In this document: piece after piece, positions 1 to 64,000 of the stretch
How positions within the stretch are numbered: position 1 is the stretch's first letter
Layout of the letters: each line of letters starts with the position of its first letter
Origin: Gordonia humi
Lineage (GTDB): Bacteria > Actinomycetota > Actinomycetes > Mycobacteriales > Mycobacteriaceae
Length of the DNA stretch: 64,000 bases
Direction of reading: 5' to 3'
Assembly: GCF_014197435.1 (NCBI RefSeq)
Contig: NZ_JACIFP010000001.1
Span: 1,364,001-1,428,000, forward strand
Position numbers and translations under genes: made by a program
Notes under the pieces: model-generated
Database searches by the model: none
The model's input: only the letters and a program-made list of their open reading frames with translations
What the model was told of the DNA's origin: nothing

Positions 1-1839
<1,839 letters not shown>

Positions 1840-1925
1840 TCACGCCTCGAACCCGGAGGCCACGCGTCCCCGTCCCTTACCGGGGCGTCCGCCTGCGTCT
1901 TTACGTGAGCCGTCCGGTGCGCAGG

Positions 1926-3077
1926 TCAGATCGCGAAGTCGAACACCGTCAACATGAATGCGCCGAACCAGGCCGACGCGAGCGCGACGGCGACCGCCGC
2001 CGAGATCGCCGCGGGACGCGAACTGCGCGCCAGCCGGATCGCGACGGGCAGCAGCACGACGAAGGCGGGCAGCAGCAGGCGCGGGCGTGACGGCATCAGC
2101 CCGCTGGAGAGCAGGACGGACGCGTACACCAGGGCGGCGTAGGCCAGCACGGGCCACGGGACCCGGTCGATCGCCGACCACACGAGCAGCACCACCGCGG
2201 CGATGATCACCAGGGAGGCCAACACGGACACCGCGTCGGAGGAGTCGGTCAGCGACGTGAAGACGAACTCGCCGACGGCCTTCCCGCCGTCGAACGAGGT
2301 GTCCCACCCCTGTGTCTGGATGTGGAACCAGCCGGACGGGCTGCCCGTCCGCGCCCACACCACGCACATGTACGCCACATAGCCGAGCGGCGCGAGGACG
2401 CCGCCGATCCAGGCCCGCGAGCCGTTGTGGCGCGTGAGCGCGGCGGCGAGCATCACGACGACGATCACCGCGATTCCGGTCGGTCGGACTAGACCGACGG
2501 CGCACGCGGACAGCCCGGCCAGGATCCACCGGTGTTCGAGGACACCCACCAGAGCCCAGGCGGCGAGTGCGCAGAACATGGCCTCGGTGTACGTCATCGA
2601 CAGCACGACGCTCATCGGGGTCGCGGCGAACAGCACCACGAGCATCAACCCGGTGTTGCGTGCGGTGGCCTCCGAGGCGTCCGGCCGCATCTGCCGCGCG
2701 CACAGCGAGCCGAGTCGGGCGACACCGACCGCGCCGACCGCGCCGAACACCACGTTCAACACGATTCCCGCGCCGAACGGGCTGATCAACGGGAGCGCCG
2801 CCAACGCGCCGACGAGGAGAGGGTAGCCGGGGAAGAAGGCGTACGCCGTCGTATCCGTATGCACGCCTTGGGCATCGGTGCCGGAGGTGGGCACGCCGTC
2901 GTATCCGTAGCGGGCGATGTCGAGCATCCACTTGCCGTCCCACCGAGTCAGGAGTGCGTCGAGCGGGACGTGGTGAACGATGGCGAACACCGCGAGAACA
3001 CAGACGCCGACGAGTCGTACGGCCAGGTACGCGGCGACGGCGGTGGCAGCAGGATTCCATCGGAGTGGGGGAGTCAT
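1926..3077 (-). CDS. PIG-V-like polytopic mannosyltransferase family membrane protein
   Basis: A 383-residue integral membrane protein with about eight to ten hydrophobic segments. The N-terminal region carries RWDGKWMLDIARYGYDG (residues about 45-61), which resembles the conserved luminal motif of PIG-V/GPI-mannosyltransferase-type GT-C enzymes (WD, then Y near IA..GY). These use polyprenyl-phosphate mannose on the outer face of the membrane; the acceptor here is unknown. The start at 3077 is supported by TAGGAT (3086-3091) 8 nt upstream, a leaderless arrangement. It lies between leuA and ask, which are adjacent in M. tuberculosis, so it is a lineage-specific insertion between them. It could instead be another GT-C family member. 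Confidence 0.7.
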   Translation of the reverse strand: MTPPLRWNPAATAVAAYLAVRLVGVCVLAVFAIVHHVPLDALLTRWDGKWMLDIARYGYDGVPTSGTDAQGVHTDTTAYAFFPGYPLLVGALAALPLISPFGAGIVLNVVFGAVGAVGVARLGSLCARQMRPDASEATARNTGLMLVVLFAATPMSVVLSMTYTEAMFCALAAWALVGVLEHRWILAGLSACAVGLVRPTGIAVIVVVMLAAALTRHNGSRAWIGGVLAPLGYVAYMCVVWARTGSPSGWFHIQTQGWDTSFDGGKAVGEFVFTSLTDSSDAVSVLASLVIIAAVVLLVWSAIDRVPWPVLAYAALVYASVLLSSGLMPSRPRLLLPAFVVLLPVAIRLARSSRPAAISAAVAVALASAWFGAFMLTVFDFAI

Positions 3078-3231
3078 CTCGGGAGATCCTACGTGCCACC
3101 CGCGGAGTAGCCGAGGTCACACGTGGTCTGCTGTGCATGCGACTGTGTCTATGCGCCCGGTAGGATCAGCCCCTGACCGAATGTACGTAGTACCGAGTAA
3201 GTCTGAGAACAAATAAGGAAGGGTGCACGAC

Positions 3232-4497
3232 GTGGCACTGGTGGTCCAGAAGTACGGCGGCTCCTCTGTTGCGGATGCCGAGCGCATTCGTCGCGTCGCC
3301 GAACGGATCGTGGAGACCAAGCGTGCGGGCAACGACGTCGTCGTCGTCGCGTCGGCGATGGGTGACACCACCGACGAACTCCTCGACCTCGCCGAACAGG
3401 TCAACTCGAATCCGCCGCAGCGCGAGATGGACATGCTGTTGACCTCCGGTGAGCGCATCTCGAACGCACTGCTGGCCATGGCCATCGAGGGACTCGGCGA
3501 GACGGCGCAGTCGTTCACCGGCTCGCAGGCCGGCGTCATCACGACCTCGAGCCACGGCAAGGCCAAGATCATCGACGTCACGCCGGGCCGTGTCCGCAGC
3601 GCGCTCGACGAGGGCAAGATAGTCATGGTCGCCGGATTCCAAGGCGTCTCCCAGGACACGAAGGACGTGACGACCCTCGGCCGAGGCGGTTCGGACACGA
3701 CCGCCGTCGCCCTGGCCGCGGCACTGGGGGCCGACGTCTGCGAGATCTACACCGATGTCGACGGCATCTACACCTCGGATCCGCGCATCGTCCCCGACGC
3801 GCGTCGCCTGGACAACATCTCCTTCGAGGAGATGCTCGAGATGGCCGCGTGCGGTGCGAAGGTCCTGATGCTCCGGTGCGTGGAATACGCACGCGCCTAC
3901 AACGTTCCCGTTCATGTGCGCTCGTCGTACTCGACCAAGCCGGGCACGCTCGTGTCCGGATCGATGGAGGACATTCCCGTGGAAGAAGCGATTCTCACCG
4001 GCGTTGCACACGACCGCAGCGAAGCCCAGGTGACCGTGGTCGGCATCGAGGACAAGCCGGGATTCGCCGCCAAGGTGTTCCGGGCCGTCGCCGACGCCGA
4101 GATCAACATCGACATGGTGCTGCAGGGCGTGTCGAAGATCGACACCGGCAAGACCGACATCACCTTCACACTGCCGACCGAGACCGGCGAACTCGCCGTC
4201 ACCGAGCTCGGCAAGCTCAAGGACGAGTTGGGATTCGCCGAGATCCTGCTCGACGAGAAGATCGGCAAGGTGTCGCTGGTCGGCGCGGGTATGAAGAGCA
4301 ACCCGGGCGTCACCGCGACCTTCTGCGAGGCGCTCAGCGACGCGGGGATCAACATCGAGCTGATCTCGACCTCGGAGATCCGCATCTCGGTCCTCGTCTC
4401 CGACGGAGATCTCGACCGCGCCGTGCAGGTGCTGCACAAGGCGTTCGACCTCGGCGGCGACGAAGAGGCCGTCGTCTACGCGGGAACGGGGCGGTAG
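3232..4497 (+). CDS. ask: aspartate kinase (with probable internal beta-subunit start)
   Basis: Phosphorylates L-aspartate, the first step to lysine, threonine, methionine and diaminopimelate. 421 residues, the usual length. The kinase motif [11 protein letters not shown] is at residues 4-14, and the C-terminal half holds two ACT domains that bind lysine/threonine. The GTG at 3232 is chosen because GGAAGG (3217-3222) lies 9 nt upstream and the protein then begins [10 protein letters not shown] as in mycobacteria; an earlier in-frame GTG at 3223 is too close to that site. An in-frame ATG at 3964 begins [13 protein letters not shown], the position at which corynebacterial LysC starts its separate regulatory beta subunit, but the ribosome site before it is weak. 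Followed by asd. Confidence 0.96.
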
Positions 4498-5586
<1,089 letters not shown>

Positions 5587-5601
5587 AACCGCTTCGCGCA
5601 G

Positions 5602-5638
5602 AACGGCCCGTTCGGACGTCGAGTCCGGGCGGGCCGTT
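5602..5638 (+). terminator. hairpin terminator after asd
   Basis: AACGGCCCG (5602-5610) pairs with CGGGCCGTT (5630-5638), and an inner GGAC/GTCC pair extends the stem. It begins 16 nt after the asd stop codon. There is only a weak T-tract. Confidence 0.75.
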
Positions 5639-5726
5639 GTGCGTTTCTAGGGCGCGAAACGGTGTTTATCGCCGTACGAGTGTCTGGTGTTACAGGCTTT
5701 GGGTAATCGTGCGCTACATTGCAGCA

Positions 5727-7019
5727 ATGAGAAATTACTCGGGAGTAGTCTCACGGTCGATGAAGGCGTCGCGCCGTGTCGTCACAGCGTCTCTGGTGGC
5801 CGTCGTCGCCGCGGCGGGTCTCGTCTCGGTCGGTTCGGCGGGGACCGCCGGCGCCGCGCGAAACTTCTACACGCCGCCGTCGACGTACGACACGACACCG
5901 GGCTCGGTGATTCGCACCGAGCACAGCGACCTGCTTCTGCAGATCCCCGGGGTGAAGGGCCAGTGGCCCGGCACCGCGACGCGTCTGATGTACACCTCGA
6001 CGCTGCAGAACGGGAAGCCGACCGCGGTGACCGGCACCGTCGTCGAGCCGACGGCGAAATGGACCGGCAAGGGCGAACGCCCGACCGTCGTGATCGGACC
6101 GGGCACGGTCGGCCAGGGTGATCAGTGCGCCGGGTCGAAGATGATGAGCTTCCCGATGACGATCGATCTCGCCAAGCCCAGCATCGGCGTCAACTACACC
6201 GCGCTCGACATGTACCTGATGCTGCTCAACGGCGTCCGCGTCGTCATCACCGACTACGTCGGACTCGGCACCCCGGGCATCCACACGTACGTGAACCGTC
6301 TCGAGTCCGGGCGGGCCATGCTCGACGCCGCACGAGCCGGGCTCGCGGTCGCGAAGGCGTCGCCGGACGCGCCGGTGGCGTTCAGCGGCTACTCGCAGGG
6401 CGGCGGCGCGGCGGCGTCGGCGGCCGAACTCGCGCAGACGTACTCGCCGGATCTGAACGTGAAGGCCACCTACGCCGGTGCACCGCCCGCCGACCTGTCG
6501 AAGGTGATCTCCAAGATCGACGGCACGCTCATCGCCGGCGCGATCGGATTCGCGATCAACGGACTCGACGCCCGGTACCCCGAACTCGGACCGATCCTGC
6601 AGAAGGAGACGAACGCCGCGGGCAAGCGCGTCCTGAAGAACGTCGCCACCGAGTGCATCGGTGACATCATCCTCGAGGCGGGCATGCAGCGGACCAACCA
6701 GTGGACTCGCACCGGCGAGTCTCTCGGCTCGGTCGTCAAGCGCTACCCGCAGCTGCAGAAGATGATCGATGACCAGCGCATCGGCACGCTCAAGCCGAAC
6801 GCGCCCGTCCTGATCTCCACCGGCATCAACGACGACGTGATCCCGACCGGACAGGTCGTCACCCTGTACAACGACTGGCGTAAGCAGGGCGCCGACGTGA
6901 AGCTCACGCGCGACTACACGCCGCCGATCTTCCCCGGCCTCGTCGTCAATCACGCGGTCCCGATGCTGTTCAAACTGCTTCCGGCCACGAACTTCATCCT
7001 GACCGAGCTCAACCGCTAG
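5727..7019 (+). CDS. secreted lipase (LIP family alpha/beta hydrolase)
   Basis: An exported triacylglycerol or ester hydrolase of the actinobacterial secretory lipase family. The first ~45 residues hold a charged stretch and a hydrophobic core ending in AGAA, a signal peptide with probable cleavage near residue 44. The nucleophile elbow GYSQGG is at about residue 223. An Asp in NDDVIP and a His in VVNHAVP near the C-terminus complete the triad. The ATG at 5727 is chosen because TACATT (5715-5720) ends 6 nt upstream (leaderless); an in-frame ATG at 5760 is an alternative with a poorly spaced GGGAG. Its stop region AACCGCTAGCGG is repeated at 8912. Confidence 0.9.
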   Translation: MRNYSGVVSRSMKASRRVVTASLVAVVAAAGLVSVGSAGTAGAARNFYTPPSTYDTTPGSVIRTEHSDLLLQIPGVKGQWPGTATRLMYTSTLQNGKPTAVTGTVVEPTAKWTGKGERPTVVIGPGTVGQGDQCAGSKMMSFPMTIDLAKPSIGVNYTALDMYLMLLNGVRVVITDYVGLGTPGIHTYVNRLESGRAMLDAARAGLAVAKASPDAPVAFSGYSQGGGAAASAAELAQTYSPDLNVKATYAGAPPADLSKVISKIDGTLIAGAIGFAINGLDARYPELGPILQKETNAAGKRVLKNVATECIGDIILEAGMQRTNQWTRTGESLGSVVKRYPQLQKMIDDQRIGTLKPNAPVLISTGINDDVIPTGQVVTLYNDWRKQGADVKLTRDYTPPIFPGLVVNHAVPMLFKLLPATNFILTELNR

Positions 7020-7084
7020 CGGTGATCTCGTGAATCGCGAGTGATCTGCTCCTGGGCGAAGTCCTCCTGTGGCAAGAAGTGGAG

Positions 7085-7200
7085 CTGTCTAGAAACCGCC
7101 CACGCAGCACAGGAGGTCTTCGCGTCCAACGCTAACGCCGCTTTGCCCCTCGCGCTCGACTGCAGCTGGCGAAACCGGCCATTCTGATCCTCGGCGTCAC
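7085..7200 (+). pseudogene. possible IS481-type transposase remnant
   Basis: Around 7130-7195 the DNA can be read, with one frame change, as SNANAAL followed by PRARLQLAKPAIL. This resembles the N-terminus of IS481-family transposases (typically ANA.LTP..RL.LA). No full transposase or clear terminal repeats remain. The rest of 7020-7318 shows no gene. Recognition is by eye over about 25 residues, so this is tentative. Confidence 0.35.
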
Positions 7201-7318
7201 CTTCGCGGCTGTCCGCGTGATCGGATTGCGTCAGCACCAAGCCGGGTGACAAGACCACGCCTCGACTCGAAACACGTTGTCGCGGCACATGACTGCGTTG
7301 TGCGGCGGGGGACGGTGG

Positions 7319-8767
7319 CTAGCCGCGGAAGACCCCGTCCGGGTCTACGGCGTTGGCGAAGTCACGAAAGTCCACATTGGCGATCGACAGGTTGTTCTCG
7401 ACGGACCACATCTGTTCGGGGACGACGCGGAACGTTTGGCCGGGCTCGTGGCCGAAATCAGAGCGGCCGCAGTCGATCACCAGGATCGCCGCCTCGGGGT
7501 GACTCATGGTGGTCGAGTCGGCGATGAACGCGTAGTCGGGAGGATTCTCCTCGCCGATACGGGCGACCAGATCATCGGCGGTCAAGCCATCGTTGTCTCG
7601 CTGGTCGATGCAGGTGAGGTCCGCTTGGAAAGTCGAATCGTCGCCCATGCCGCTGGGTACGGGTTCCATCGCCGCCAGCGCGACCTCGCGCCAACGTACA
7701 TCGTCGCTGAAGTCTGTGCGTACGAGCAGCGACGCGCCGCTGTGGGAATGGAGATAGTCGTCGAGTTTGCGGCCTGTGCCCAGGGCGTCGAGGGTCTCGG
7801 CTTCGTCGACAGCCTCCTGACGGGCTGTCGTCGCAGCTCGAATGTCGCTGACGTCTCCGGGCGGGTCGGGCAGCATCAACTGTGCGAGGACTCGTTCGGC
7901 GTCGCCGGTGGATACCTCATTATAGGAACGCAGTTCGACCGTCCACGGCCCGATTGTGGCGCGTCCTCGAGGTACGTAGCTTTCCATCGGGAACCTCGCT
8001 CTGGGTTCGCCTAGCTCGGTCAACCAACGGCGAATACCGAACTGAGTCGGCGTCGTAGCGGACACCGTCACATCCAGGGCCCCCGACAACGGGTCGCCAT
8101 CGGTAGGTGAGGCGCTGACGTCCATGGGCAGCCAGCCGACCTGGGTCGGTGGCATGTCACCGATCTCCCGCATCTTCTGATCATGGTCGAGCTGCTCACG
8201 TGATTCGAGGTGCTCCTCGAACTCGATGGTTGCACCGTCCCAGGAGAACAGCGCGGGGTCGAAGTCTTCGTCGAGCACCGGCGATTCCATCTGTACCCAC
8301 TGCTCGCCTTGAGTCCACGACAGAACTACGCCGAGTTCGGCGTCGATCACCACGCGAATCCGCGGTCCGCCGGAGAGGGCATCGAATTCCATCTCCCAGC
8401 CCGGCCGTCCCCGGACCAGGGTCTCGGCGATGCCCCTCGGTTCACTGACCTGCGACCGCCCCGTGATCTCTGTCGGAGCCCACATCCGGTAGGCGGTGAA
8501 CAACACCGTCGGAGACACACCCATCGCCGCCACAATTCGGTTCGGGGACTTCGCGGTGTGTACAGCGACGCCATCCTCGCCGAAAACGTACTCGTCGGTG
8601 GCATTCTCGATGTAGGCAGGAGAACCATCCGAGTTCTCAATCCTCCATGACGTGGGCGGAGCGAACCATACGAAACTGGCGGTTTCGCTACTGGAATACA
8701 CGCTGGCTCGGACTGATCGACCCATGGTGCTGAAGGACAAACCCCGAATCTGCGGCCAAGACGTCAT
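7319..8767 (-). CDS. LolA-like / DUF6924 two-domain protein of unknown function
   Basis: 482 residues with no signal peptide. Residues about 25-200 look like a LolA-type beta sheet (segments such as WRIENSDGS, GIAETLVRGRPGWEMEF and RIRVVIDAELGVVLSW). The C-terminal ~140 residues match what I know of DUF6924: SLLVRTDFSDD, ADSTTMSHPEAAILVIDC, WSVENNLSIANVDFRDFA, DPDGVFRG. The ATG at 8767 is chosen because TAGGTT (8775-8780, minus strand) lies 7 nt upstream; TTG and GTG starts further up are less likely. It stands alone in an islet between two copies of a 12-bp repeat. DUF6924 has no assigned function. Confidence 0.7.
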   Translation of the reverse strand: MTSWPQIRGLSFSTMGRSVRASVYSSSETASFVWFAPPTSWRIENSDGSPAYIENATDEYVFGEDGVAVHTAKSPNRIVAAMGVSPTVLFTAYRMWAPTEITGRSQVSEPRGIAETLVRGRPGWEMEFDALSGGPRIRVVIDAELGVVLSWTQGEQWVQMESPVLDEDFDPALFSWDGATIEFEEHLESREQLDHDQKMREIGDMPPTQVGWLPMDVSASPTDGDPLSGALDVTVSATTPTQFGIRRWLTELGEPRARFPMESYVPRGRATIGPWTVELRSYNEVSTGDAERVLAQLMLPDPPGDVSDIRAATTARQEAVDEAETLDALGTGRKLDDYLHSHSGASLLVRTDFSDDVRWREVALAAMEPVPSGMGDDSTFQADLTCIDQRDNDGLTADDLVARIGEENPPDYAFIADSTTMSHPEAAILVIDCGRSDFGHEPGQTFRVVPEQMWSVENNLSIANVDFRDFANAVDPDGVFRG

Positions 8768-8952
8768 ACCCACCAACCTAACCGCCGATCACTCGTCGGC
8801 GGGCGCTTGCGACACTTCTCCTGCCGTAGAGTGCTGGCGTTCCGCATCGAGATGCGCAGGGACCACTCCGCGGTCGACGGCGCTCGGTCGGTGGACTCGA
8901 CAACCTATCTGAACCGCTAGCGGCCTCTTCGCCGGTCGAGTGGCCCATCGAT

Positions 8953-9004
8953 GTTCCGCCGGTTAGGACCTGCATCTGGCCCTAACCGGCGGAACAGGTG
9001 TTTT
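8953..9004 (+). terminator. 15-bp perfect hairpin terminator
   Basis: GTTCCGCCGGTTAGG (8953-8967) and CCTAACCGGCGGAAC (8981-8995) form a perfect stem with a 13-nt loop, followed by TTTTCG. It does not follow either neighbouring gene directly: it lies between two divergent genes. Its likely original owner is the lipase at 5727-7019, now separated from it by the 1.9-kb islet. Confidence 0.65.
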
Positions 9005-9034
9005 CGCCCGCCGTCTCGTGGTGGACTCGACTGC

Positions 9035-10438
9035 GTGAGACGTCTCCTCTCGATCTTCGCCGTCCTCCTGACCGTCGCGGTGTGCCTGGCGGCTCCGGCA
9101 CATGCCGCGCCGCCGGTCGGTTCACCGCCCGGCGTCGCGACCGCATGGACCTCGCTCATGCACGGCGACGCGGCGTCGACCGACAGCACCGATCTGCCCG
9201 GTCCGGGCCGAACGGCGCGTGTGGCCGCGTCGAGCGTCCCGGGCGGGGTGTGTGCTGCGACCTTCGTCGGGACCGACGGATACCCGGTCTCGCTGTGCAC
9301 GGCGTACGTCGACGGTGCTCCGCCGCAGGTGGCGACGCCGGTCGTGACGCTCTTCGATCCGGCGACGGCGCAGGTGTTGGCGAAGCTGCCGCTGACCAAG
9401 GGCGGGCTGCTCGGCGGCGTCTACGGCTACCTCGATGAGCGGAACCGCGTGGTCGTCGCCGACGGCAGCGGTGCGATACTCCACGTCGGGCACCGTCGGA
9501 CGGCTCACGGCTGGACGCTCACCGTGGACCGGCGCGACGACATCTCGAAGCAGATCGGTGGCGACTCGGTGACCGGTCTGGCGCCCGACTTCGACGGCCG
9601 CACGTGGTTCGTGACGACGAGGGGAGTGGTCGGCACGGTCGACGCTGCGGGCCGCGTCGCCGCGATGCACCTGCCGAAGGGCGAGCGACTCGGCAACGGG
9701 CTCACCGTGCGGCCGACCGGCGTCTCGGTCCTGACCACGCACGCACTCTATGAGATGCGGGCGGGCGACGACGGCGTCCCTCGCACCGTGTGGCGCCATG
9801 CCTACGACCGCGGTCCGGCGCGCAAGCCCGGCCAACTGACCTGGGGTTCGGGGACCACGCCGACCTACTTCGGTCCGGGCGGCGACGCATGGGTCGCGAT
9901 CGTCGACAGCGCGCGCATCCCGCGTCTCCACGTTCTCGACGCCGACACCGGTGCGCCGATCTGCTCGATCCGGGCGTTCACGAGTGCTCGGCAGGGCACC
10001 GAGAACTCGCCGATGGCATGGGGGAACAGTCTCGTCATTCCGAGTACCTACGGATTCCAGTATCCGCCGATGGCGGTCACCGGACCCAGCCGCCCCGCGA
10101 CGGCACCGTTCACCGGCGGCATGACGCGCATCGACGTCGTCGACGGGACGTGCACGCGCGTCTGGGAGAACCACCGCGACCGAATGGCGACGTTGCCGCG
10201 GCTGTCGCGGGCCGACGGACTGATCCACGGTCTGGCGTACGGACCATACCGTCCCGGGCCGCAGCAAGTCGGGCCGGTGAACTATGTGGGCGTCGACTTC
10301 GCGACGGGAGAGCGCATCGTCACGAAGAAGGTCGGCGACGCGCCGTTCGACGAGCCGATGCAGCTGACCGGGATGATCGGCCCCGGTGGCGTGCTCTGGC
10401 AGGGGACCGTGACCCGGATGCTCAAGATCGCGGGGTGA
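9035..10438 (+). CDS. secreted beta-propeller-like protein of unknown function
   Basis: 467 residues. The GTG at 9035 begins a classic signal peptide (RR, hydrophobic core, cleavage after AHA near residue 24). The mature part is a run of short beta-strand repeats of the type GYLDERNRVVVADGSGAILHV and FGPGGDAWVAIVDSARIPRLHVLDADTG. This suggests a PQQ/WD-like propeller; the repeats are too degenerate to count. A GGTGGA sequence about 12 nt before the start may be the ribosome site. No enzymatic motif was recognised. It lies 40 bp upstream of a membrane protein gene. Confidence 0.75.
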   Translation: MRRLLSIFAVLLTVAVCLAAPAHAAPPVGSPPGVATAWTSLMHGDAASTDSTDLPGPGRTARVAASSVPGGVCAATFVGTDGYPVSLCTAYVDGAPPQVATPVVTLFDPATAQVLAKLPLTKGGLLGGVYGYLDERNRVVVADGSGAILHVGHRRTAHGWTLTVDRRDDISKQIGGDSVTGLAPDFDGRTWFVTTRGVVGTVDAAGRVAAMHLPKGERLGNGLTVRPTGVSVLTTHALYEMRAGDDGVPRTVWRHAYDRGPARKPGQLTWGSGTTPTYFGPGGDAWVAIVDSARIPRLHVLDADTGAPICSIRAFTSARQGTENSPMAWGNSLVIPSTYGFQYPPMAVTGPSRPATAPFTGGMTRIDVVDGTCTRVWENHRDRMATLPRLSRADGLIHGLAYGPYRPGPQQVGPVNYVGVDFATGERIVTKKVGDAPFDEPMQLTGMIGPGGVLWQGTVTRMLKIAG

Positions 10439-10478
10439 GCCGCGGTTCGCGACGCGGGGGATGTGCAAGTATCGACCC

Positions 10479-11129
10479 ATGACGTTCCCCGACGACGACC
10501 CGGATCGCATCCCGACCCAGGCCGAACTCGACGCCGAAGACATGGCCGAGATCGCGCGCCGGTCCGCCGACGCGGAGCACCGTGATCGCTACCCGGCGCG
10601 CCCGGTCGATCCGGGTCCGCCGCCGACCGTCCTCACACGCGGCGCTCGCATCGCGTGGCTGGCGTCCGCCGTCGCGGGTCTGATCTGGGTCGTGTACGGA
10701 TTCGTGAACCTGTCGGCGACGACGACGCGCCTGGCGGACCGTCTCGAACCGGGCCTGGAGGAACTGTCGGACGTGGATTCGGCGGCCAAGGCGCAGTCGC
10801 TCGCCGAGTTCTGGCCGCTGGCATTCCTGATCGGCATCCCGGTCGTGGTGGCACTGAGCTGGCCGATGCTGGTCGGCGTCGCGCGCACGCACAGCCGAAA
10901 CCTGAGGAACGTGTATCTGTCGACGGTGGTCGTGATCTGCCTGTTCGTGCCGGTCTGCGCCGACCTCCTGTTCAACTATCCGGACGCGCCGAGATGGGTG
11001 TGGGCGATGGCGTGGGTGCAGTTCGGGTTGCTCATCGTGTCGGCGATTCTGACCTTGAGTCGCGCCGTCGGACAGTGGCTGCCGCCGTCGATGCGGGTCA
11101 AACCGTTCCGTGTGATGCGTGGGCAATAG
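10479..11129 (+). CDS. four-helix membrane protein of unknown function
   Basis: 216 residues. An acidic cytoplasmic N-terminus (DDDPDRIPTQAELDAEDMAEIARR) is followed by four hydrophobic segments at about residues 55-75, 108-128, 142-162 and 175-195. The ATG at 10479 has an AAGTAT hexamer 6 nt upstream, close to a leaderless arrangement; an ATG at 10461 in the same frame is less likely. I do not recognise the family. Confidence 0.75.
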   Translation: MTFPDDDPDRIPTQAELDAEDMAEIARRSADAEHRDRYPARPVDPGPPPTVLTRGARIAWLASAVAGLIWVVYGFVNLSATTTRLADRLEPGLEELSDVDSAAKAQSLAEFWPLAFLIGIPVVVALSWPMLVGVARTHSRNLRNVYLSTVVVICLFVPVCADLLFNYPDAPRWVWAMAWVQFGLLIVSAILTLSRAVGQWLPPSMRVKPFRVMRGQ

Positions 11130-11196
11130 GGCGAGTAGGTTGGAAATCGCGCGCCGCGACCCTGCCGGCGACGACACGCGAACTTAGGAGAAACTC

Positions 11197-11628
11197 ATGG
11201 CTGTGACCCCCGTGTACCGAGTCTCGTCGACCTCCCGCGGCGGCGGCCGTGACGGTGAAGTGGTGTCCGAGACCGGACGCATCGACCTGACGCTCGCGCC
11301 GCCGGTCGAGATGGGCGGCAACGGAGAAGGCAGCAACCCCGAAGAGTTGTTCTCGGCCGGTTGGGCCGCCTGCTTCATGGGCGCGCTCCGCATGGTGTCG
11401 AAGAACGCGGGCGTCACCGTTCCCGAGGGCACCGAGGTGACGGTGAACGTCGGCATCGGCAAGGACGACGCCGACGGCGGCTTCGGTCTGGTCGCCGACA
11501 TCTCGGTCTACCTGCCGGGTCTGGAGACTGCTCAGGCCAACGAACTTGCGGTCGGCGCCCACGGGTTCTGCCCGTACTCGAAGGCGACCCGCGGCAACAT
11601 CGCCAGCAGCGTCACCTCGCGCGTCTGA
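11197..11628 (+). CDS. ohr: organic hydroperoxide resistance protein (Ohr/OsmC fold)
   Basis: A thiol peroxidase that reduces organic hydroperoxides, in the cytosol. 143 residues, the normal length. The two redox cysteines are visible in SAGWAACFMGAL (about residue 61) and HGFCPYSKATRGN (about residue 126), the Ohr signature rather than that of OsmC. TTAGGAG lies 7 nt before the ATG. No MarR-type OhrR regulator is adjacent, which is unusual for ohr. Confidence 0.93.
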   Translation: MAVTPVYRVSSTSRGGGRDGEVVSETGRIDLTLAPPVEMGGNGEGSNPEELFSAGWAACFMGALRMVSKNAGVTVPEGTEVTVNVGIGKDDADGGFGLVADISVYLPGLETAQANELAVGAHGFCPYSKATRGNIASSVTSRV

Positions 11629-11670
11629 CACACGTTTCAATTGTGAGCTCCGGCCGGTAGGTTGTCCCTC

Positions 11671-12129
11671 GTGAACAGTTGGGGTTTCGCAACAGGCATC
11701 GGCCTTCTGGCCGCCACTCTCGCGACGATCGCTTTCGTCGCGTACCGCCGGTGGGAGTCGGCGTCGCTGCAACGCGACGCCGACCTCGCGCGGACTCTTC
11801 GCGACCTCGCCGACGGCGACGCGGTGCGTCTCGCCGCGGTCGACGAATTCGAGTCGACCGTCTACCGGCGGTTGTTCTACTCATCGGTGATCGGACCTCG
11901 CCTGCGCAGCGTCGCCTGGGCCCTGCTGGGGGCCGTTCTGGCCGGTGCGGGCGCTCTCGCTCTCGACCAGCTCGACGGCGTCGTCGCGATGGTGCTGTGG
12001 GGCGTACTGCTCGCCGCCACCGTCGTCTTCGCTCTCGCCGCACTCGGCTTCGCCGCTGCAGCGGCGTTCCAGGCCGCGACCACCCCGCGGGTCGATCTCT
12101 CCGATGCCGACACCGACGACGAGGAATGA
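11671..12129 (+). CDS. small membrane protein of unknown function
   Basis: 152 residues. One N-terminal transmembrane segment (FATGIGLLAATLATIAFVAY), a charged cytoplasmic stretch, two further adjacent hydrophobic segments at about residues 83-105 and 108-132, and an acidic tail. The GTG at 11671 is chosen because TAGGTT (11658-11663) ends 7 nt upstream. Its stop overlaps the next start (ATGA), so the two genes are probably translated together. Confidence 0.75.
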   Translation: MNSWGFATGIGLLAATLATIAFVAYRRWESASLQRDADLARTLRDLADGDAVRLAAVDEFESTVYRRLFYSSVIGPRLRSVAWALLGAVLAGAGALALDQLDGVVAMVLWGVLLAATVVFALAALGFAAAAAFQAATTPRVDLSDADTDDEE

Positions 12130-13571
12130 CGGACACTCGCACTCGTCCGGTCCTCGTCGTCGCCGTCCTCGTCGTCGTCGGCGCGCTGACCGCGTCGTCG
12201 ATGGCGGTCGGCGACTCGGCGAGTTCTCATCGCACCGCCGTCGCGTTGTCGCCGGTGACGGTCGTCAACGACGCCGGTGTCCCTGACTCGGTACTGGTGA
12301 GTCGCACTCTGTTCGAGTCCGCATCCTCCGCCGTGGTGGTCTCCGCGGACGCCGCACCGCAGCAGCGGAGTCGAGCCGCCGAGGTCGCGACCGAGCACCA
12401 CGTCCCCGTCTTCGAGGTTGGCGACGATGTCGGCGCCGTCCGCGACGAACTCGATCGGCTGCATGCGCGAAGCGTTCTTACGGTCGGCGATGCTCCAGAC
12501 GTCGGTGTGCCGACGTCCGATGACGATCCCGAACCCGCCGTCGTGTCGTCGACCGCAGAGCAGGACGCTCTCGTGCTGGTGGCCGGCGGTGCCGACGCGA
12601 TGGCAACAGCGGAGTCGGCGGGGGTGGACGCGATCGCGCTGCCCGCCGCGGACCCCAGATCGACCGGACGCTCGGTCGCCGCGCTGAAGCACGACGTCGA
12701 CCGTCCGGTGCTCGCGATCGGCCGCTTCGGCGACGAGGCAGCCGTGAGTTCGCAGATCGATGCGGCACGGACCGTTCCCGAACTGCCCGGCGGCGGACAA
12801 CTGGTGTTCCCGGGACGGCGCATGGTGTCGCTCTACGGGTCGCCGGGCACCGCCGACCTGGGACCGCTCGGCGCACAGGGGATCGATGCGTCTATCCGCC
12901 GCGTGCGGCGCATGGCGAGGCAGTACGAGAAGATCTCGGACGCGCCGGTCGTGCCCGCCTTCGAGATCATCGCGACCGTCGCGTCGGCCGCGCCGGGCTA
13001 CCGGGGCGCGTACACCGACCCGATCGATCCGGCGGTGCTGAAGCCGTGGATCGACGCGGCGGAGAAGGCGGGTGTCTACGTCACGCTCGACCTGCAGCCG
13101 GGGCGCATGGACTTTCTGACCCAGGCCAAGATGTATCGCGACCTGCTGCGTCGTCCAAACGTCGGTCTGGCACTCGACCCGGAGTGGCGACTCAAACCCG
13201 ATCAGAAGCATCTGACGCAGATCGGCGCCGTCGATCCCGCCGAGGTGAACCGCACCGCCGACTGGCTGGCGGGGATCGTCCGCGAGGGGAGCCTGCCGCA
13301 GAAGGCGTTCGTGCTGCATCAGTTCGACAAGGACATGCTCGGCGACCGCAGCCGTCTGGACACGTCGCATCCCGAACTGGCGACGGTCATCCACGCCGAC
13401 GGTCACGGGATCCCGTCGGTCAAGATGCTCACGTGGCGGCGCATCGTCGCGGGCCTGCCCCCGAACACGTGGCTGGGATGGAAGAACTTTTACACGGAGG
13501 ACAAGCCGATGTTCTCCCCGCGCCGCACGCTGCGCGTGACTCCGGAACCGTGGTTCATCTCGTATCAGTGA
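12126..13571 (+). CDS. exported protein, cell-wall-binding-like N-domain plus TIM-barrel-like C-domain
   Basis: 481 residues. One N-terminal hydrophobic segment (VLVVAVLVVVGALTASSMAV) serves as signal or anchor. Residues about 45-230 alternate Rossmann-like units (SVLVSRTLFESASSAVVVSAD, VLTVGD, ALVLVAGG) that resemble the cell-wall-binding repeat 2 fold. Residues about 240-480 look like a polysaccharide-deacetylase or glycosidase-like barrel (YGSPGTADLG, PAFEIIATVAS, YVTLDLQPGRMDFL, LALDPEWR, DGHGIPSVKMLTW). Function unknown; a cell-wall role is inferred from export and fold only. Translationally coupled to the membrane protein upstream. Confidence 0.7.
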   Translation: MTDTRTRPVLVVAVLVVVGALTASSMAVGDSASSHRTAVALSPVTVVNDAGVPDSVLVSRTLFESASSAVVVSADAAPQQRSRAAEVATEHHVPVFEVGDDVGAVRDELDRLHARSVLTVGDAPDVGVPTSDDDPEPAVVSSTAEQDALVLVAGGADAMATAESAGVDAIALPAADPRSTGRSVAALKHDVDRPVLAIGRFGDEAAVSSQIDAARTVPELPGGGQLVFPGRRMVSLYGSPGTADLGPLGAQGIDASIRRVRRMARQYEKISDAPVVPAFEIIATVASAAPGYRGAYTDPIDPAVLKPWIDAAEKAGVYVTLDLQPGRMDFLTQAKMYRDLLRRPNVGLALDPEWRLKPDQKHLTQIGAVDPAEVNRTADWLAGIVREGSLPQKAFVLHQFDKDMLGDRSRLDTSHPELATVIHADGHGIPSVKMLTWRRIVAGLPPNTWLGWKNFYTEDKPMFSPRRTLRVTPEPWFISYQ

Positions 13572-13648
13572 CACTCGTGGAATATCGCTCTGACCATACG
13601 ATTTAATAGTTTCACCTTCCGCGTTGTAGGCTGTATCAGGTCGCAACA

Positions 13649-13744
<96 letters not shown>

Positions 13745-13751
<7 letters not shown>

Positions 13752-13785
13752 GGCCTGCGGAGACGCAAGCCAGGGCCTCCTCGTA
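13745..13785 (+). terminator. terminator hairpin after tRNA-Pro
   Basis: AGGCCCTGGC (13745-13754) pairs with GCCAGGGCCT (13769-13778), with an inner TGCG/CGCA pair, then CCTCCTCG. The left arm belongs to the 72-bp repeat and the right arm to the element, so the element brings its own second arm. The chromosomal version at attR has a similar stem of different sequence. Confidence 0.7.
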
Positions 13786-13816
13786 TGTCGGGGACTGCCG
13801 AGCATTCCAGAGTGAT

Positions 13817-13837
13817 AGTCCGCAGTGAGTCCGCAGT
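13817..13837 (+). promoter_or_regulatory. left arm-type integrase sites (2x AGTCCGCAGT)
   Basis: AGTCCGCAGT at 13817-13826 and 13828-13837, an 11-bp period. The same pair with the same spacing is found at the other end of the element (25494-25514). Matching tandem decamers inside both ends are the usual form of arm-type binding sites for tyrosine integrases. Confidence 0.7.
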
Positions 13838-13840
13838 GGT

Positions 13841-15001
13841 TCAAGCGAGGGCCGCTGCTGCGGCCTTGTCGAGAGCGTTGGCGACCGCTTCCAGATCATC
13901 GGGGAACAGGTCTGCGTACGTATCCAACGTGAGTGCAGCGGACTTGTGCCCCAGCATTGTCTGCACGGCCTTCACGTTCGCGCCGGCACTGATCGCCAGC
14001 GACGCAGCGGTGTGCCGTAGATCGTGCAGTGTCGGCCGTGGCCAGTCCGTCGTCGGCTCAGGATGATCAGCGTCGATGCCACGCAGCCGCTCGATCGTCG
14101 GGTTGAACACCCGCGTGCGGAACGTTGCGATCCGCAGGACACCGCCGTTTGGTGCCTGGAAGACAAGATCCTCTCGCCCCTTATCCTCCATCAGGGAGGC
14201 GAGCCCCGTGGACAGCAGCTTGGGGAACGGCACGGATCGGCGTTCGTGGCCCTTCGGCGTCGACCACGTCAGCTTCCCCTTTACCTCAGTCACCGAGCGG
14301 CGGACATTCACCCGACGACGCAGCATGTCGACATCCTGCACCTGTAGGGCCGCCATCTCCCCGTAGCGCAGCCCGGTATAGGCGAGGAACAGGACGGCGA
14401 GACCATCGCGCGGCATCGCTTCGGCGAGCTCGTGCACCTGCTGGTGGGTGAGGTACGCGCGTGCCTGGTGTTCGCGCCGCGGGGCCTTCACGCCATCACA
14501 CGGGTTTCGGGGAATACGACGGTCCTCGACCCCGACCTGGCAGACCATCCGCAGTACTCCGAGAGCGTTCTCAATCGTGGCGGGAGACGACTCTTCGCTC
14601 ATTTCTGCGACCCATGACCGGACGGCTGACGTCTGTACATCGGCGAGTTGCACTCGCGCCCACCGATCTCGTACATGTGCCGACCATCCCGACTCGCGGG
14701 CTGCTTTGGTCGATGCCTTCACGTGGCCCTGCATCGTGAGCCACTGCTCGTGCATTTGTTCAACAGTGACCGTCCCAGCACCTGGGGCGATGTAGGTTCC
14801 GGTGACGATGGTCGACGTAATGTCGTCGAGCCAGCGTTGCGCGTCGACCTTCCGGCTGAACGCTTTCGAGTGTTCCCGGCTGTCGCTGTCGACGTATCGT
14901 GCGCGCCACCGCATCCCCTTGCCGTCATTAGCTGAGGGAGTCCCGTCGGCCTTGCGCCAGCGGTCCTCGACGCCGGCGCGACGGTTACGGCGCTGAGTCA
15001 T
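13841..15001 (-). CDS. int: tyrosine-type site-specific integrase
   Basis: 386 residues. It has an N-terminal arm-binding region, a SAM-like core-binding domain (residues about 75-160) and a catalytic domain. The catalytic residues are visible: Arg in YTGLRYGEM, His and Arg in HDLRHTAAS, His in MLGHKS, and the Tyr nucleophile in TLDTYADLF. It would recombine the tRNA-Pro attachment cores. Its 3' end lies next to attL and the arm sites. Its ATG overlaps the stop of the XRE regulator gene, so the two are made from one leftward transcript. Confidence 0.95.
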   Translation of the reverse strand: MTQRRNRRAGVEDRWRKADGTPSANDGKGMRWRARYVDSDSREHSKAFSRKVDAQRWLDDITSTIVTGTYIAPGAGTVTVEQMHEQWLTMQGHVKASTKAARESGWSAHVRDRWARVQLADVQTSAVRSWVAEMSEESSPATIENALGVLRMVCQVGVEDRRIPRNPCDGVKAPRREHQARAYLTHQQVHELAEAMPRDGLAVLFLAYTGLRYGEMAALQVQDVDMLRRRVNVRRSVTEVKGKLTWSTPKGHERRSVPFPKLLSTGLASLMEDKGREDLVFQAPNGGVLRIATFRTRVFNPTIERLRGIDADHPEPTTDWPRPTLHDLRHTAASLAISAGANVKAVQTMLGHKSAALTLDTYADLFPDDLEAVANALDKAAAAALA

Positions 15002-15462
15002 GGTTCCGGAGTCTCGCTGCGTTGCATGTCGAAATAGATCTCGCGTTCGCGATTCGTGAGGCCCGACAGAAGGCTAGGATGGTTCGCCACCAGGTCGGAG
15101 GCCTGAGTCGGTACACCGGTCATCCGTATTTCTGCGGCAGCGATTCTTGCCCTGTTGACCGACCAATCCTCGATCAGCCGCTTGAGCGCCAGGAGGTCGT
15201 CCGAGTTCTCGTCCAGCAATTGCTCGACGTCAACAGAGAAGATTCTCGCCAAGGCTTCTAAGTCCGCCACCGTGATCGGACGTCTGCCTGATTCCATTCG
15301 CGTGATCGTTGTCGGATCAATCTTCGGCCTGCCTAGTTCGACTGCAAGACGATCAGCAAGTTCCGCCTGCGAAATCCCTAGTGCCTGCTTGCGAAGCACG
15401 AACACGTTCCGGCCGACCCTCGCGTTCAACTCGCTTTCCGTTTCCTGCATAAGGGTCAGCAT
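14998..15462 (-). CDS. XRE-family regulator of the element
   Basis: 154 residues. A Cro/cI-type helix-turn-helix is at about residues 18-75 (RNVFVLRKQALGISQAELADRL, then TTITRMESGRRPITVADLEALA), followed by a C-terminal helical part of unknown function. It is co-transcribed with int and faces the rightward operon across an 88-bp gap that contains a long inverted repeat. It is the likely repressor or switch of the element. ATG at 15462; the internal Met at residue 5 is an alternative. Confidence 0.88.
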   Translation of the reverse strand: MLTLMQETESELNARVGRNVFVLRKQALGISQAELADRLAVELGRPKIDPTTITRMESGRRPITVADLEALARIFSVDVEQLLDENSDDLLALKRLIEDWSVNRARIAAAEIRMTGVPTQASDLVANHPSLLSGLTNREREIYFDMQRSETPEP

Positions 15463-15475
15463 GTCACTGGTTGAC

Positions 15476-15530
15476 GATCAGGACAAGTTGTGATTGTGTT
15501 GTCTGCGTCAGGTTCAGGTTGTTCCTGATC
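15476..15530. promoter_or_regulatory. inverted repeat in the divergent control region
   Basis: GATCAGGACAA (15476-15486) and TTGTTCCTGATC (15519-15530) are inverted copies with a one-base indel, 32 bp apart. They flank the space where both the leftward regulator promoter and the rightward operon promoter must lie. Likely operator of the XRE protein. Confidence 0.55.
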
Positions 15531-15550
15531 TAGAGTCAGATTGAGGAGTC

Positions 15551-15763
15551 ATGGACAAGCAGAAGTTCGCCGACGTGATGAACACGAAGCAGGTGTGCGC
15601 CTACTGGCCGTTCCTGAACCAGAACACGATGCGGTACATGCGGCATGCAGGAACCGGGCCCGCATCGTTCGTGATCAACGGCAAGGTCTTCTACCGGCGC
15701 GCTGAGGTCGAGCGCTGGTTGGCCGAGCAGGAGGCCGCGACGACTCGGGGCGGTGTCGCCTGA
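15551..15763 (+). CDS. excisionase-like helix-turn-helix protein
   Basis: 70 residues with a MerR/Xis-type winged helix: NTKQVCAYWPFLNQNTMRYMRHAG, then GKVFYRRAEVERWLAEQ. Proteins of this kind bind arm regions and steer integrases toward excision; some are plain regulators. It is the first gene of the rightward operon, with TTGAGGAG 3-7 nt before the ATG, and it overlaps the next gene by one base (TGATG). Confidence 0.8.
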   Translation: MDKQKFADVMNTKQVCAYWPFLNQNTMRYMRHAGTGPASFVINGKVFYRRAEVERWLAEQEAATTRGGVA

Positions 15764-15987
15764 TGGCCGCGAAGGCTGTGCGTTGCACACGGTGCGGCCG
15801 CCGCGCTCGCAAGCAGATCGAGGCGTGGAACGTCGAAACCCGTAGCGGGCGCATCGTCGCGGTGATCTGCCCAACGTGCCAGACGCCGGAAGACAACGCC
15901 GAAGCCGAGATCAACGAGGCAACCATCGAGTACATCGGCGTCACCCCAGACGGCCGAATCTACGGGCGACCGAAAGCAGTCCTATGA
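15763..15987 (+). CDS. small zinc-ribbon-like protein
   Basis: 74 residues. Two CxxC pairs (CTRCGRR near residue 8 and CPTCQ near residue 37) suggest a zinc ribbon. No family recognised. Overlaps both neighbours. Confidence 0.7.
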   Translation: MAAKAVRCTRCGRRARKQIEAWNVETRSGRIVAVICPTCQTPEDNAEAEINEATIEYIGVTPDGRIYGRPKAVL

Positions 15988-16154
15988 GCCGCCCACAGGA
16001 GCAGGCCGAGTTCGACAAGATCGAGAGGGCCGCCCTCTGCTCCGAGGTCGTGAGCCTTCTCAACGCTCGTCAGGTCGCGGACGGAAGCACCGCTCAACTG
16101 CGGCTGCTGGCACTCGTCCTCGACACGTTCCCCGAGCACGGAGCCGCCTCGTGA
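15984..16154 (+). CDS. small hypothetical protein
   Basis: 56 residues, starting MSRPQEQAEFDKIERAALC. Starts in an ATGA overlap with the gene before and ends in a GTGA overlap with the gene after. The first residues MSRPQE are shared with the next gene's SRPQE, which hints at a local duplication of the 5' end. Function unknown. Confidence 0.6.
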   Translation: MSRPQEQAEFDKIERAALCSEVVSLLNARQVADGSTAQLRLLALVLDTFPEHGAAS

Positions 16155-16291
16155 GCCGCCCGCAAGAAGATCACGCCGACCTCGGCCTGATCGAAGACGA
16201 CAACACCCCGGATATGCGAAAGACCCCGGTGCATCCCGCCAAGAACGTCACCGAGGTCTCCGAATCCAACAACCACCAGGAAGTGAACTAG
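16151..16291 (+). CDS. small hypothetical protein (46 aa)
   Basis: GTG start overlapping the previous stop; reads VSRPQEDHADLGLIEDD and ends SNNHQEVN. Very polar and probably disordered. The overlap at its start and its 2-bp distance to the next ATG support it as a member of the operon; nothing else does. Confidence 0.5.
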   Translation: MSRPQEDHADLGLIEDDNTPDMRKTPVHPAKNVTEVSESNNHQEVN

Positions 16292-16293
16292 CC

Positions 16294-16857
16294 ATGACTG
16301 TATCCACCTTCGACCTTGACCGCCAGACCGAGCCGCTCGTCCTCACATGTGAGAAGTGCGATACCTCGGTCCAGCTGCTCGGTGATCAGACCGCGGTCGA
16401 CACCGACATGATTAAGGCCGATTGGGAGGCCGAGCATCGGCACTGCGGTGACAGCCCTGAACTCAAGCACTGGGATGCGATGAGTCAGGCGATCCCCCAT
16501 ACCCAGTTCGGACTCGAGCAACAGATCGGGCCGCGACCATCGTGGTCGGATCCGAGCAACGACAAGGTGGGGGGACTGATCCCGTCCTACGGATCTTCCA
16601 CCGCTCGCACCCACTTGAGCCTGCACAACGGACTGCCGACCGGCGACACGTACACCCCGGCCTACGTGAGCGTGTGCGCTCGACTGCGGAGCACGGTAAA
16701 CGGCGGCCCCGTCGTCGGAATGACCACGCACAAGTACTACGACGGCGAATGGCTTCGTCGCGGCACCGCACTCACACCGGACGAAGCGCGCCACCACGCG
16801 GCACTTCTCGTTGCTGCAGCCGACCTCGCCGAATCAGAGATCGGAGGTTCCTGCTAG
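16294..16857 (+). CDS. hypothetical protein of the element
   Basis: 187 residues. A CEKCDTS pair near residue 19 and a later HRHCGD suggest a metal site at the N-terminus. The C-terminal part (residues about 130-180) has the shape of a small alpha/beta domain ending in a helix (LTPDEARHHAALLVAAADLAE). Family not recognised. Confidence 0.65.
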   Translation: MTVSTFDLDRQTEPLVLTCEKCDTSVQLLGDQTAVDTDMIKADWEAEHRHCGDSPELKHWDAMSQAIPHTQFGLEQQIGPRPSWSDPSNDKVGGLIPSYGSSTARTHLSLHNGLPTGDTYTPAYVSVCARLRSTVNGGPVVGMTTHKYYDGEWLRRGTALTPDEARHHAALLVAAADLAESEIGGSC

Positions 16858-16924
16858 CAGTTCTTCCCCCGGGTGCGCCGCCCCGCGGCGTCAGGCTCCT
16901 GACCACTCCGCCCTGAAACCCAGC

Positions 16925-16954
16925 GTCCCGCCCCTCGCATCCGAGGGGCGGGAC
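16925..16954 (+). terminator. 13-bp perfect hairpin in the element operon
   Basis: GTCCCGCCCCTCG (16925-16937) pairs with CGAGGGGCGGGAC (16942-16954) around a 4-nt loop, with no T-tract. It sits in the only sizeable gap of the left half of the operon, before the zinc-finger and primase genes. It may act as an attenuator or an RNA-processing stem. Confidence 0.5.
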
Positions 16955-16973
16955 AGGAAGAGAACACCCAGAC

Positions 16974-17180
16974 ATGTTCAACACGCAGTCTATCCGACCA
17001 CGGTCGGAAGCGGAGCAACCCGACGACCGGGTCATCCGCGAGCACATCGAAGCGCTCGCCGAGCACGGCTACGTCGTCGGCGTCCGCTGCCGCAACTGTG
17101 GGGCGATCCTGACCGCCCGCCGCTCCGTCGACCTGCACGTCGGTCCCGTCTGCCGGGGGCGGGTGGACACCAGTGCCTAG
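16974..17180 (+). CDS. DUF6011-like zinc-finger protein
   Basis: 68 residues. The core VRCRNCGAILTARRSVDLHVGPVCRGR fits DUF6011, a short Cys-rich domain common in actinophages and islands (C..CG, then GP.C). Probably binds zinc and nucleic acid. AGGAAG precedes the ATG. Its last 8 nt overlap the start of the primase gene. Confidence 0.7.
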   Translation: MFNTQSIRPRSEAEQPDDRVIREHIEALAEHGYVVGVRCRNCGAILTARRSVDLHVGPVCRGRVDTSA

Positions 17181-19563
17181 TCCCGCATACGACCGCATCA
17201 TCGATGCTTTGCACGCCGCTGGCTGCCGCGTCTTCGAGAAGTCGAACGGCACCGCGACAGCACAAGCACCCGGACACTCGTCTGCCGATCGCTCGATCAC
17301 CCTCGCCCCGGCCGACACGTACGCCGGCATCGTCATCGCCTCACACGCTGATCCGATCGAGAACGTCCTCAACGCGCTCGGCTTGACGTTCGCCGACCTA
17401 CACGACGAACCGCGCGGCCACGGTCGACGACCCGAACCGACACCTCCGACGCCCGACCAGATCGAACGCATCCGCAAACGAGACGAGATGAAGCAAGTGC
17501 ACGAGCAGGAGCGCCGCCGCGAACTCGACGAGGCAACACGGATCGCGGCCGCAGCTCAGCTCGGTGACGACGCGACACCGGAGCAGGTCGGTGCTCTCGC
17601 CTCCGTGATCGCGACAGCATCCGATCCGGTCGCAGACACACCGCCGATCGCAGACGAGCCGCCAGCAGACCCCGAACCTCCCGCCGACGACCAGCGGCAG
17701 AAGTCTGTGGCAACGCGCCTGGTCGAACTCGCCCTCGACGACTACCAGCTCGGCCTGTCCGACGACGAGGAACCGTTCGGCACCTCGAAGACCACACCCC
17801 ATATTGCGATGATGCTGCGCGGCGGGCGCACCGGGCTGCGCGCTGAACTGGCCCGCAAGTTCTTCGCGCTCAACGGATCAGCAGCGCCCGCACAGGCCCT
17901 GGCCGACTCCCTCACCGTCCTGGAAGGAATGGCCGCCCTGGAGGACCCGACCCGCCTGTACCTGCGTGTGGCCGAAACCGACGACGCGGTCTACATTGAC
18001 TGCGGCGACGTCGACGGCACCGTGATCCGTATCGCCGACGGTGCATGGGAACTGATCGACCACGCCCCGGTCACGTTCACCCGCACGAAGCTGACCGCCA
18101 TGTACCCGCGGCCCGAGCGTGGTGGCGACCTCGCCGAACTGTGGGACTTCATCCCGATCGCCGAACAGGATCGTCCGGTACTGCTCGCGGTTCTGGTGCA
18201 AGCGCTCACTCAGGTCGACGTCGCACACCCTGTGTTGGCGTACCTCGCCGAGCAGGGATCAGCGAAGTCCTCGACCACGCGCATCACCGTCGACCTCCTC
18301 GATCCATCGCCGGTCCCATTGCGCCAAGCCCCGCGCGACGCCGACTCCTGGGTGACCGCCGCGGCCGGATCGTGGGTCGTGGCCCTGGACAATCTGTCCG
18401 GTCTCCCCGCGTGGCTCTCCGACAGCTTGTGCCGCGCATCGACCGGCGACGGCAACGTCAAACGTGCGCTCTACTCCGACTCCGGTCTGTCCGTGGTCAA
18501 GTTCCGGCGCTGCGTCATCATCAACGGCATCGACCTCGGTGCCCTGCGCGGTGACCTCGGCGAACGCCTCGCGCTCGTCGACCTACCGCGTATCCCGAAG
18601 AACAAGCGCCGCAACGAGAAAGAACTCAATCTCGCGTGGTCTGATGCACGCCCCAGGATCCACGGTGCACTGCTCGACCTTGCCGCCCGCGTCCATCAGA
18701 CCCTTCCCACGATCGACCTCGACGAGGCCCCGCGCATGGCCGACTTCGCTCGCGTCCTCGCCGCGGTAGACCAGGTCCTCTGCACCGAGGGCCTGACCCG
18801 GTACAGCGACCGCGCCGAACGCATCGCCGAAGACTCCCTGTCTGCCGACGATTTCATCGGCCGCATCCGGTCGAGCCACTACGAGGCCGACGGCCGCACC
18901 AGCGCTGAAGTCCTCGCCGACATTCGCGGCACGTTCGGTGACGAGAAGCCGCCGCGTGACTGGCCGAAGAACTCGCGGGCGGTCACCACCCTGTTGCGTC
19001 GGCACGCGCCAGCACTGCGCGCGATCGGCTGGATCATCGACGACGACGGCGGCCGCAACCACCGCAAGATCACCGAGTGGACCATCACTCCCCCGCCACC
19101 AGAGAGTAGAGGGAAATCAGACCCGCGTGCCCCGCAAGACCCGCAAACCGCATCTGACCTGCGAGGACATGGCGAAAACCCTGCGGGGCAGACGCGGGTC
19201 AGCGACAACGCGGTAACCCGCACTGACCCGCACCGCGGGTTACGCGGGTCACGCGGAAATCCTTCCCCCGCGCCTGACCCGCACCAAAAAATCAGCGAAC
19301 CAGCAGGTCAGGCCCGGTTTGCGGGTCACGCGGGTCACGCGGGTCACGAATACGCCTCTGCTCCAACTACGACCCCCGGCGGTCTGACACCCGATTCGCC
19401 CGGGCAGACCGACCGCGTCGCACGCGCGCTCGCCAACGCCCGCCAGAGCGTCGACTGCCGACACTGCGGCGAACCGATCCCCGAATACGCACCGACCGAC
19501 CGCGCCGCCGGATATCACTCCGACCGCGCCGCCTGCATCCAAGCCGAAAAGAGAACAGCATGA
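17173..19563 (+). CDS. primase/ATPase-like replication protein with degenerate CHC2 finger
   Basis: 796 residues, the largest protein of the element. Residues 18-78 follow the layout of a primase CHC2 zinc finger and its tail (ALGLTFADLHDE), but the usual Cys residues are replaced (APGHSSADRS, IASHADP). Residues about 90-180 are a charged helical linker. Residues about 330-520 look like a helicase-type ATPase: EQGSAKSST at the place of a P-loop, WVVALDNLSGLPAWLSD as the acidic strand, then STGDGNVKRALY. The C-terminal ~150 residues are low complexity and end in a CxxC finger (CRHCGEP). The DNA of that tail holds seven GCGGGTCA repeats. Likely the replication initiator of the element; no experimental homologue is known to me. 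GTG start inside the preceding gene. Confidence 0.75.
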   Translation: MPSPAYDRIIDALHAAGCRVFEKSNGTATAQAPGHSSADRSITLAPADTYAGIVIASHADPIENVLNALGLTFADLHDEPRGHGRRPEPTPPTPDQIERIRKRDEMKQVHEQERRRELDEATRIAAAAQLGDDATPEQVGALASVIATASDPVADTPPIADEPPADPEPPADDQRQKSVATRLVELALDDYQLGLSDDEEPFGTSKTTPHIAMMLRGGRTGLRAELARKFFALNGSAAPAQALADSLTVLEGMAALEDPTRLYLRVAETDDAVYIDCGDVDGTVIRIADGAWELIDHAPVTFTRTKLTAMYPRPERGGDLAELWDFIPIAEQDRPVLLAVLVQALTQVDVAHPVLAYLAEQGSAKSSTTRITVDLLDPSPVPLRQAPRDADSWVTAAAGSWVVALDNLSGLPAWLSDSLCRASTGDGNVKRALYSDSGLSVVKFRRCVIINGIDLGALRGDLGERLALVDLPRIPKNKRRNEKELNLAWSDARPRIHGALLDLAARVHQTLPTIDLDEAPRMADFARVLAAVDQVLCTEGLTRYSDRAERIAEDSLSADDFIGRIRSSHYEADGRTSAEVLADIRGTFGDEKPPRDWPKNSRAVTTLLRRHAPALRAIGWIIDDDGGRNHRKITEWTITPPPPESRGKSDPRAPQDPQTASDLRGHGENPAGQTRVSDNAVTRTDPHRGLRGSRGNPSPAPDPHQKISEPAGQARFAGHAGHAGHEYASAPTTTPGGLTPDSPGQTDRVARALANARQSVDCRHCGEPIPEYAPTDRAAGYHSDRAACIQAEKRTA
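19194..19346 (+). repeat. iteron-like GCGGGTCA repeats in the 3' end of the primase gene
   Basis: Seven perfect copies: direct at 19194, 19244, 19321, 19330 and 19339, inverted (TGACCCGC) at 19224 and 19275. The last three are tandem with a 9-bp period, and near-matches (GCGGGTTA 19235, ACCCGC 19121) extend the cluster. A short A-run (19284-19290) lies between the groups. Iterons next to or inside an initiator gene are typical origins. Confidence 0.65.
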
Positions 19564-19742
19564 TCCCCGCATTCGTCCCCTTGTGGGACCGCAAAGGGCG
19601 TCTCGTCGTCGCCTACGACACCACCGACTACCGCGCCCTGGTCATCAACGAAGACACCGCCAAGGTCGAGGACGCCGCACCACCGCTCTACCGCCACAGC
19701 CCGCCGCCTGCACCGTCTACACCCATGGAGGCCACCCGATGA
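19560..19742 (+). CDS. small hypothetical protein
   Basis: 60 residues, starting MIPAFVPLWDRKGRLVVAYD, with a proline-rich tail. ATGA overlap with the primase gene and a 4-nt overlap with the next gene. Unknown family. Confidence 0.6.
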   Translation: MIPAFVPLWDRKGRLVVAYDTTDYRALVINEDTAKVEDAAPPLYRHSPPPAPSTPMEATR

Positions 19743-20179
19743 TCTCTCCCAACCCCGCCACCGACCATCTGATCCGCGCCGCCCGCGTAGCCCTCGGAGC
19801 CGCCGAATGGCTACTCGAGTCAGCCTCCGACCACGGCCATGCGGACGGGTGCTGCGACGCCCAGAGCGAGAACTTGTCCACAGCGCTGCTCGACATGCCA
19901 AGGCTGCTCGCCCAGTTCGACTACTACAGCGACGGCCGACCGATCCTGTCGTTCGTGTCGATCGACGGCGACTCGATTATCGCCTCCCAGCTGTGGCCGG
20001 CCGACCCGGCCGACCACCCGACCTCACCGTTCGACTCGCCCAAGTATTCGCTGCCGCCAGACCGCGAACCCGGCGACCGAGGCTACGCGGTCGTCACCTG
20101 GGACCCGAGCGACTTCACCGGGACCGTCCGATACATCGAACCGCTGACTGTCGTTCGGTCGCTGGAGGTCGTCCGGTGA
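19739..20179 (+). CDS. hypothetical protein of the element
   Basis: 146 residues. The first half is helical with a HADGCCDAQ cluster near residue 34; the second half is beta-rich and acidic (GYAVVTWDPSDFTGTVRYIE). No family recognised. Coupled by 4-nt overlaps on both sides. Confidence 0.6.
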   Translation: MISPNPATDHLIRAARVALGAAEWLLESASDHGHADGCCDAQSENLSTALLDMPRLLAQFDYYSDGRPILSFVSIDGDSIIASQLWPADPADHPTSPFDSPKYSLPPDREPGDRGYAVVTWDPSDFTGTVRYIEPLTVVRSLEVVR

Positions 20180-20664
20180 GCTACGCCGACCAGGTAGCCG
20201 AACTGGCGGAGGCATTCCACCATGACCCCGGATTCTGGCGATTCTGGTACTTCGATGGAGACCTTCTGCGCTCGCCGTTCGTAGGGCGCGTCCTTGACCA
20301 GAATGGACGCGAGCTCCGATTGTGGACAAGCCGGTTCAATACCGCCCAGGGCGACACCGGCTACCACTACGTCGAGGGCACTGACCGCTTCATCAACGCC
20401 ATCCGGCCTGCAATGGGCCGGTTCCTCAGCGGCGCAGAGTCTCGCGACAATGCGGCTCTCGTGATCGGCAAAGTAGAGCCCGAGAACATCCTCGGGCCCG
20501 ACGAAGACGTCGCCCCGATGACCGGCGCCATGCGTGCACAGAGCCTCACGATCACAGAACTGTTCGTGATCCACCAGGGACGCCACGACGACGCTGCCGA
20601 GCGGCTCCACCGCAGATATCGGGTGCCCGTCTCAGTGCGAAGCGTTTGGGAGACGTGGCCATGA
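20176..20664 (+). CDS. hypothetical protein of the element
   Basis: 162 residues, GTG start. Aromatic-rich N-terminus (FHHDPGFWRFWYFDGD). No membrane segment or known motif. Coupled by 4-nt overlaps on both sides. Confidence 0.6.
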   Translation: MSYADQVAELAEAFHHDPGFWRFWYFDGDLLRSPFVGRVLDQNGRELRLWTSRFNTAQGDTGYHYVEGTDRFINAIRPAMGRFLSGAESRDNAALVIGKVEPENILGPDEDVAPMTGAMRAQSLTITELFVIHQGRHDDAAERLHRRYRVPVSVRSVWETWP

Positions 20665-20978
20665 GGGGACGAAATCTCGACCCGGCAGCGTGCGAACGAC
20701 TGATGCACCGCATGCTGTGGCTCGCACCGAAACTCACCGACGCCGCATGCACACGCAACCCGCAACTGTTCGACAGCAAAGCTCTCGACGAGTCCGTCGA
20801 CGCCGCCGCAGACCGTCACGAGCAGGCCGCTGCGATCTGCTGGCGGTGCCCCGCACTCAGGGCGTGCCGTGACTACATGGACAGCGTCGGCCGGGACCGG
20901 AGAGTCGACGGAGTGATCGCAGCCCGCATCCCAGCACCATCTGCCGGTGTCGGCAGGCCACGCAAGGCGGCGTCGTGA
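20661..20978 (+). CDS. WhiB-like iron-sulfur protein carried by the element
   Basis: 105 residues. The four cluster ligands are visible: Cys in DAACTRN (about residue 25), then CWRCPALRAC (C-x2-C-x5-C) at about residues 60-69. The usual GVWGG turn is replaced by VDGVIAAR, and a basic tail follows (GRPRKAAS). WhiB-like proteins bind RNA polymerase sigma region 4 and alter promoter choice; phage-borne members can repress host whiB genes. Here it sits in the late half of the element operon. Confidence 0.82.
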   Translation: MRGRNLDPAACERLMHRMLWLAPKLTDAACTRNPQLFDSKALDESVDAAADRHEQAAAICWRCPALRACRDYMDSVGRDRRVDGVIAARIPAPSAGVGRPRKAAS

Positions 20979-21337
20979 CGCCGTTCGTCTGCCGCAGTTG
21001 TTCCGGTCCATGCCCACGGTTCGCAGGCCCATTCGGTTGGCTCTGCGACACCTGCATTGCGTTCACCGCCGTCATCGACGACACCACAATTCCAGGAGAC
21101 CTTGATATGTCCAAGAGCCGACCCATGGCCTACTGCACTGCCGACGGCTGCGGCCGCCGCACACGCGCCGCCTCGAAACAGTGCAGCCAACACCGGACCA
21201 GCGCTGTCCCCGTCATCACCGTCAACGATGCCGGTTTCCTCGACATCCACGGCATCATGCACAGCCCGACAGAGGCCCTCGAACTCGCCAACAAGATCGC
21301 CGACGTCCTCGCCGGAGGCCGCCGTGGACGTCACTGA
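20975..21337 (+). CDS. Cys-rich hypothetical protein, possible double zinc finger
   Basis: 120 residues from a GTG that overlaps the previous stop. N-terminal CRSCSGPC and CDTC, then CTADGCGRR and KQCSQH, give two Cys clusters. An internal ATG at 21107 follows AGGAG at a good distance, so a shorter product (about 76 residues, MSKSRPMAYC) may also or instead be made. Unknown function. Confidence 0.6.
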   Translation: MTPFVCRSCSGPCPRFAGPFGWLCDTCIAFTAVIDDTTIPGDLDMSKSRPMAYCTADGCGRRTRAASKQCSQHRTSAVPVITVNDAGFLDIHGIMHSPTEALELANKIADVLAGGRRGRH

Positions 21338-21650
21338 CGACCAAGCACGACTGATCACCTACGTCACCGCCGAGTTCGTCCGCCGTCGACAACTCACCGG
21401 CCAACCGATCCCCAACCAAGTGCGGCGACTACTGAGTGAGGTGTCCGCGCACGGAACCTCCGAGCGTGAGCCGGAACCAGACTCAGAACCAGATCTGATC
21501 GACACCACCGAAGCCGCGGCAATCCTGCACTGCACGACTCGCAACATCCGCAGGATTGCCGCAGACCTCGACGGTGAGCAGATCGCAGGCAGGTGGATCT
21601 TCCACCGCGCCGATGTCATCGAATACGCACACCTCAAGGAGGCCTCGTAA
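21324..21650 (+). CDS. helix-turn-helix DNA-binding protein
   Basis: 108 residues, GTG start overlapping the previous gene by 14 nt. The C-terminal half is an excisionase/MerR-like domain: LIDTTEAAAILHCTTRNIRRIA, then GRWIFHRADVIEYAHLK. It is a second candidate for the recombination directionality factor. Confidence 0.7.
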   Translation: MDVTDDQARLITYVTAEFVRRRQLTGQPIPNQVRRLLSEVSAHGTSEREPEPDSEPDLIDTTEAAAILHCTTRNIRRIAADLDGEQIAGRWIFHRADVIEYAHLKEAS

Positions 21651-21814
21651 TGGCTAACACAGATCCGCTCGTCGCCGGAGCCAAGCAGTACCTCGCTGAA
21701 CTCTCGGACGACGAGTTCGACACGCTCGTCGCCGAAGTCCGCGAACCCGACAGCGAACCGAAGGCCAGCACCGTCGCCGACGGCCGCGAACGCTTCCAGA
21801 ACGGACGCCGCTAA
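21650..21814 (+). CDS. small acidic hypothetical protein (54 aa)
   Basis: Starts MANTDPLVAGAKQYLAELSD after an AAGGAGG site 8 nt upstream; overlaps the previous stop by one base. Very acidic helical peptide. The strong ribosome site supports it. Confidence 0.6.
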   Translation: MANTDPLVAGAKQYLAELSDDEFDTLVAEVREPDSEPKASTVADGRERFQNGRR

Positions 21815-21816
21815 TC

Positions 21817-22716
21817 ATGCCCAAGAACGCCACCAAGACCCTGCCGATCCGCGCACGGATCGAAGCAGCCAACACCGATCTACAGGCCGCCAAGAGTCTG
21901 AAAGACCAGCTAAATCAGTACTCTCAGGCAACCGAACGGCACGACGTCGACGAAGAGTTCCGGCAACGCATCCGCGACGGTGCCACCCCCGCAGACCTCG
22001 TCGACGAGTACGTCGCCGCCAAGAATCGCGAAACAGCCCTCCACCTGTTCGGCACCAACGTCATCAGGACCACCCTAGAATCGGTGACCCTGCCGACCCG
22101 ACTCGAGACAGCATTCGTCGACACCGCCCTCGACATGTGCCGCGATGAACTCGAGACAATCATGGGCCGCGTCGACGAGCACCGTGACCTCATCGCGCGG
22201 CATCCCGACAGCGCGGAGGCTGCGCTCGCAACCGGCGAACTCGAGGCATGGGAGACCGTCGAGCAGATCCTCGGCGACTACGACCAGCTGCTCGCCGAAT
22301 ACCGACGTCAGATACGCCTCGCCAACGACGGTCTCGGCGGACCGCTCATCGGCAGTGTGCAGTGCCGAGACTTCCTCGACGTGAGCAGCTACTGGCAGCA
22401 CCAACGGCGCACCACGTCGATCCTCGAGGGCTATCCCGACCAGACGATCCGCGCGTGGTTCCGGCCCGCCGACACCCGCGGACGCAGCCGAGCCGAGCAT
22501 CTCCTCGCCGTCGCAGACAGCGGACCATGGATGCCCGACGCCCGCGACCTCGCCGCCGCCACCGGTATCGCCGAGCAACTCTGCCGACACCGCTGGAACA
22601 CCGGCACTCTCGGCGCAGACAGGCAGTTCTTCGCCCGCCAGATCGCCAACCTACGGCGCATCACACACGACGAACCACTACCCGAGCAGAAGCCCGCAGC
22701 TCGGCGACTCGCATAA
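21817..22716 (+). CDS. helical hypothetical protein of the element
   Basis: 299 residues, mostly alpha-helical, with likely coiled coil at residues about 8-60 and 120-175. A segment YWQHQRRTTSILEGYPDQTIRAWF near residue 190 is aromatic and basic. No known motif. Followed by a 13-bp hairpin. Confidence 0.65.
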   Translation: MPKNATKTLPIRARIEAANTDLQAAKSLKDQLNQYSQATERHDVDEEFRQRIRDGATPADLVDEYVAAKNRETALHLFGTNVIRTTLESVTLPTRLETAFVDTALDMCRDELETIMGRVDEHRDLIARHPDSAEAALATGELEAWETVEQILGDYDQLLAEYRRQIRLANDGLGGPLIGSVQCRDFLDVSSYWQHQRRTTSILEGYPDQTIRAWFRPADTRGRSRAEHLLAVADSGPWMPDARDLAAATGIAEQLCRHRWNTGTLGADRQFFARQIANLRRITHDEPLPEQKPAARRLA

Positions 22717-22730
22717 CCCCACAGCACCAC

Positions 22731-22775
22731 GATGACCCCGACCAGACACCCACGCGGTGTTCGGTCGGGGTCATC
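22731..22775 (+). terminator. hairpin between the 299-aa gene and the HNH gene
   Basis: GATGACCCCGACC (22731-22743) pairs with GGTCGGGGTCATC (22763-22775) around a 19-nt loop. It has no T-tract. Confidence 0.6.
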
Positions 22776-22798
22776 ACCATCTACCCCAGGAGACATCG

Positions 22799-23098
22799 AT
22801 GGCATGGACCAACGGCGACAGCAGAACATCCTCGACCGCATGGCGTGCGATCCGCAAGCAGGCCATCGCACGCGACGGCAACCGATGCACCGACTGCGGC
22901 GTTCACGGCGATGACATGCGCCTCGAGTGCGACCACATCGTGCCCGTCGCCGAAGGAGGCACCGACACCCTCGAGAACGCGCGCATGCTGTGCATCACCT
23001 GCCACGCCGTCAAGACCCGAGCCGAAAGCAACCGAGGACGCGCACGGCGAGCAGCACGAGGACACCGGCCACCTGAGAAACACCCCGGACTGCTCTGA
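22799..23098 (+). CDS. HNH endonuclease
   Basis: 99 residues. HNH core: KQAIARDGNRCTDCG, LECDHIVPVAEGG, LENARMLCITCHAVKT, with both CxxC zinc pairs and the catalytic DH intact. AGGAG lies 6 nt before the ATG. In actinophages such small HNH proteins often sit next to the terminase and the cos end. Here nothing but a 200-bp GC-rich non-coding stretch follows. Confidence 0.88.
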   Translation: MAWTNGDSRTSSTAWRAIRKQAIARDGNRCTDCGVHGDDMRLECDHIVPVAEGGTDTLENARMLCITCHAVKTRAESNRGRARRAARGHRPPEKHPGLL

Positions 23099-23297
23099 AC
23101 CTACCCAGGGGGCACCCCCGCCAGACCCAACCAGCCGACCACGTAGGGCATAGGCGTTCTGTTTGCGTACGGGTCTGGGGATTCTGGCGTTCGACGTGCG
23201 CATGACCACCCCAGGGGGAGGGGCCCTCCACCCATGCCGCCCCGCACCTCAGGGCACCCCCGGGGCACTGAAGGCGATGCCGGTCTGCGAGACGCGG
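23099..23297. other. GC-rich non-coding stretch after the HNH gene
   Basis: No gene. Runs of C and G dominate, for example CCCAGGGGG at 23104 and 23210 and CCCCCGGGG near 23258, several self-complementary. Its place after an HNH gene is where a cos or pac recognition region could lie. This is speculation from position. Confidence 0.3.
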
Positions 23298-23937
23298 TTA
23301 GGAACGTCTGGCCTCCTTGTTCGAATAGTGGAGGCCGAGACCCGCGAAGTCAGGAAATATCGTCGTCGCGTTGAAGCCGAAACTCTTCTCTAGTTCATCG
23401 AGGAGGCGATCCTTAGCGAGCGACGGGACGACGACTCCAAGCGCTGCAGGAAACCGAATCTGAGTTCGACCTCGTTCGTTTACGCGCCCGCTTGGGCCGC
23501 AAATCTTCTCGAGCTGTTGCCGAGAGTTCCTGCGCCATCGCTCAGACGGAGGCACGAGTCTGAACAGTTCCGATTCTGGCGATTCGACCTGGCTTAGTGG
23601 ATTGGTATGGAGCAGGAACAGGCCGCGCTGTGCTGCTATCCGCGGATCGATCGGTGGGATCTTGTAGCGCAGCGCGGCTGGGCTCTTACCAGTATTGAGC
23701 ATCTTCGCGTACGAATCTGGCTTCCAAGGGCTACGAATCTCCTTAAACTCATCTCGGCGGATAGCAAGCAGTACTCCGTCGCGATCCCTGCTCTCGTCAT
23801 TTGAGCACAGGAACCACAGTGCGATGAACGGATCGGTGGTGCAGTCAACAAGTCTGGTCAACGCACCGTGATGCCGCAAACGCGCCAGGATCTCGTAGTC
23901 GCCGAGGTGCTGTGCACCATCGATCCCAAGTCTCCTA

Positions 23938-25060
23938 GTGTCGCGTGTCGTTAGATAGTTTATGGTTGTGCTTTCTTCAGGATTTCGTCGGCGGTCGTGG
24001 TCCAGACGAAGGGGTGTTTGCGGTCGTTCCAGCCGTTGATAAAGGCGCGGATTTTGGCGTTGAGGTCTTTGACTGAGGTGAAGACGCCGCGGCGGATGGC
24101 TTGGCGGTCGATGATGCCGAACCAGACTTCGACGAGGTTGAGCCAGGAGCCGGAGGTCGGGGTGAAGTGGATGTGAATGTTCGGGTGCTGCTCGAGCCAG
24201 TCGCGGACTTCAGCCTTTTTATGGGTGGCGTAGTTGTCCATCACCAGGTGTAGTTCCCGGTTGCCGTAGGCGCGGTCGATCTGCCGCAGGAACGCCAGGA
24301 ACTCCTGGTGGCGATGTCGTGGCTTGACGGCTGCGGTGACTTGTCCGGTCGCGATCTCCAACGCGGCGAACAGTGTGGTGGTGCCGTGTCGTTTGTAGTC
24401 GTGGGTGCGGCGTTCGATCTGTCCCGGCTGCATCGGGAGCATCGGTGCGGTCCGATCCAGGGCCTGGATCTGGGATTTCTCGTCCACGCACAGTACGATC
24501 GCGTTCTCCGGTGGCTCCAGGTACAGGCCGACGACGTCGGTGACCTTGGCGACCAGTTCGGGATCGGTGGAGAACTTGAAGGTTCCCGACCGCCACGGCT
24601 GAACCCCGTATTCGCGCCAGGCACGGGCAACGGTGGCGTTCCCGATCCCCAAATGGCCGGCCAACAGGCGTGAGGACCAGTGCGTGACGCCGTACTTCTT
24701 CGGCGGTGGCATCAACGTAGCCGAAACGACCTCGGCATGATCGAGATGCCGCGGACGGCCCGGTCGGTCAGCATCGAGGAGGCCGTCCAGGCCGCCATGA
24801 AGATAGCGGTCACGCCATTTGAGGACCGTCGGCACCGACGTCCCGACCACCTCGCTGATCCGCGTGTTCGCCACACCCGCAGCCGCCAGCGACACGATCC
24901 GCGCACGCCGCACCAGGCCCGCCGACGTCGAGGTCGACCGCAACAGCCGGTCCAGTTCAGCAGCATCGCCCTCACGCAATTGCAGCGCCGGGGCCGGAGA
25001 ATTCGCCATATCCCATTATCGCAAGCCGCAAACCATCAACTCATTAACGACACGCGACAC
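23938..25060 (-). mobile_element. IS630-family insertion sequence, 1.12 kb
   Basis: Bounded by TA on both sides (23936-23937 and 25061-25062), the duplicated target of this family. Including the TA, the ends are perfect inverted repeats of 18 bp, TAGTGTCGCGTGTCGTTA against TAACGACACGCGACACTA. It contains one intact transposase gene. Intact ends and target duplication suggest a young insertion. Confidence 0.93.
23960..25009 (-). CDS. IS630-family transposase
   Basis: 349 residues, full length in a single frame. It has N-terminal paired-type helix-turn-helix domains (residues about 28-120), then a DDE domain: Asp in VLCVDEKSQIQ, Asp in LVMDNYATHK, Glu in LNLVEVWFGI. It performs cut-and-paste transposition into TA sites. 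It lies in the same orientation as the FRG gene it interrupts. Confidence 0.95.
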   Translation of the reverse strand: MANSPAPALQLREGDAAELDRLLRSTSTSAGLVRRARIVSLAAAGVANTRISEVVGTSVPTVLKWRDRYLHGGLDGLLDADRPGRPRHLDHAEVVSATLMPPPKKYGVTHWSSRLLAGHLGIGNATVARAWREYGVQPWRSGTFKFSTDPELVAKVTDVVGLYLEPPENAIVLCVDEKSQIQALDRTAPMLPMQPGQIERRTHDYKRHGTTTLFAALEIATGQVTAAVKPRHRHQEFLAFLRQIDRAYGNRELHLVMDNYATHKKAEVRDWLEQHPNIHIHFTPTSGSWLNLVEVWFGIIDRQAIRRGVFTSVKDLNAKIRAFINGWNDRKHPFVWTTTADEILKKAQP

Positions 25061-25493
25061 TAGCGTGAGCGATCGCGGCCGCTTCATGGTCTGCGATGTC
25101 GTCAGGAGACATCCCGGCCCTAGTCGCCGTCGAATCTAGTCTCCAGGAGATATCGCCCTGGCCGCGCCAGTAGACCCCCTCTGGCGGGCCAGCCACTGAG
25201 ATTCCCATCGCGGCACGGAGCACCTGCCCGACTACGTCCTGCACTGCATTCCTACGACCCGCCTTAAACTGAGATTCTTCAGTCCCGGGCGGTCGGTACA
25301 GCATCCACTCTGGCCAGTTCACAGCGACCATTCTCGCTTGGGGTTTCGAGTCCGCGCACGGTAGGGCAGTGAAGTGGCTATCATCAGGGACGATTCTTCT
25401 TGATCTGGAATGCTGGATCAGGCCAACAAGCGAGATCAGGACGATCGACCGGGGGATGCCCCTGGGTCCTCAGCCCTGCCGAACGAGTTCACC

Positions 25494-25514
25494 AGTCCGC
25501 AGTCAGTCCGCAGT
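25494..25514 (+). promoter_or_regulatory. right arm-type integrase sites (2x AGTCCGCAGT)
   Basis: AGTCCGCAGT at 25494-25503 and 25505-25514, with the same 11-bp period as the left pair at 13817. It lies about 105 bp inside attR. The remaining sequence 25332-25617 shows no gene. Confidence 0.7.
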
Positions 25515-25617
25515 AGCTCCAACACGGTGCATCTCCAACAAACGCAAGCAACGCTTTGACCTGGTAAGAGTCGGTTCAGCCATCCATGTCAACAATTATA
25601 AACGCCCAGGACGTCGA

Positions 25618-25689
25618 GTTCGGGACGAAGAGGTCGTGGGTTCGAATCCCGCTACCCCGACGCTAGGTTGAGATAGCAGAAGAGGCCCT
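25618..25689 (+). repeat. attR: second copy of the 72-bp repeat
   Basis: Identical to 13680-13751; contains the 3' half of tRNA-Pro without a 5' half. It continues into the chromosomal terminator stem (AGGCCC.CGG pairing to CCG.GGGCCT up to about 25718). Confidence 0.95.
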
Positions 25690-25765
25690 CGGCCCGCAGA
25701 GATGCGGACCGGGGGCCTCCTCGTCTCTCCCTACTCGATCACCGCGCCGAAGCCGGGTTAGCCAG

Positions 25766-25876
25766 TCAGCTTCCGTTGATCAGCGACATCAACGCGAACG
25801 GTGCGGCGGCGATGGTCGTGACGACGACCGCGACGACGATGCCGATGGCCAACAACGGATCTGCGTCTCCACCCAT
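25766..25876 (-). CDS. 36-residue single-span membrane peptide
   Basis: The ATG at 25876 is preceded by GAGGAGG at an ideal distance. The peptide starts MGGDADPLLAIGIVVAVVV and ends in PFALMSLINGS: one transmembrane helix with short polar ends. The strong ribosome site and clean hydrophobic pattern support it. The 310 bp upstream (25877-26189) contain only fragments that might be a decayed secreted-protein gene (VETCTGPNGAVIEVTESR in one frame); nothing firm. Confidence 0.55.
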   Translation of the reverse strand: MGGDADPLLAIGIVVAVVVTTIAAAPFALMSLINGS

Positions 25877-26189
25877 GACGGACCTCCTCTGTAGTGCGAA
25901 TGGACTACAAGGTAGATCGGTGCGGTCCGGCTCTCTGTTACCTCGATCACGGCGCCGTTCGGGCCCGTGCAGGTCTCCACTCCGATGCTCGACCCCGCGC
26001 TGCCGCACCACGGTGCGCAACTCGCAGGTGATCGGAAGAGAAGGGCTGGGCGTCGACGGTCCTCGATGATTCGGCCGGGCAGCGTCGAAGACGACGTCGA
26101 TCGGCGAGCCCGGTGTGGTGAATCCGTCCGAACCCCGCACACCGCTCGTCCGGCGGTCCCCCGTCGGGAGCGCTCGTCCAGGCGAATGC

Positions 26190-27580
26190 TCATCGCAATC
26201 CGAGAGTCTTGAAGGCGTTGAGCGATCGGATGAGGATCGCGGCCCAGCGTTCTGCCGAGGTGTCGGCCGGCGGTTGCAGAGAACGGAGCCGCTGTTGGGC
26301 GACGTTCTGGGCGTCGGTGTATTTCAGGAGGCCTCCGGCGCCGTGTCGCCTCCCGAGGCCGGAGTCGCCCATGCCTCCCATCGGGGCGTCGACGCTGCCC
26401 CAGGCGGCGGCGAAGGCTTCGTTGACGTTGACCGTGCCCGCGCGCAGCCGAGTCGCCAGGGCTCGAGCGTCGGCTCCGTCGCGACTCCACACGCTGGCGT
26501 TGAGGCCATAGGGTGTGGCGTTGGCTAGAGCGACGGCGTCGTCGATGTCGGTGTAGCGATAGAGTGCCACCACGGGCCCGAAGGTCTCCTGGGCGAACAG
26601 TGTCATCTCGGGGTGACGTCGGTCAGGATCGTCGGCTCGAAGAACAGAGGTCCGAGATCGGGTCGGGCCCGTCCGCCGGCCAGGATCGTCGCGCCCTTGC
26701 CGACGGCATCGGTGACGTGGGCACTGACACTGTCGAGTTGCGCACTGTTGGTCAGGCTGCCGACGTCCATACTGTAGTCGTACGCGGGCCCGAGTCGAAG
26801 CGCTCTCGTTCGTTCAGTGAACTCCGAGACGAACAGGTCGAAGATCTCGTCGGCGAGGTAGATCCGCTCGATGGACACGCAGAGTTGCCCACTCGAAGGG
26901 AAGCAGCCCGAGACGGCGCCCGCGACGGCCCTGTCGACGTCTGCATCGGGCAGCACGATCATCGGGTTCTTCCCGCCGAGTTCGAGCGATGCACCGACTA
27001 GGCGTTGGCCTGCTCTCATCGCGATCCTGCGGCCGCCCGCGGTCGAGCCGGTGAACATGACGTAGTCACCGTTGTCGAGAAGAGGATCTCCGACGGTGTC
27101 GACGTCGCCGACGACCAGCTGCCACACGTCCTCGGGCAGGCCCGCTTCGCGGAGCAGATCGAGGGCCCACAGGGCGGTGAGAGCGGTCTGGGTGTCGGGT
27201 TTCTGGACCACGGCGTTGCCTGCGAGCAGCGCTGGGATGGTGTCGCCTGCGGCGAGTGCGAGGGGGTAGTTCCAGGGAGAGATGACCGTGACAAGGTGGT
27301 GGTGTTCGGTGGTGTGAGTGAGCATCGGGATCGCGCCCCTGCGCCGCTTCGGACGGAGCCGTCGCTCGACGCTGCGAGCGTAGTAGCGGGCGGTGTTCGC
27401 GATGTCGATGATCTCCATGACCGCGTCGCGTCGGGTCTTGCCGTTGTCGGCCTGGATGAGGTCGAGCCCCTCGTCATGGCGTTCGAGTAGGAGGTCATGG
27501 AAACGGAGGATGATCTGCTTGCGATCTCGGGCGGGAGTCTTCGACCAACTGGTCTGGGCAGTGCGCGCACGCGAGAACAC
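26190..27580 (-). pseudogene. succinate-semialdehyde dehydrogenase-type ALDH, N-truncated and frameshifted
   Basis: Two frames together give one aldehyde dehydrogenase of the GabD2 type. The first (27580 to 26603) contains ISPWNYPLALAAGD, GSTAGG, LELGGKNPMIV and the catalytic Cys in SSGQLCVSIERIY, and runs to TDVTPR then stop. The second continues at once with MTLFAQETFGPVVALYRY to the C-terminus. One missing base near 26606 (CCCCGAGATG) explains the break. The product also lacks about the first 50 residues of the family. A GTG with GAGGAGG upstream at 27580 could still make the truncated first part. Divergent from a TetR gene. Confidence 0.85.
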
Positions 27581-27770
27581 GTCGTCCCCTCCTCGGTCAC
27601 CCGTTCCCGTATGTGTCGAGGCGGGTGCGTATGCTCCTTCTGCCGTTCACTGCGCACGCGGTCGGCGACGGCTTGATCGCTGCCCGGATACGGGGAGCTG
27701 ATGTATCGGACTATGTACAGCGTGCTCAGTGCGTGTCTCAGGCTCGGCAAGGCTGTTCTCCATTCCGGGT

Positions 27771-27799
27771 GTGTCCACGTGCGGCTCGGACGTGGATAC
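27771..27799. promoter_or_regulatory. palindrome, probable TetR operator
   Basis: GTGTCCACGT (27771-27780) and ACGTGGATAC (27790-27799) are inverted copies with one mismatch and a 9-bp spacer. They end 7 bp before the TAGTTT promoter hexamer of the tetR gene. Right place for autoregulation and control of the divergent aldehyde dehydrogenase. Confidence 0.6.
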
Positions 27800-27818
27800 A
27801 GCATGTAGTTTGTTGTCC

Positions 27819-28463
27819 ATGTCGCGACCCACCGCTCCGGACTCGTCGCCTCGGCGACGGTTGACAGCGCAGCAGCGTCAGTCGCAGTTGCTCGACATCG
27901 CGGAACGTCTGTTCACCGAGCACGGCTACGAGGGTGTGACGATGGAGGACATCGCTCGGGAGGCCGGCATCACCAGACCGATCGTGTACCGCCATCTCGA
28001 GAGCAGAGAAGACGCCTTCCTCTCGTGCGTGCGTCGAGCACGTCGGCAGTTCGAGCAGTCGATCTTGGACTCGGCGACCCTCCCGCTGGACGATCTGACG
28101 GCCAGAATCACTGCGGCGGGCAGGTCCTACCTCGACATGATCGAGGTCGATCCCCAACGATGGCGCTTGTTGTTCGCCACGTCGTCGGGCATCGACGGCT
28201 ACCTCGTCGATCAGCTGGCCGCGATGCGGGCGCAGACTGTCGAGGTCATCGCGACCGCCATCCGGCCGTATGCATCCGGTGCGGCCGAGGAGTCCGTCGA
28301 GGCCTTCGCGTACATGGTGTCGGGTATCGGGGAACAACTCGGCCGGTGGTGGCTGGTCCGCCCAGAGGTCTCGCGGGACAGAGTGCTGGCGTACTACGTC
28401 GCCGCGATCGGTGGCGCCGCACAGGCGACGCTGGAGTTGCCGCCTCCGCCGAGTACATCCTGA
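27819..28463 (+). CDS. TetR-family transcriptional regulator
   Basis: 214 residues. The N-terminal helix-turn-helix is at about residues 20-65: AERLFTEHGYEGVTMEDIAREAGITRPIVYRHLESRE. The C-terminal ligand-binding domain is helical. The ATG at 27819 is chosen because TAGTTT (27806-27811) ends 7 nt upstream; the longer frame start at 27729 lacks support. Neighbours are a broken aldehyde dehydrogenase (divergent) and a YhgE/Pip remnant (convergent), so its original target may be either. Confidence 0.88.
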   Translation: MSRPTAPDSSPRRRLTAQQRQSQLLDIAERLFTEHGYEGVTMEDIAREAGITRPIVYRHLESREDAFLSCVRRARRQFEQSILDSATLPLDDLTARITAAGRSYLDMIEVDPQRWRLLFATSSGIDGYLVDQLAAMRAQTVEVIATAIRPYASGAAEESVEAFAYMVSGIGEQLGRWWLVRPEVSRDRVLAYYVAAIGGAAQATLELPPPPSTS

Positions 28464-28480
28464 TCGCAGCTCTCCTCCGC

Positions 28481-28730
28481 TCACGCAGATGCCTTGAAAG
28501 CGTCGGCGATGAGCGACGCGGTGTACTGCCTGCCCGCGAGGGTGGGGTGCACGGGGATCCCGTAGTCGACGATTGCGACGGGCATGTCTTTGACGGTCTT
28601 GGACGGATTCCCACATGACCCACATGTAGAGCGCGGCGAAAGCCAGCGGTACGACGACCAGCACGGCCAACAGTCGCGCGATCCGCGACCGTTGAACTCG
28701 GGTGGACCTGTCGGTGTCGTCGGATGTCAT
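28481..28730 (-). pseudogene. N-terminal remnant of a YhgE/Pip-type membrane protein
   Basis: The first 40 residues are intact: a charged start, then RLLAVLVVVPLAFAALYMWV, ending MWE. After a one-base insertion the frame resumes as PSKTVKDMPVAIVDYGIPV and stops after KASA. YhgE/Pip proteins have exactly this pattern (ALY.W..WNPTE..., PVAIVN.D) and are normally over 600 residues, so this is a short, frameshifted stub. Confidence 0.7.
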
Positions 28731-28793
28731 CGAACCCCCTTGTGTTCTCGCGCCGACCACTGCGTCGGTGCGACCTGAATCACATGGAGCATA

Positions 28794-28815
28794 AAGTTAC
28801 ATTGCGTAAGTTACA
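28794..28815 (+). repeat. two AAGTTACA direct repeats in an intergenic region
   Basis: AAGTTACA at 28794-28801 and 28808-28815, 14 bp apart; TTAC-N5-GTAA is also an inverted repeat. Possible operator for the YhgE-type gene (TetR regulators often control these) or for the siderophore operon. Confidence 0.4.
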
Positions 28816-28929
28816 AGTCGTAGCAGTGGTCTCGGTGGTGCGGGTGTGTCCGGACGGCGGTGCGGGACACGGTCCGGTTCGTGGCTGCCCGGACGGCCTG
28901 CCAGTACATGCTCGCCTCGAGAAAAGAGC

Positions 28930-28948
28930 TAAGGCTAGCATTACTACC
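28930..28948 (+). promoter_or_regulatory. possible DtxR/IdeR iron box
   Basis: TAAGGCTAGCATTACTACC matches 11 of 19 positions of the IdeR/DtxR consensus, most of them in the left and central part. It overlaps the TAGCAT hexamer that ends 8 nt before the ATG at 28950, where an iron repressor would block transcription. Confidence 0.45.
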
Positions 28949-28949
28949 A

Positions 28950-30023
28950 ATGTCTACGACTATGGCCGTCGCGCCGGAACGGGCCTCGGGTTTCAGTGTG
29001 CGACGTAAACGGCTCATCGGCCTCGCGGTGCTGTGCGCCGCGATCGTCGTGGCTGTCGTCGCGTCGCTGCTGATCGGCGCGAACACCCTCTCGCCGTCGC
29101 TGGTCTGGCACGGGCTGTGGCATCGGTACATCGGCGAGGGGACCGCACCCGATCCGCAGTTGAACGAGGCCGCGATCGTGGTGCAGACCCAGCGGGTGCC
29201 GCGCACGATTCTCGCGTTGATCGTCGGTTCGGCGCTCGGTGTCGGCGGTGCGCTGATGCAAGGGCACACGCGCAATCCGATCGCCGATCCCGGCCTGCTC
29301 GGCATCACCCAGGGTGCCGCACTCGCAGTGGTCATCGCGATCTTCCTCGGCGGCGTCACCGCGCCGATCCAGTTCATCTGGTTCGCGTTCATCGGCGCGG
29401 CGATCGCCTCGGTCGTCGTGTTCGGACTGTCGAGTCTCGGCGGCACGGCGGCGTCGCCGCTCACGCTGATCCTGGCGGGCACCGGTGTCACGTTCTTCCT
29501 CAGTGCCATGACGTCCGCGGTCGCACTCGCCGACAGCCAGTCGCTCGACGCGCTGCGCTTCTGGAACGCGGGTGCGGTCAAGGGCGACAGCTACGACATC
29601 ATTCTGACGACGACACCGTTCATCCTCGTCGGACTCGTCCTGGCGTTCGCCAACGCACCCGCTCTCAACCTGTTGAACCTCGGCGACGACGTCGCGCGGG
29701 GCCTCGGTCAGAACGTCACGGCGGCGCGCGTTCTGGGGCTGCTCGCCGTGACGCTTCTGGCCGGAGCGGGTACGGCGGCCTGCGGCAGCATCGCCTTCCT
29801 CGGACTGGTGGTGCCGCATGTGGCCCGCTACCTCACCGGACCCGATCACCGGTGGCTGCTCCCGTACTCGGCACTGGCCGGTGGGCTCCTCCTCCTGGTC
29901 GCCGACATCGTCGGCCGCATGGTGGCCAGGCCGGGCGAGCTGGAGGCGGGCATCGTCGTCGCGCTGGTCGGCGCACCGTGCTTCGTGTTCCTGGTCTGGT
30001 GGCGACGGGCGGTCAGGCTGTGA
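28950..30023 (+). CDS. iron-siderophore ABC transporter permease (FecCD family)
   Basis: 357 residues, about nine to ten membrane helices. FecCD motifs: RVPRTILALIVGSALGVGGALMQGHTRNPIADPGLLGI near the N-terminus, and GSIAFLGLVVPHVARYLTGPDHR near the end. Forms one half of the membrane channel with the next gene product. The ATG at 28950 is chosen over upstream starts because of the TAGCAT hexamer 8 nt before it. First gene of a three-gene operon; no substrate-binding lipoprotein is nearby. Confidence 0.92.
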   Translation: MSTTMAVAPERASGFSVRRKRLIGLAVLCAAIVVAVVASLLIGANTLSPSLVWHGLWHRYIGEGTAPDPQLNEAAIVVQTQRVPRTILALIVGSALGVGGALMQGHTRNPIADPGLLGITQGAALAVVIAIFLGGVTAPIQFIWFAFIGAAIASVVVFGLSSLGGTAASPLTLILAGTGVTFFLSAMTSAVALADSQSLDALRFWNAGAVKGDSYDIILTTTPFILVGLVLAFANAPALNLLNLGDDVARGLGQNVTAARVLGLLAVTLLAGAGTAACGSIAFLGLVVPHVARYLTGPDHRWLLPYSALAGGLLLLVADIVGRMVARPGELEAGIVVALVGAPCFVFLVWWRRAVRL

Positions 30024-31126
30024 TCGACACGACCCAGGCGACATCGGGCGCCGACGATCGAGCGCGGCCCACACCGCTTCCACCGCTGCGCCCCGGACTG
30101 CGTCTTGGCGGAGTCGTCAGCTTCGTCTGGCGGCCGCGCCCGGTGATCGTGACCCTCGTCGCGGCGCTCGGAGCATTCCTCTTCTTCTGCCTGAGCATCC
30201 GGCTCGGCGACTATCCGCTCTCGTTCACCCAGGTGCTCGAGACCCTCGTCGGCAGGGGCGATCCGCTGGCCCGGTTCCTGGTGACGGACGGTCGCCTGCC
30301 GCGTGCGTTGATGGCGGTGATCGTCGGCGCGGCGCTGGCGATGTCGGGCGCCATCGTGCAGTCCATCTCGCACAACCCGCTGGCCAGCCCCGACATCCTC
30401 GGCATCAGTTCGGGTGCAGGCGTGCTGGCGGTCTTCATCCTCACCACCGGCGGGGTCGCCTCGAACATCACGCGGTACGGCACGCCTGCCATGGCGCTGA
30501 TCGGCGGCCTGGTCACCGGGGCCATCGTCTACGCCCTCGCGGCGCGCGGCGGCATGGACGGTTTCCGACTCATCCTCATCGGTGTGGCCGTGAACGCGCT
30601 CATGCACGCGCTGATCACCTGGATGATGGTCCGCTCGGACATCACCCAGGCGGGCCAGGCGCAGACCTGGCTGGTCGGCTCGCTGGCCGACCGCACGTGG
30701 GACCAGGTGACCGGGACGGGGGTGCTGGCGGCGATCGCGGCGATCGTCGCCCTCGGCGCCGCGTTCTCTCTGCGAGCCGTACAGCTCGGCGACGACGTGG
30801 CCCAGGGCCTCGGTGTCGGCCTCGGTCGCACGCGGGCGGTCCTCCTCATCGCCGCGGTGGTGCTGGCCGCGGCCTCGGTGGCCGGCGCCGGACCGATCGC
30901 GTTCGTGGCCTTCGTGTCCCCGCAGGTGACGATGCGGCTGGCGGGCGTCTCGGCTCCGCCGTTGATCACCTCGGCGTGCGTCGGCGCATTCCTGCTCTCC
31001 GGCGCCGATCTCATCGCGCGAACCCTGCTGCCGGTCTCGCTGCCGGTCGGCATCGTGACCGCGGCGGTCGGCGGACCGTTCCTCGTCTATCTACTCGTCC
31101 GACAGAACCTCAGGAGTTCCCGGTGA
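30020..31126 (+). CDS. iron-siderophore ABC transporter permease (FecCD family), second subunit
   Basis: 368 residues. An unusual ~45-residue cytoplasmic N-terminal extension precedes the first helix. FecCD motifs: RLPRALMAVIVGAALAMSGAIVQ, then NPLASPDILGISSGAG, and GPIAFVAFVSPQVTMRL. GTG start in a 4-nt overlap with the first permease, so the pair is coupled. Confidence 0.92.
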   Translation: MIDTTQATSGADDRARPTPLPPLRPGLRLGGVVSFVWRPRPVIVTLVAALGAFLFFCLSIRLGDYPLSFTQVLETLVGRGDPLARFLVTDGRLPRALMAVIVGAALAMSGAIVQSISHNPLASPDILGISSGAGVLAVFILTTGGVASNITRYGTPAMALIGGLVTGAIVYALAARGGMDGFRLILIGVAVNALMHALITWMMVRSDITQAGQAQTWLVGSLADRTWDQVTGTGVLAAIAAIVALGAAFSLRAVQLGDDVAQGLGVGLGRTRAVLLIAAVVLAAASVAGAGPIAFVAFVSPQVTMRLAGVSAPPLITSACVGAFLLSGADLIARTLLPVSLPVGIVTAAVGGPFLVYLLVRQNLRSSR

Positions 31127-31935
31127 CCGATCTGTATATCGATGAACCACGTCTGCAAGCCCAGTCGATCGCGGCCGGTTACGGCGGCAAGCCGATCATC
31201 GGCGATCTCGACCTCGACATCCCCACCGGAGCCGTCACGACGATCATCGGTCCCAACGGCTGCGGCAAGTCGACACTGCTGCGTACCCTGGCGCGACTGA
31301 TCAAGCCGACCGCCGGCTCGGTGGTGCTCGACGGCAAGGACATCGGCGAGTACCGCACCAAGGAGGTCGCGACCAAACTCGGTCTGTTGCCGCAGTCGCC
31401 GATCGCGCCGGAGGGACTGACCGTCGCCGACCTCGTCGCACGCGGACGGCACCCGCATCAGAGCTGGATCCGACAGTGGTCGTCGACCGACGAGGACATC
31501 GTCGACGCGGTGCTCACGCAGACCGGCATCCGCGACCTCGCCGACCGGACCGTCGACTCGCTCTCGGGCGGTCAGCGTCAGCGCGTGTGGATCTCCATGA
31601 CGCTCGCGCAGGGGACGGACCTCCTCCTGCTCGACGAGCCGACCACCTTCCTGGACCTCTCGCACGCCCTCGACGTCCTCGACCTCGTGAACGATCTGCA
31701 CGAGGAGGGCCGCACCGTGCTCATGGTGCTGCACGATCTGAACCTCGCGGTCCGCTACAGCGACAACCTCGTCGCCATGAAGGAGGGCGCCGTGATCGCC
31801 CAGGGCCCGCCGTCGAAGGTCATCACCGAAGAGCTGCTCCTCGAGGTGTTCGGACTGCGTTCCAAGGTGGTGGCGGATCCGGTCAGCGACCGCCCGATGA
31901 TCGTGCCGATCGGCCGGAGCAACACGACCATGTGA
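31123..31935 (+). CDS. iron-siderophore ABC transporter ATP-binding protein
   Basis: 270 residues. Walker A GPNGCGKST (about residue 45), Q-loop LLPQSP, signature LSGGQRQR, Walker B LLLLDEPTTFLDL, and the H-loop His in VLHDLN. This is the FepC/FecE type. GTG start overlapping the second permease, with CAGGAG 6 nt before it. Energises ferric-siderophore uptake. Confidence 0.95.
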   Translation: MTDLYIDEPRLQAQSIAAGYGGKPIIGDLDLDIPTGAVTTIIGPNGCGKSTLLRTLARLIKPTAGSVVLDGKDIGEYRTKEVATKLGLLPQSPIAPEGLTVADLVARGRHPHQSWIRQWSSTDEDIVDAVLTQTGIRDLADRTVDSLSGGQRQRVWISMTLAQGTDLLLLDEPTTFLDLSHALDVLDLVNDLHEEGRTVLMVLHDLNLAVRYSDNLVAMKEGAVIAQGPPSKVITEELLLEVFGLRSKVVADPVSDRPMIVPIGRSNTTM

Positions 31936-32058
31936 GCGGGTTGCCGCCGTCGACGGTTCGTCTCGCTCCGCTCCGCACTGGTTCGTCAGTTCGCCTCGCT
32001 GCGCTCGCTCACATGCTCGTCGTTCCGCCCTCGCTCACGCTGCGTAAGGGAAGGCCGG

Positions 32059-33036
32059 CTACACCGGCACGCTCTGCAGGCTGGGGAGACGGAGGTCTAC
32101 GTCGGCGTCGTCTCCACCGCCGGCAACGGGGGTCAGAGTCAGCAGCGTCGCCTCGGGGCGGCAGCTGAAGCGTGCGGGGGCGTACGGCGACGTGCCCAGA
32201 CCCGCGCTCACGTGCAGCGCCATGTCGGCGCCCCACTGCGACAGTCCCTTCACTCGGGAGCGATCGATGTGGCAATTGGTCACGATCGCACCGTAGCCGG
32301 GCACGCAGAGTTGCCCGCCGTGCGTGTGACCGGCCATCACCAGGTCGTAGCCGTCGTCGGCGAACGCGTCGAGAACGCGCGGTTCGGGGGAGTGCGTCAG
32401 ACCGAGACGCAGCTGAGCGAGCGGGTTGGGGCGACCGGCGACGCTCTCGTAGCGATCGCGTTCGATGTGCGGATCGTCGACACCCGCGGCCGCGATCCGG
32501 ACACCGGCCACCTCGATCTCGCGGATCGCGTGCGTGGCGTCGAGCCAGCCCCGTTCGGTGAACGCCGCGCGCAGATCCTGCCAGGGCAGCGGCTCGCCGT
32601 GGGTGCGCTTGTGGTCCTTCTTGAAGTACTTGAACGGGTTCTTCGGCTTGGGGCCGAAGTAGTCGTTCGAACCGAACACGAACAGGCCGGGCCGGGACAG
32701 CAGGCCGCCGAGCGCCTGGACGACGGCGGGCACCGCGCTCGGATGCGCCAGGTTGTCGCCGGTGTTCACCACCAGATCGGGTTCGAGGGAGTCCAACTCG
32801 GAGATCCACGCCTGCTTGAGGTGTTGGTGCGGCGTCATGTGGATGTCGCTGATGTGCAGCACCCGCAGGGGCGACGACCCCGCCTCGAGCAACGGTGCCA
32901 CCACATGGCGGAGCGCGAACGCATTCCGCTCGATCACTGTCGAATAGATCAGGCCCGCCGCCGCGGCACCGGCCGCTCCCGCGGACAGACGCGCCAACTG
33001 TGACGCCGAGACACTCGTGCCGGAACCAGAATCCAT
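32059..33036 (-). CDS. membrane-anchored metallophosphoesterase
   Basis: 325 residues. One N-terminal hydrophobic segment (residues about 15-35), then the metallophosphoesterase motifs in order: ISDIHMTPHQH, NTGDNLAH, FGSNDYFG, GHTHGGQLC. Substrate unknown. It lies directly downstream of ponA2 as Rv3683 does in M. tuberculosis (there divergently numbered, same block). The ATG at 33036 is chosen because TATCGT (33044-33049, minus strand) lies 7 nt upstream; the GTG at 33045 would lie inside that hexamer. Confidence 0.9.
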   Translation of the reverse strand: MDSGSGTSVSASQLARLSAGAAGAAAAGLIYSTVIERNAFALRHVVAPLLEAGSSPLRVLHISDIHMTPHQHLKQAWISELDSLEPDLVVNTGDNLAHPSAVPAVVQALGGLLSRPGLFVFGSNDYFGPKPKNPFKYFKKDHKRTHGEPLPWQDLRAAFTERGWLDATHAIREIEVAGVRIAAAGVDDPHIERDRYESVAGRPNPLAQLRLGLTHSPEPRVLDAFADDGYDLVMAGHTHGGQLCVPGYGAIVTNCHIDRSRVKGLSQWGADMALHVSAGLGTSPYAPARFSCRPEATLLTLTPVAGGGDDADVDLRLPSLQSVPV

Positions 33037-33069
33037 GCGTTCCACGATAGCCCGAGGATCAGCCCGGCA

Positions 33070-35544
33070 TCACTCGTCTGGGACTTCGATCACCACCGGA
33101 CCGACGCCGGGCACCTCGACGGTCTTCTCGGTGGAGCCGCCGCCTCCGTCGCCCCCGTCGTCGCCGTTCTTGGGGCCGCGACCGTTGCTGACGTAGATCG
33201 CCACCACGCTGCCGGGCATCGCGCTGTCGGACGGTGCGGTGAACACGACCGTGCCCTTCGGGCGGCCGCTGTCGACCTCGAGCTCGTTGACCTTGAAACC
33301 GCGCTCCTGCAGACGCGAGGTGGCCTGGCTGGCGGGCAGCCCGGCGACGTTGGGGATGCGTCCCCGGTCGCTGCCCGCCACGTACGACGGATCGGTCGGC
33401 GGCATCGCCACCGGACCGAACTTGGTCGCGACCGGCTTCACCGCGTTGAACCAGGTGCGGGCGGGCTCGAAGCCGCCGTACACGTCGCCGTCGTAGCACT
33501 GGCGCAGCGGCGCCGTGCAGATGCCCGACGGGGTGGGGCCGTCGTTGTAGATGTACGACGCGGCGGCCAACTGGTTGGTGAACCCGAGGAACGCCGCCGA
33601 GCGGTGGGCCTCGGTGGTGCCGGTCTTACCCGAGAGCGGCAGCGTCCACCCGGTGGCGCCGGCCGCGGCCGCCGACGTGCCGCCGCCCTTGTCGTCCTCG
33701 CTCATCGCGTTGGCGAGTGTGTTGGCCAGCCCCTCGTCGACGACCTTCTCGCAGGCGGGCGGGGTGAACGGGACCGGAACCATGACGGGTTTGCCGTCGG
33801 CGCCCATCACCTGGTTGCCGTACTGGTCCCGTTTGAACTGCTGGATCGACTGGATCGGGTTGGGCGGGCACCAGACGCCGCCGGAGGCCAGTGTCGCCGC
33901 GACGTTGGAGAGTTCGAGTGCGTTCACCGCGAACGGGCCGAGCGTGAACGAGCCGAAGTTGCCCTTCTTGACGTACTCGGCCAGGCTCTGGTCACCGTGC
34001 CCGGACGTGCCCGGCGAGTTGTACGAGCGCAGTCCCAGTCGGACCGCCATGTCGACGGCGGGCTTGACTCCGACCTGCTGCAGCAGTTGGACGAAAGTCG
34101 TGTTCGGCGAGGTCGCGAGCGCCTGGGTCACCGACGCCGCGGGCGGGTACACACCGGCGTTCTTCACGCAGTAGGCGTTCGGCGGGCAGCCGAAGCTGCC
34201 GTTGCTGTCGCCCATGCCGTACACGGCGACGTTCGCCGGGATCGGCAGAACCGTGTTCGTGCCCATGCCCTTCTCCATCGCGGCGGCGGTGGTGAAGAGC
34301 TTGAAGATCGAACCGGCGCCGTCGCCGACCATGGAGAACGGCTGCGGCTGGACCGTCTGGTCCTTCTTCGCGTCGAGTCCGTAGTCGCGGCTGGACACCA
34401 TCGACACCACGTCGTGCGACTGCTTGCCCGGTCGGACGAGGCTCATCACGTTCGCGATGCCGTCGATGTGCGGATTCGCCTGCGCCTTGGCCGAGCGCAG
34501 CGCCGAGTCCTGGACCTGCGGGTCCAGCGTGGTGCGGATGACGTAGCCGCCGCGCATCGCGGTCTGACGCGAGATGCCGTTGTCGGCGAGGTACTGGAGC
34601 ACGTAGTCGCAGAAGAAGCCGTCGTTGTCGGCGCCGATGCAGCCCTGGACCGGGGTGCGGGGTTCGGGCAGCACGCCCAGCGGCTTGGTCTTGGCGTCCT
34701 CCAACTCGGCTCTGCGCTCCGGGAAGTTCGAGATCATCGTGTCCAGGACGCGGTTGCGGCTGTCGGTGGTCGCCTCGGGGTCGGTGTACGGGTTCAGCGC
34801 CGAACTCGACTCGACGATGCCCGCGAGCATCGCCGACTCCTCCAGGTTGAGCTCCTTCGCGGAGTGCCCGAAGTAGGTCTGGGCCGCGGCCTCGATGCCG
34901 TACGCGTTGTTGCCGAACGGCACGATGTTCAGATAGCGGGTGACGATCTGCTTCTTCGCATCCTGTTTGGCCGCCGCGTCGTCGAGCCCGCGTTCACGTT
35001 TGGCCTGGTCGGTCAACGACTGCTCGAGTGTCAACGCCATTCGGATCTCGCGGAGCTTGCGCGCGTTCGTCGTCTCGACGGCCGCCTGTCGCTCGGCCTC
35101 GGTCCGGGCCAGGACCAGCAATTGGTAGTTCTTGATGTACTGCTGGTCGAGCGTCGACGCGCCCTGCTGAACCTCGCCCGACGACGAGTTCTTCACGGCC
35201 GCGCGGATCGTGCCGCGCCAGTCCACACCGTCGTGCTCGAGGAAGCGCCGGTCCTCTTTGGAGATGATCGCGCGGATCATGTCCTGCGAGATGTCGTTGT
35301 AGCCCACCTGATAGCGGTACTGGTCGAACAGCTTGGCGATGGGCTTCCCGTCGGCGTCGGTGACGGTCGTGACCTCGGGAACGACGCCGCCGAGGAGTTC
35401 GGACGAACTGTCCTCCATCGTGGCCGCCGCGCGGTTGGTGAGCACGCCGAGACCACCGGCGATGGGGAAGAGCAGTCCTGCCACCAGGACGCCCGCCATC
35501 ACGCAGGCCAGGGCCAGACCGGCAATGTTCGTTGTCTTCCGCAC
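33070..35544 (-). CDS. ponA2: bifunctional penicillin-binding protein with PASTA domain
   Basis: Glycosyltransferase and transpeptidase of peptidoglycan synthesis, outside the membrane. 824 residues. One transmembrane helix at residues about 8-30; the GT51 domain with SKEDRRFLEHDGVDW and GASTLDQQYIKNYQ; the transpeptidase with GAGSIFK (SxxK), TSPNTT (SxN) and SGKTGTTEAH (KTG); a PASTA domain near residues 715-780 (IPNVAGLPASQATSRLQ); and a proline/glycine-rich acidic tail. The GTG at 35544 has TATCCT (35552-35557, minus strand) 7 nt upstream. The block ponA2-whiB4 matches M. tuberculosis Rv3682-Rv3681c. Confidence 0.95.
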   Translation of the reverse strand: MRKTTNIAGLALACVMAGVLVAGLLFPIAGGLGVLTNRAAATMEDSSSELLGGVVPEVTTVTDADGKPIAKLFDQYRYQVGYNDISQDMIRAIISKEDRRFLEHDGVDWRGTIRAAVKNSSSGEVQQGASTLDQQYIKNYQLLVLARTEAERQAAVETTNARKLREIRMALTLEQSLTDQAKRERGLDDAAAKQDAKKQIVTRYLNIVPFGNNAYGIEAAAQTYFGHSAKELNLEESAMLAGIVESSSALNPYTDPEATTDSRNRVLDTMISNFPERRAELEDAKTKPLGVLPEPRTPVQGCIGADNDGFFCDYVLQYLADNGISRQTAMRGGYVIRTTLDPQVQDSALRSAKAQANPHIDGIANVMSLVRPGKQSHDVVSMVSSRDYGLDAKKDQTVQPQPFSMVGDGAGSIFKLFTTAAAMEKGMGTNTVLPIPANVAVYGMGDSNGSFGCPPNAYCVKNAGVYPPAASVTQALATSPNTTFVQLLQQVGVKPAVDMAVRLGLRSYNSPGTSGHGDQSLAEYVKKGNFGSFTLGPFAVNALELSNVAATLASGGVWCPPNPIQSIQQFKRDQYGNQVMGADGKPVMVPVPFTPPACEKVVDEGLANTLANAMSEDDKGGGTSAAAAGATGWTLPLSGKTGTTEAHRSAAFLGFTNQLAAASYIYNDGPTPSGICTAPLRQCYDGDVYGGFEPARTWFNAVKPVATKFGPVAMPPTDPSYVAGSDRGRIPNVAGLPASQATSRLQERGFKVNELEVDSGRPKGTVVFTAPSDSAMPGSVVAIYVSNGRGPKNGDDGGDGGGGSTEKTVEVPGVGPVVIEVPDE

Positions 35545-35779
35545 GGTCGCCAGGATACGTGTGATGGAGCGGTCGCAGTGGTAGCGACCTGGCCGATCGG
35601 CGGATCGACGGCGGGGGTGTGACCGGCTCGACTTGATTTGCGATTGGTGTCTCAATAGTGTGAAGGACGTGAGGTGGCCCACAAAGTTGTGAATTGTAGG
35701 GTGGTTTCACGAAAGAGATCTTATGCGCGTGCCGAACTCCGGTTCGTGTCGATGGGTTTGTGAAAGGTGGGATCGCGCA

Positions 35780-36103
35780 ATGACTCTCGCACCGTTGTCG
35801 TCCGGGGAAACGGACACACGCCTGACCTGGGTCTCGCAAGCGCGCTGTCGCGGCGGGAATCCGGATGATCTTTTCGTTAGAGGGGCCGCGCAGCGGAAGG
35901 CCGCGACGATCTGCAGGCATTGCCCGGTGCAGATGGAGTGCGGGGCGGACGCGCTCGACAACCGAGTGGAGTTCGGCGTGTGGGGCGGAATGACCGAGCG
36001 TCAACGTCGCGCACTACTGCGACAGCACCCGGAAGTCACCTCGTGGGCCGCCTTCTTCGAGGCGCAGCGACGCCGCCAGCGGATCGGCGCCGTCCCCGAC
36101 TAG
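35780..36103 (+). CDS. whiB4: WhiB-family redox-sensing regulator, WhiB4 type
   Basis: 107 residues. [4Fe-4S] ligands: Cys in SQARCRGGNPDDLFV, then CRHCPVQMEC (C-x2-C-x5-C), followed by the GVWGGMTERQRRAL turn. In mycobacteria WhiB4 is an oxygen- and redox-sensitive DNA-condensing repressor of antioxidant genes. The ATG at 35780 is preceded by AAGGTGG at 9 nt; the ATG at 35723 would add a non-conserved 19-residue extension. Divergent from ponA2, as in M. tuberculosis. Confidence 0.93.
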   Translation: MTLAPLSSGETDTRLTWVSQARCRGGNPDDLFVRGAAQRKAATICRHCPVQMECGADALDNRVEFGVWGGMTERQRRALLRQHPEVTSWAAFFEAQRRRQRIGAVPD

Positions 36104-36109
36104 AACCTC

Positions 36110-36140
36110 AGAGCCCGGCGCCGACGCGCCGGGCTCTTCT
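36110..36140 (+). terminator. 12-bp hairpin terminator after whiB4
   Basis: AGAGCCCGGCGC (36110-36121) pairs with GCGCCGGGCTCT (36126-36137), followed by TCTGTTC. Confidence 0.85.
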
Positions 36141-36247
36141 GTTCGAATCCGTTCGTGCCGTGTCCGATGGTGCGGTCGGTCCGGCTTCGCCGAGTGCGGC
36201 GCGAGTTCGGGCCGTCCGGCGGTGCGCCGACTCGAAGCGTTCCGGGG

Positions 36248-37351
36248 TCAGCCCCGTCCGACGATCTCCTCGGCCACGGCGCGGAGGGCGTCGGAGTCGG
36301 CGACCTCGAACGGCAGGGCGGGAACGCCCACCATCGGAACGCTCGGGTGCGACGAGGTGAAGCGCTGCAGCAGATGGAGTTCGCGCTTGGCCGTGGCTGC
36401 CCGGTCCACGTGCACCTTCAGGACGCCGCGCGTCAGCTCGTCATCGACGGATTCGATCGCCGCCTCGGCGACCGGCGTCGAGATCGACGTGAGATCGGGG
36501 TGCGTCCGGTTCACGACGAGACCCGCCAGCGGCATGGTGTCCTTCGAGAGACGGTCGACGAAGAACGACGCCTCGCGCAGTGCGTCTGCCTCCGGAGCGG
36601 CCACCACCACGAACTGGGTGCCCGGACGTTTGAGCAACTGGTAGGTCCGTTCCGCGCGCTCGGAGAATCCACCGAACATCGAGTCCAACGACTGCACGAA
36701 GGTCGCCACGTCGCGCAGGATCTCGCCGCCGACGATCGTGGAGACGCCGCGCATCGCCAGGCCCATCGCGCCGGTCACGACTCGGCCGACACCGCGGCCG
36801 CCGCCGACGAGCATCTTCATCAGGCGCCCGGACAGAAACGACCCGAGCCGTTGCGGCGCGTCGAGGAAGTCCAGTGCGTTCCGCGACGGGGGAGTGTCCA
36901 CGACGATCAGATCCCACCGGTTCTCGTCGAGCAGACGCCCCAGCTTCTCCATCGCCATGTACTCCTGCGTCCCGGAGAACGACGACGCCACCGTCTGATA
37001 GAACGCATTGCTCATGATCGCCTCGGCGCGTTCGGGAGTGGAGTGCTCCACGACCATGTCGTCGAAGGTCCGCCGCATGTCGAGCATCATCGCGTCCAGT
37101 GAGCCGCCGCCGGCGGAGGCGCTCGAGATCGGCACCGGCTGCGGTTCGTTGGTCAGTTCGGACACTCCGAGCGACTGCGCGAGTCGCCGTGCGGGATCGA
37201 TCGTCAGCACGGCCACCGTGCGGCCGTTCTCGGCCGCGTGCAGGGCCATCGCCGCGGCCGTCGTCGTCTTTCCGACGCCGCCGGAGCCGCAGCAGATCAC
37301 CACGCGGGTGTTCGGATCGGCGAGCACGGCGCCCATCTTCAGGTCGGGCAT
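36248..37351 (-). CDS. ArsA/Get3-type P-loop ATPase, second of a pair
   Basis: 367 residues. Deviant Walker [18 protein letters not shown] at about residue 21, switch motif [15 protein letters not shown]. Homologous to M. tuberculosis Rv3680, whose paralogous partner Rv3679 is the neighbour; the pair is reported to form a complex linked to glycerol/methylglyoxal stress. The ATG overlaps the stop of the first gene (ATGA-type overlap at 37349-37353), so the two are made together. No ArsB-type channel is present; the name ArsA reflects fold only. Confidence 0.9.
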
Positions 37352-38370
37352 CAGACTCCAGCCTCTTTCAGCACGTCGACGAGTTGGTACAGCCCGCCGA
37401 GATCCATACCCTGGTCGACGGTCGGCAACTCCAGTTGCGGAGCGTCGACGTCGTCCAGTTCGGCCCGCGCGATCTGCTGGGCCTGCAGCCGTGCGGCGTA
37501 GTCGACGGCCTCGGTCAGCAGACCCGCGAAGTCCTTGTCGGACAGGTCGATCCCGCTCGCGGTGAGCGAGGAGCGGATGCGGTCGGCGTCGACGGAGCCC
37601 TCGGCGATGTCGTCGAGCTGATCCTCCGGCAGATACGTGGGATCGACACGGTTCACGAAGATCGACCCGACGGACAGCCCCTTGCCGCGCAGTTCGTCGA
37701 CGGCTTCGATCGTCTCCTGAATCGGCATGGCCTCCAGAAGCGTGCACAGATGCACTGCGGTGTCCGGCGAGTGCAGCAGCGTCACCACGCCTTCGCTCTG
37801 CTTCCGGATCGGGCCGGTCTTGGCGAGATCACGCATCGCCGAGGTCACGTCCAGGAAGTTGCCGATGCGGCCGGTCGGCGGCGCGTCGACGACGATCGCG
37901 TCGTAGAGGCGATGCCCCTTGTCGTCGAGGGCGATGACGCGTTCCTTGATCTTGCCGGTGATCACCACGTCGCGCAGTCCGGGGGCGACGGTGGTCACGA
38001 AGTCGATGGCGCCGACCCGTTTGATGGCGCGGCCGGCGAAACCGAGGTTGTAGAACATGTCGAGGTACTCGAGCAGCGCGTGCTCGATCTGCAGGGCGAG
38101 TGCCCACACCGACCCGCCGCCCTCGAAGGACGCGACCTGCGTGTCGGTGGGCGGAAGCGGATGCGTGTCGAAGAGCTGGGCGATGCCCTGCCGTTCCTCG
38201 CATTCGACGAGCAGCACGCGCCGACCGTGCGAGGCCAGCGTCAACGCGAGCGTCGCGGCGACCGTCGTCTTACCGGTGCCGCCCTTGCCTGATACGAAAT
38301 GCAGGCGTGCGCCCGCAGCCTCGGAGGGCCATCGCCCGGTGGGACCGCCCGTCACATCTTTCTCGACCAC
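37351..38370 (-). CDS. ArsA/Get3-type P-loop ATPase, first of a pair
   Basis: 339 residues, as in M. tuberculosis Rv3679 (340). Walker [18 protein letters not shown] at about residue 28, switch [15 protein letters not shown]. The GTG at 38370 is chosen because TAAGGT (38378-38383, minus strand) ends 7 nt upstream, giving the expected length. Longer starts up to 38439 would cross the divergent promoter. Translationally coupled to its partner downstream. Confidence 0.9.
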
Positions 38371-38377
38371 GCCGTTC

Positions 38378-38422
38378 ACCTTAACGGCCGCAGCGACGGC
38401 ACCGGTCGTTAACCGATAAGGT
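38378..38422. promoter_or_regulatory. paired divergent leaderless promoters
   Basis: TAAGGT at 38417-38422 (plus) ends 7 nt before the ATG at 38430. TAAGGT at 38378-38383 (minus) ends 7 nt before the GTG at 38370. The same hexamer at the same distance serves both genes, with a 33-bp gap between the hexamers. Confidence 0.6.
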
Positions 38423-38429
38423 GAGCGGT

Positions 38430-38594
38430 ATGAGCGCACTCACTTCTTGGGAATACGCGACCGTTCCGCTGCTCACGCATGCGACCAAACAGATTCTGGA
38501 CCAGTGGGGTTCGGACGGCTGGGAGCTCGTCACCGTGCTGCCCGGACCGACCGGCGAACAGCACGTGGCCTACCTGAAGCGGCCGAAGGGCTGA
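38430..38594 (+). CDS. DUF4177 small protein
   Basis: 54 residues: MSALTSWEYATVPLLTHA at the start, then a DQWGSDGWELV motif, ending YLKRPKG. Fits DUF4177 (WEY... GWELV), present at the same place in mycobacteria (Rv3678A). Function unknown. Leaderless start with TAAGGT 7 nt upstream. The next gene starts 5 nt after its stop. Confidence 0.88.
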   Translation: MSALTSWEYATVPLLTHATKQILDQWGSDGWELVTVLPGPTGEQHVAYLKRPKG

Positions 38595-38598
38595 TGTC

Positions 38599-39072
38599 GT
38601 GAGTGGTCAGTGGAGTGCGCGTCTGACGGAACTGGGCATCACGCTGCCCGAGGTGGTCGCGCCGGTCGGGAGTTACACCCCGGCCCTGCGAGTCGGCGAC
38701 CTGGTCTACACCTCCGGTCAGCTGCCGGTGGTCGACGGAGTGCTCGGTGTCGTCGGCAAGGTCTCCGAAGGCGCCGAGGGCGTAGTCCGCCCCGAACAGG
38801 CGAACGCGGCGGCCCGCCAGTGCGCGCTGAACGCGTTGGCCGCCGTGCACGCGGAGGTCGGCATCGACTCGGTGGTCCGCGTGGTCAAGGTGGTCGGCTT
38901 CGTCGCGTCGGCGAACGGATTCACCGGGCAGCCGGGTGTGATCAACGGGGCGTCGGATGTGATCGGTGAGATCTTCGGCGACGCCGGGGTGCACGCCCGG
39001 TCGGCGGTGGGTGTGGCCGAGCTGCCGCTCGGCGCGCCCGTCGAGGTCGAGATCGTCGTCGAGGTCAAGTGA
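38599..39072 (+). CDS. RidA-family protein (YjgF/UK114-like)
   Basis: 157 residues, GTG start 5 nt after the DUF4177 stop. Fold motifs LVYTSGQLPVVDG, then ALNALAAVHAEVGIDSVVRVVKVVGFVAS. The conserved Arg expected in the last strand (R-x-AVGVAELP) is visible at HARSAVGVAELPLGAPVEVE. Family members deaminate reactive enamines/imines made by PLP enzymes; this subfamily (Rv3678c type) is less studied. Confidence 0.88.
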   Translation: MSGQWSARLTELGITLPEVVAPVGSYTPALRVGDLVYTSGQLPVVDGVLGVVGKVSEGAEGVVRPEQANAAARQCALNALAAVHAEVGIDSVVRVVKVVGFVASANGFTGQPGVINGASDVIGEIFGDAGVHARSAVGVAELPLGAPVEVEIVVEVK

Positions 39073-39078
39073 TTCGAC

Positions 39079-39894
39079 ATGGCCGACGCTGAACTCGCCC
39101 ATCCCGCCTACGGTGTCGCACGGCGGGTGACGCCGTTCGCGTCGGTCGTTCTCTGCGACAACCCGGGGATGATGACCCTCGACGGCACCAACACGTGGAT
39201 CCTCCGGGCACCGGGACATCCGAGCGCCGTGGTCGTCGATCCGGGGCCGAAGAAGGAGCGCAAGCATCTTCGGGCCGTTCTCGACGAGGCGGGCGAGGTG
39301 GAGCTGACGCTGTTCACCCACCGCCACGACGATCACGTCGGATCACTGAAGCGATTCCGGAAGATGACCGGCGCGCCCACGCGGGCGTATTCGACGGAGT
39401 TCTCCACGGGTGCGTCGCGGTTGCAGGACCGCGAGGTGATCGAGGCCGCGGGCCTGACGATCACCGTGGTCCACACGCCGGGGCACACGTACGATTCGAC
39501 GAGCCTGCTCGTGGAGTGGGACGGGCAGCGGGCGATCCTCACCGGCGACACGGTCCTCGGATCGGGGACCACCGTCCTGGACCCGCAGGACGGTTCGCTC
39601 GGCGACTACTTCCATTCGTTGAACCGTCTGATCGTCGACGCCTCCGACGTCCCGATGCTGCCGGGGCACGGTCCCGATCATCCCGAACTGGGCCCGATCG
39701 CACGGTTCTACAAGCAGCATCGCGAGGTGCGGCTGCAACAGATCCGCGACGCGCTGGTCGAACTCGGTAAGACTCCGCACGAGGCCAAGCCGATGAAGGT
39801 GGTCAGGAGCGTCTACTCCGACGTCGACGAGAAGCTGTGGCCCGCGGCCAAGATGAGCGTCAAGACGCAGTTGGAGTACCTGCGCACGCTGTGA
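39079..39894 (+). CDS. metallo-beta-lactamase-fold hydrolase
   Basis: 271 residues. Metal ligands in TLFTHRHDDHVGS (HxHxDH), TPGHTYDST, LTGDTVLG and LPGHGPDH. Resembles LACTB2-like RNases/hydrolases (Rv3677c position). Third gene of the DUF4177-RidA-MBL operon. Ends at a strong bidirectional terminator shared with crp. Confidence 0.9.
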   Translation: MADAELAHPAYGVARRVTPFASVVLCDNPGMMTLDGTNTWILRAPGHPSAVVVDPGPKKERKHLRAVLDEAGEVELTLFTHRHDDHVGSLKRFRKMTGAPTRAYSTEFSTGASRLQDREVIEAAGLTITVVHTPGHTYDSTSLLVEWDGQRAILTGDTVLGSGTTVLDPQDGSLGDYFHSLNRLIVDASDVPMLPGHGPDHPELGPIARFYKQHREVRLQQIRDALVELGKTPHEAKPMKVVRSVYSDVDEKLWPAAKMSVKTQLEYLRTL

Positions 39895-39902
39895 GAAGCA
39901 GC

Positions 39903-39946
39903 CGGTCCGCCCGATCTCGACCGGATGGTCGAGATCGGGCGGACCG
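39903..39946. terminator. 20-bp bidirectional hairpin between the MBL gene and crp
   Basis: GGTCCGCCCGATCTCGACC (39904-39922) is perfectly inverted at 39927-39945, and one more C-G pair at 39903/39946 gives 20 bp around a 4-nt loop. It lies between the 3' ends of two convergent genes. Confidence 0.85.
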
Positions 39947-39963
39947 ACTGTACGAGCGGGTGC

Positions 39964-40638
39964 TCAGCGAGCCCGGCGCGCGAGACGCTCGGAGTCAGCG
40001 ATGAGGACGCTCTTACCCTCCAGACGCAGCCAACCGCGCTGAGCGAAGTCGGCGAGCGCTTTGTTGACGGTCTCGCGAGACGCACCGACGAGCTGTGCGA
40101 TCTCCTCTTGCGTGAGGTCGTGAGTGACGCGCAGTGCGCCGCCCTCCTGCGTGCCGAAGCGCTGCGCCAGCTGGAGCAGCTGCTTGGCCACACGACCCGG
40201 GACGTCGGTGAAGATGAGGTCCGCGAGGTTGTTGTTGGTCCGACGGAGACGACGCGCGAGAACACGGAGCAGCTGCTCGGCGATCTCGGGACGGTCCTTG
40301 ATCCACTTCTTGAGGGCGTCGCGGTCCATGGTGACGGCACGGACCTCGGTCACCGTGGTGGCCGACGACGTGCGCGGCCCCGGATCGAAGATCGACAGTT
40401 CACCGAACATGTCGGACGGACCCATGATCGTCAACAGGTTCTCCCGACCGTCCGGCGAGCGTCGTCCCAGCTTGACCTTGCCCGAGAGGATGATGAACAG
40501 GCGATCGCCCGGCTCCCCCTCGTGAAAGATCACATGGCCGCGAGGAAACTCGACCGGCTGCAACTCCTTTGCGAGTGCAGCGACAGCCGTGGGCTCAACC
40601 CCCTGGAAAATGCCTGCCCTGGCGAGTACTTCTTCCAC
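39964..40638 (-). CDS. crp: cAMP receptor protein-type regulator
   Basis: 224 residues and almost residue-for-residue M. tuberculosis Rv3676. The cyclic-nucleotide pocket is [19 protein letters not shown]; the C-terminal helix-turn-helix is [24 protein letters not shown] global regulator of carbon and dormancy genes. GTG start at 40638 with GAGAGG 8 nt upstream. A good Crp-type site is found before acsA (48434-48449) in this window. Confidence 0.96.
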
Positions 40639-40767
40639 CTAAAGAACCTCTCTTGTTCCGAACGCGCGTTCAGTGATCAACACTACTTGGAAAAATCATA
40701 GTTGTTGAATAGATCACTTGTGTGGCAGGCATGGCCAACCGTGTGCAATGTCCGAATTCCGGCGCCG

Positions 40768-41037
40768 TCAACTGGCACGATTCCGGGCATCCGGGTCGGC
40801 CGGGATCACCGGCTCGCCCGACTCGTCGTTGCTTCGTCGTTGTCGGAGCTCGTCCAGCGCGGCCGGAAGACCGTCCTTGGCGAGATTGCCGACGTCGGTC
40901 TCGTCGGCGGTGTCCAGGAACTCCTCGACGTGCGCACGCCCGACGGACAGGCGGTCCAACCCGGTCTGCACCTTCTCCATGGCGAGCGCGAACAGCATCA
41001 GCACCGGGGGGAACAGAAGTACGGCCAGTCCTTGCAT
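40768..41037 (-). CDS. small single-span membrane protein (Rv3675-like position)
   Basis: 89 residues: one N-terminal membrane helix (LAVLLFPPVLMLFALAMEKV), then an acidic helical cytoplasmic part with DELRQRRS. Lies just upstream of crp on the same strand, where mycobacteria have the short membrane protein Rv3675. ATG at 41037; the ribosome site is weak (GGGAAA). Function unknown. Confidence 0.7.
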   Translation of the reverse strand: MQGLAVLLFPPVLMLFALAMEKVQTGLDRLSVGRAHVEEFLDTADETDVGNLAKDGLPAALDELRQRRSNDESGEPVIPADPDARNRAS

Positions 41038-41194
41038 GGTTTCCCAGTCAACACGATTGTGCGGCAGGGGTGAAACGAGAACGCCGGTCGTCACCGAGTT
41101 GTGACCACATCGCCGCCTGCGGAGGGGGCTGTGACGCGTGCGGGACACCGCCGGTGAGGCCGGGCGGCCGCGATGACCGCTAACCTGGTCAGTT

Positions 41195-41935
41195 GTGAGC
41201 AGTAGGAAACCGGAGACCCGACTGGGCCTGGTCCGACGAGCGCGGCGGATGAACAGGACCCTCCAGGAGGCGTTTCCGCACGTGTACTGCGAACTCGACT
41301 TCACCACGCCGCTGGAACTGTCGGTGGCGACGATCCTGTCGGCCCAGTGCACCGATGTCCGCGTGAACCAGGTGACGCCCGCATTGTTCGCCCGATACCC
41401 CGATGCCTTCTCCTACGCCAGCGCCGACCGCACCGAACTCGAGGAGATGATCCGGTCGACCGGCTTCTACCGGAACAAGGCCAACTCGATCATCGGGCTG
41501 GGGCAGGCGCTCGTCGAACGCTTCGACGGCGAGGTGCCCGGCACGCTGCGCGAACTCGTCACACTGCCCGGATTCGGTCGGAAGACGGCGAACGTGGTTC
41601 TCGGCAACGCGTTCGGCGTCCCCGGCCTCACGGTCGACACGCACTTCAGTCGTCTCGTGCGACGGTGGGGCTGGACCGTCGAGACCGATCCCGTGAAGGT
41701 GGAGAAGGAGATCGGCGAACTGTTTCCCCGCAAGGAGTGGACCGACCTGTCACACCGGATCATCTTTCACGGACGACGCGTCTGTCATGCGCGCACCCCC
41801 GCGTGCGGCGTGTGCCTGCTCGCGAAGGACTGTCCGTCACGCGGTGAAGGCCAGATCGATCCGATGAAGGCGGCCGCACTGGTCAAGGGGCCGGAGACCG
41901 AGCATCTGCTGGAGCTGGCGGGGGTGACGCCGTGA
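41195..41935 (+). CDS. nth: endonuclease III (base-excision repair glycosylase/lyase)
   Basis: 246 residues. The helix-hairpin-helix [18 protein letters not shown] with its catalytic Lys, then the catalytic Asp in [10 protein letters not shown], and the [4Fe-4S] loop C-x6-C-x2-C-x5-C ([17 protein letters not shown]). Removes oxidised pyrimidines. GTG start with TAACCT 8 nt upstream. First gene of an nth-tlpA-nudix-marP operon with 4-nt overlaps throughout. Confidence 0.96.
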
Positions 41936-42645
41936 GCGGCATGGACACCGCGAAGAAGGCGTTCGCCCAACCCGGCATGCGGGCGATGATCGCCTTCGTC
42001 GTCGTCGTGATCGCGCTGGTCGCCGCCCTGTGGCCGCGGGGTGGCGACGACGGGCACGACGCCGCGCCGACGGCACCGCCCGCGGCGTCTGCGGACACCT
42101 CCGGGGTCACCGACGCCGATGCGTCGCCGGATGAGATCGCGCAGGCGCGTGCCGCCGCGGCTCTGACGCCCTGTCCGATCGGCTCCGGGCCGGCCGAGGG
42201 CGTGCTGGCGGGCGTGAGCGCACCGTGCATGGCCGACGGTGCCACGATCGATCTCGGCGCCGTCACGGCGGGCCGACCTCTGGTCATCAACATGTGGGCG
42301 GTCTGGTGCCTGCCGTGTCGCCGCGAGCTGCCGGAGTTCGATCGCCTCGCCCGGGAGGCGGGCGACCGACTGAACGTGCTCGCCGTCCACGCCAAGGAGG
42401 GGGCGGAGAAGGAGTTCTTCGTCCTCAAGTACATGCAGGAGGTCGGCGCGCATCTGCCCGTCGTCACCGATCCCCGGGGCGACATCGCCAAGGCGGTGAA
42501 CGCGCCGCGGATCTTTCCGTCGACGGTGATGATCCGCGCCGACGGGACCGTCGCGGCCGTGCTGCCCCGAGTGTTCGACACGTACGAGGAGTTGACCGCC
42601 GCCGTTCGCGAGAACCTCGGTGTCGACGTGGGAGGAACCGCATGA
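41932..42645 (+). CDS. membrane-anchored thioredoxin-like (TlpA/ResA) protein
   Basis: 237 residues. One N-terminal membrane helix (residues about 18-38), a disordered Ala/Pro/Asp-rich linker, an extra CPIG/APCMADG cysteine pair, then the thioredoxin fold with [12 protein letters not shown] (CxxC) and a cis-Pro in [10 protein letters not shown]. Faces the cell wall space; a role in disulfide or cytochrome maturation is inferred. GTG start overlapping nth. Confidence 0.9.
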
Positions 42646-43418
42646 TCCGCCGGGAGTCGGGACTGCTCGTGCCCCGGGACGAGGTCCCGGAGTGGCTTCG
42701 TCCGGTGACCGACGACGTCGAGGTCGTCAACGAGAAGGTCTTGAACCGAGGGGGCGACCGCGTTCGGATGGCGAGAGACTTCGTCGCGACCCGCACCGCC
42801 GCCGTGCTGGTCCTGTTCGGCGGATCGTTCGACGCCGCGCCCGACCATCCCGGCGGAGTGCCCGCCGACGCCGACGTCCTCCTCACCGAGCGGGCGACCA
42901 CCCTGCGCACGCACGGCGGGCAGATCGCCTTTCCCGGCGGCGCCCGCGATCCGGGCGACGAGTACCCGGTGGGCACCGCGATGCGGGAGGCGTGGGAGGA
43001 GACCGGGCTCGCGGCCGACGGGGTCGACGTCCTCGCCAGCCTCCCGGAGTTCCCCGTCCCGTCGGGTTTCGCGGTGGCCCCGGTGCTCGCGCACTGGTCG
43101 CGTCCGTCCCAGGTCCGCGTCGTCGACAAGGGGGAGACGGCGCGCGTGGCGCGCGTGAACCTGCGCGAGTTGCTCAGCGCCGAGCATCGGTTCCAGGTGA
43201 GTCGGGAGATTCCCGGACGCGGCGAGTTCCGCGGTCCGGCGTTCATGTACGACGGCATGCTCGTCTGGGGGTTCACCGGCGGTCTGATCGCCGCGATCTC
43301 CGAGGCCGCGGGCTGGGACGTGCCGTGGGACACCGACGACGTCCGCCCGTTGGAGGAGATGATCGAACTGGCCGGCGGTCGACAGGTGTCCGGATTCGCC
43401 GCGGAGCCGCCTCGGTGA
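42642..43418 (+). CDS. NUDIX hydrolase of the CoA pyrophosphatase type
   Basis: 258 residues. The CoA-Nudix signature LLTERATTLRTHGGQIAFPGG is followed by the Nudix helix REAWEETGL. The extended N-terminus and the GGLIAAISEAAG helix fit the CoA diphosphatase subfamily. GGAGG upstream; 4-nt overlaps with both neighbours. Confidence 0.9.
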   Translation: MIRRESGLLVPRDEVPEWLRPVTDDVEVVNEKVLNRGGDRVRMARDFVATRTAAVLVLFGGSFDAAPDHPGGVPADADVLLTERATTLRTHGGQIAFPGGARDPGDEYPVGTAMREAWEETGLAADGVDVLASLPEFPVPSGFAVAPVLAHWSRPSQVRVVDKGETARVARVNLRELLSAEHRFQVSREIPGRGEFRGPAFMYDGMLVWGFTGGLIAAISEAAGWDVPWDTDDVRPLEEMIELAGGRQVSGFAAEPPR

Positions 43419-44626
43419 ACGGGTCGGTCTGGGTCGACCTCGTCATCGTCGCCGTTGCGCTGCTGGCCGCCTTCAGCGGCTATCGACAGGGTGCGGCGGC
43501 GTCCGCGCTGGCCTTCGTCGGCGTCGTGATCGGCGCCGTCGCCGGAGTCCTCGTCGCACCGCTCGTGATCGAGCAGTTCGACGACCAGCGTCTTCGTCTG
43601 GTGGTCGGCGTGATGATCATCGTCGTGCTGATCGTGATCGGTGAGCTGGCGGGCATGGTCCTGGGCCGCGCGGCCCGCAGCAGCATCCACTCTCCGTCGC
43701 TGCGCCGTGTCGACAGCACCGTGGGCTCCGTTCTGCAGGTGGTCGCGATCCTGGCCGCGGCGTGGCTGCTGTCGTTCCCGCTCCGCAGCTCCGAGCAGGT
43801 CCGCATCTCCGACGCCGTCGCCGATTCGAAGGTGGTCGGGGCCGTCGACGCGGTGGCGCCGCAGTGGATGCGGAACCTGCCGAACGAGCTGACCGACCTC
43901 ATCGACTCGTCGGGCATCAAGGAGGTCATCGGACCGTTCGGGCAGACGCGGGTCGCCAACGTGGACGAGCCGGACGGCTCGCTGGCCGGTCTGCCGGTGG
44001 TGAATCAGGTACGACGCAGCGTGCTGAAGATCACCGGCCTCGCGCACAGCTGCGGACAGTCGTTGGAGGGTTCCGGATTCGTGGTCTCGCCCGAACGGGT
44101 CATGACCAATGCGCACGTCGTCGCGGGCACCGACGAGGTCAGTGTGGAGACCATCGACGGCCGTCATCTCGACGCGACCGTCGTCTGGTTCAACTCGCGC
44201 AACGACGTCGCCGTGCTCGACGTGCCGGGCCTGAAGGCTCCCGCACTCGACTTCGCGTCCCAGTCCGGTGACACGGGGACCGATGCCATCGTGCTCGGCT
44301 ACCCGGAGAACGGCCCGTACACGGTGACTCCCGTCCGTATCCGGAACGTGGTGCAGCTCAACGGTCCCGACATCTACCAGCGGGCCGGGCAGGTGTCGCG
44401 CGAGGTGTACACGGTGCGCGGCACGATCCGTTCGGGCAACTCGGGCGGACCGATGATCGATCGCGACGGCAGCGTGTTCGGGATGGTGTTCGGCGCCTCG
44501 GAGAATCCGGCCGACGACACGGGATTCGTCCTCACCGCGGACCAGATCCAGCGCGACCTCGCCCAGTCGGAGAAGCGTTCGGGGTCGGCTGCCGTCGACA
44601 CCGAGAAGTGCGTGCCGGTCGGATAG
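43415..44626 (+). CDS. marP: membrane serine protease MarP (acid resistance)
   Basis: 403 residues (397 in M. tuberculosis Rv3671c). A CvpA-like domain of four membrane helices (residues about 5-130), then a periplasmic chymotrypsin-fold protease: His in TNAHVVAG, Asp in SRNDVAVLDV, Ser in SGNSGGPMID. A Cys in HSCGQS and one at the C-terminus (EKCVPVG) may form the known regulatory disulfide. Activates the peptidoglycan hydrolase RipA at low pH in mycobacteria. Last gene of the operon. Confidence 0.95.
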   Translation: MNGSVWVDLVIVAVALLAAFSGYRQGAAASALAFVGVVIGAVAGVLVAPLVIEQFDDQRLRLVVGVMIIVVLIVIGELAGMVLGRAARSSIHSPSLRRVDSTVGSVLQVVAILAAAWLLSFPLRSSEQVRISDAVADSKVVGAVDAVAPQWMRNLPNELTDLIDSSGIKEVIGPFGQTRVANVDEPDGSLAGLPVVNQVRRSVLKITGLAHSCGQSLEGSGFVVSPERVMTNAHVVAGTDEVSVETIDGRHLDATVVWFNSRNDVAVLDVPGLKAPALDFASQSGDTGTDAIVLGYPENGPYTVTPVRIRNVVQLNGPDIYQRAGQVSREVYTVRGTIRSGNSGGPMIDRDGSVFGMVFGASENPADDTGFVLTADQIQRDLAQSEKRSGSAAVDTEKCVPVG

Positions 44627-44676
44627 ACGCGTCGGCTCGCATAGCCGCCCGCGAACCGCTCATCCGATCGGTCGCG

Positions 44677-45612
44677 TCAGCGCCCCAGGTGCCCCAGGAT
44701 GGCCTCGTTGACCGCGTCCGGCTCCTCCTCGTGCAGGAAGTGCCCGGCGTCGGGAATCGTGCGGTAGGTGAAGTCGCGGCCCCAGTGTGCGCTGTCGGCC
44801 ATCAGAGAGTCGAGGATGTACTCGTCGTCGTGACCGCGCAGGCCGAGGAACGGGTGGTCCAGGCGCTTGTCCATCAGTTCCATGAACCGCCAGCCGTCCG
44901 GCCGGAACTGGGAACGGAACGCCCAGCGGCGATACTCCAGGCTGCAGTGGGCGACGCCGGGAATCTGAATCGCCATCCGGTTGCGTTCGAGCGCCTCGGC
45001 GAAGTCGTCCGTCCGCTGCCAGGCCGGACCCGACCGGGTGCGGAAGTACTCCTCGACGAAGGCCCCGTCGTGGCGGGTGAGACGACGTTCGCCGATCCGC
45101 GGGAGCTGGTTGTGAATGAACGGGCCGAGGAACGACGAACGCTCCTCCGCGTTGAACAGCACGGCCTGCCGCAGCGCGCGCGGATGGGGCGACGAGAGGA
45201 CGACGACCCGGTCCACCGCGCGCGGGTGCAGGGTGGCCGTCGCCCAGCAGACGAGGCCGCCGTCGGCGTGCCCGACGAGCGAGGCCGACGAATGCCCGAG
45301 CGCCCTGATGAGCGCATGCGTGTCACCGGCCAGCGTCCAGCCGTCGTAGCCGCGCGGCGGCTTATCGGAGTCGCCGTATCCGCGCAGGTCCACCGCGACG
45401 GCGCGGTAGCCCGCGGCGTTCAGGGCGGGCAGTTGATTGCGCCAGGTCCACCAGAACTCGCCGAACCCGTGCAAGAGGAGCACGAGCGGCCGGTCGGCGA
45501 TCGACCGGCAGCTCTCGACGGCATGGAAACGGAGGCCGCCGGCGCGCACGTCGAAGTGCTGCCAGGGGCCGTCGAACCGGACCTGGGTGGGATCCGGCGG
45601 TGTCGTGTTCAA
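44677..45612 (-). CDS. alpha/beta hydrolase, epoxide-hydrolase-like
   Basis: 311 residues. The oxyanion region is LLLHGFGEFWWTW; the nucleophile is an Asp in VGHADGGLVCW, as in epoxide hydrolases and dehalogenases rather than esterases. The catalytic His is in IPDAGHFLHEEEPD. Occupies the position of M. tuberculosis ephE (Rv3670). It is convergent to marP. Substrate unknown. Confidence 0.88.
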   Translation of the reverse strand: MNTTPPDPTQVRFDGPWQHFDVRAGGLRFHAVESCRSIADRPLVLLLHGFGEFWWTWRNQLPALNAAGYRAVAVDLRGYGDSDKPPRGYDGWTLAGDTHALIRALGHSSASLVGHADGGLVCWATATLHPRAVDRVVVLSSPHPRALRQAVLFNAEERSSFLGPFIHNQLPRIGERRLTRHDGAFVEEYFRTRSGPAWQRTDDFAEALERNRMAIQIPGVAHCSLEYRRWAFRSQFRPDGWRFMELMDKRLDHPFLGLRGHDDEYILDSLMADSAHWGRDFTYRTIPDAGHFLHEEEPDAVNEAILGHLGR

Positions 45613-45637
45613 CCTCGTCGTTCCCGGAGTGCGGCGG

Positions 45638-46165
45638 TCAGCGGCTCATGGGATCCCGCGCGGGCGGGATCTGCGGGTGTGCGACGCCGCCGGTGGGCGA
45701 CTTGTCGCGTCCCGGAACCACCGAGCTGATCTCCTGCAGGGACTCGATCGTCTTCTCCGGCTTGCGCAGCTTCCGGAACAGCAGGTAGCCGACGAGGATC
45801 AAGACGATCGACACGAACAGCAGGATGAGGAAGACGATGCCGAACGCGGCCCACGCGGGCAGCCACAGGTCGAGCAGCACGCCGAGGAAGACGAAGAAGA
45901 ACAGGCTCGCGTACAGGAGCAGGACGGCCGCACCGATGATCAGGCCGGTGCCGGCTCCGGCCTTCTTGGCCTCGGCGATGAGTTCGGACTTGGCGAGTGC
46001 GACTTCGGCGCGGACCAGCGTCGACACATTGGCCGTGGCGTCCTTGACGAGATTGCCGATCGTGGGTTCGCCGTCTTTGCCGAGGTTGGCGTCCGACATC
46101 GGAATCGACGGGACGCGCGGAGCGTCGGCGGGCTGCGGAGGCCAGGTGTCCTGATTGCCGCTCAC
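45638..46165 (-). CDS. Holin-X superfamily (actinobacterial phage-holin family) membrane protein
   Basis: 175 residues. A proline-rich N-terminus, an amphipathic helix VKDATANVSTLVRAEVALAKSELIAEAKKAG, then two membrane helices at about residues 95-115 and 122-145, and a basic tail. This is the Holin-X pattern of Rv3669. Despite the name it is a housekeeping envelope protein. GTG at 46165 chosen because AAGGGAGAATTC directly precedes it. Lies just upstream of the epoxide-hydrolase-like gene on the same strand. Confidence 0.82.
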   Translation of the reverse strand: MSGNQDTWPPQPADAPRVPSIPMSDANLGKDGEPTIGNLVKDATANVSTLVRAEVALAKSELIAEAKKAGAGTGLIIGAAVLLLYASLFFFVFLGVLLDLWLPAWAAFGIVFLILLFVSIVLILVGYLLFRKLRKPEKTIESLQEISSVVPGRDKSPTGGVAHPQIPPARDPMSR

Positions 46166-46317
46166 GAATTCTCCCTTGAAATAGCGATGGTCGGACTTCA
46201 TGTTGCCATGCCGTCGGTTCTCCGATCGCCCCCACACGCGGATCGTCGCGGATCGGGCGTTCACCGGCCCGCTGGTCGAGCGGCGTACACGTGGATCGCG
46301 CGGGTCCTCATGCGGAT

Positions 46318-46360
46318 CGAGCGGAGTCGAGATCCCTCGGCGGGGTCTCGACTCCGCTCG
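46318..46360 (-). terminator. 15-bp hairpin terminator after acsA
   Basis: CGAGCGGAGTCGAGA (46318-46332) pairs with TCTCGACTCCGCTCG (46346-46360). It begins 22 nt after the acsA stop codon on the minus strand. The loop can extend the stem with CCC/GGG. Confidence 0.8.
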
Positions 46361-46381
46361 GCCGGCGGGACGGTGCGTCCG

Positions 46382-48322
46382 TCAGTTCTTCTTGGCCCGG
46401 ATGGCTTCGAAGACGGTCGGGTCCACCAGGGTCGAGGTGTCACCGAGTTCGCGTCCTTCGGCGATGTCCTTCAGGAGGCGACGCATGATCTTGCCCGAGC
46501 GGGTCTTCGGGAGCTCCGGCACGATGTTGATCTCCCGCGGCTTGGCGATCGGCGAGATGTCGACCGACACCTGCTGGCGCAGTTCGGCGACGAGTTCGTC
46601 GCCCGGCGTCGCGTGCTCCATCAGGATCACGAACGCGACGATGCCCTGTCCGGTGGTCTCGTCGGCGGCACCCACCACGGCGGCCTCGGCCACCGCGGCG
46701 TGTGCGACGAGTGCGGACTCGACTTCGGAGGTGGAGATGCGGTGGCCCGAGACGTTCATGACGTCGTCGACGCGGCCGAGGACCCACAGGGCTCCGTCCT
46801 CGTCATAGCGGGCTCCGTCGCCGGCGAAGTACCAGCCCTGTTCGGCGAACCGTGACCAGTAGGTCTCCTTGAAGCGTTCCGGGTCGCCCCAGATGCCGCG
46901 GAGCATGCCCGGCCAGGGCCGGTCCAGGACCAGGTAGCCCTGTTCGCCGTCGGGCACCGAGTTGCCCTTGTCGTCGACGATGGAGGCGCTGATGCCCGGC
47001 AGCGGTCGCATGGCCGAGCCGGGTTTGGTGGCGATCGCGCCGGGCAGCGGGGCGATCATGTGGCCGCCGGTCTCGGTCTGCCACCAGGTGTCCACGATCG
47101 GGCATCGGTTCGCGCCGATCACGTCGTAGTACCAGCGCCAGGCCTCGGGGTTGATCGGCTCACCGACCGAGCCGAGCAGACGCAGCGAGCTCAGGTCGTG
47201 GGCGTCGGGGATCTCCCGGCCCCACTTCATGAACGTGCGGATCATCGTCGGCGCGGTGTAGTAGGTGGTGACACCGTACTTCTCGATGATCTGGAAGTGG
47301 CGGTGCTCGTCGGGTGAGTTCGGGGTGCCCTCGTAGATCACCTGCGTCGCGCCGTTGGCGAGCGGAGCGTAGGTGATGTAGGTGTGCCCGGTGACCCAGC
47401 CGATGTCGGCGGTGCACCAGAAGACGTCGCGGCCCTCCTTGTGGTCGAACACATTGTGGAAGGTGTAGGCGGCTTGGGTGAGGTAGCCGCCCGAGGAGTG
47501 CACGATGCCCTTGGGCTTACCGGTGGTGCCGGAGGTGTACAGCAGGAACAGCGGGTGCTCGGCGTCGAAGGCTTCGGGGGTGTGCTCGGGCGACTGCTCG
47601 GCGACGGTGTCCTCCCACCACACGTCGCGACCGTGGACCCAGTTCAGGTTCGCGTCGTGGTTGGTGCGGCGCACGACGATGACCTTCTCGACCGACGGCG
47701 CGGCGTCGTCGCCGGTGCCCAACGCTTCGTCGACGGCCTCCTTGAGGGGCGCGGGCTTGCCGCGGCGGAACTGGCCGTCGGTGGTGATGACGACCTTGGC
47801 CTCGGCGTCGTCGACGCGCGAGCGCAGTGCGGCCGCGGAGAAGCCGGCGAAGACCACGGAGTGGGTCAGACCCAGGCGGGCACAGGCCAGCATCGCGATG
47901 ACCGCTTCGGGGACCATCGGCATGTAGATCGCGACGCGGTCGCCCGCGACCAGGCCGATCGAGGCCAGATAGTTCGCGGCGCGCGAGACCTCGTCCTTGA
48001 GTTGGCTGTAGGTGATGTCGCGGGTGTCGTCGATCGGTTCGCCGATCCAGTGGATGGCGACGCGGTCGCCCTTGCCCGCGGCGACGTGGCGGTCGACGCA
48101 GTTGACCGCCACGTTCAGCTCGCCGCCGACGAACCATTTCGCGAACGGGGCGTTCGACCAGTCCAGGACCTGCTCGAACGGCTTCGCCCAGTCGAGACGA
48201 CGCGCCTGCTCCGCCCAGAACTCGTCCGGATCCGCCTCGGCCCGCTGGTACATCTCGATGGTCGCGTTGGCGTTGTCGGCGAACTCCTTCGAGGGCGGGT
48301 ACACCTTACTGGCTTCGGTCAT
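46382..48322 (-). CDS. acsA: acetyl-CoA synthetase
   Basis: Activates acetate to acetyl-CoA via acetyl-AMP. 646 residues, full length. ATP-binding [18 protein letters not shown] (about residue 262), the [10 protein letters not shown] core, and the acetylation-target Lys in [13 protein letters not shown] near the C-terminus. ATG at 48322 with AAGGCAG 7 nt upstream. A Crp-type palindrome lies about 112-127 bp upstream, which suggests control by cAMP. Confidence 0.97.
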
Positions 48323-48701
48323 TCGTGGTCTGCCTTTCTGTCTCGAACTGCCGCGCTGGGTCGGTCGTGGACGTGCGCCGTCGTCGCCACCGCTCGATCG
48401 GAGGGTGTCGTCCGGAGCGCGTTCCACTCACCTTGTGAGCGTAGTCACCGCACGTTGCATCCGCGTAGCGGGGAGCGTTCGCGCGGGGTGCCGATGCGGT
48501 GAGCGGTCGCCGACATACGACGGGTGGATCGTCCGCCGACGCGTGACGGGTGGGACCGGCGACTCGGCGGACGAGCCGCCGCGAGAGGTCGCGAGGCCAG
48601 GCGCGCACGCCCCGGGCCCGGGATCTGGCAGGCGAGTCGTGGGCGTCGTCGTCGACCGGTCGCCGCGGTGTGACGGGCGACGCGCGACTATCGTGACCGG
48701 G
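48323..48701. other. intergenic region between divergent acsA and Fic-like gene
   Basis: No gene found. It contains the Crp-type site at 48434-48449 and, at the right end, the TATCGT hexamer of the next gene. The rest is GC-rich without clear repeats. Confidence 0.5.
48434..48449. promoter_or_regulatory. Crp-type binding site upstream of acsA
   Basis: TGTGAGCGTAGTCACC matches TGTGA-N6-TCACA at 9 of 10 conserved positions. It lies 112 bp before the acsA start. A Crp regulator is encoded in the same window. Confidence 0.6.
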
Positions 48702-49457
48702 GTGAGTGCTGATCCGCTGGCCCCGTTGCTCGACCTCCCCGACGTCCGTGCCGCCGCCGAGGCCGCGCGGGACGCACTCGGGGTGGTGCACCGCCATCGC
48801 ACCAACCTGCGCGGGTGGGACAAGACGTCGCGCGAGGCGTCCTGGCGCGCCGGTCGGTCGTCGGCCGCGATCGAGGGCGGCAGCGTGGAACTGCAGCGCG
48901 ACGCGCAGTTCGACGATCCGATCACCGAAGGCGCGATACGTGTGGCACAGGCCCTCGACACGGACGGGGTCGACCAGCTCGTCGCGGTGTTCCGGCGCGC
49001 GCCGGCGCAGGCGCTCGCCCGACTGCACACCCTCGCGGCCGCGGGTCTGGTGGACGATCCGGAACTGCTGGGCAGACCGAGGTCGGAACCGCACATCGCG
49101 CAGCGTCTGGACTTCCTCGGCCAGATCATCACCGGCGGCACCCGGGTCCCGGCACCGGTGCTCGCGGCGATCGTGCACGGTGAGCTGTCGTCGTTGGCGC
49201 CGTTCACCGAGGGCAACGGTGTCGTCGCGCGCGGTGCGTCGCGGCTGGTGTCGGCGGCCACCGGACTCGACCCGCACCTGCTCGGCGTCCCGGAGGTGAC
49301 CTGGCTCAAGCGGATCGGGGAGTACCGCGAACTCTCGGCGACGTTCGGCACCGGCGATCCGTCGGCGATCGGAGCCTGGATCGTGCTGTGCTGTGAGGCG
49401 ATGGAGGCAGGTGCCGTCGAGGCGAAGTCGATCGCCGACGCGGCGGCGGGGCAGTGA
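48702..49457 (+). CDS. Fic-like protein with degenerate active site
   Basis: 251 residues. The helical layout of a Fic domain: an N-terminal helix bundle with SSAAIEGGSVEL (resembling the inhibitory [S/T]xxxE[G/N] helix) and the core LAPFTEGNGVVARGASRL. The Fic consensus HPFxxGNGRxxR has lost its catalytic His (Ala here) and the phosphate-binding Arg of GNGR (Val here), so AMP transfer is unlikely. GTG at 48702 chosen because TATCGT (48689-48694) ends 7 nt upstream. Divergent from acsA. Confidence 0.78.
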   Translation: MSADPLAPLLDLPDVRAAAEAARDALGVVHRHRTNLRGWDKTSREASWRAGRSSAAIEGGSVELQRDAQFDDPITEGAIRVAQALDTDGVDQLVAVFRRAPAQALARLHTLAAAGLVDDPELLGRPRSEPHIAQRLDFLGQIITGGTRVPAPVLAAIVHGELSSLAPFTEGNGVVARGASRLVSAATGLDPHLLGVPEVTWLKRIGEYRELSATFGTGDPSAIGAWIVLCCEAMEAGAVEAKSIADAAAGQ

Positions 49458-49471
49458 CTCCACACACGATT

Positions 49472-49785
49472 GCGGGCGGCACCGGAGGCCGATTGTCATC
49501 TCGACCGCGGTACCGCCCGCGAGCACGAACGAAAGTTACCAGGCGTGCTGGGTGGGTTGTGGGGATCGCCTCGGCGTCGCCTCGTTCACCTGGACGTGTA
49601 CTCGAAAGACAGTGACCTTTCCCTGTGTGAGTTCACGTATAGTGCCCGGGGTTTCGCAGGCGCACAACACTTTTGCCAATGCGGCGTGCTCCGCGTGGGT
49701 GCTTGCCGTCCGTGCTGGGAATCTCGGTGTCCGGGGGTTCAGGCCTTCTCTGCCGGTCTGAACTTGGCCGCCCCTTGATTCCGTG
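49472..49785 (-). ncRNA. candidate Ms1 (MTS2823-like, 6S-like) RNA locus
   Basis: The 354-bp gap beside the HAD phosphatase gene holds no convincing ORF. In mycobacteria the abundant RNA-polymerase-binding RNA Ms1 lies directly downstream of the same HAD gene (Rv3661) on the same strand. Here a promoter-like TTGCAG, 17 bp, TAGAAAT lies just past the HAD stop on the minus strand. About 310 nt on, GCGGGCGGTACC (49520-49509) pairs with GGTGCCGCCCGC (49483-49472) if a G-U pair is allowed, which works only on the minus strand. Size and position fit Ms1. Exact ends are guesses; a TATAGT hexamer on the plus strand (49638-49643) is the competing reading. Confidence 0.5.
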
Positions 49786-49811
49786 ATCCCATTTCTACCC
49801 TGTGACGACGG

Positions 49812-50657
49812 TCACTGCAAGGGTTTGATGGAATTCGTCGAAACCAAGCGTTCGTGCAGGTGGTGGACATGATTTCGGCGGTACAGCACGGCGGCCGCGG
49901 CGAGTGCGCCGATACCTGTGGCGCACAGAGCTGTTCGCCCGACGGTCGCCGGGCTCGGACGATGCGACGCCGCGGCGGGGGCGTCGAAGTCGAGCACGTC
50001 CCAGCCCGCGTCGACGGCGTGTCGCCGCAGAGCCTTGTCCGGGTTGACCACGGCCGGGTTGCCGACCGCCTCGAGCATCGGCAGATCGGTCACCGAGTCG
50101 GAGTAGGCGAAACAGCGTTCCAGATCGTAGCCGCGCTCGGCGGCGAGCTGCTCGACGACGGAGGCCTTCTCCTCGCCGTAACAGTAGAAGTCGAGGTCGC
50201 CGGAGTACCGCCCGTCGACGATGCGCATGACGCTGGCGCGCACGGTGTCGATGCCGAGCAGGTCGCCGATCGGCTCGACCATCTCGATGCCCGACGCCGA
50301 GATCAGTACGAGGTCGTGGTCGGCGTCTCGGTGCCGGCGGATCAGGTCGAGTGCTTCGGGGAAGACGACCGGAGACACCACCTCGTCGAGTGTCTCGGCG
50401 ACGATGCTGCGCACTTGTTCCGCGTCCCAGCCGGTGGACATGTCGGTCACATGCTTGCGGAGCCTGTCGACGTGATTCGCCTCGGCCGACGTCAGCAGGA
50501 ACTGAAGTTGCGCGATCGCCGAACGGAGCATGGTGCGGCGCGACAGCAGTCCTCCCTCGTAGAACGGTCGTGTGAACGCCAGGACGCTCGATCTGGCGAT
50601 CACCGTCTTGTCCAGATCGAAGAAGGCGGCGACCCGCGTGGGCTTTGCCGTGGTCAC
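49812..50657 (-). CDS. HAD-IB family phosphatase with C-terminal membrane segment
   Basis: 281 residues. HAD motif I FFDLDKTVIA at about residue 12, motif II in LVLISASG, motif III/IV in EEKASVVEQLAAERG and FAYSDSVTDLPMLEAVG. A C-terminal hydrophobic segment (TALCATGIGALAAAAVLY) may anchor it. SerB/CicA-like fold; the substrate may be a phospholipid or phosphoserine-like compound. The GTG at 50657 is chosen because TACTAT (50664-50669, minus strand) lies 6 nt upstream. Position of Rv3661. Confidence 0.9.
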   Translation of the reverse strand: MTTAKPTRVAAFFDLDKTVIARSSVLAFTRPFYEGGLLSRRTMLRSAIAQLQFLLTSAEANHVDRLRKHVTDMSTGWDAEQVRSIVAETLDEVVSPVVFPEALDLIRRHRDADHDLVLISASGIEMVEPIGDLLGIDTVRASVMRIVDGRYSGDLDFYCYGEEKASVVEQLAAERGYDLERCFAYSDSVTDLPMLEAVGNPAVVNPDKALRRHAVDAGWDVLDFDAPAAASHRPSPATVGRTALCATGIGALAAAAVLYRRNHVHHLHERLVSTNSIKPLQ

Positions 50658-50752
50658 GTTGGCATAGTACGACGATCGAATGATCGAGAAGTGTGATCTA
50701 GGGAACAGGGATTCGTGGATAGTTGGACTTGCAATCTTCGATCGGCCGCGTG

Positions 50753-50860
50753 TAGTTTTAATTTTGTCCGGCAATGCCGGAAGCTTTCAGCCCGACCCCC
50801 CGGGGCTGAAACGCTGATGACCCCGGCCTCCTCCCCCCTGGCCGGGGTCATCTTCTGTCT
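50753..50860 (+). ncRNA. short three-hairpin transcript or leader upstream of ssd
   Basis: TTGCAA (50729-50734), 18 bp, TAGTTT (50753-50758) make a plausible promoter. Right after it come three stems in a row: CCGGC/GCCGG (50768-50780), TTTCAGCCC/GGGCTGAAA (50785-50811), and GATGACCCCGGCC/GGCCGGGGTCATC (50816-50852), then TTCTGTCT. The last is a good terminator, so a ~100-nt RNA ending before ssd is likely. An 11-codon frame (ATG 50774, ends PTPRG) overlaps stem two and could make this a leader peptide. Confidence 0.5.
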
Positions 50861-50928
50861 CCGGGCCTTCTACCTGCGCGGATGCCGACCTGTGGATAAC
50901 CTGCTTCCCAGAATACGGCAACGGTTCC

Positions 50929-51990
50929 ATGATCGGGGACATGACCGATGTGCTGCTCGTCCTCGCCGCCGAACCGATTCACGCCGACCTCGCCCGATGC
51001 GCGGCGGCGGCCGGATACGCGATGGTGGTCGGCGACGCCGCGTCGTGCCGACACGACTGGCTGCGGGCGACGGCGGTCGCCGTGGACGCCGGTGCCGTCG
51101 ACGTCCTCGCCGCGCTGCATCCGCCGCGCCGCGGCGCCGTGGTGGTGGTCGGTGCGCGCGAGGACGATCCGCGCGCCTGGCAGACCGCGTTGTCGCTCGG
51201 CGCGCAGGGCGGTTTCGTGCTGCCCGACGAGGAGTCCGGACTCGTCGGTGCGCTCTCGGAGTTCCGGCGGCCGGTCCGCAGCCCGGCCGGCGTCGTCGCC
51301 GTGGTCGGCGGGCACGGTGGGGCGGGCGCGTCGTCGATGACGGCGGCCGTGGCACTCGTGGCCTCCGGGGCGGGGCAACGGGTCCTGCTCGTCGATGCGG
51401 ATCGTTCCGGTGCGGGTGCCGACCTGATATTGGGCGTGGAGGATGAACCGGGCCTGCGATGGCCGGACGTGACGGGCGAGACCGGTGCGATCGCGGGACC
51501 GGCACTGCGCGCCGCGTTGCCCGGCACCGGACGCATCAGTGTCATCACCTCCGGCCGTGACGACGCCGAACCCCTGCGTCCGGACACCGTGCTCGCCGTC
51601 GTGGACGCCGGGCGCTCGGCGGGCGACGTCGTGGTAGCCGATGTGGGCCGGGAGCCCGGACCGGTGGCGGCCGGACTCCTCGACAGTGCCGATGTCGCGG
51701 TCCTGGTGACGACGGCGTCGGTGCACGGTGTGGCGGCGAGCCGTCGGACGGCGGCTCGGCTGGTCGGCGACCGTGAGGCGCTGCTGGTGGTGCGTGGCCC
51801 GTCGCCGGGCGGGCTGCGGGCGCGGGACGTCGCCGACGCCGTCGGTCTTCCGCTCCTCGGCGGCTATCGTCCGGAGCGGGGGCTGGACCGGCGGTGCGAG
51901 GCCACCGGGCTGCGGCTGCGGCGGCGAGGACCGCTCACCAGGGCCGCGCAGGACGTGTACCGGCGGCTGCGTGCAGGAGCTCCGCGATGA
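50929..51990 (+). CDS. ssd: CpaE/MinD-like septum-site determining protein
   Basis: 353 residues. An N-terminal receiver-like domain (residues about 1-115) and a MinD/ParA-type ATPase domain with VVGGHGGAGASSMTAAVAL in place of the deviant Walker A (the signature Lys is missing) and LLVDADRSGAGADLILG. Homologue of Rv3660c; the CpaE role in Tad systems is to place the pilus machine. Start at 50929 or at the ATG 50941. Its stop overlaps the tadA start. Confidence 0.88.
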   Translation: MIGDMTDVLLVLAAEPIHADLARCAAAAGYAMVVGDAASCRHDWLRATAVAVDAGAVDVLAALHPPRRGAVVVVGAREDDPRAWQTALSLGAQGGFVLPDEESGLVGALSEFRRPVRSPAGVVAVVGGHGGAGASSMTAAVALVASGAGQRVLLVDADRSGAGADLILGVEDEPGLRWPDVTGETGAIAGPALRAALPGTGRISVITSGRDDAEPLRPDTVLAVVDAGRSAGDVVVADVGREPGPVAAGLLDSADVAVLVTTASVHGVAASRRTAARLVGDREALLVVRGPSPGGLRARDVADAVGLPLLGGYRPERGLDRRCEATGLRLRRRGPLTRAAQDVYRRLRAGAPR

Positions 51991-53165
51991 CCGCCACTGG
52001 GCGTGCCGACCTGCTCGAACGGGTTCGAGACCGCCTCGCGACGACGACAGCGGATCCCGAGCCGGGCGTGATCGCCGATGCGATCCGGGCCGAATCGGGC
52101 GGACTGCTCGGCGACACCGACCTGCTCGACGTCCTGCGCTATCTGCAGACCGAGATGGTGGGTGCCGGGCGCCTGGAAGGGCTCCTGGCCGACCCCGACG
52201 TGAGCGACGTCCTCGTGGTCGGCCCGGACAAGGTGTGGGCCGACCGCGGCGACGGACTGGAGCTGACCGGGGTGCGGTTCGACGACGAGGCCGCGGTGCG
52301 CCGCCTCGCCGGCCGCCTGGCTCTGGGCGCGGGCCGACGACTCGACGATGCGCAGCCGTGGGTGGACGGGCAGCTGTCGGGCGTCGGACGGCGGGACGCG
52401 GTGGTCCGCCTGCACGCGGTGATCCCGCCGCTCGCCGTCGACGGCACCTGCATCTCGCTGCGGGTGCTGCACAACGCGGCCCAGACGTTCGACACCCTCG
52501 TCCGATCGGGCGCGGTGCCCGGGGAAGCGGCCGAACTGCTGCGCGAGGCGGTCCGCGCACGCTTGGCGTTCCTGATCATCGGCGGGACCGGGACCGGGAA
52601 GACCACCCTCTTGAACGCCCTTCTCGGCCAGGTGGACCCGACCGAACGCGTGGTGACAGTGGAGGACGCGTCCGAGCTGGCGCCCCGGCATCCGCATGTG
52701 GTCCGGTTGGTCGCGCGCAACGCGAACGTCGAAGGCATCGGCGATGTGCCGGTCCGCGACCTGGTCCGGCAGGCTCTGCGGATGCGGCCGGACCGGATCG
52801 TCGTCGGCGAGGTCCGCGGCGCCGAGGTGATCGACCTGTTGATCGCGCTGAACACCGGGCACGACGGCTGCGCGGGCACGCTCCATGCGAACTCGACGTC
52901 GGAGGTGCCGGCTCGGATGGAGGCGCTCGCCGCACTCGGTGGAATGGATCGTGCGGCGCTGCACAGTCAGCTGGCCGCCGCGATCCAACTGGTGCTGGGG
53001 CTGGGGCGTGATCGCGACGGCCATCGCGGCCTCACCGAGATCGGGGTGCTGACACGGTCGGACGACGGGTTGATTCGGATCGAGACCGCGTGGTCTCGAC
53101 GCAGCGGTTTCACCGACGTCCGCGCCCGGATCGATGCGCTCGTCGCCGACCGGACGCCGGCGTGA
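51987..53165 (+). CDS. tadA: TadA/CpaF pilus-assembly ATPase
   Basis: 392 residues. A hexameric secretion ATPase of type IV/Tad pili, on the inner membrane. Walker A GGTGTGKTTLLNALLG at about residue 200, Asp box VEDASEL, Walker B RIVVGEVRGAEVIDLL, His box GHDGCAGTLHANST. CAGGAG 7 nt before the ATG, which overlaps the ssd stop. Confidence 0.95.
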   Translation: MTATGRADLLERVRDRLATTTADPEPGVIADAIRAESGGLLGDTDLLDVLRYLQTEMVGAGRLEGLLADPDVSDVLVVGPDKVWADRGDGLELTGVRFDDEAAVRRLAGRLALGAGRRLDDAQPWVDGQLSGVGRRDAVVRLHAVIPPLAVDGTCISLRVLHNAAQTFDTLVRSGAVPGEAAELLREAVRARLAFLIIGGTGTGKTTLLNALLGQVDPTERVVTVEDASELAPRHPHVVRLVARNANVEGIGDVPVRDLVRQALRMRPDRIVVGEVRGAEVIDLLIALNTGHDGCAGTLHANSTSEVPARMEALAALGGMDRAALHSQLAAAIQLVLGLGRDRDGHRGLTEIGVLTRSDDGLIRIETAWSRRSGFTDVRARIDALVADRTPA

Positions 53166-53947
53166 CCGTGGCGCCGCTGCTGGCGGCAGCGGGTGGAGTG
53201 ATCCTGCTGTGGCCGCGCCCCGCCGTGTGGCGGAGGTTGCCGGCCCGGGCCGTCGACCGGGATCGACGCGTGGTCGACACGATGTGGGCCGCGGCGGCGG
53301 CCCCGCTCGTCGTCGCCCTGCTCGTCGGGGCGGCCGCCGGTGTCGCGATCGCGATTGCGACCGCCACCGTGATGGGGCTGCGTCGTCGTGCGGCGCGGCG
53401 CGCGGACCGGGAGCGACGGCGCGACGAGCTGAGGAGGGGTGTCTCGGTGATGATCGCTGAGATGTCCGTCGGCGCGCCGTTGAGCGCGGCGTGTGCGAGC
53501 GCGGCGGAGGAACTGTCGCGGGACGGACCGTCGGAGGTTGCCGCCGAGCTCGCGCAGATGGCGGCGCGAGTCGAACTCGGCGGCGACCCGGCGGACGTCG
53601 TCGTGCGTGGCGATCGCGGCGTGGACCGACTGGCGGCGGCGTGGGCGGCGTCGGCGAGGTGGGGACTGCCGATGATCGATCTCCTTCAGATGCTGCGGTC
53701 GGATCTGTCGGCCCGCGCCGAGCACGTCGCGCGCACGCGAGCCGGGCTCGCGGGGCCCCGTGCGACGGCGATGGTTCTCGCGGGGTTGCCGATGCTGGGG
53801 ATCGGTCTCGGACAGCTGGTGGGCGCTCACCCGCTCACCGTGCTTCTCGGTCCGGGGATCGGGGGGATCGTTCTGATCGTCGGCACCTCGCTCGCCTCGG
53901 CCGGGGTGTGGTGGACCGATGCGATCACGGCGAAGGTCGTGCGGTGA
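53162..53947 (+). CDS. tadB: TadB pilus-assembly membrane platform protein
   Basis: 261 residues. Membrane helices near residues 42-65, 202-220 and 228-250, with a GspF/TadB-type cytoplasmic domain between (VSVMIAEMSVGAPLSAACASAAEEL). GTG start in a 4-nt overlap with tadA. Confidence 0.9.
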   Translation: MTVAPLLAAAGGVILLWPRPAVWRRLPARAVDRDRRVVDTMWAAAAAPLVVALLVGAAAGVAIAIATATVMGLRRRAARRADRERRRDELRRGVSVMIAEMSVGAPLSAACASAAEELSRDGPSEVAAELAQMAARVELGGDPADVVVRGDRGVDRLAAAWAASARWGLPMIDLLQMLRSDLSARAEHVARTRAGLAGPRATAMVLAGLPMLGIGLGQLVGAHPLTVLLGPGIGGIVLIVGTSLASAGVWWTDAITAKVVR

Positions 53948-54525
53948 TCGCCGTCGCCGCGTTCGCTGCCGCGCTCGCCCTCTGGATCTGGCCGGGGCCG
54001 GAATGGTCGCTGTTCCGGATCGTTCCGCGACCGCGGCCCGACCGTGCACCCCGCTGGCTGGGCGCGGGCGAGGCTGCGCCGGATCCGTTCGACGTCGCCG
54101 CCGCCTACGACCTGTTCGCGGTCTGCCTGCGGGCCGGGCTGCCGGTGTCCGCGGCCGCAGAGGTCACCGCGGCGCGGGCCCCGGACACGATCGCGGGGCC
54201 GCTCGAGCGTGCCGCCGATCTATTGGCTCTCGGCGCGGACGCGGAGATCGCATGGGCTGGGGGTGCGACGGTCGACCCGCTGTTCGCCGAACTCGCGACA
54301 CTGGCCCGCCGTGCTTCGCGGGCGGGTGCGTCGCTGGCCGACGGCGTCGCCGATCTGGCCGTCGCCACGCGGCGGCGGGCCGCCGATCGCGCGGTGGAGG
54401 CCGCGGAGAAGGCAGGTGTCAAGGTGAGCGGTCCGCTCGGGCTGTGCTTTCTGCCGGCATTCGTGTGCCTGGGGATCGTGCCGGTCGTGATCGGTCTGGC
54501 GTCGGGCATGCTCGGCGGGCTCTGA
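53944..54525 (+). CDS. tadC: TadC pilus-assembly membrane platform protein
   Basis: 193 residues, one N-terminal and one C-terminal membrane helix (LCFLPAFVCLGIVPVVIGLA) around a GspF-type domain (AYDLFAVCLRAGLPVSAAAE). Shorter than many TadC proteins but like Rv3657c. GTG start overlapping tadB. Confidence 0.88.
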   Translation: MIAVAAFAAALALWIWPGPEWSLFRIVPRPRPDRAPRWLGAGEAAPDPFDVAAAYDLFAVCLRAGLPVSAAAEVTAARAPDTIAGPLERAADLLALGADAEIAWAGGATVDPLFAELATLARRASRAGASLADGVADLAVATRRRAADRAVEAAEKAGVKVSGPLGLCFLPAFVCLGIVPVVIGLASGMLGGL

Positions 54526-54643
54526 CCGATACCGGTCCGCGTCGCCGGGGCCTGTGGAATTCGACGGAACCGGATCGGCGGTCGGTGCGTCTGACCTTGT
54601 GACGGGATCGCATCGGGCGGACCGCGGATCGAGGAGGGCCGAG

Positions 54644-54757
54644 ATGGGGATCGACGAATGGATGCGCTGGTGGGTGGAGACCAGGACGCTGACCGGGCGA
54701 CTGATGGCCGATGAGGACGGCATGTCCACGGTCGAATACTCCATTAATCTCAATTAA
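54644..54757 (+). pseudogene. DUF4244 (Flp-pilin-like) gene cut off by the second element
   Basis: The ATG at 54644 follows GAGGAGG. The peptide ends DEDGMSTVEYSI and then NLN and a stop. In the family (Rv3656c type) GMSTVEYAIGT is followed by a long hydrophobic helix. The G-MSTVEY motif resembles the prepilin cleavage site of Flp pilins. Here the hydrophobic part is gone: the serine-integrase element begins within a few bases of the break. TadE/TadF genes that normally follow are also displaced out of the window. Confidence 0.85.
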
Positions 54758-54778
54758 TACCTATGTATGATCCCTGAC

Positions 54779-56485
54779 ATGGGAAAACGCGCTCTGATCG
54801 TCATCCGGCTGTCCCGGGTCACCGATGCGACCACCTCGCCGGAACGGCAGTTGGCGGCGTGTCGGGAACTGTGCGAGCAGCGCGATTATGACGTAGTCGA
54901 CGTAGTCGAGGATCTCGACGTGAGCGCCGGTGCGACAACGCCTTTCACCCGGCCAAAGCTCGGCCCGTGGCTGAACAGCCGGCACCAGGAGTTCGATGTG
55001 CTGGTCTTCTACCGTGTCGACCGGATCGCACGTCGACTCTTCGACCTCTCGGAGCTGATCCAGTGGTCGCAGCGCCACGACGTAACCCTCGTGTCGGCCA
55101 CGGAGTCACACTTCGATCTGTCGAACGACTTCGGCGACATCATCGCGCTACTCATCGCGAAAGTGGCCGAGATGGAGTTGGCCGCAATCAGCGCCCGCAA
55201 TGCGTCGGCGTCGCACCACAACATCCGCAGCGGAAAGTGGAGGGGTGGGATCGCGCCCTGGGGTTATGTGCCGGAGAGGGGTGACGACAAGGTCTGGCGA
55301 CTCGTCCAGGACCCGGTGCAGGTTGAGGTGATCCACGAAGTCGTCGAGCGGGTGTTGGCTGGGGAACCGCTGCGGCCGATCGCAGCCGACCTCACGGCCC
55401 GCGGGGTACTGACGCCGAAGGACCGCATCAACCAGCTCAAAGGGCGGGAGATCAAGCACTACGCCTGGGCCAGTGGTCGGATGAAAGAGCAGCTGACCAG
55501 CCGAACGCTGTTGGGTCAGATCGTCACTCGTGACCCGGTGGTCGATGCCAAGGGTCAAGTTCAGCGAGACGCCAGGGGCCACAGGATCTTAGGGCCAGAG
55601 TTCGTCGTCACCGGAGATGATGGCCGGCCGGTGGTACGGGCGGAGCCGATCTTGACGCGGGAGATCTTCGACCGGGTCGGCGCGGCGCTGCGAGCCCGCG
55701 GGGTCGATCGCACGGCGACGACGACGTCGGGGTTACTGCTCAAGGTGCTGTTCTGCGGCCAGTGCGGGCGCCCGGCATACAGGCTCAAGGGCGGCCCGGG
55801 CCGCAAGCCGCGGTACCGGTGCGCCTATGCCCAGGACAAGAAGGGTGCGGCCGGCATCAAGGGGCCGTGCGACAACCGGAGCGTGCCGCTGGAGTGGGCT
55901 GACGCCGAGGTCGAGCGATACGTGCTCGACCGGGTCGGGCCGATGGAACGGATGGTGCGGACCTGGTTCAGCGGGAGCGATAGTCGCGGAGAGCTGGCCG
56001 AGATCGACGAGCTGCTCGGCGACCTAGTCGACCAGCTGGGCACGGGGGCATTCAAGCGCGGAACGCCGCAGCGAAAGCGGTTGGACGCCCGCATAGCGGC
56101 GCTGACTGAGCGACAGGACGAACTACGTGGCCAGCCGATCGAGCAGCCGTCATGGCGTTACGAGGGCACCGGCGAGTCGGTGTCGGAGTGGTGGAGCCGG
56201 GCCGACTCGGCGACCCGAACGGCGTGGTTACGGGAGTCGGGTGTGCGGGTTACGTGGCGTTCGCACACCGAGAGCGGCCGCACGAAGCTCGACAAGTTCG
56301 AGATCACGATGGGCCACGGTCCGGGCCTGGATGGTGGCGCGCTGCCGGGGCCGATGGCGGGCGCGGCTGAGGCCGTAAGTGCGTTCCGGTCACACGAACC
56401 GGCCGTGGCCGAGGTGATGGCCGGGATGGCGTCGACGTGGTGGCGCGAGGGCGATCTTCTGCAGGAAGTGGCAGACGAGGAGTAG
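54779..56485 (+). CDS. large serine recombinase (integrase)
   Basis: 568 residues. Catalytic Ser12 in VIRLSRVTDATTSPERQ, followed by the YRVDRIARRLFDL resolvase core. A recombinase domain at about residues 160-290, a zinc ribbon (CGQCGRPAY, then YRCAYAQ and PCDN) at about residues 320-370, a coiled-coil region, and a C-terminal tail. The ATG at 54779 is chosen because TATGAT (54765-54770) ends 8 nt upstream; the ATG at 54767 lies within that hexamer. It would join attP and attB without host factors. Confidence 0.93.
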   Translation: MGKRALIVIRLSRVTDATTSPERQLAACRELCEQRDYDVVDVVEDLDVSAGATTPFTRPKLGPWLNSRHQEFDVLVFYRVDRIARRLFDLSELIQWSQRHDVTLVSATESHFDLSNDFGDIIALLIAKVAEMELAAISARNASASHHNIRSGKWRGGIAPWGYVPERGDDKVWRLVQDPVQVEVIHEVVERVLAGEPLRPIAADLTARGVLTPKDRINQLKGREIKHYAWASGRMKEQLTSRTLLGQIVTRDPVVDAKGQVQRDARGHRILGPEFVVTGDDGRPVVRAEPILTREIFDRVGAALRARGVDRTATTTSGLLLKVLFCGQCGRPAYRLKGGPGRKPRYRCAYAQDKKGAAGIKGPCDNRSVPLEWADAEVERYVLDRVGPMERMVRTWFSGSDSRGELAEIDELLGDLVDQLGTGAFKRGTPQRKRLDARIAALTERQDELRGQPIEQPSWRYEGTGESVSEWWSRADSATRTAWLRESGVRVTWRSHTESGRTKLDKFEITMGHGPGLDGGALPGPMAGAAEAVSAFRSHEPAVAEVMAGMASTWWREGDLLQEVADEE

Positions 56486-56520
56486 AACCACGCCCCGACG
56501 GGGGCCGGCACCGGCTTGTG

Positions 56521-56774
56521 TGTAGCCGTGTAGCCAAAAAAGTGGCTCGCCGTAACTTCCCCCCATAGAGACCCCCTTTCCGGGAAAAGGTTATAGGGGG
56601 AGTTGGCTACATTGGCTACACACGGTATGACCTGCGGTTTCATGGATCATCCATGTAGCTTTTTGTAGCTTTTTTGAGCGAAAAAGCTACAACTGGCGGA
56701 GATGTCATGGATTATCCATGTCTGATGTAGCCAAAACGAGAAAAAAGCTACAACTGGCTACACCGGTAGCTACA
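56521..56774. repeat. TGTAGC iterons, ten or more copies
   Basis: TGTAGC at 56521, 56529, 56654, 56664 and 56726; inverted GCTACA at 56606, 56615, 56686, 56747, 56757 and 56769. Most copies are flanked by C/G on one side or A/T runs on the other (GTAGCTTTTT, AAAAGCTAC). Inverted and direct copies alternate in pairs. This is the form of a replication origin or of a multi-site operator. Confidence 0.75.
56642..56719. repeat. twin 13-bp palindromes 65 bp apart
   Basis: ATGGATCATCCAT (56642-56654) and ATGGATTATCCAT (56707-56719). Arms are identical, only the centre base differs. The first runs straight into a TGTAGC iteron. Likely operator pair of a dimeric regulator. Confidence 0.7.
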
Positions 56775-57026
56775 ACCACCCGGAAATGTGATCCTCATAA
56801 CATTGATCTCCGCTGTCTGGTCTGGGCTCTATTTCTGAGAGTAAAACTCGCCGATAGCTGTGACCAGTCGCGTTGCCACTTCGCTAGCAGTTTTTCCATT
56901 ACTCCACTTCCATTGTCGCCTCCGAATAGGCCTGTCTATCAGCGCTTTTCATCCTCGATCACCTTCGTCATGATGGGTGCAGGCCCAGCGGAAACGCCGC
57001 TCGGCGAACGGGAAGGAGGGGTGACG

Positions 57027-57206
57027 ATGACGGCACCTGTGCTGACCGGCCCGGCCGTCATATGGATGGCGCCGGCTGAGTACGCCGAATATCGCCGGCT
57101 CGGTATTGCCACTGTGTACCGACGGCTCAAGGCGGGGCGGATTCCCGGCGCAGAGCAGGCCGCAGAGCGCCATACATGGCGCATCCCGGTGCATACCGGG
57201 GTCTGA
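57027..57206 (+). CDS. small helix-turn-helix (excisionase-like) protein
   Basis: 59 residues: a winged-helix of the MerR/Xis kind with RLGIATVYRRLKAGRIPGAEQ and a beta hairpin RHTWRIPV. GGAGGG lies 6 nt before the ATG at 57027; a GTG at 57021 is in frame but too close. Candidate directionality factor or operator-binding protein. Confidence 0.75.
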   Translation: MTAPVLTGPAVIWMAPAEYAEYRRLGIATVYRRLKAGRIPGAEQAAERHTWRIPVHTGV

Positions 57207-57230
57207 CGGCGAACCAGCTGTAGAAACAAA

Positions 57231-57260
57231 GAACACCGGCCACGAGGGCCGGTGTTCTCT
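57231..57260 (+). terminator. 11-bp hairpin terminator after the HTH gene
   Basis: GAACACCGGCC (57231-57241) pairs with GGCCGGTGTTC (57247-57257), then TCT. It separates the HTH gene from the replication operon. Confidence 0.8.
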
Positions 57261-57328
57261 CAAGATTCTGTTATTCCCTACTCACGCGACGTGGCTGCAA
57301 CCGTGTCGCGCTACAAGGAGATTTTATC

Positions 57329-57796
57329 ATGTCTACCCCTGACATCGCACGTGCTGCGGGATCAATTGACGGTTTGAGCGACGCATACCTCGTCGCTGTC
57401 CATGTCCAGCGCGAGACTCAAGTCCTGACATTCATGGCCGCTGCGCGAGCGCGCATCGAGGCCAAGCTCGGAGCTGGCCGCCAGCTCACCGCGTGGGAAG
57501 AGACGAACCGGGCCCGCGCATTGGGTACGCCCCTGGATGAAACACAGCCTGCGGTGGCCTTGTCGGCACTGGTGGCTGCCACCCAGGTGGATTTCAATCA
57601 ATCAATCATCACCGCATACGCCGAGCTGGTGTTCCCTGGAAAAGGCATCGTGGCCGCGCTGACAGGTGATCACGACGCATATCGCGTCGGCCGGTTCGCC
57701 CGGGCGCACAACGGCCAATTTGCACCGTGGAGCTTCATCGACTCCCGGGGTCAGGACGCTGCGGATCTGCTGGCGTATGCGCGGGAGGTGCTGTGA
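57329..57796 (+). CDS. hypothetical protein at the head of the replication operon
   Basis: 155 residues, helical, ATG with AAGGAG (57315-57320) 8 nt upstream. No known motif. One nucleotide separates its stop from the vapE start. Position suggests a replication accessory factor. Confidence 0.65.
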   Translation: MSTPDIARAAGSIDGLSDAYLVAVHVQRETQVLTFMAAARARIEAKLGAGRQLTAWEETNRARALGTPLDETQPAVALSALVAATQVDFNQSIITAYAELVFPGKGIVAALTGDHDAYRVGRFARAHNGQFAPWSFIDSRGQDAADLLAYAREVL

Positions 57797-57797
57797 A

Positions 57798-59045
57798 ATG
57801 GCTTTCAACCCCGCGAAGATCACGATCAAGCGCGCCCGCGCTGAGGCTGTGTACAACCCGGACGCGGTCACGGCCGCGGGGCTCCGGGTCTCCGGTGCCG
57901 AGATCAAGCCGACCATCCATGCGGTCGCAAAGCTGCTCGATGCGCTGTACCCCCGTGACGATCTCTTCTACGACATCGACCTGGAGCATATCCAGTTCGG
58001 CGACATGGTCGGCCTGGAAGCGACCACCGCGCTGACCAGTGAACTGGAGGTGATCACCGGCAAGGCCGGGTGGTACGAGAAGAGGGCGCTGGTCTACGAC
58101 GTGATCGAGTCCACTCGTCGTCGGTCGCCGCACGCGGCGATGCTGCTGGCGGTCCCGAAAGATCTTCCGGTGGCTGACCTCGCGCCGTGGACGAGCCGAT
58201 TCGTCGATCCGGAGTTCGCCGACGAGGCGATCCGTCTGATGGTGCACGGCTACGTGCTGCGAGGGTTGGAGCCGGGGTCGAAGTTCGACTATGCCGGAAT
58301 CCTCGTCGGCCCCCAGGGCACGGGCAAGACCACGTTGTGGGAGCGCCTGGTCCGTGGCCGGGAGATCGCGTACGACGCCGACGACCGCCGACCGATGGAG
58401 ACCTCCGCGACGTGCGAGCGGATCGTGCTGGAGGAAGCCAGCTCGGAGCTGTTCAAGCATGAGCGCTTCAACGCCTTTAAGGACCGGGTCACCATGACCT
58501 CGCGTGGTGAGGATGTGAAATACATTCGCGGAAAAGGCCAGCTCAAGGCTCGCGCCGTGCTGGTGGGGACTAGTAACGACATCTTCCTCCTGCACCCGAA
58601 TCTGGAAGGAACGCGACGGTTTCTGATGTTGGTGATGGACCGGTCGGACGCATCCCTCATGCCGTATCTCACCGATGAGGTGTGGGAGCGTTTGGTGTCT
58701 GAGGCCCTGCGCAGGATCGATGACGAGGCAGTGCCAGTGCTCTCGCCCTCGTGCGAGGAGCGTCAGCGGGCCGCGCTGGCCATGGTGACACGGCCGGACG
58801 ACGATCTCGACATCCTGAAGTTCGTTCTGGACGAGCGCATCCGTGCCGTCGGCTATTTCCAGAAGGGTGATCTGCGTGAGGAAGTCGCCGACATTGATCC
58901 GGATCTCGCCCGCGGGCCCGCATTTGGTCGGGCGTGGCGCAAGGTGCAGCACGAGTACACCCAGGTATCAATGCGTGTGGGCAGCCGCGTGACGAAAGTA
59001 TTTGTCCCCGCATCGGCGCCTACCGTGACGGTGGTTGCGCCATGA
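57798..59045 (+). CDS. VapE/virulence-associated-E-type helicase
   Basis: 415 residues. P-loop GPQGTGKTTLWERL at about residues 171-184, Walker B-like IVLEEASSEL, and the arginine-finger region RRFLMLVMD. The VirE domain is a superfamily-3-like helicase found with polymerases or primases in phages and satellites. ATG at 57798; stop overlaps the polymerase start. Confidence 0.85.
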   Translation: MAFNPAKITIKRARAEAVYNPDAVTAAGLRVSGAEIKPTIHAVAKLLDALYPRDDLFYDIDLEHIQFGDMVGLEATTALTSELEVITGKAGWYEKRALVYDVIESTRRRSPHAAMLLAVPKDLPVADLAPWTSRFVDPEFADEAIRLMVHGYVLRGLEPGSKFDYAGILVGPQGTGKTTLWERLVRGREIAYDADDRRPMETSATCERIVLEEASSELFKHERFNAFKDRVTMTSRGEDVKYIRGKGQLKARAVLVGTSNDIFLLHPNLEGTRRFLMLVMDRSDASLMPYLTDEVWERLVSEALRRIDDEAVPVLSPSCEERQRAALAMVTRPDDDLDILKFVLDERIRAVGYFQKGDLREEVADIDPDLARGPAFGRAWRKVQHEYTQVSMRVGSRVTKVFVPASAPTVTVVAP

Positions 59046-60961
59046 GCATCGATTCGATTTATCTCGACTACGAGACCCGCCTCCGCGGGGGCGACGACCG
59101 GTATCTCCAGGACCATGGTCCGTATCTCTACACCGAGCGTCCCGACTTCGAGGTCACGCTGCTGGCCTGCAGGGTCGGGGCTGGTGCCACGCACGTGGTG
59201 GAGGGCGCTGACGCCATCCGTCGCGTGACGTGGTTCCTGATCGACTACGCCGCCCGCACAGGCCGAAAACTGGTCGCGCACAACGCGAGCTTCGACCGGT
59301 TGGTGGCATCGCGGGTACTGGGCATGCCAACGGGTGAGTACCTCGACCCAGCTGGCTGGGACGACACGCTGCCACGGGCCAGGCTGGCCAGCCTTCCGGG
59401 CAGCCTGGCCGGTCTGGCTGAAGCGTTCGGCGCGCCGGCCAAGCTAGATGAGGGTAAGGATCTGATTCGGATGTTCGGCTCGGCCGACACTCCGCTAGAG
59501 GAGATCATCGCTGCGCATCCGGTGGAGTGGGCGCGGTTCATCGAATATGCCCGCCGCGACGTCGACGCGCTGGCGCACATCGACGCGCAGTTGTTCTGGC
59601 CACGGCCGGAAGAACGTCGTATGTGGGTGCTCGACCAGCAGATCAACGACCGGGGTATCGAGGTGGATCGCGACTACTGCCGCGCAGCAGATACCACCGC
59701 TCGGTCAGCGCAGCAGCGCGATCGTGATCGGCTGATCGAGATCACCGGTGTGGACAATCCGAACTCGGTCCCGCAAGTGAAGGTGTGGTTTGAGTCGCGG
59801 GGTTTCCGCCCACCAAATCTCCAGCGGGAGACGCTGGCCAGACATCTGCCTGCGGACCTGGAGCAGGCCGAATGGCTCAAGGGGCACAAGGACCGCAAAG
59901 ACCTTCCTGACGACGTGCTGGAGGTGATCCGTATCAAGACCGCTGGCGGAGTCGTCGGTCGGTGGAAGAAGCTGCTCGACTGGACGTGTTCGGACGGCCG
60001 GATTCGGGGCGCATACGTGTTCGCCACGGCGCACACCGGTCGGTGGTCGAGCCGTGGTGCGCAGCTGCACAACATGTCCCGGGATTCCGTCGGCGACACC
60101 GACGCTGAGGTCGAGGCATTTGTGCAGCGGATCGTCGACGATCCGGACGGCGTCGAGTTGTCGCTGCGGGATATGCGGGGTGGGCTGCGGCCTGCCCTGG
60201 TCGGACCATTCACCGTCGTGGATTTCAGCGCGATCGAGGCTCGCGTACTCGCCTGGTTGACCGGCGAGGATGACATTTGTGAGCTATTCGAAGCAGGTGA
60301 GGACGTCTACGTGGACGCCGCCCGCAAGATCGGGCTCGATGTGCCGGACAAGGCCGGGGACCCGGCTGGCTACAAGGCTGTCCGCGGGCAGGGCAAAGTG
60401 ATGACGCTGGCCGCCGGGTACGGCGGCGGGCCGGCAACGCTGCGGGCTCAGGGTGCCGTCGGCACCGATGCGGAGATCAAGGCTCTGGCCAAGGCCTGGA
60501 AGCAGGCGCGTCGTCCCGTAACCCGGCTATGGCGGGATCTCGAACGAGGGCTGAGCTGCCGGGTCCGGCGGCTGCGTGGGGTGGCGATGGTGCGCGGGGA
60601 TGCCCGCTCCCGGGAGTTGGTGCTACCAAGCGGTCGCACACTGCGCTATGCCCGGGTCCGGGAGACGGGCACGGGCGACTACATCTACGACAAGCCACAC
60701 GGCGGGATCGGGAAACTGTGGGGCGGAACGCTCACCAACAACCTGTGTCAGGCGGTCGCCCGCGATCTCCTGGTCGAAGCGCTGCTGCGGCTCGATGATG
60801 CGGGTTACACGGTCGTTGGCCATGTGCACGACGAGGTCATTCTCGAAGGCCACCACGACGTCGACCTCATCGTCAAGACCATGTGCCAACTACCCCGGTG
60901 GGCAGCCGGACTGCCGCTCGCGGCCGAGGGATACCACTGCAACCGCTACCGAAAGGACTGA
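59042..60961 (+). CDS. family-A DNA polymerase with 3'-5' exonuclease domain
   Basis: 639 residues. Exonuclease motifs LDYET (residues 8-12), HNASFDRL and YARRDVDAL. Polymerase motif A VVDFSAIEARVLAW (catalytic Asp394), motif B region GQGKVMTLAAGYGG, motif C GHVHDEVIL (Asp597). It resembles T7-like and plasmid polymerases rather than host PolA, which has an extra 5' nuclease domain. With VapE it gives the element its own leading replication enzymes. Confidence 0.93.
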   Translation: MSIDSIYLDYETRLRGGDDRYLQDHGPYLYTERPDFEVTLLACRVGAGATHVVEGADAIRRVTWFLIDYAARTGRKLVAHNASFDRLVASRVLGMPTGEYLDPAGWDDTLPRARLASLPGSLAGLAEAFGAPAKLDEGKDLIRMFGSADTPLEEIIAAHPVEWARFIEYARRDVDALAHIDAQLFWPRPEERRMWVLDQQINDRGIEVDRDYCRAADTTARSAQQRDRDRLIEITGVDNPNSVPQVKVWFESRGFRPPNLQRETLARHLPADLEQAEWLKGHKDRKDLPDDVLEVIRIKTAGGVVGRWKKLLDWTCSDGRIRGAYVFATAHTGRWSSRGAQLHNMSRDSVGDTDAEVEAFVQRIVDDPDGVELSLRDMRGGLRPALVGPFTVVDFSAIEARVLAWLTGEDDICELFEAGEDVYVDAARKIGLDVPDKAGDPAGYKAVRGQGKVMTLAAGYGGGPATLRAQGAVGTDAEIKALAKAWKQARRPVTRLWRDLERGLSCRVRRLRGVAMVRGDARSRELVLPSGRTLRYARVRETGTGDYIYDKPHGGIGKLWGGTLTNNLCQAVARDLLVEALLRLDDAGYTVVGHVHDEVILEGHHDVDLIVKTMCQLPRWAAGLPLAAEGYHCNRYRKD

Positions 60962-60965
60962 AGTC

Positions 60966-61637
60966 ATGAATGCCGTATTTGACGATGTGGACGAACCTGC
61001 GCGGGCTGCCCTGATAGCAGCCGTGCGACGGGCTTCCGACGATCTCCCCTGGGAAGTGGCCCGCCGACAATGGGACGTGGTCGACACCGACTACGACGAA
61101 GATTGCGCTGGCGTGTGCGTGTGCGGCCAGACCGGCTTGGGGTGGTTGTACACGATCACGAACCGAGAGACCGAGCGGACGCTGTACCCCATTGGTTCAG
61201 ATTGCATCGCGCATTTCGAGGTGGACGTGATGGTGGAGGCGGCGCGAGATCTCGCCGAACTTGAGCGGGTTCGGATGTGGGTCGCCGACGGCGCCCACCT
61301 CGATCTCAAAGCGCACCTCTCACGGCGCCGGCTGCGGGTCATGTTGGAGCGTGGGCTTATCAGCCGCGAGGGCTACGAGGTGCTACGAGCGCTCTACAAC
61401 CGCCGTCGGCCACTCACCGTCGATGAACACGTGAGCGCGGAGCGGCTCCTGCGCGAGATCGTCGCCCCCGCGCTGGGTGGTGATTCCGAGGCCGAGATCG
61501 TCGACGACCCGGCGTACGTGAACGGACACCGCGACGCATACGTGCGCGGTGTGATGACGGCGCCTAGCGGGTCGACGTCGGCGTATGTGATCGGCCACTA
61601 CGACGGGGTCCGCTTGGCGGACGATGCCGTGGCATAA
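60966..61637 (+). CDS. hypothetical protein with CxC zinc-like motif
   Basis: 223 residues, 4 nt after the polymerase stop. GVCVCGQTGLGWLYTITN and PIGSDCIAHF form a Cys-rich beta unit seen in many element-borne proteins that bind nucleic acid. The remainder is helical. Last gene before a strong terminator. Confidence 0.7.
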   Translation: MNAVFDDVDEPARAALIAAVRRASDDLPWEVARRQWDVVDTDYDEDCAGVCVCGQTGLGWLYTITNRETERTLYPIGSDCIAHFEVDVMVEAARDLAELERVRMWVADGAHLDLKAHLSRRRLRVMLERGLISREGYEVLRALYNRRRPLTVDEHVSAERLLREIVAPALGGDSEAEIVDDPAYVNGHRDAYVRGVMTAPSGSTSAYVIGHYDGVRLADDAVA

Positions 61638-61657
61638 GACCCTGTACACCAGCACAC

Positions 61658-61690
61658 AACACCCCCGCACACGCTGTGCGGGGGTGTTTT
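61658..61690 (+). terminator. 14-bp Rho-independent terminator of the replication operon
   Basis: AACACCCCCGCACA (61658-61671) pairs with TGTGCGGGGGTGTT (61675-61688) around a 3-nt loop, followed by TT. A model intrinsic terminator. Confidence 0.92.
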
Positions 61691-63228
61691 CTGCTGTCCG
61701 ACAGACGATTTAGCGTCCCTACCTAGAGGCATCAACGCCTCCGGGTAGAGGCCCTGACTGCTCGTGGGGCGCAACGTGGTGGCTTTCCAGAGGCGATGCG
61801 TGGCTCTTCGGCGGGCGTCATAGCCGCCTGCGTGCGTCCCTGTGCAATCTATGGCGCCAGTCGCGTCTTTCGTTGCGGCGCAATCGCCTTCGTGGAGCCC
61901 CCACTTTGCGTCGTAGACGCCTCATGGCTCTGTATCACGCGGCCTACGACGCAAGCCGGAGGCGTTGTGAAGGCGTTGTCGGGGCACTGTGGCCGCTGAT
62001 CTGGGGCGTCATGGGCGCAAGCTGGTGACACAGCCTCCAGCGGGAGGCGTGTAAGACGCTTCGTAGCGCCGATACTTGGCTCTCGTAGACGCTAGTAGAC
62101 GGCCTCAGCGACGCACGGTTGCGTCGCTGGGACCACGAGTTTTGGTGTGGAGTAGTGATTTTCACTCCCGACTTCTCTTCTGGCGTCGTCTCGCCCTCGA
62201 TCAGAACCCCGTCCAGACGGTCCGCCGAGGACCGCAGGGGCCCACGCTCTGGACCGGTATCGGACCACGGTCCGCTACCGGGTCTATCCTCTCTCCGCGG
62301 CTGGCCGGCTCCCGCGCCAGCGTGGGCCTGCCGGTCCGCGGATCTCGTGCAGGCGCACCGGGTGGATCGACTGTGATCGGCTCTCCGGAACACCGCCGCG
62401 CTGGCCCGCCTAGCCTCCGCCGCCAGGCGGCGGTGCAGCCGAGGGGCAGGTTCGCCCGCTTGCGGGCGGGCACGCCCGGGCTAGCGATGATCCCGAACCA
62501 CCGGCGATCGACCTCCTGGCTACCGCCGGGACCGCTCCCGGGCGGGCGGCCGACCGTCGGCAGTGCCCCGAGTGGGTATCAGCGGGGGTATCGAGGGCGG
62601 GTAGGGAGTACACGCAGCGACCTGGGCTTTTGTCGGGGGTGTACGCCTGGGGGTGGACACTTCCGGTCGTCGCAGGTCACAGCGTTGCGGCGAGTGTACT
62701 CACTCGCGCTGACCTGGGCGTTCACGACCGGCCCTCGACCGGTCGAGGAGTTTGTGGCGTGTATATGGGTAAACGCCGCGCACCCGACGGCGGTCCAGCA
62801 CTGCCGCAGGTCCGACGCGAGCGAGCGAGTGTTGGGCCGTAGGCGGGATCAGGTCCACGGCGCGCCGTTGACCTGGGGTGTTTGTATTTCTTGGCTTGCC
62901 TCCGGCAGGACGACAGGGACACCCGAGCGCAGCGAGCAGGGAGGGAGGGCGAAGCCCGACCGACCGGGTGTCCAATGGCGCCTTGGACACCCGGACCGAG
63001 GCTTGATACCCATAGGGGGTAGGGGTATGATCGGTGGGGACAGGGGCCCCGACGATCATGGACCTGCCTGGGTATCGACCTCGGGCCGGGTGGCCCGTCC
63101 CGCTTCACGGCGGTGTGGGCAGGCCGGTGAGCGCAAGCGAGCCCGGCCAGGGCCCCACGGCGACGGGGAGCGGGTCCCGCCGCAGGCGGGGATCTTCATT
63201 CCAATCGGCCGACGGAGGAGGGCGAGTC
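61691..63228. other. 1.5-kb hairpin-rich region without protein genes
   Basis: No frame here has a ribosome site and protein-like composition. 61700-62130 is dense in short GGCGT/GACGC words and stems, for example CAGCGACGCA/TGCGTCGCTG (62106-62129) and GCGTCGTAGACGC near 61908. 62200-62480 contains many G/C stems (CCGCCGCC/GGCGGCGG near 62415-62435, GCCCGCTTGCGGGC near 62453). 62600-63050 has repeated GTGTAC/GGGTGT and GACCTGGG words. It lies between the replication operon and the relaxase candidate, the place for an origin of replication or transfer or for structured RNA. Confidence 0.6.
63006..63028 (+). promoter_or_regulatory. candidate oriT/nic hairpin
   Basis: ATACCC (63006-63011) and GGGTAT (63023-63028) flank ATAGGGGGTAG, a small stem with a G-rich loop about 200 bp before the relaxase candidate. 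MobV-type relaxases nick at short hairpins upstream of their own gene. No exact match to a known nic site was recognised. Confidence 0.35.
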
Positions 63229-64000
63229 GTGAGCGAAGCGAGCACCGGTGCGACGCGCAAGGGTCGTGCGTCGATGGACATCGACGGTCACCGGTCGGCG
63301 GACGGCACCCGTCGGGGGCACTCGCGCTCGCGCAAGAACATCAGCACCGAGGCTCAGCGCAAGACCGCTGGGCCGGAAGCGGTGGCGTGGTACGCCGCGC
63401 AGAACCCGGCGGTGAATATCGAGAAGACGTATTTGAACGTCGACCGCGTGAACGATGGTGATGGCGGGTTCCGCGAGACCGGGTCGATCGCCGAGGTGGT
63501 CGCCTACGGTGACGCCCGCGAGGAGCGGGTGCGCAAGGGCATCAAGACCGGGGAGCGGTTCGCGGTCACGCAGGTGCACCACCTGCCGTGGTCCTATGTC
63601 GAGGAAGACGGCACGTTCTATCAGCCTCGGCACCGCGACGGGACGCCCCGTGTGGACGCGGCCGGGCTGCCCGTGATGCTGCCGCGATACCGGGTCATCC
63701 CGGGCATGGAGGAAGAAGCGCAGAAGTACTTCGAGGACTGCCTGGAGTTCGACGCCGCGCTCCTGCCCGATGGGCAGAAGGGCATCCACGGGTACAGCAT
63801 CCAGTTCGACGAGCACCGCCCGCATCTGCAGGTTCTCATGGACGCGTACTACGAGGCTCCGACGAAGAAGGACGCCGAGAAGATGGAGAACGGCTACAGC
63901 CGGGCGTTCGGGAGCCACCGCACCGATCGGCTGGTGCCGGCGGCCACGGACGAGGGCAAGGCCATCTTCAATGCGGACGGCACCCAGAAGATGGTCCGTG
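63229..64000 (+). CDS. MobV/Pre-like relaxase candidate, cut by the window edge
   Basis: 257 codons visible, no stop. GTG at 63229 with GGAGGAGG 8 nt upstream. A basic, disordered N-terminus (residues 1-45) is followed by an alpha/beta part with YLNVDRVNDGDGG and, at about residues 188-202, HGYSIQFDEHRPHLQVLMDA. The (H/x)xDE..PH pattern in a beta strand resembles motif II/III of MobV relaxases (HxDE..PHxH), with one His replaced. A replication initiator with a related fold is the alternative. Confidence 0.55.
   Translation, partial: MSEASTGATRKGRASMDIDGHRSADGTRRGHSRSRKNISTEAQRKTAGPEAVAWYAAQNPAVNIEKTYLNVDRVNDGDGGFRETGSIAEVVAYGDAREERVRKGIKTGERFAVTQVHHLPWSYVEEDGTFYQPRHRDGTPRVDAAGLPVMLPRYRVIPGMEEEAQKYFEDCLEFDAALLPDGQKGIHGYSIQFDEHRPHLQVLMDAYYEAPTKKDAEKMENGYSRAFGSHRTDRLVPAATDEGKAIFNADGTQKMVR

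Follow-up and report, generated by a model that had tools for sequence, protein, structure and literature searches.

Mobile elements are argued to disrupt the competence genes comYC, comFA, comK, and comM and so to escape curing by transformation (Croucher 2016; PMC4774983). In that account, convergent insertion sites in comFA are taken as evidence of selection (PMC4774983). A term search of its main text returned no mention of actinobacteria, mycobacterium, micrococcus, or tad (PMC4774983).

For actinobacteria, a model is Micrococcus luteus, where transformation is stated to be abolished by deletion of comEC or of any open reading frame (ORF) of the tad cluster but one, flp included; polar effects of these single-gene deletions were not excluded by the authors (PMC4322843). 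Flp is presented there as the major pilin (Angelov 2015, PMC4322843), and the combination of tad clusters with ComEA/ComEC is described there as a frequent one among actinobacteria (PMC4322843). For Mycobacterium tuberculosis, a seven-gene order tadZ-A-B-C-flp-E-F has been described. Natural transformation in Gordonia was not reported among the best 8 of 221 matches of a search of the open-access literature, and no published report of an insertion in the DUF4244 pilin gene was found among the matches listed.

In Mycobacterium abscessus, all three serine-integrase attB sites described disrupt ORFs, and coding targets are described as common for serine integrases. When the core of the Listeria phage A118 attachment site was made symmetric by engineering, both deletion and inversion products were reportedly obtained (PMC3556126). 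PMC9531140, PMC12637031, PMC3783163, PMC12884075, and PMC8092301 also served as background.

In the current study, we examined a 64,000-nucleotide stretch of the 5.09-Mb genome of Gordonia humi (C1:1364001-1428000; hereafter the window) and extended the analysis to related genomes. Positions beyond 64,000 continue the window numbering along the same contig.

A split prepilin gene in the tad locus of G. humi

The genes of the locus that lie within the window are on the plus strand. The tad locus starts with an ssd/tadZ-like ORF (50929..51990), whose matches to ParA/CbiA-type P-loop families are below the cut-off and whose position is kept in relatives. The ORF of the ATPase gene tadA (51894..53165) matches PF00437 (8.6e-52) and TIGR03819 (1.1e-145) above the cut-off, and its real start is probably near 51987. 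It is followed by tadB (53090..53947; PF00482, 1.7e-8) and by tadC (53491..54525; PF00482, 4.1e-12), an ORF that opens early and whose conserved region begins at ∼53941. Directly 3′ of ssd-tadA-tadB-tadC is the 5′ part of a DUF4244/Flp prepilin gene (54644..54736), which extends from an ATG at 54644 through the leader and G/MSTVE to the crossover and ends in ...DEDGMSTVE. On its own, this proximal ORF gave no family match in the profile search.

The original prediction held that a serine-integrase element interrupts this gene at its prepilin motif, that it parts ssd-tadABC from the distal tad genes, and that the missing half of DUF4244 should lie beyond the window. Both junctions do fall within DUF4244. 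The distal part is located at the right end of the element, 30,151 bp away from the proximal part (C1:1448882-1448998, window numbering 84882-84998; PF14029 positions 16-54, E 5.9e-16, 60.5 bits with a cut-off of 27), and directly upstream of tadE (NF041390) and an Rv3654c-like gene (TIGR03816). Three features identify the divided gene as a prepilin gene: the above-cut-off PF14029 match of the distal half, the G/XXXXEY cleavage motif (GMSTVEY at the junction), and the location between tadC and tadE.

A crossover TA dinucleotide is common to both ends (54737-54738 and 84888-84889), and the pilin is cut at the Glu-Tyr (EY) codons of GMSTVEY. The cut had been placed after GMSTVEYSI, which correctly names the prepilin motif; however, the host sequence terminates within the EY codons, and the residues "SI" are derived from the element. 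Comparison with attR and with 12 other elements delimits attL (54707..54768), whose host half is to the left of the TA and whose element half (P arm) is to the right. At the length we infer for it, attB spans the most conserved codons of the pilin gene, which are those of the cleavage motif G/XXXXEY.

An in-frame stop is present shortly upstream of the distal half. No ATG, GTG, or TTG occurs in the interval from this stop to the conserved EY, the earliest GTG being located beyond the cleavage motif, and therefore no complete prepilin can be re-expressed from the distal half. A PF14029 profile search found no second DUF4244 gene in the genome, and the three matches to PF04964 Flp elsewhere in the genome are all below the cut-off. 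Joining the flanks by script yields an open empty-site frame, which agrees with the proposal that excision would restore the gene exactly. The same is true for 13 of the 13 elements with both ends located.

Composition of the integrated element

The window contains the left part of the 30,151-bp element (54737..64000, plus strand), which continues to 84887 (C1:1448887). Its G+C content is 64.4%, compared with 70.2% and 68.2% for the flanks. The integrase ORF begins 30 bp past the crossover (54767..56485, plus strand) and encodes a Bxb1-like large serine integrase with resolvase, recombinase, and zinc-ribbon domains (PF00239, PF07508, and PF13408; phrog_95, 3.4e-105). This protein is 46.6% identical to Bxb1 gp35 over residues 8-497 and at most 48.8% identical to any protein among the 25 phage records listed.

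Matches to the integrase were found in 851 phage records, none at 60% identity or more, and thus that phage collection holds no close relative. None of the 75 matching plasmid records reaches 60% either. A scan of named organisms, which uses single-protein patterns and detects close kin only, returned one relative, in Gordonia amarae NBRC 15530 (contig NZ_BAED01000076.1; 78% for the integrase). The integrase of genome G042, located at a contig start, is likewise 78% identical to the G. humi enzyme. Viral contigs contribute 16 matching loci, and a DUF4244 half adjoins the match in two of these (L165 and L166), L165 having the same residues as the double insertion in G728 described below.

The integrase gene is followed on the plus strand by genes for a VapE-like helicase/primase domain protein (57666..59045; PF05272, 1.3e-18; phage helicase families), a family A DNA polymerase (PolA; 58934..60961; PF00476, 9.3e-13; phrog_17, 5e-98), and a putative mobilization relaxase of 642 residues (63034..64000, running on to 64962). 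The last of these looks relaxase-like by eye, has no family match in the profile searches, and shares 27% identity over 252 amino acids with an ORF of the G019 element. Other genes of the element encode a VirD4-like coupling protein, a small resolvase, a D12 methylase, and ArdA. A BglII-like nuclease is encoded beside an MT-A70 methylase (70869-72665; L002:6869-8665), with relatives at 70-80% in the G019 element, and apparent cargo close to the right end consists of an MMPL transporter, a DUF302 protein, and a CsoR-type regulator (81684-84644). Virion families were absent among the matches of the ten element proteins compared with PHROGs. The element is integrative and probably mobilizable.

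A second Bxb1-like integrase gene of G. humi is frameshifted (70% over 247 residues) and lies away from the pilin gene (C1 ∼2682440-2677900; L164). It belongs to a ∼4.5-kb insertion within a short CRISPR-like array, with three 61-bp units before the insertion and one degenerate repeat after it. The flanks, when joined by eye, give a spacer of normal length, and no cas genes were noticed nearby when the ORF lists were viewed.

Recurrent interruption of the prepilin gene

DUF4244 is present in 59 of 59 Gordonia genomes and is interrupted in 10. Nine have the distal part only, starting at profile position 14-17 (G000, which is G. humi, and G002, G009, G019, G020, G042, G054, G063, and G071), and G047 has the proximal part only. 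Two control families are also present in all 59 genomes: TadE (NF041390) and LepA_C (107 positions), each with no case of splitting by insertion, although TadE is in two overlapping pieces in G002 and is without its first 12 positions in G056. The difference between 10/59 and 0/118 for the two control families is significant when related species are counted as independent (Fisher's test, p 9.8e-6). By these counts, the pilin gene is an insertion hot spot, beyond chance given the two control families.

An eleventh genome carries what appears to be a scar. In G022 (L051), the distal half is repeated 4.9 kb downstream of a whole pilin gene (87% over 901 bp), together with a second tadE and tadF. 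The locus of G002 has a broken tadA; neither tadB nor tadC was found there, and no relative of the G. humi integrase is present within the 40 kb examined. Flanking tad genes can be read as single tblastn pieces in G000, G009, G019, G020, and G071. The distal halves are little changed: in eight of the nine EY-cut Gordonia genomes (G002 being left aside), the numbers of changes at 23 conserved columns are 0, 0, 0, 0, 0, 1, 1, and 2, where the columns were set on 19 intact genomes and so favor the intact set. The value of 2 is that of G. humi.

At the level of the order, DUF4244 is present in 232 of 249 genomes. Twenty whose matches looked weak or double were selected by visual inspection, and eight of them are clearly split or truncated, six at EY (G265, G151, G028, G302, G270, and G127) and two further on (G293 and G144). 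Nine looked full-length, divergent, or too weak for judgment. In G107 and G196 (L091-L094), DUF4244 is divided into two pieces at yet another place, near profile positions 22-29, and no recombinase was recognized near the ends examined. In G027 (C1:2560811-2574637; L054), an additional 3′ half lies 13.7 kb beyond a whole DUF4244 (97.6% identity over 840 bp). G302 retains the distal half, along with ORFs that resemble IS21 and replication initiators by eye, and its proximal half was not recognized in 57 kb upstream. A class-level survey gave DUF4244 matches in 340 of 394 genomes, and twelve were followed up. Among these, G432 (match 20-54; 3.1-kb locus viewed for ORFs) may represent another interruption. 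Partial matches are also seen in G126 (weak, 2-40) and G308 (6-41).

Distinct recombinases at the same gene

Three lineages of serine integrases use the pilin gene, at two places (the EY and VVT codons). The Bxb1-like lineage to which the G. humi enzyme belongs (family A) has matches at E 1e-60 or better in at least 21 of 401 family-level genomes, which is possibly an undercount since three candidates were scored per genome. In 14 of these 21, no more than 80 bp separate the integrase match from a DUF4244 half, and the addition of G019, G020, and G063 gives 17 genomes with family A at EY. No DUF4244 half was seen in the integrase locus of the other seven (G003, G856, G841, G662, G903, G075, and G800), which indicates that the wider family is not bound to the pilin. 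The family A integrase is itself interrupted by a stop or break in G151 and G265.

Lineage B (G028, G127, and G270) has integrases that share 57-69% identity with one another and no more than ∼27% with family A. Its distal pilin halves also begin at EY, and its proximal halves were not seen in these three genomes. The original prediction called for a survey of other genomes for insertions at the same codon, and such insertions proved to be common to both lineages. Lineage C (G047 and G293, 44% identical to each other) cuts at the VVT codons. In G728 (C53 ∼18780; L158), the pilin gene holds two unrelated serine-integrase elements: one of family A at EY and, ∼90 bp further along, one with an integrase of the G047 type (62%) that follows VVT. 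The far end of the second element does not fall within the stretch taken.

Two phage-integrase-family proteins and a DUF6262 protein are encoded directly after the VVS codons in G144, a trio that we take to be the make-up of Tn554. A Tn554-like set is thus probably also at the pilin gene, and the far end of this insertion was not found. The kinds of element differ as well: a coupling protein is encoded in G000, a relaxase (PF03432) in G020, terminase, portal, and major head proteins in G293, and a major head protein in G047. Targeting by distinct integrases has therefore converged on this gene, a feature of comYC-type elements.

A palindromic TA core, with elements in either orientation

When the element arms are joined, the attP of the Bxb1-like family is an imperfect inverted repeat centered on a palindromic TA. 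This TA is the best of 29 centers in seven of seven elements, with summed matches of 100 compared with a mean of 38.9 (sd 7.4). In a wider set of 13 elements, TA is strictly best in 11 (including G732, 13 vs 10), shares the top score in G804 (11 and 11), and is outscored in G842 (9 vs 10).

Bxb1-like systems are characterized by an asymmetric core that fixes orientation; here the core is TA, and elements are found both ways round. The integrase is at the left end and reads with the pilin gene in nine genomes (G000, G019, G020, G071, G054, G265, G938, G701, and G842), and it is at the right end and reads against it in eight (G009, G042, G063, G816, G151, G804, G732, and G728). TA is self-complementary, and the symmetric A118 core gives both classes of product, so an element can land either way round.

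The rest of the element largely follows. The coupling protein, p369, and ArdA genes of G000 are reversed in order and strand relative to those of G009, and the two backbones are mostly inverted. ArdA reads against the pilin gene in G000, G019, G020, and G054 (integrase left) and with it in G009 (integrase right). A counter-example to inversion of the whole element is the small resolvase (34-39% identical), which is on the same strand in G000 and G009 and on opposite strands in G000 and G019.

Left and right orientations interleave on a tree that covers 14 of the 17 integrases, with five changes for left and four for right. Values as low were obtained in 62 of 500 shuffles for left and in 8 of 500 for right, which is more clustered than most, on a tree with long branches. 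Judging from this tree, orientation is not set by integrase lineage. Promoter capture, in which the tad promoter drives the integrase, was considered and rejected on the basis of the mixed orientation (9:8). The TA-core family appears to be a natural orientation-free serine integrase, a property that we have met in print only in the engineered A118 variant (PMC3556126).

Interruption of comEC

If DNA uptake is the target, then comEC should also be found split, and this gene was then examined. The comEC gene (PF03772) is present in 59 of 59 Gordonia genomes and is in two parts in four of them, ∼40 kb apart in G004, ∼46 kb apart in G069, and each across two contigs in G060 and G061. The cut falls at one motif, [VI]AVSG/[SA]N (slash marks the cut), in the three genomes whose sequence covers both flanks, and this motif also terminates the G061 contigs. 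A serine integrase is present at the junction in G004 and G060 (left end) and in G069 (right end). These integrases are 58-71% identical among themselves and 23-30% identical to the pilin lineages. The comEC gene of G049 appears to be frameshifted and was excluded from the count.

The ratio of 4/59 compared with 0/118 gives an uncorrected p of 0.0115 for a gene that was picked because of the DNA-uptake hypothesis. No genome is shared between the 10 with a split flp and the four with a split comEC; since only ∼0.7 would be expected by chance, this lack of overlap is uninformative. G064 (L149) has a whole comEC gene and an additional 3′ half (99.1% over 1,052 bp). Like the locus of G022, this combination of intact gene and remnant could be a scar of incomplete curing by one-sided overwriting, and other routes to such loci are possible.

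Possible functions of the insertions

In the mechanism that we propose, a Bxb1-like integrase has recombined the element with attB at the cleavage-motif codons of the single Flp gene, cutting at TA. A G. humi cell would lose its sole Flp pilin and hence its Tad pilus. Transformation would then be blocked, and the element would escape replacement by incoming element-free DNA (chromosomal curing). Transformation of the host, its lowering by the insertion, and a benefit that has selected the target are steps that we infer, as is the loss of the pilus. Precise excision may restore the pilin in a few cells, which we would view as a by-product of the element's mobility and not as regulated switching. 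That the elements disable DNA uptake in a comYC-like manner, by cutting the Flp pilin gene or comEC, and gain from blocked transformation has, in our estimate, an even chance of being correct. We are led to it because tad/flp and ComEC are needed for uptake in M. luteus, and because comEC is cut by a different lineage of integrases. The need for the pilin in DNA uptake is known for M. luteus only, and the insertion itself is found in Gordonia.

Because the control families number only two, the strongest rival is that flp and comEC are simply safe harbors, conserved and dispensable genes that offer long-lived attB sites and whose lost function brings no gain. Their conservation fits well (DUF4244 in 59/59 genomes of the genus and 232/249 of the order, comEC in 59/59), serine integrases often choose coding targets, as illustrated by the description of three attB sites of three in ORFs of M. 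abscessus, and family A is without an adjoining DUF4244 half in 7 of 21 genomes. However, unrelated recombinases have inserted at two places of a 54-position domain while tadE and LepA_C are each split in 0/59, and the second hot gene, comEC, belongs to the same pathway, though it was sought on purpose. We consider this explanation unlikely but worth serious attention. The original prediction raised the possibility of an on/off switch for the pilus like the phage-regulated ones in comK and sporulation genes, and a regulated switch of this type would act by excision and reintegration (active lysogeny). An empty-site frame that is open in 13/13 elements, tad neighbors that are readable in five genomes, and distal halves with few changes at conserved columns are what a switch should leave, but these features also fit recent insertion. 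Moreover, no sign of regulated excision was seen in the sequences, mixed orientation means that the integrase is not tied to the tad promoter in a consistent way, and some loci are decayed or scarred, including G022, G002 with its broken tadA and no tadB or tadC found, and, to the extent of two conserved-column changes, the distal half of G. humi. A switch is therefore improbable. Loss of DNA uptake accounts for both the flp and the comEC insertions and is preferred for this reason.

It had also been suggested that the choice of target protects the resident element by closing an entry route. Pili are common receptors, and their loss could bar pilus-binding phages or mating partners; the fact that phage-like and mobilizable elements alike use the pilin gene is consistent with such exclusion. 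The target choice does look nonrandom and may protect the element, but entry exclusion leaves comEC unexplained, since this inner-membrane DNA channel is not a surface receptor and is targeted as well. We regard it as very unlikely.

A broader form of the uptake hypothesis states that unrelated recombinases have converged on Flp and ComEC, that Tad-dependent transformation is widespread in Mycobacteriales and costly to elements, and that the TA core gives either orientation. This combination is plausible, although on balance we lean slightly against its holding in full. If true, the comYC-type conflict between elements and transformation reaches actinobacteria and Tad/Flp pili, and the insertions are genomic evidence for DNA uptake by many Mycobacteriales. 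The conserved and poorly understood Rv3654c-Rv3660c-type locus would become accessible to a transformation assay. The findings would also make available several integrases directed at a single short attB that is widely conserved in actinobacteria.

Comparison with known systems

The nearest well-known integrase family is that of mycobacteriophage Bxb1, which is described as integrating into a coding gene, groEL1; the target gene differs from that used here. Loss of groEL1 affects biofilm. The Bxb1 core is nonpalindromic, and its dinucleotide reportedly determines the orientation of integration, a result that is said to date from Ghosh in 2003.

Listeria phage A118 in comK is similar in that a serine integrase uses an attB in a competence gene and an attP with an inverted repeat around the core (PMC3556126). 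The A118 core is described as GG, an asymmetric dinucleotide that sets the orientation (PMC3556126), unlike the TA of the elements studied here. In Acinetobacter, one transformation gene, comM, is likewise disrupted repeatedly by diverse elements, AbaR and other islands (PMC11472951). In contrast to the Gordonia case, loss of comM is reported to reduce recombination rather than uptake, and other recombinases and another phylum are involved (PMC11472951).

Tad genes are also described for M. luteus and M. tuberculosis. M. luteus is described as having two tad clusters and no TadZ (PMC4322843), unlike the Gordonia locus. The reported M. tuberculosis Flp peptide TGDSIVSALNR resembles the C-terminus of the G020 DUF4244 protein, TGDSIVSAL.

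The closest parallel is formed by the comYC (comGC) prophages of streptococci and lactococci, which reportedly insert into the coding region for the major DNA-uptake pilin (PMC4774983). In that system also, several integrases use several sites in competence genes, and this pattern is read as protection against curing (PMC4774983). The Gordonia data have the same form as those of Croucher, in another phylum. The differences are that the target here is the Tad/Flp pilin of actinobacteria, that the core is a palindromic TA, and that transformation is as yet unproven for the host.
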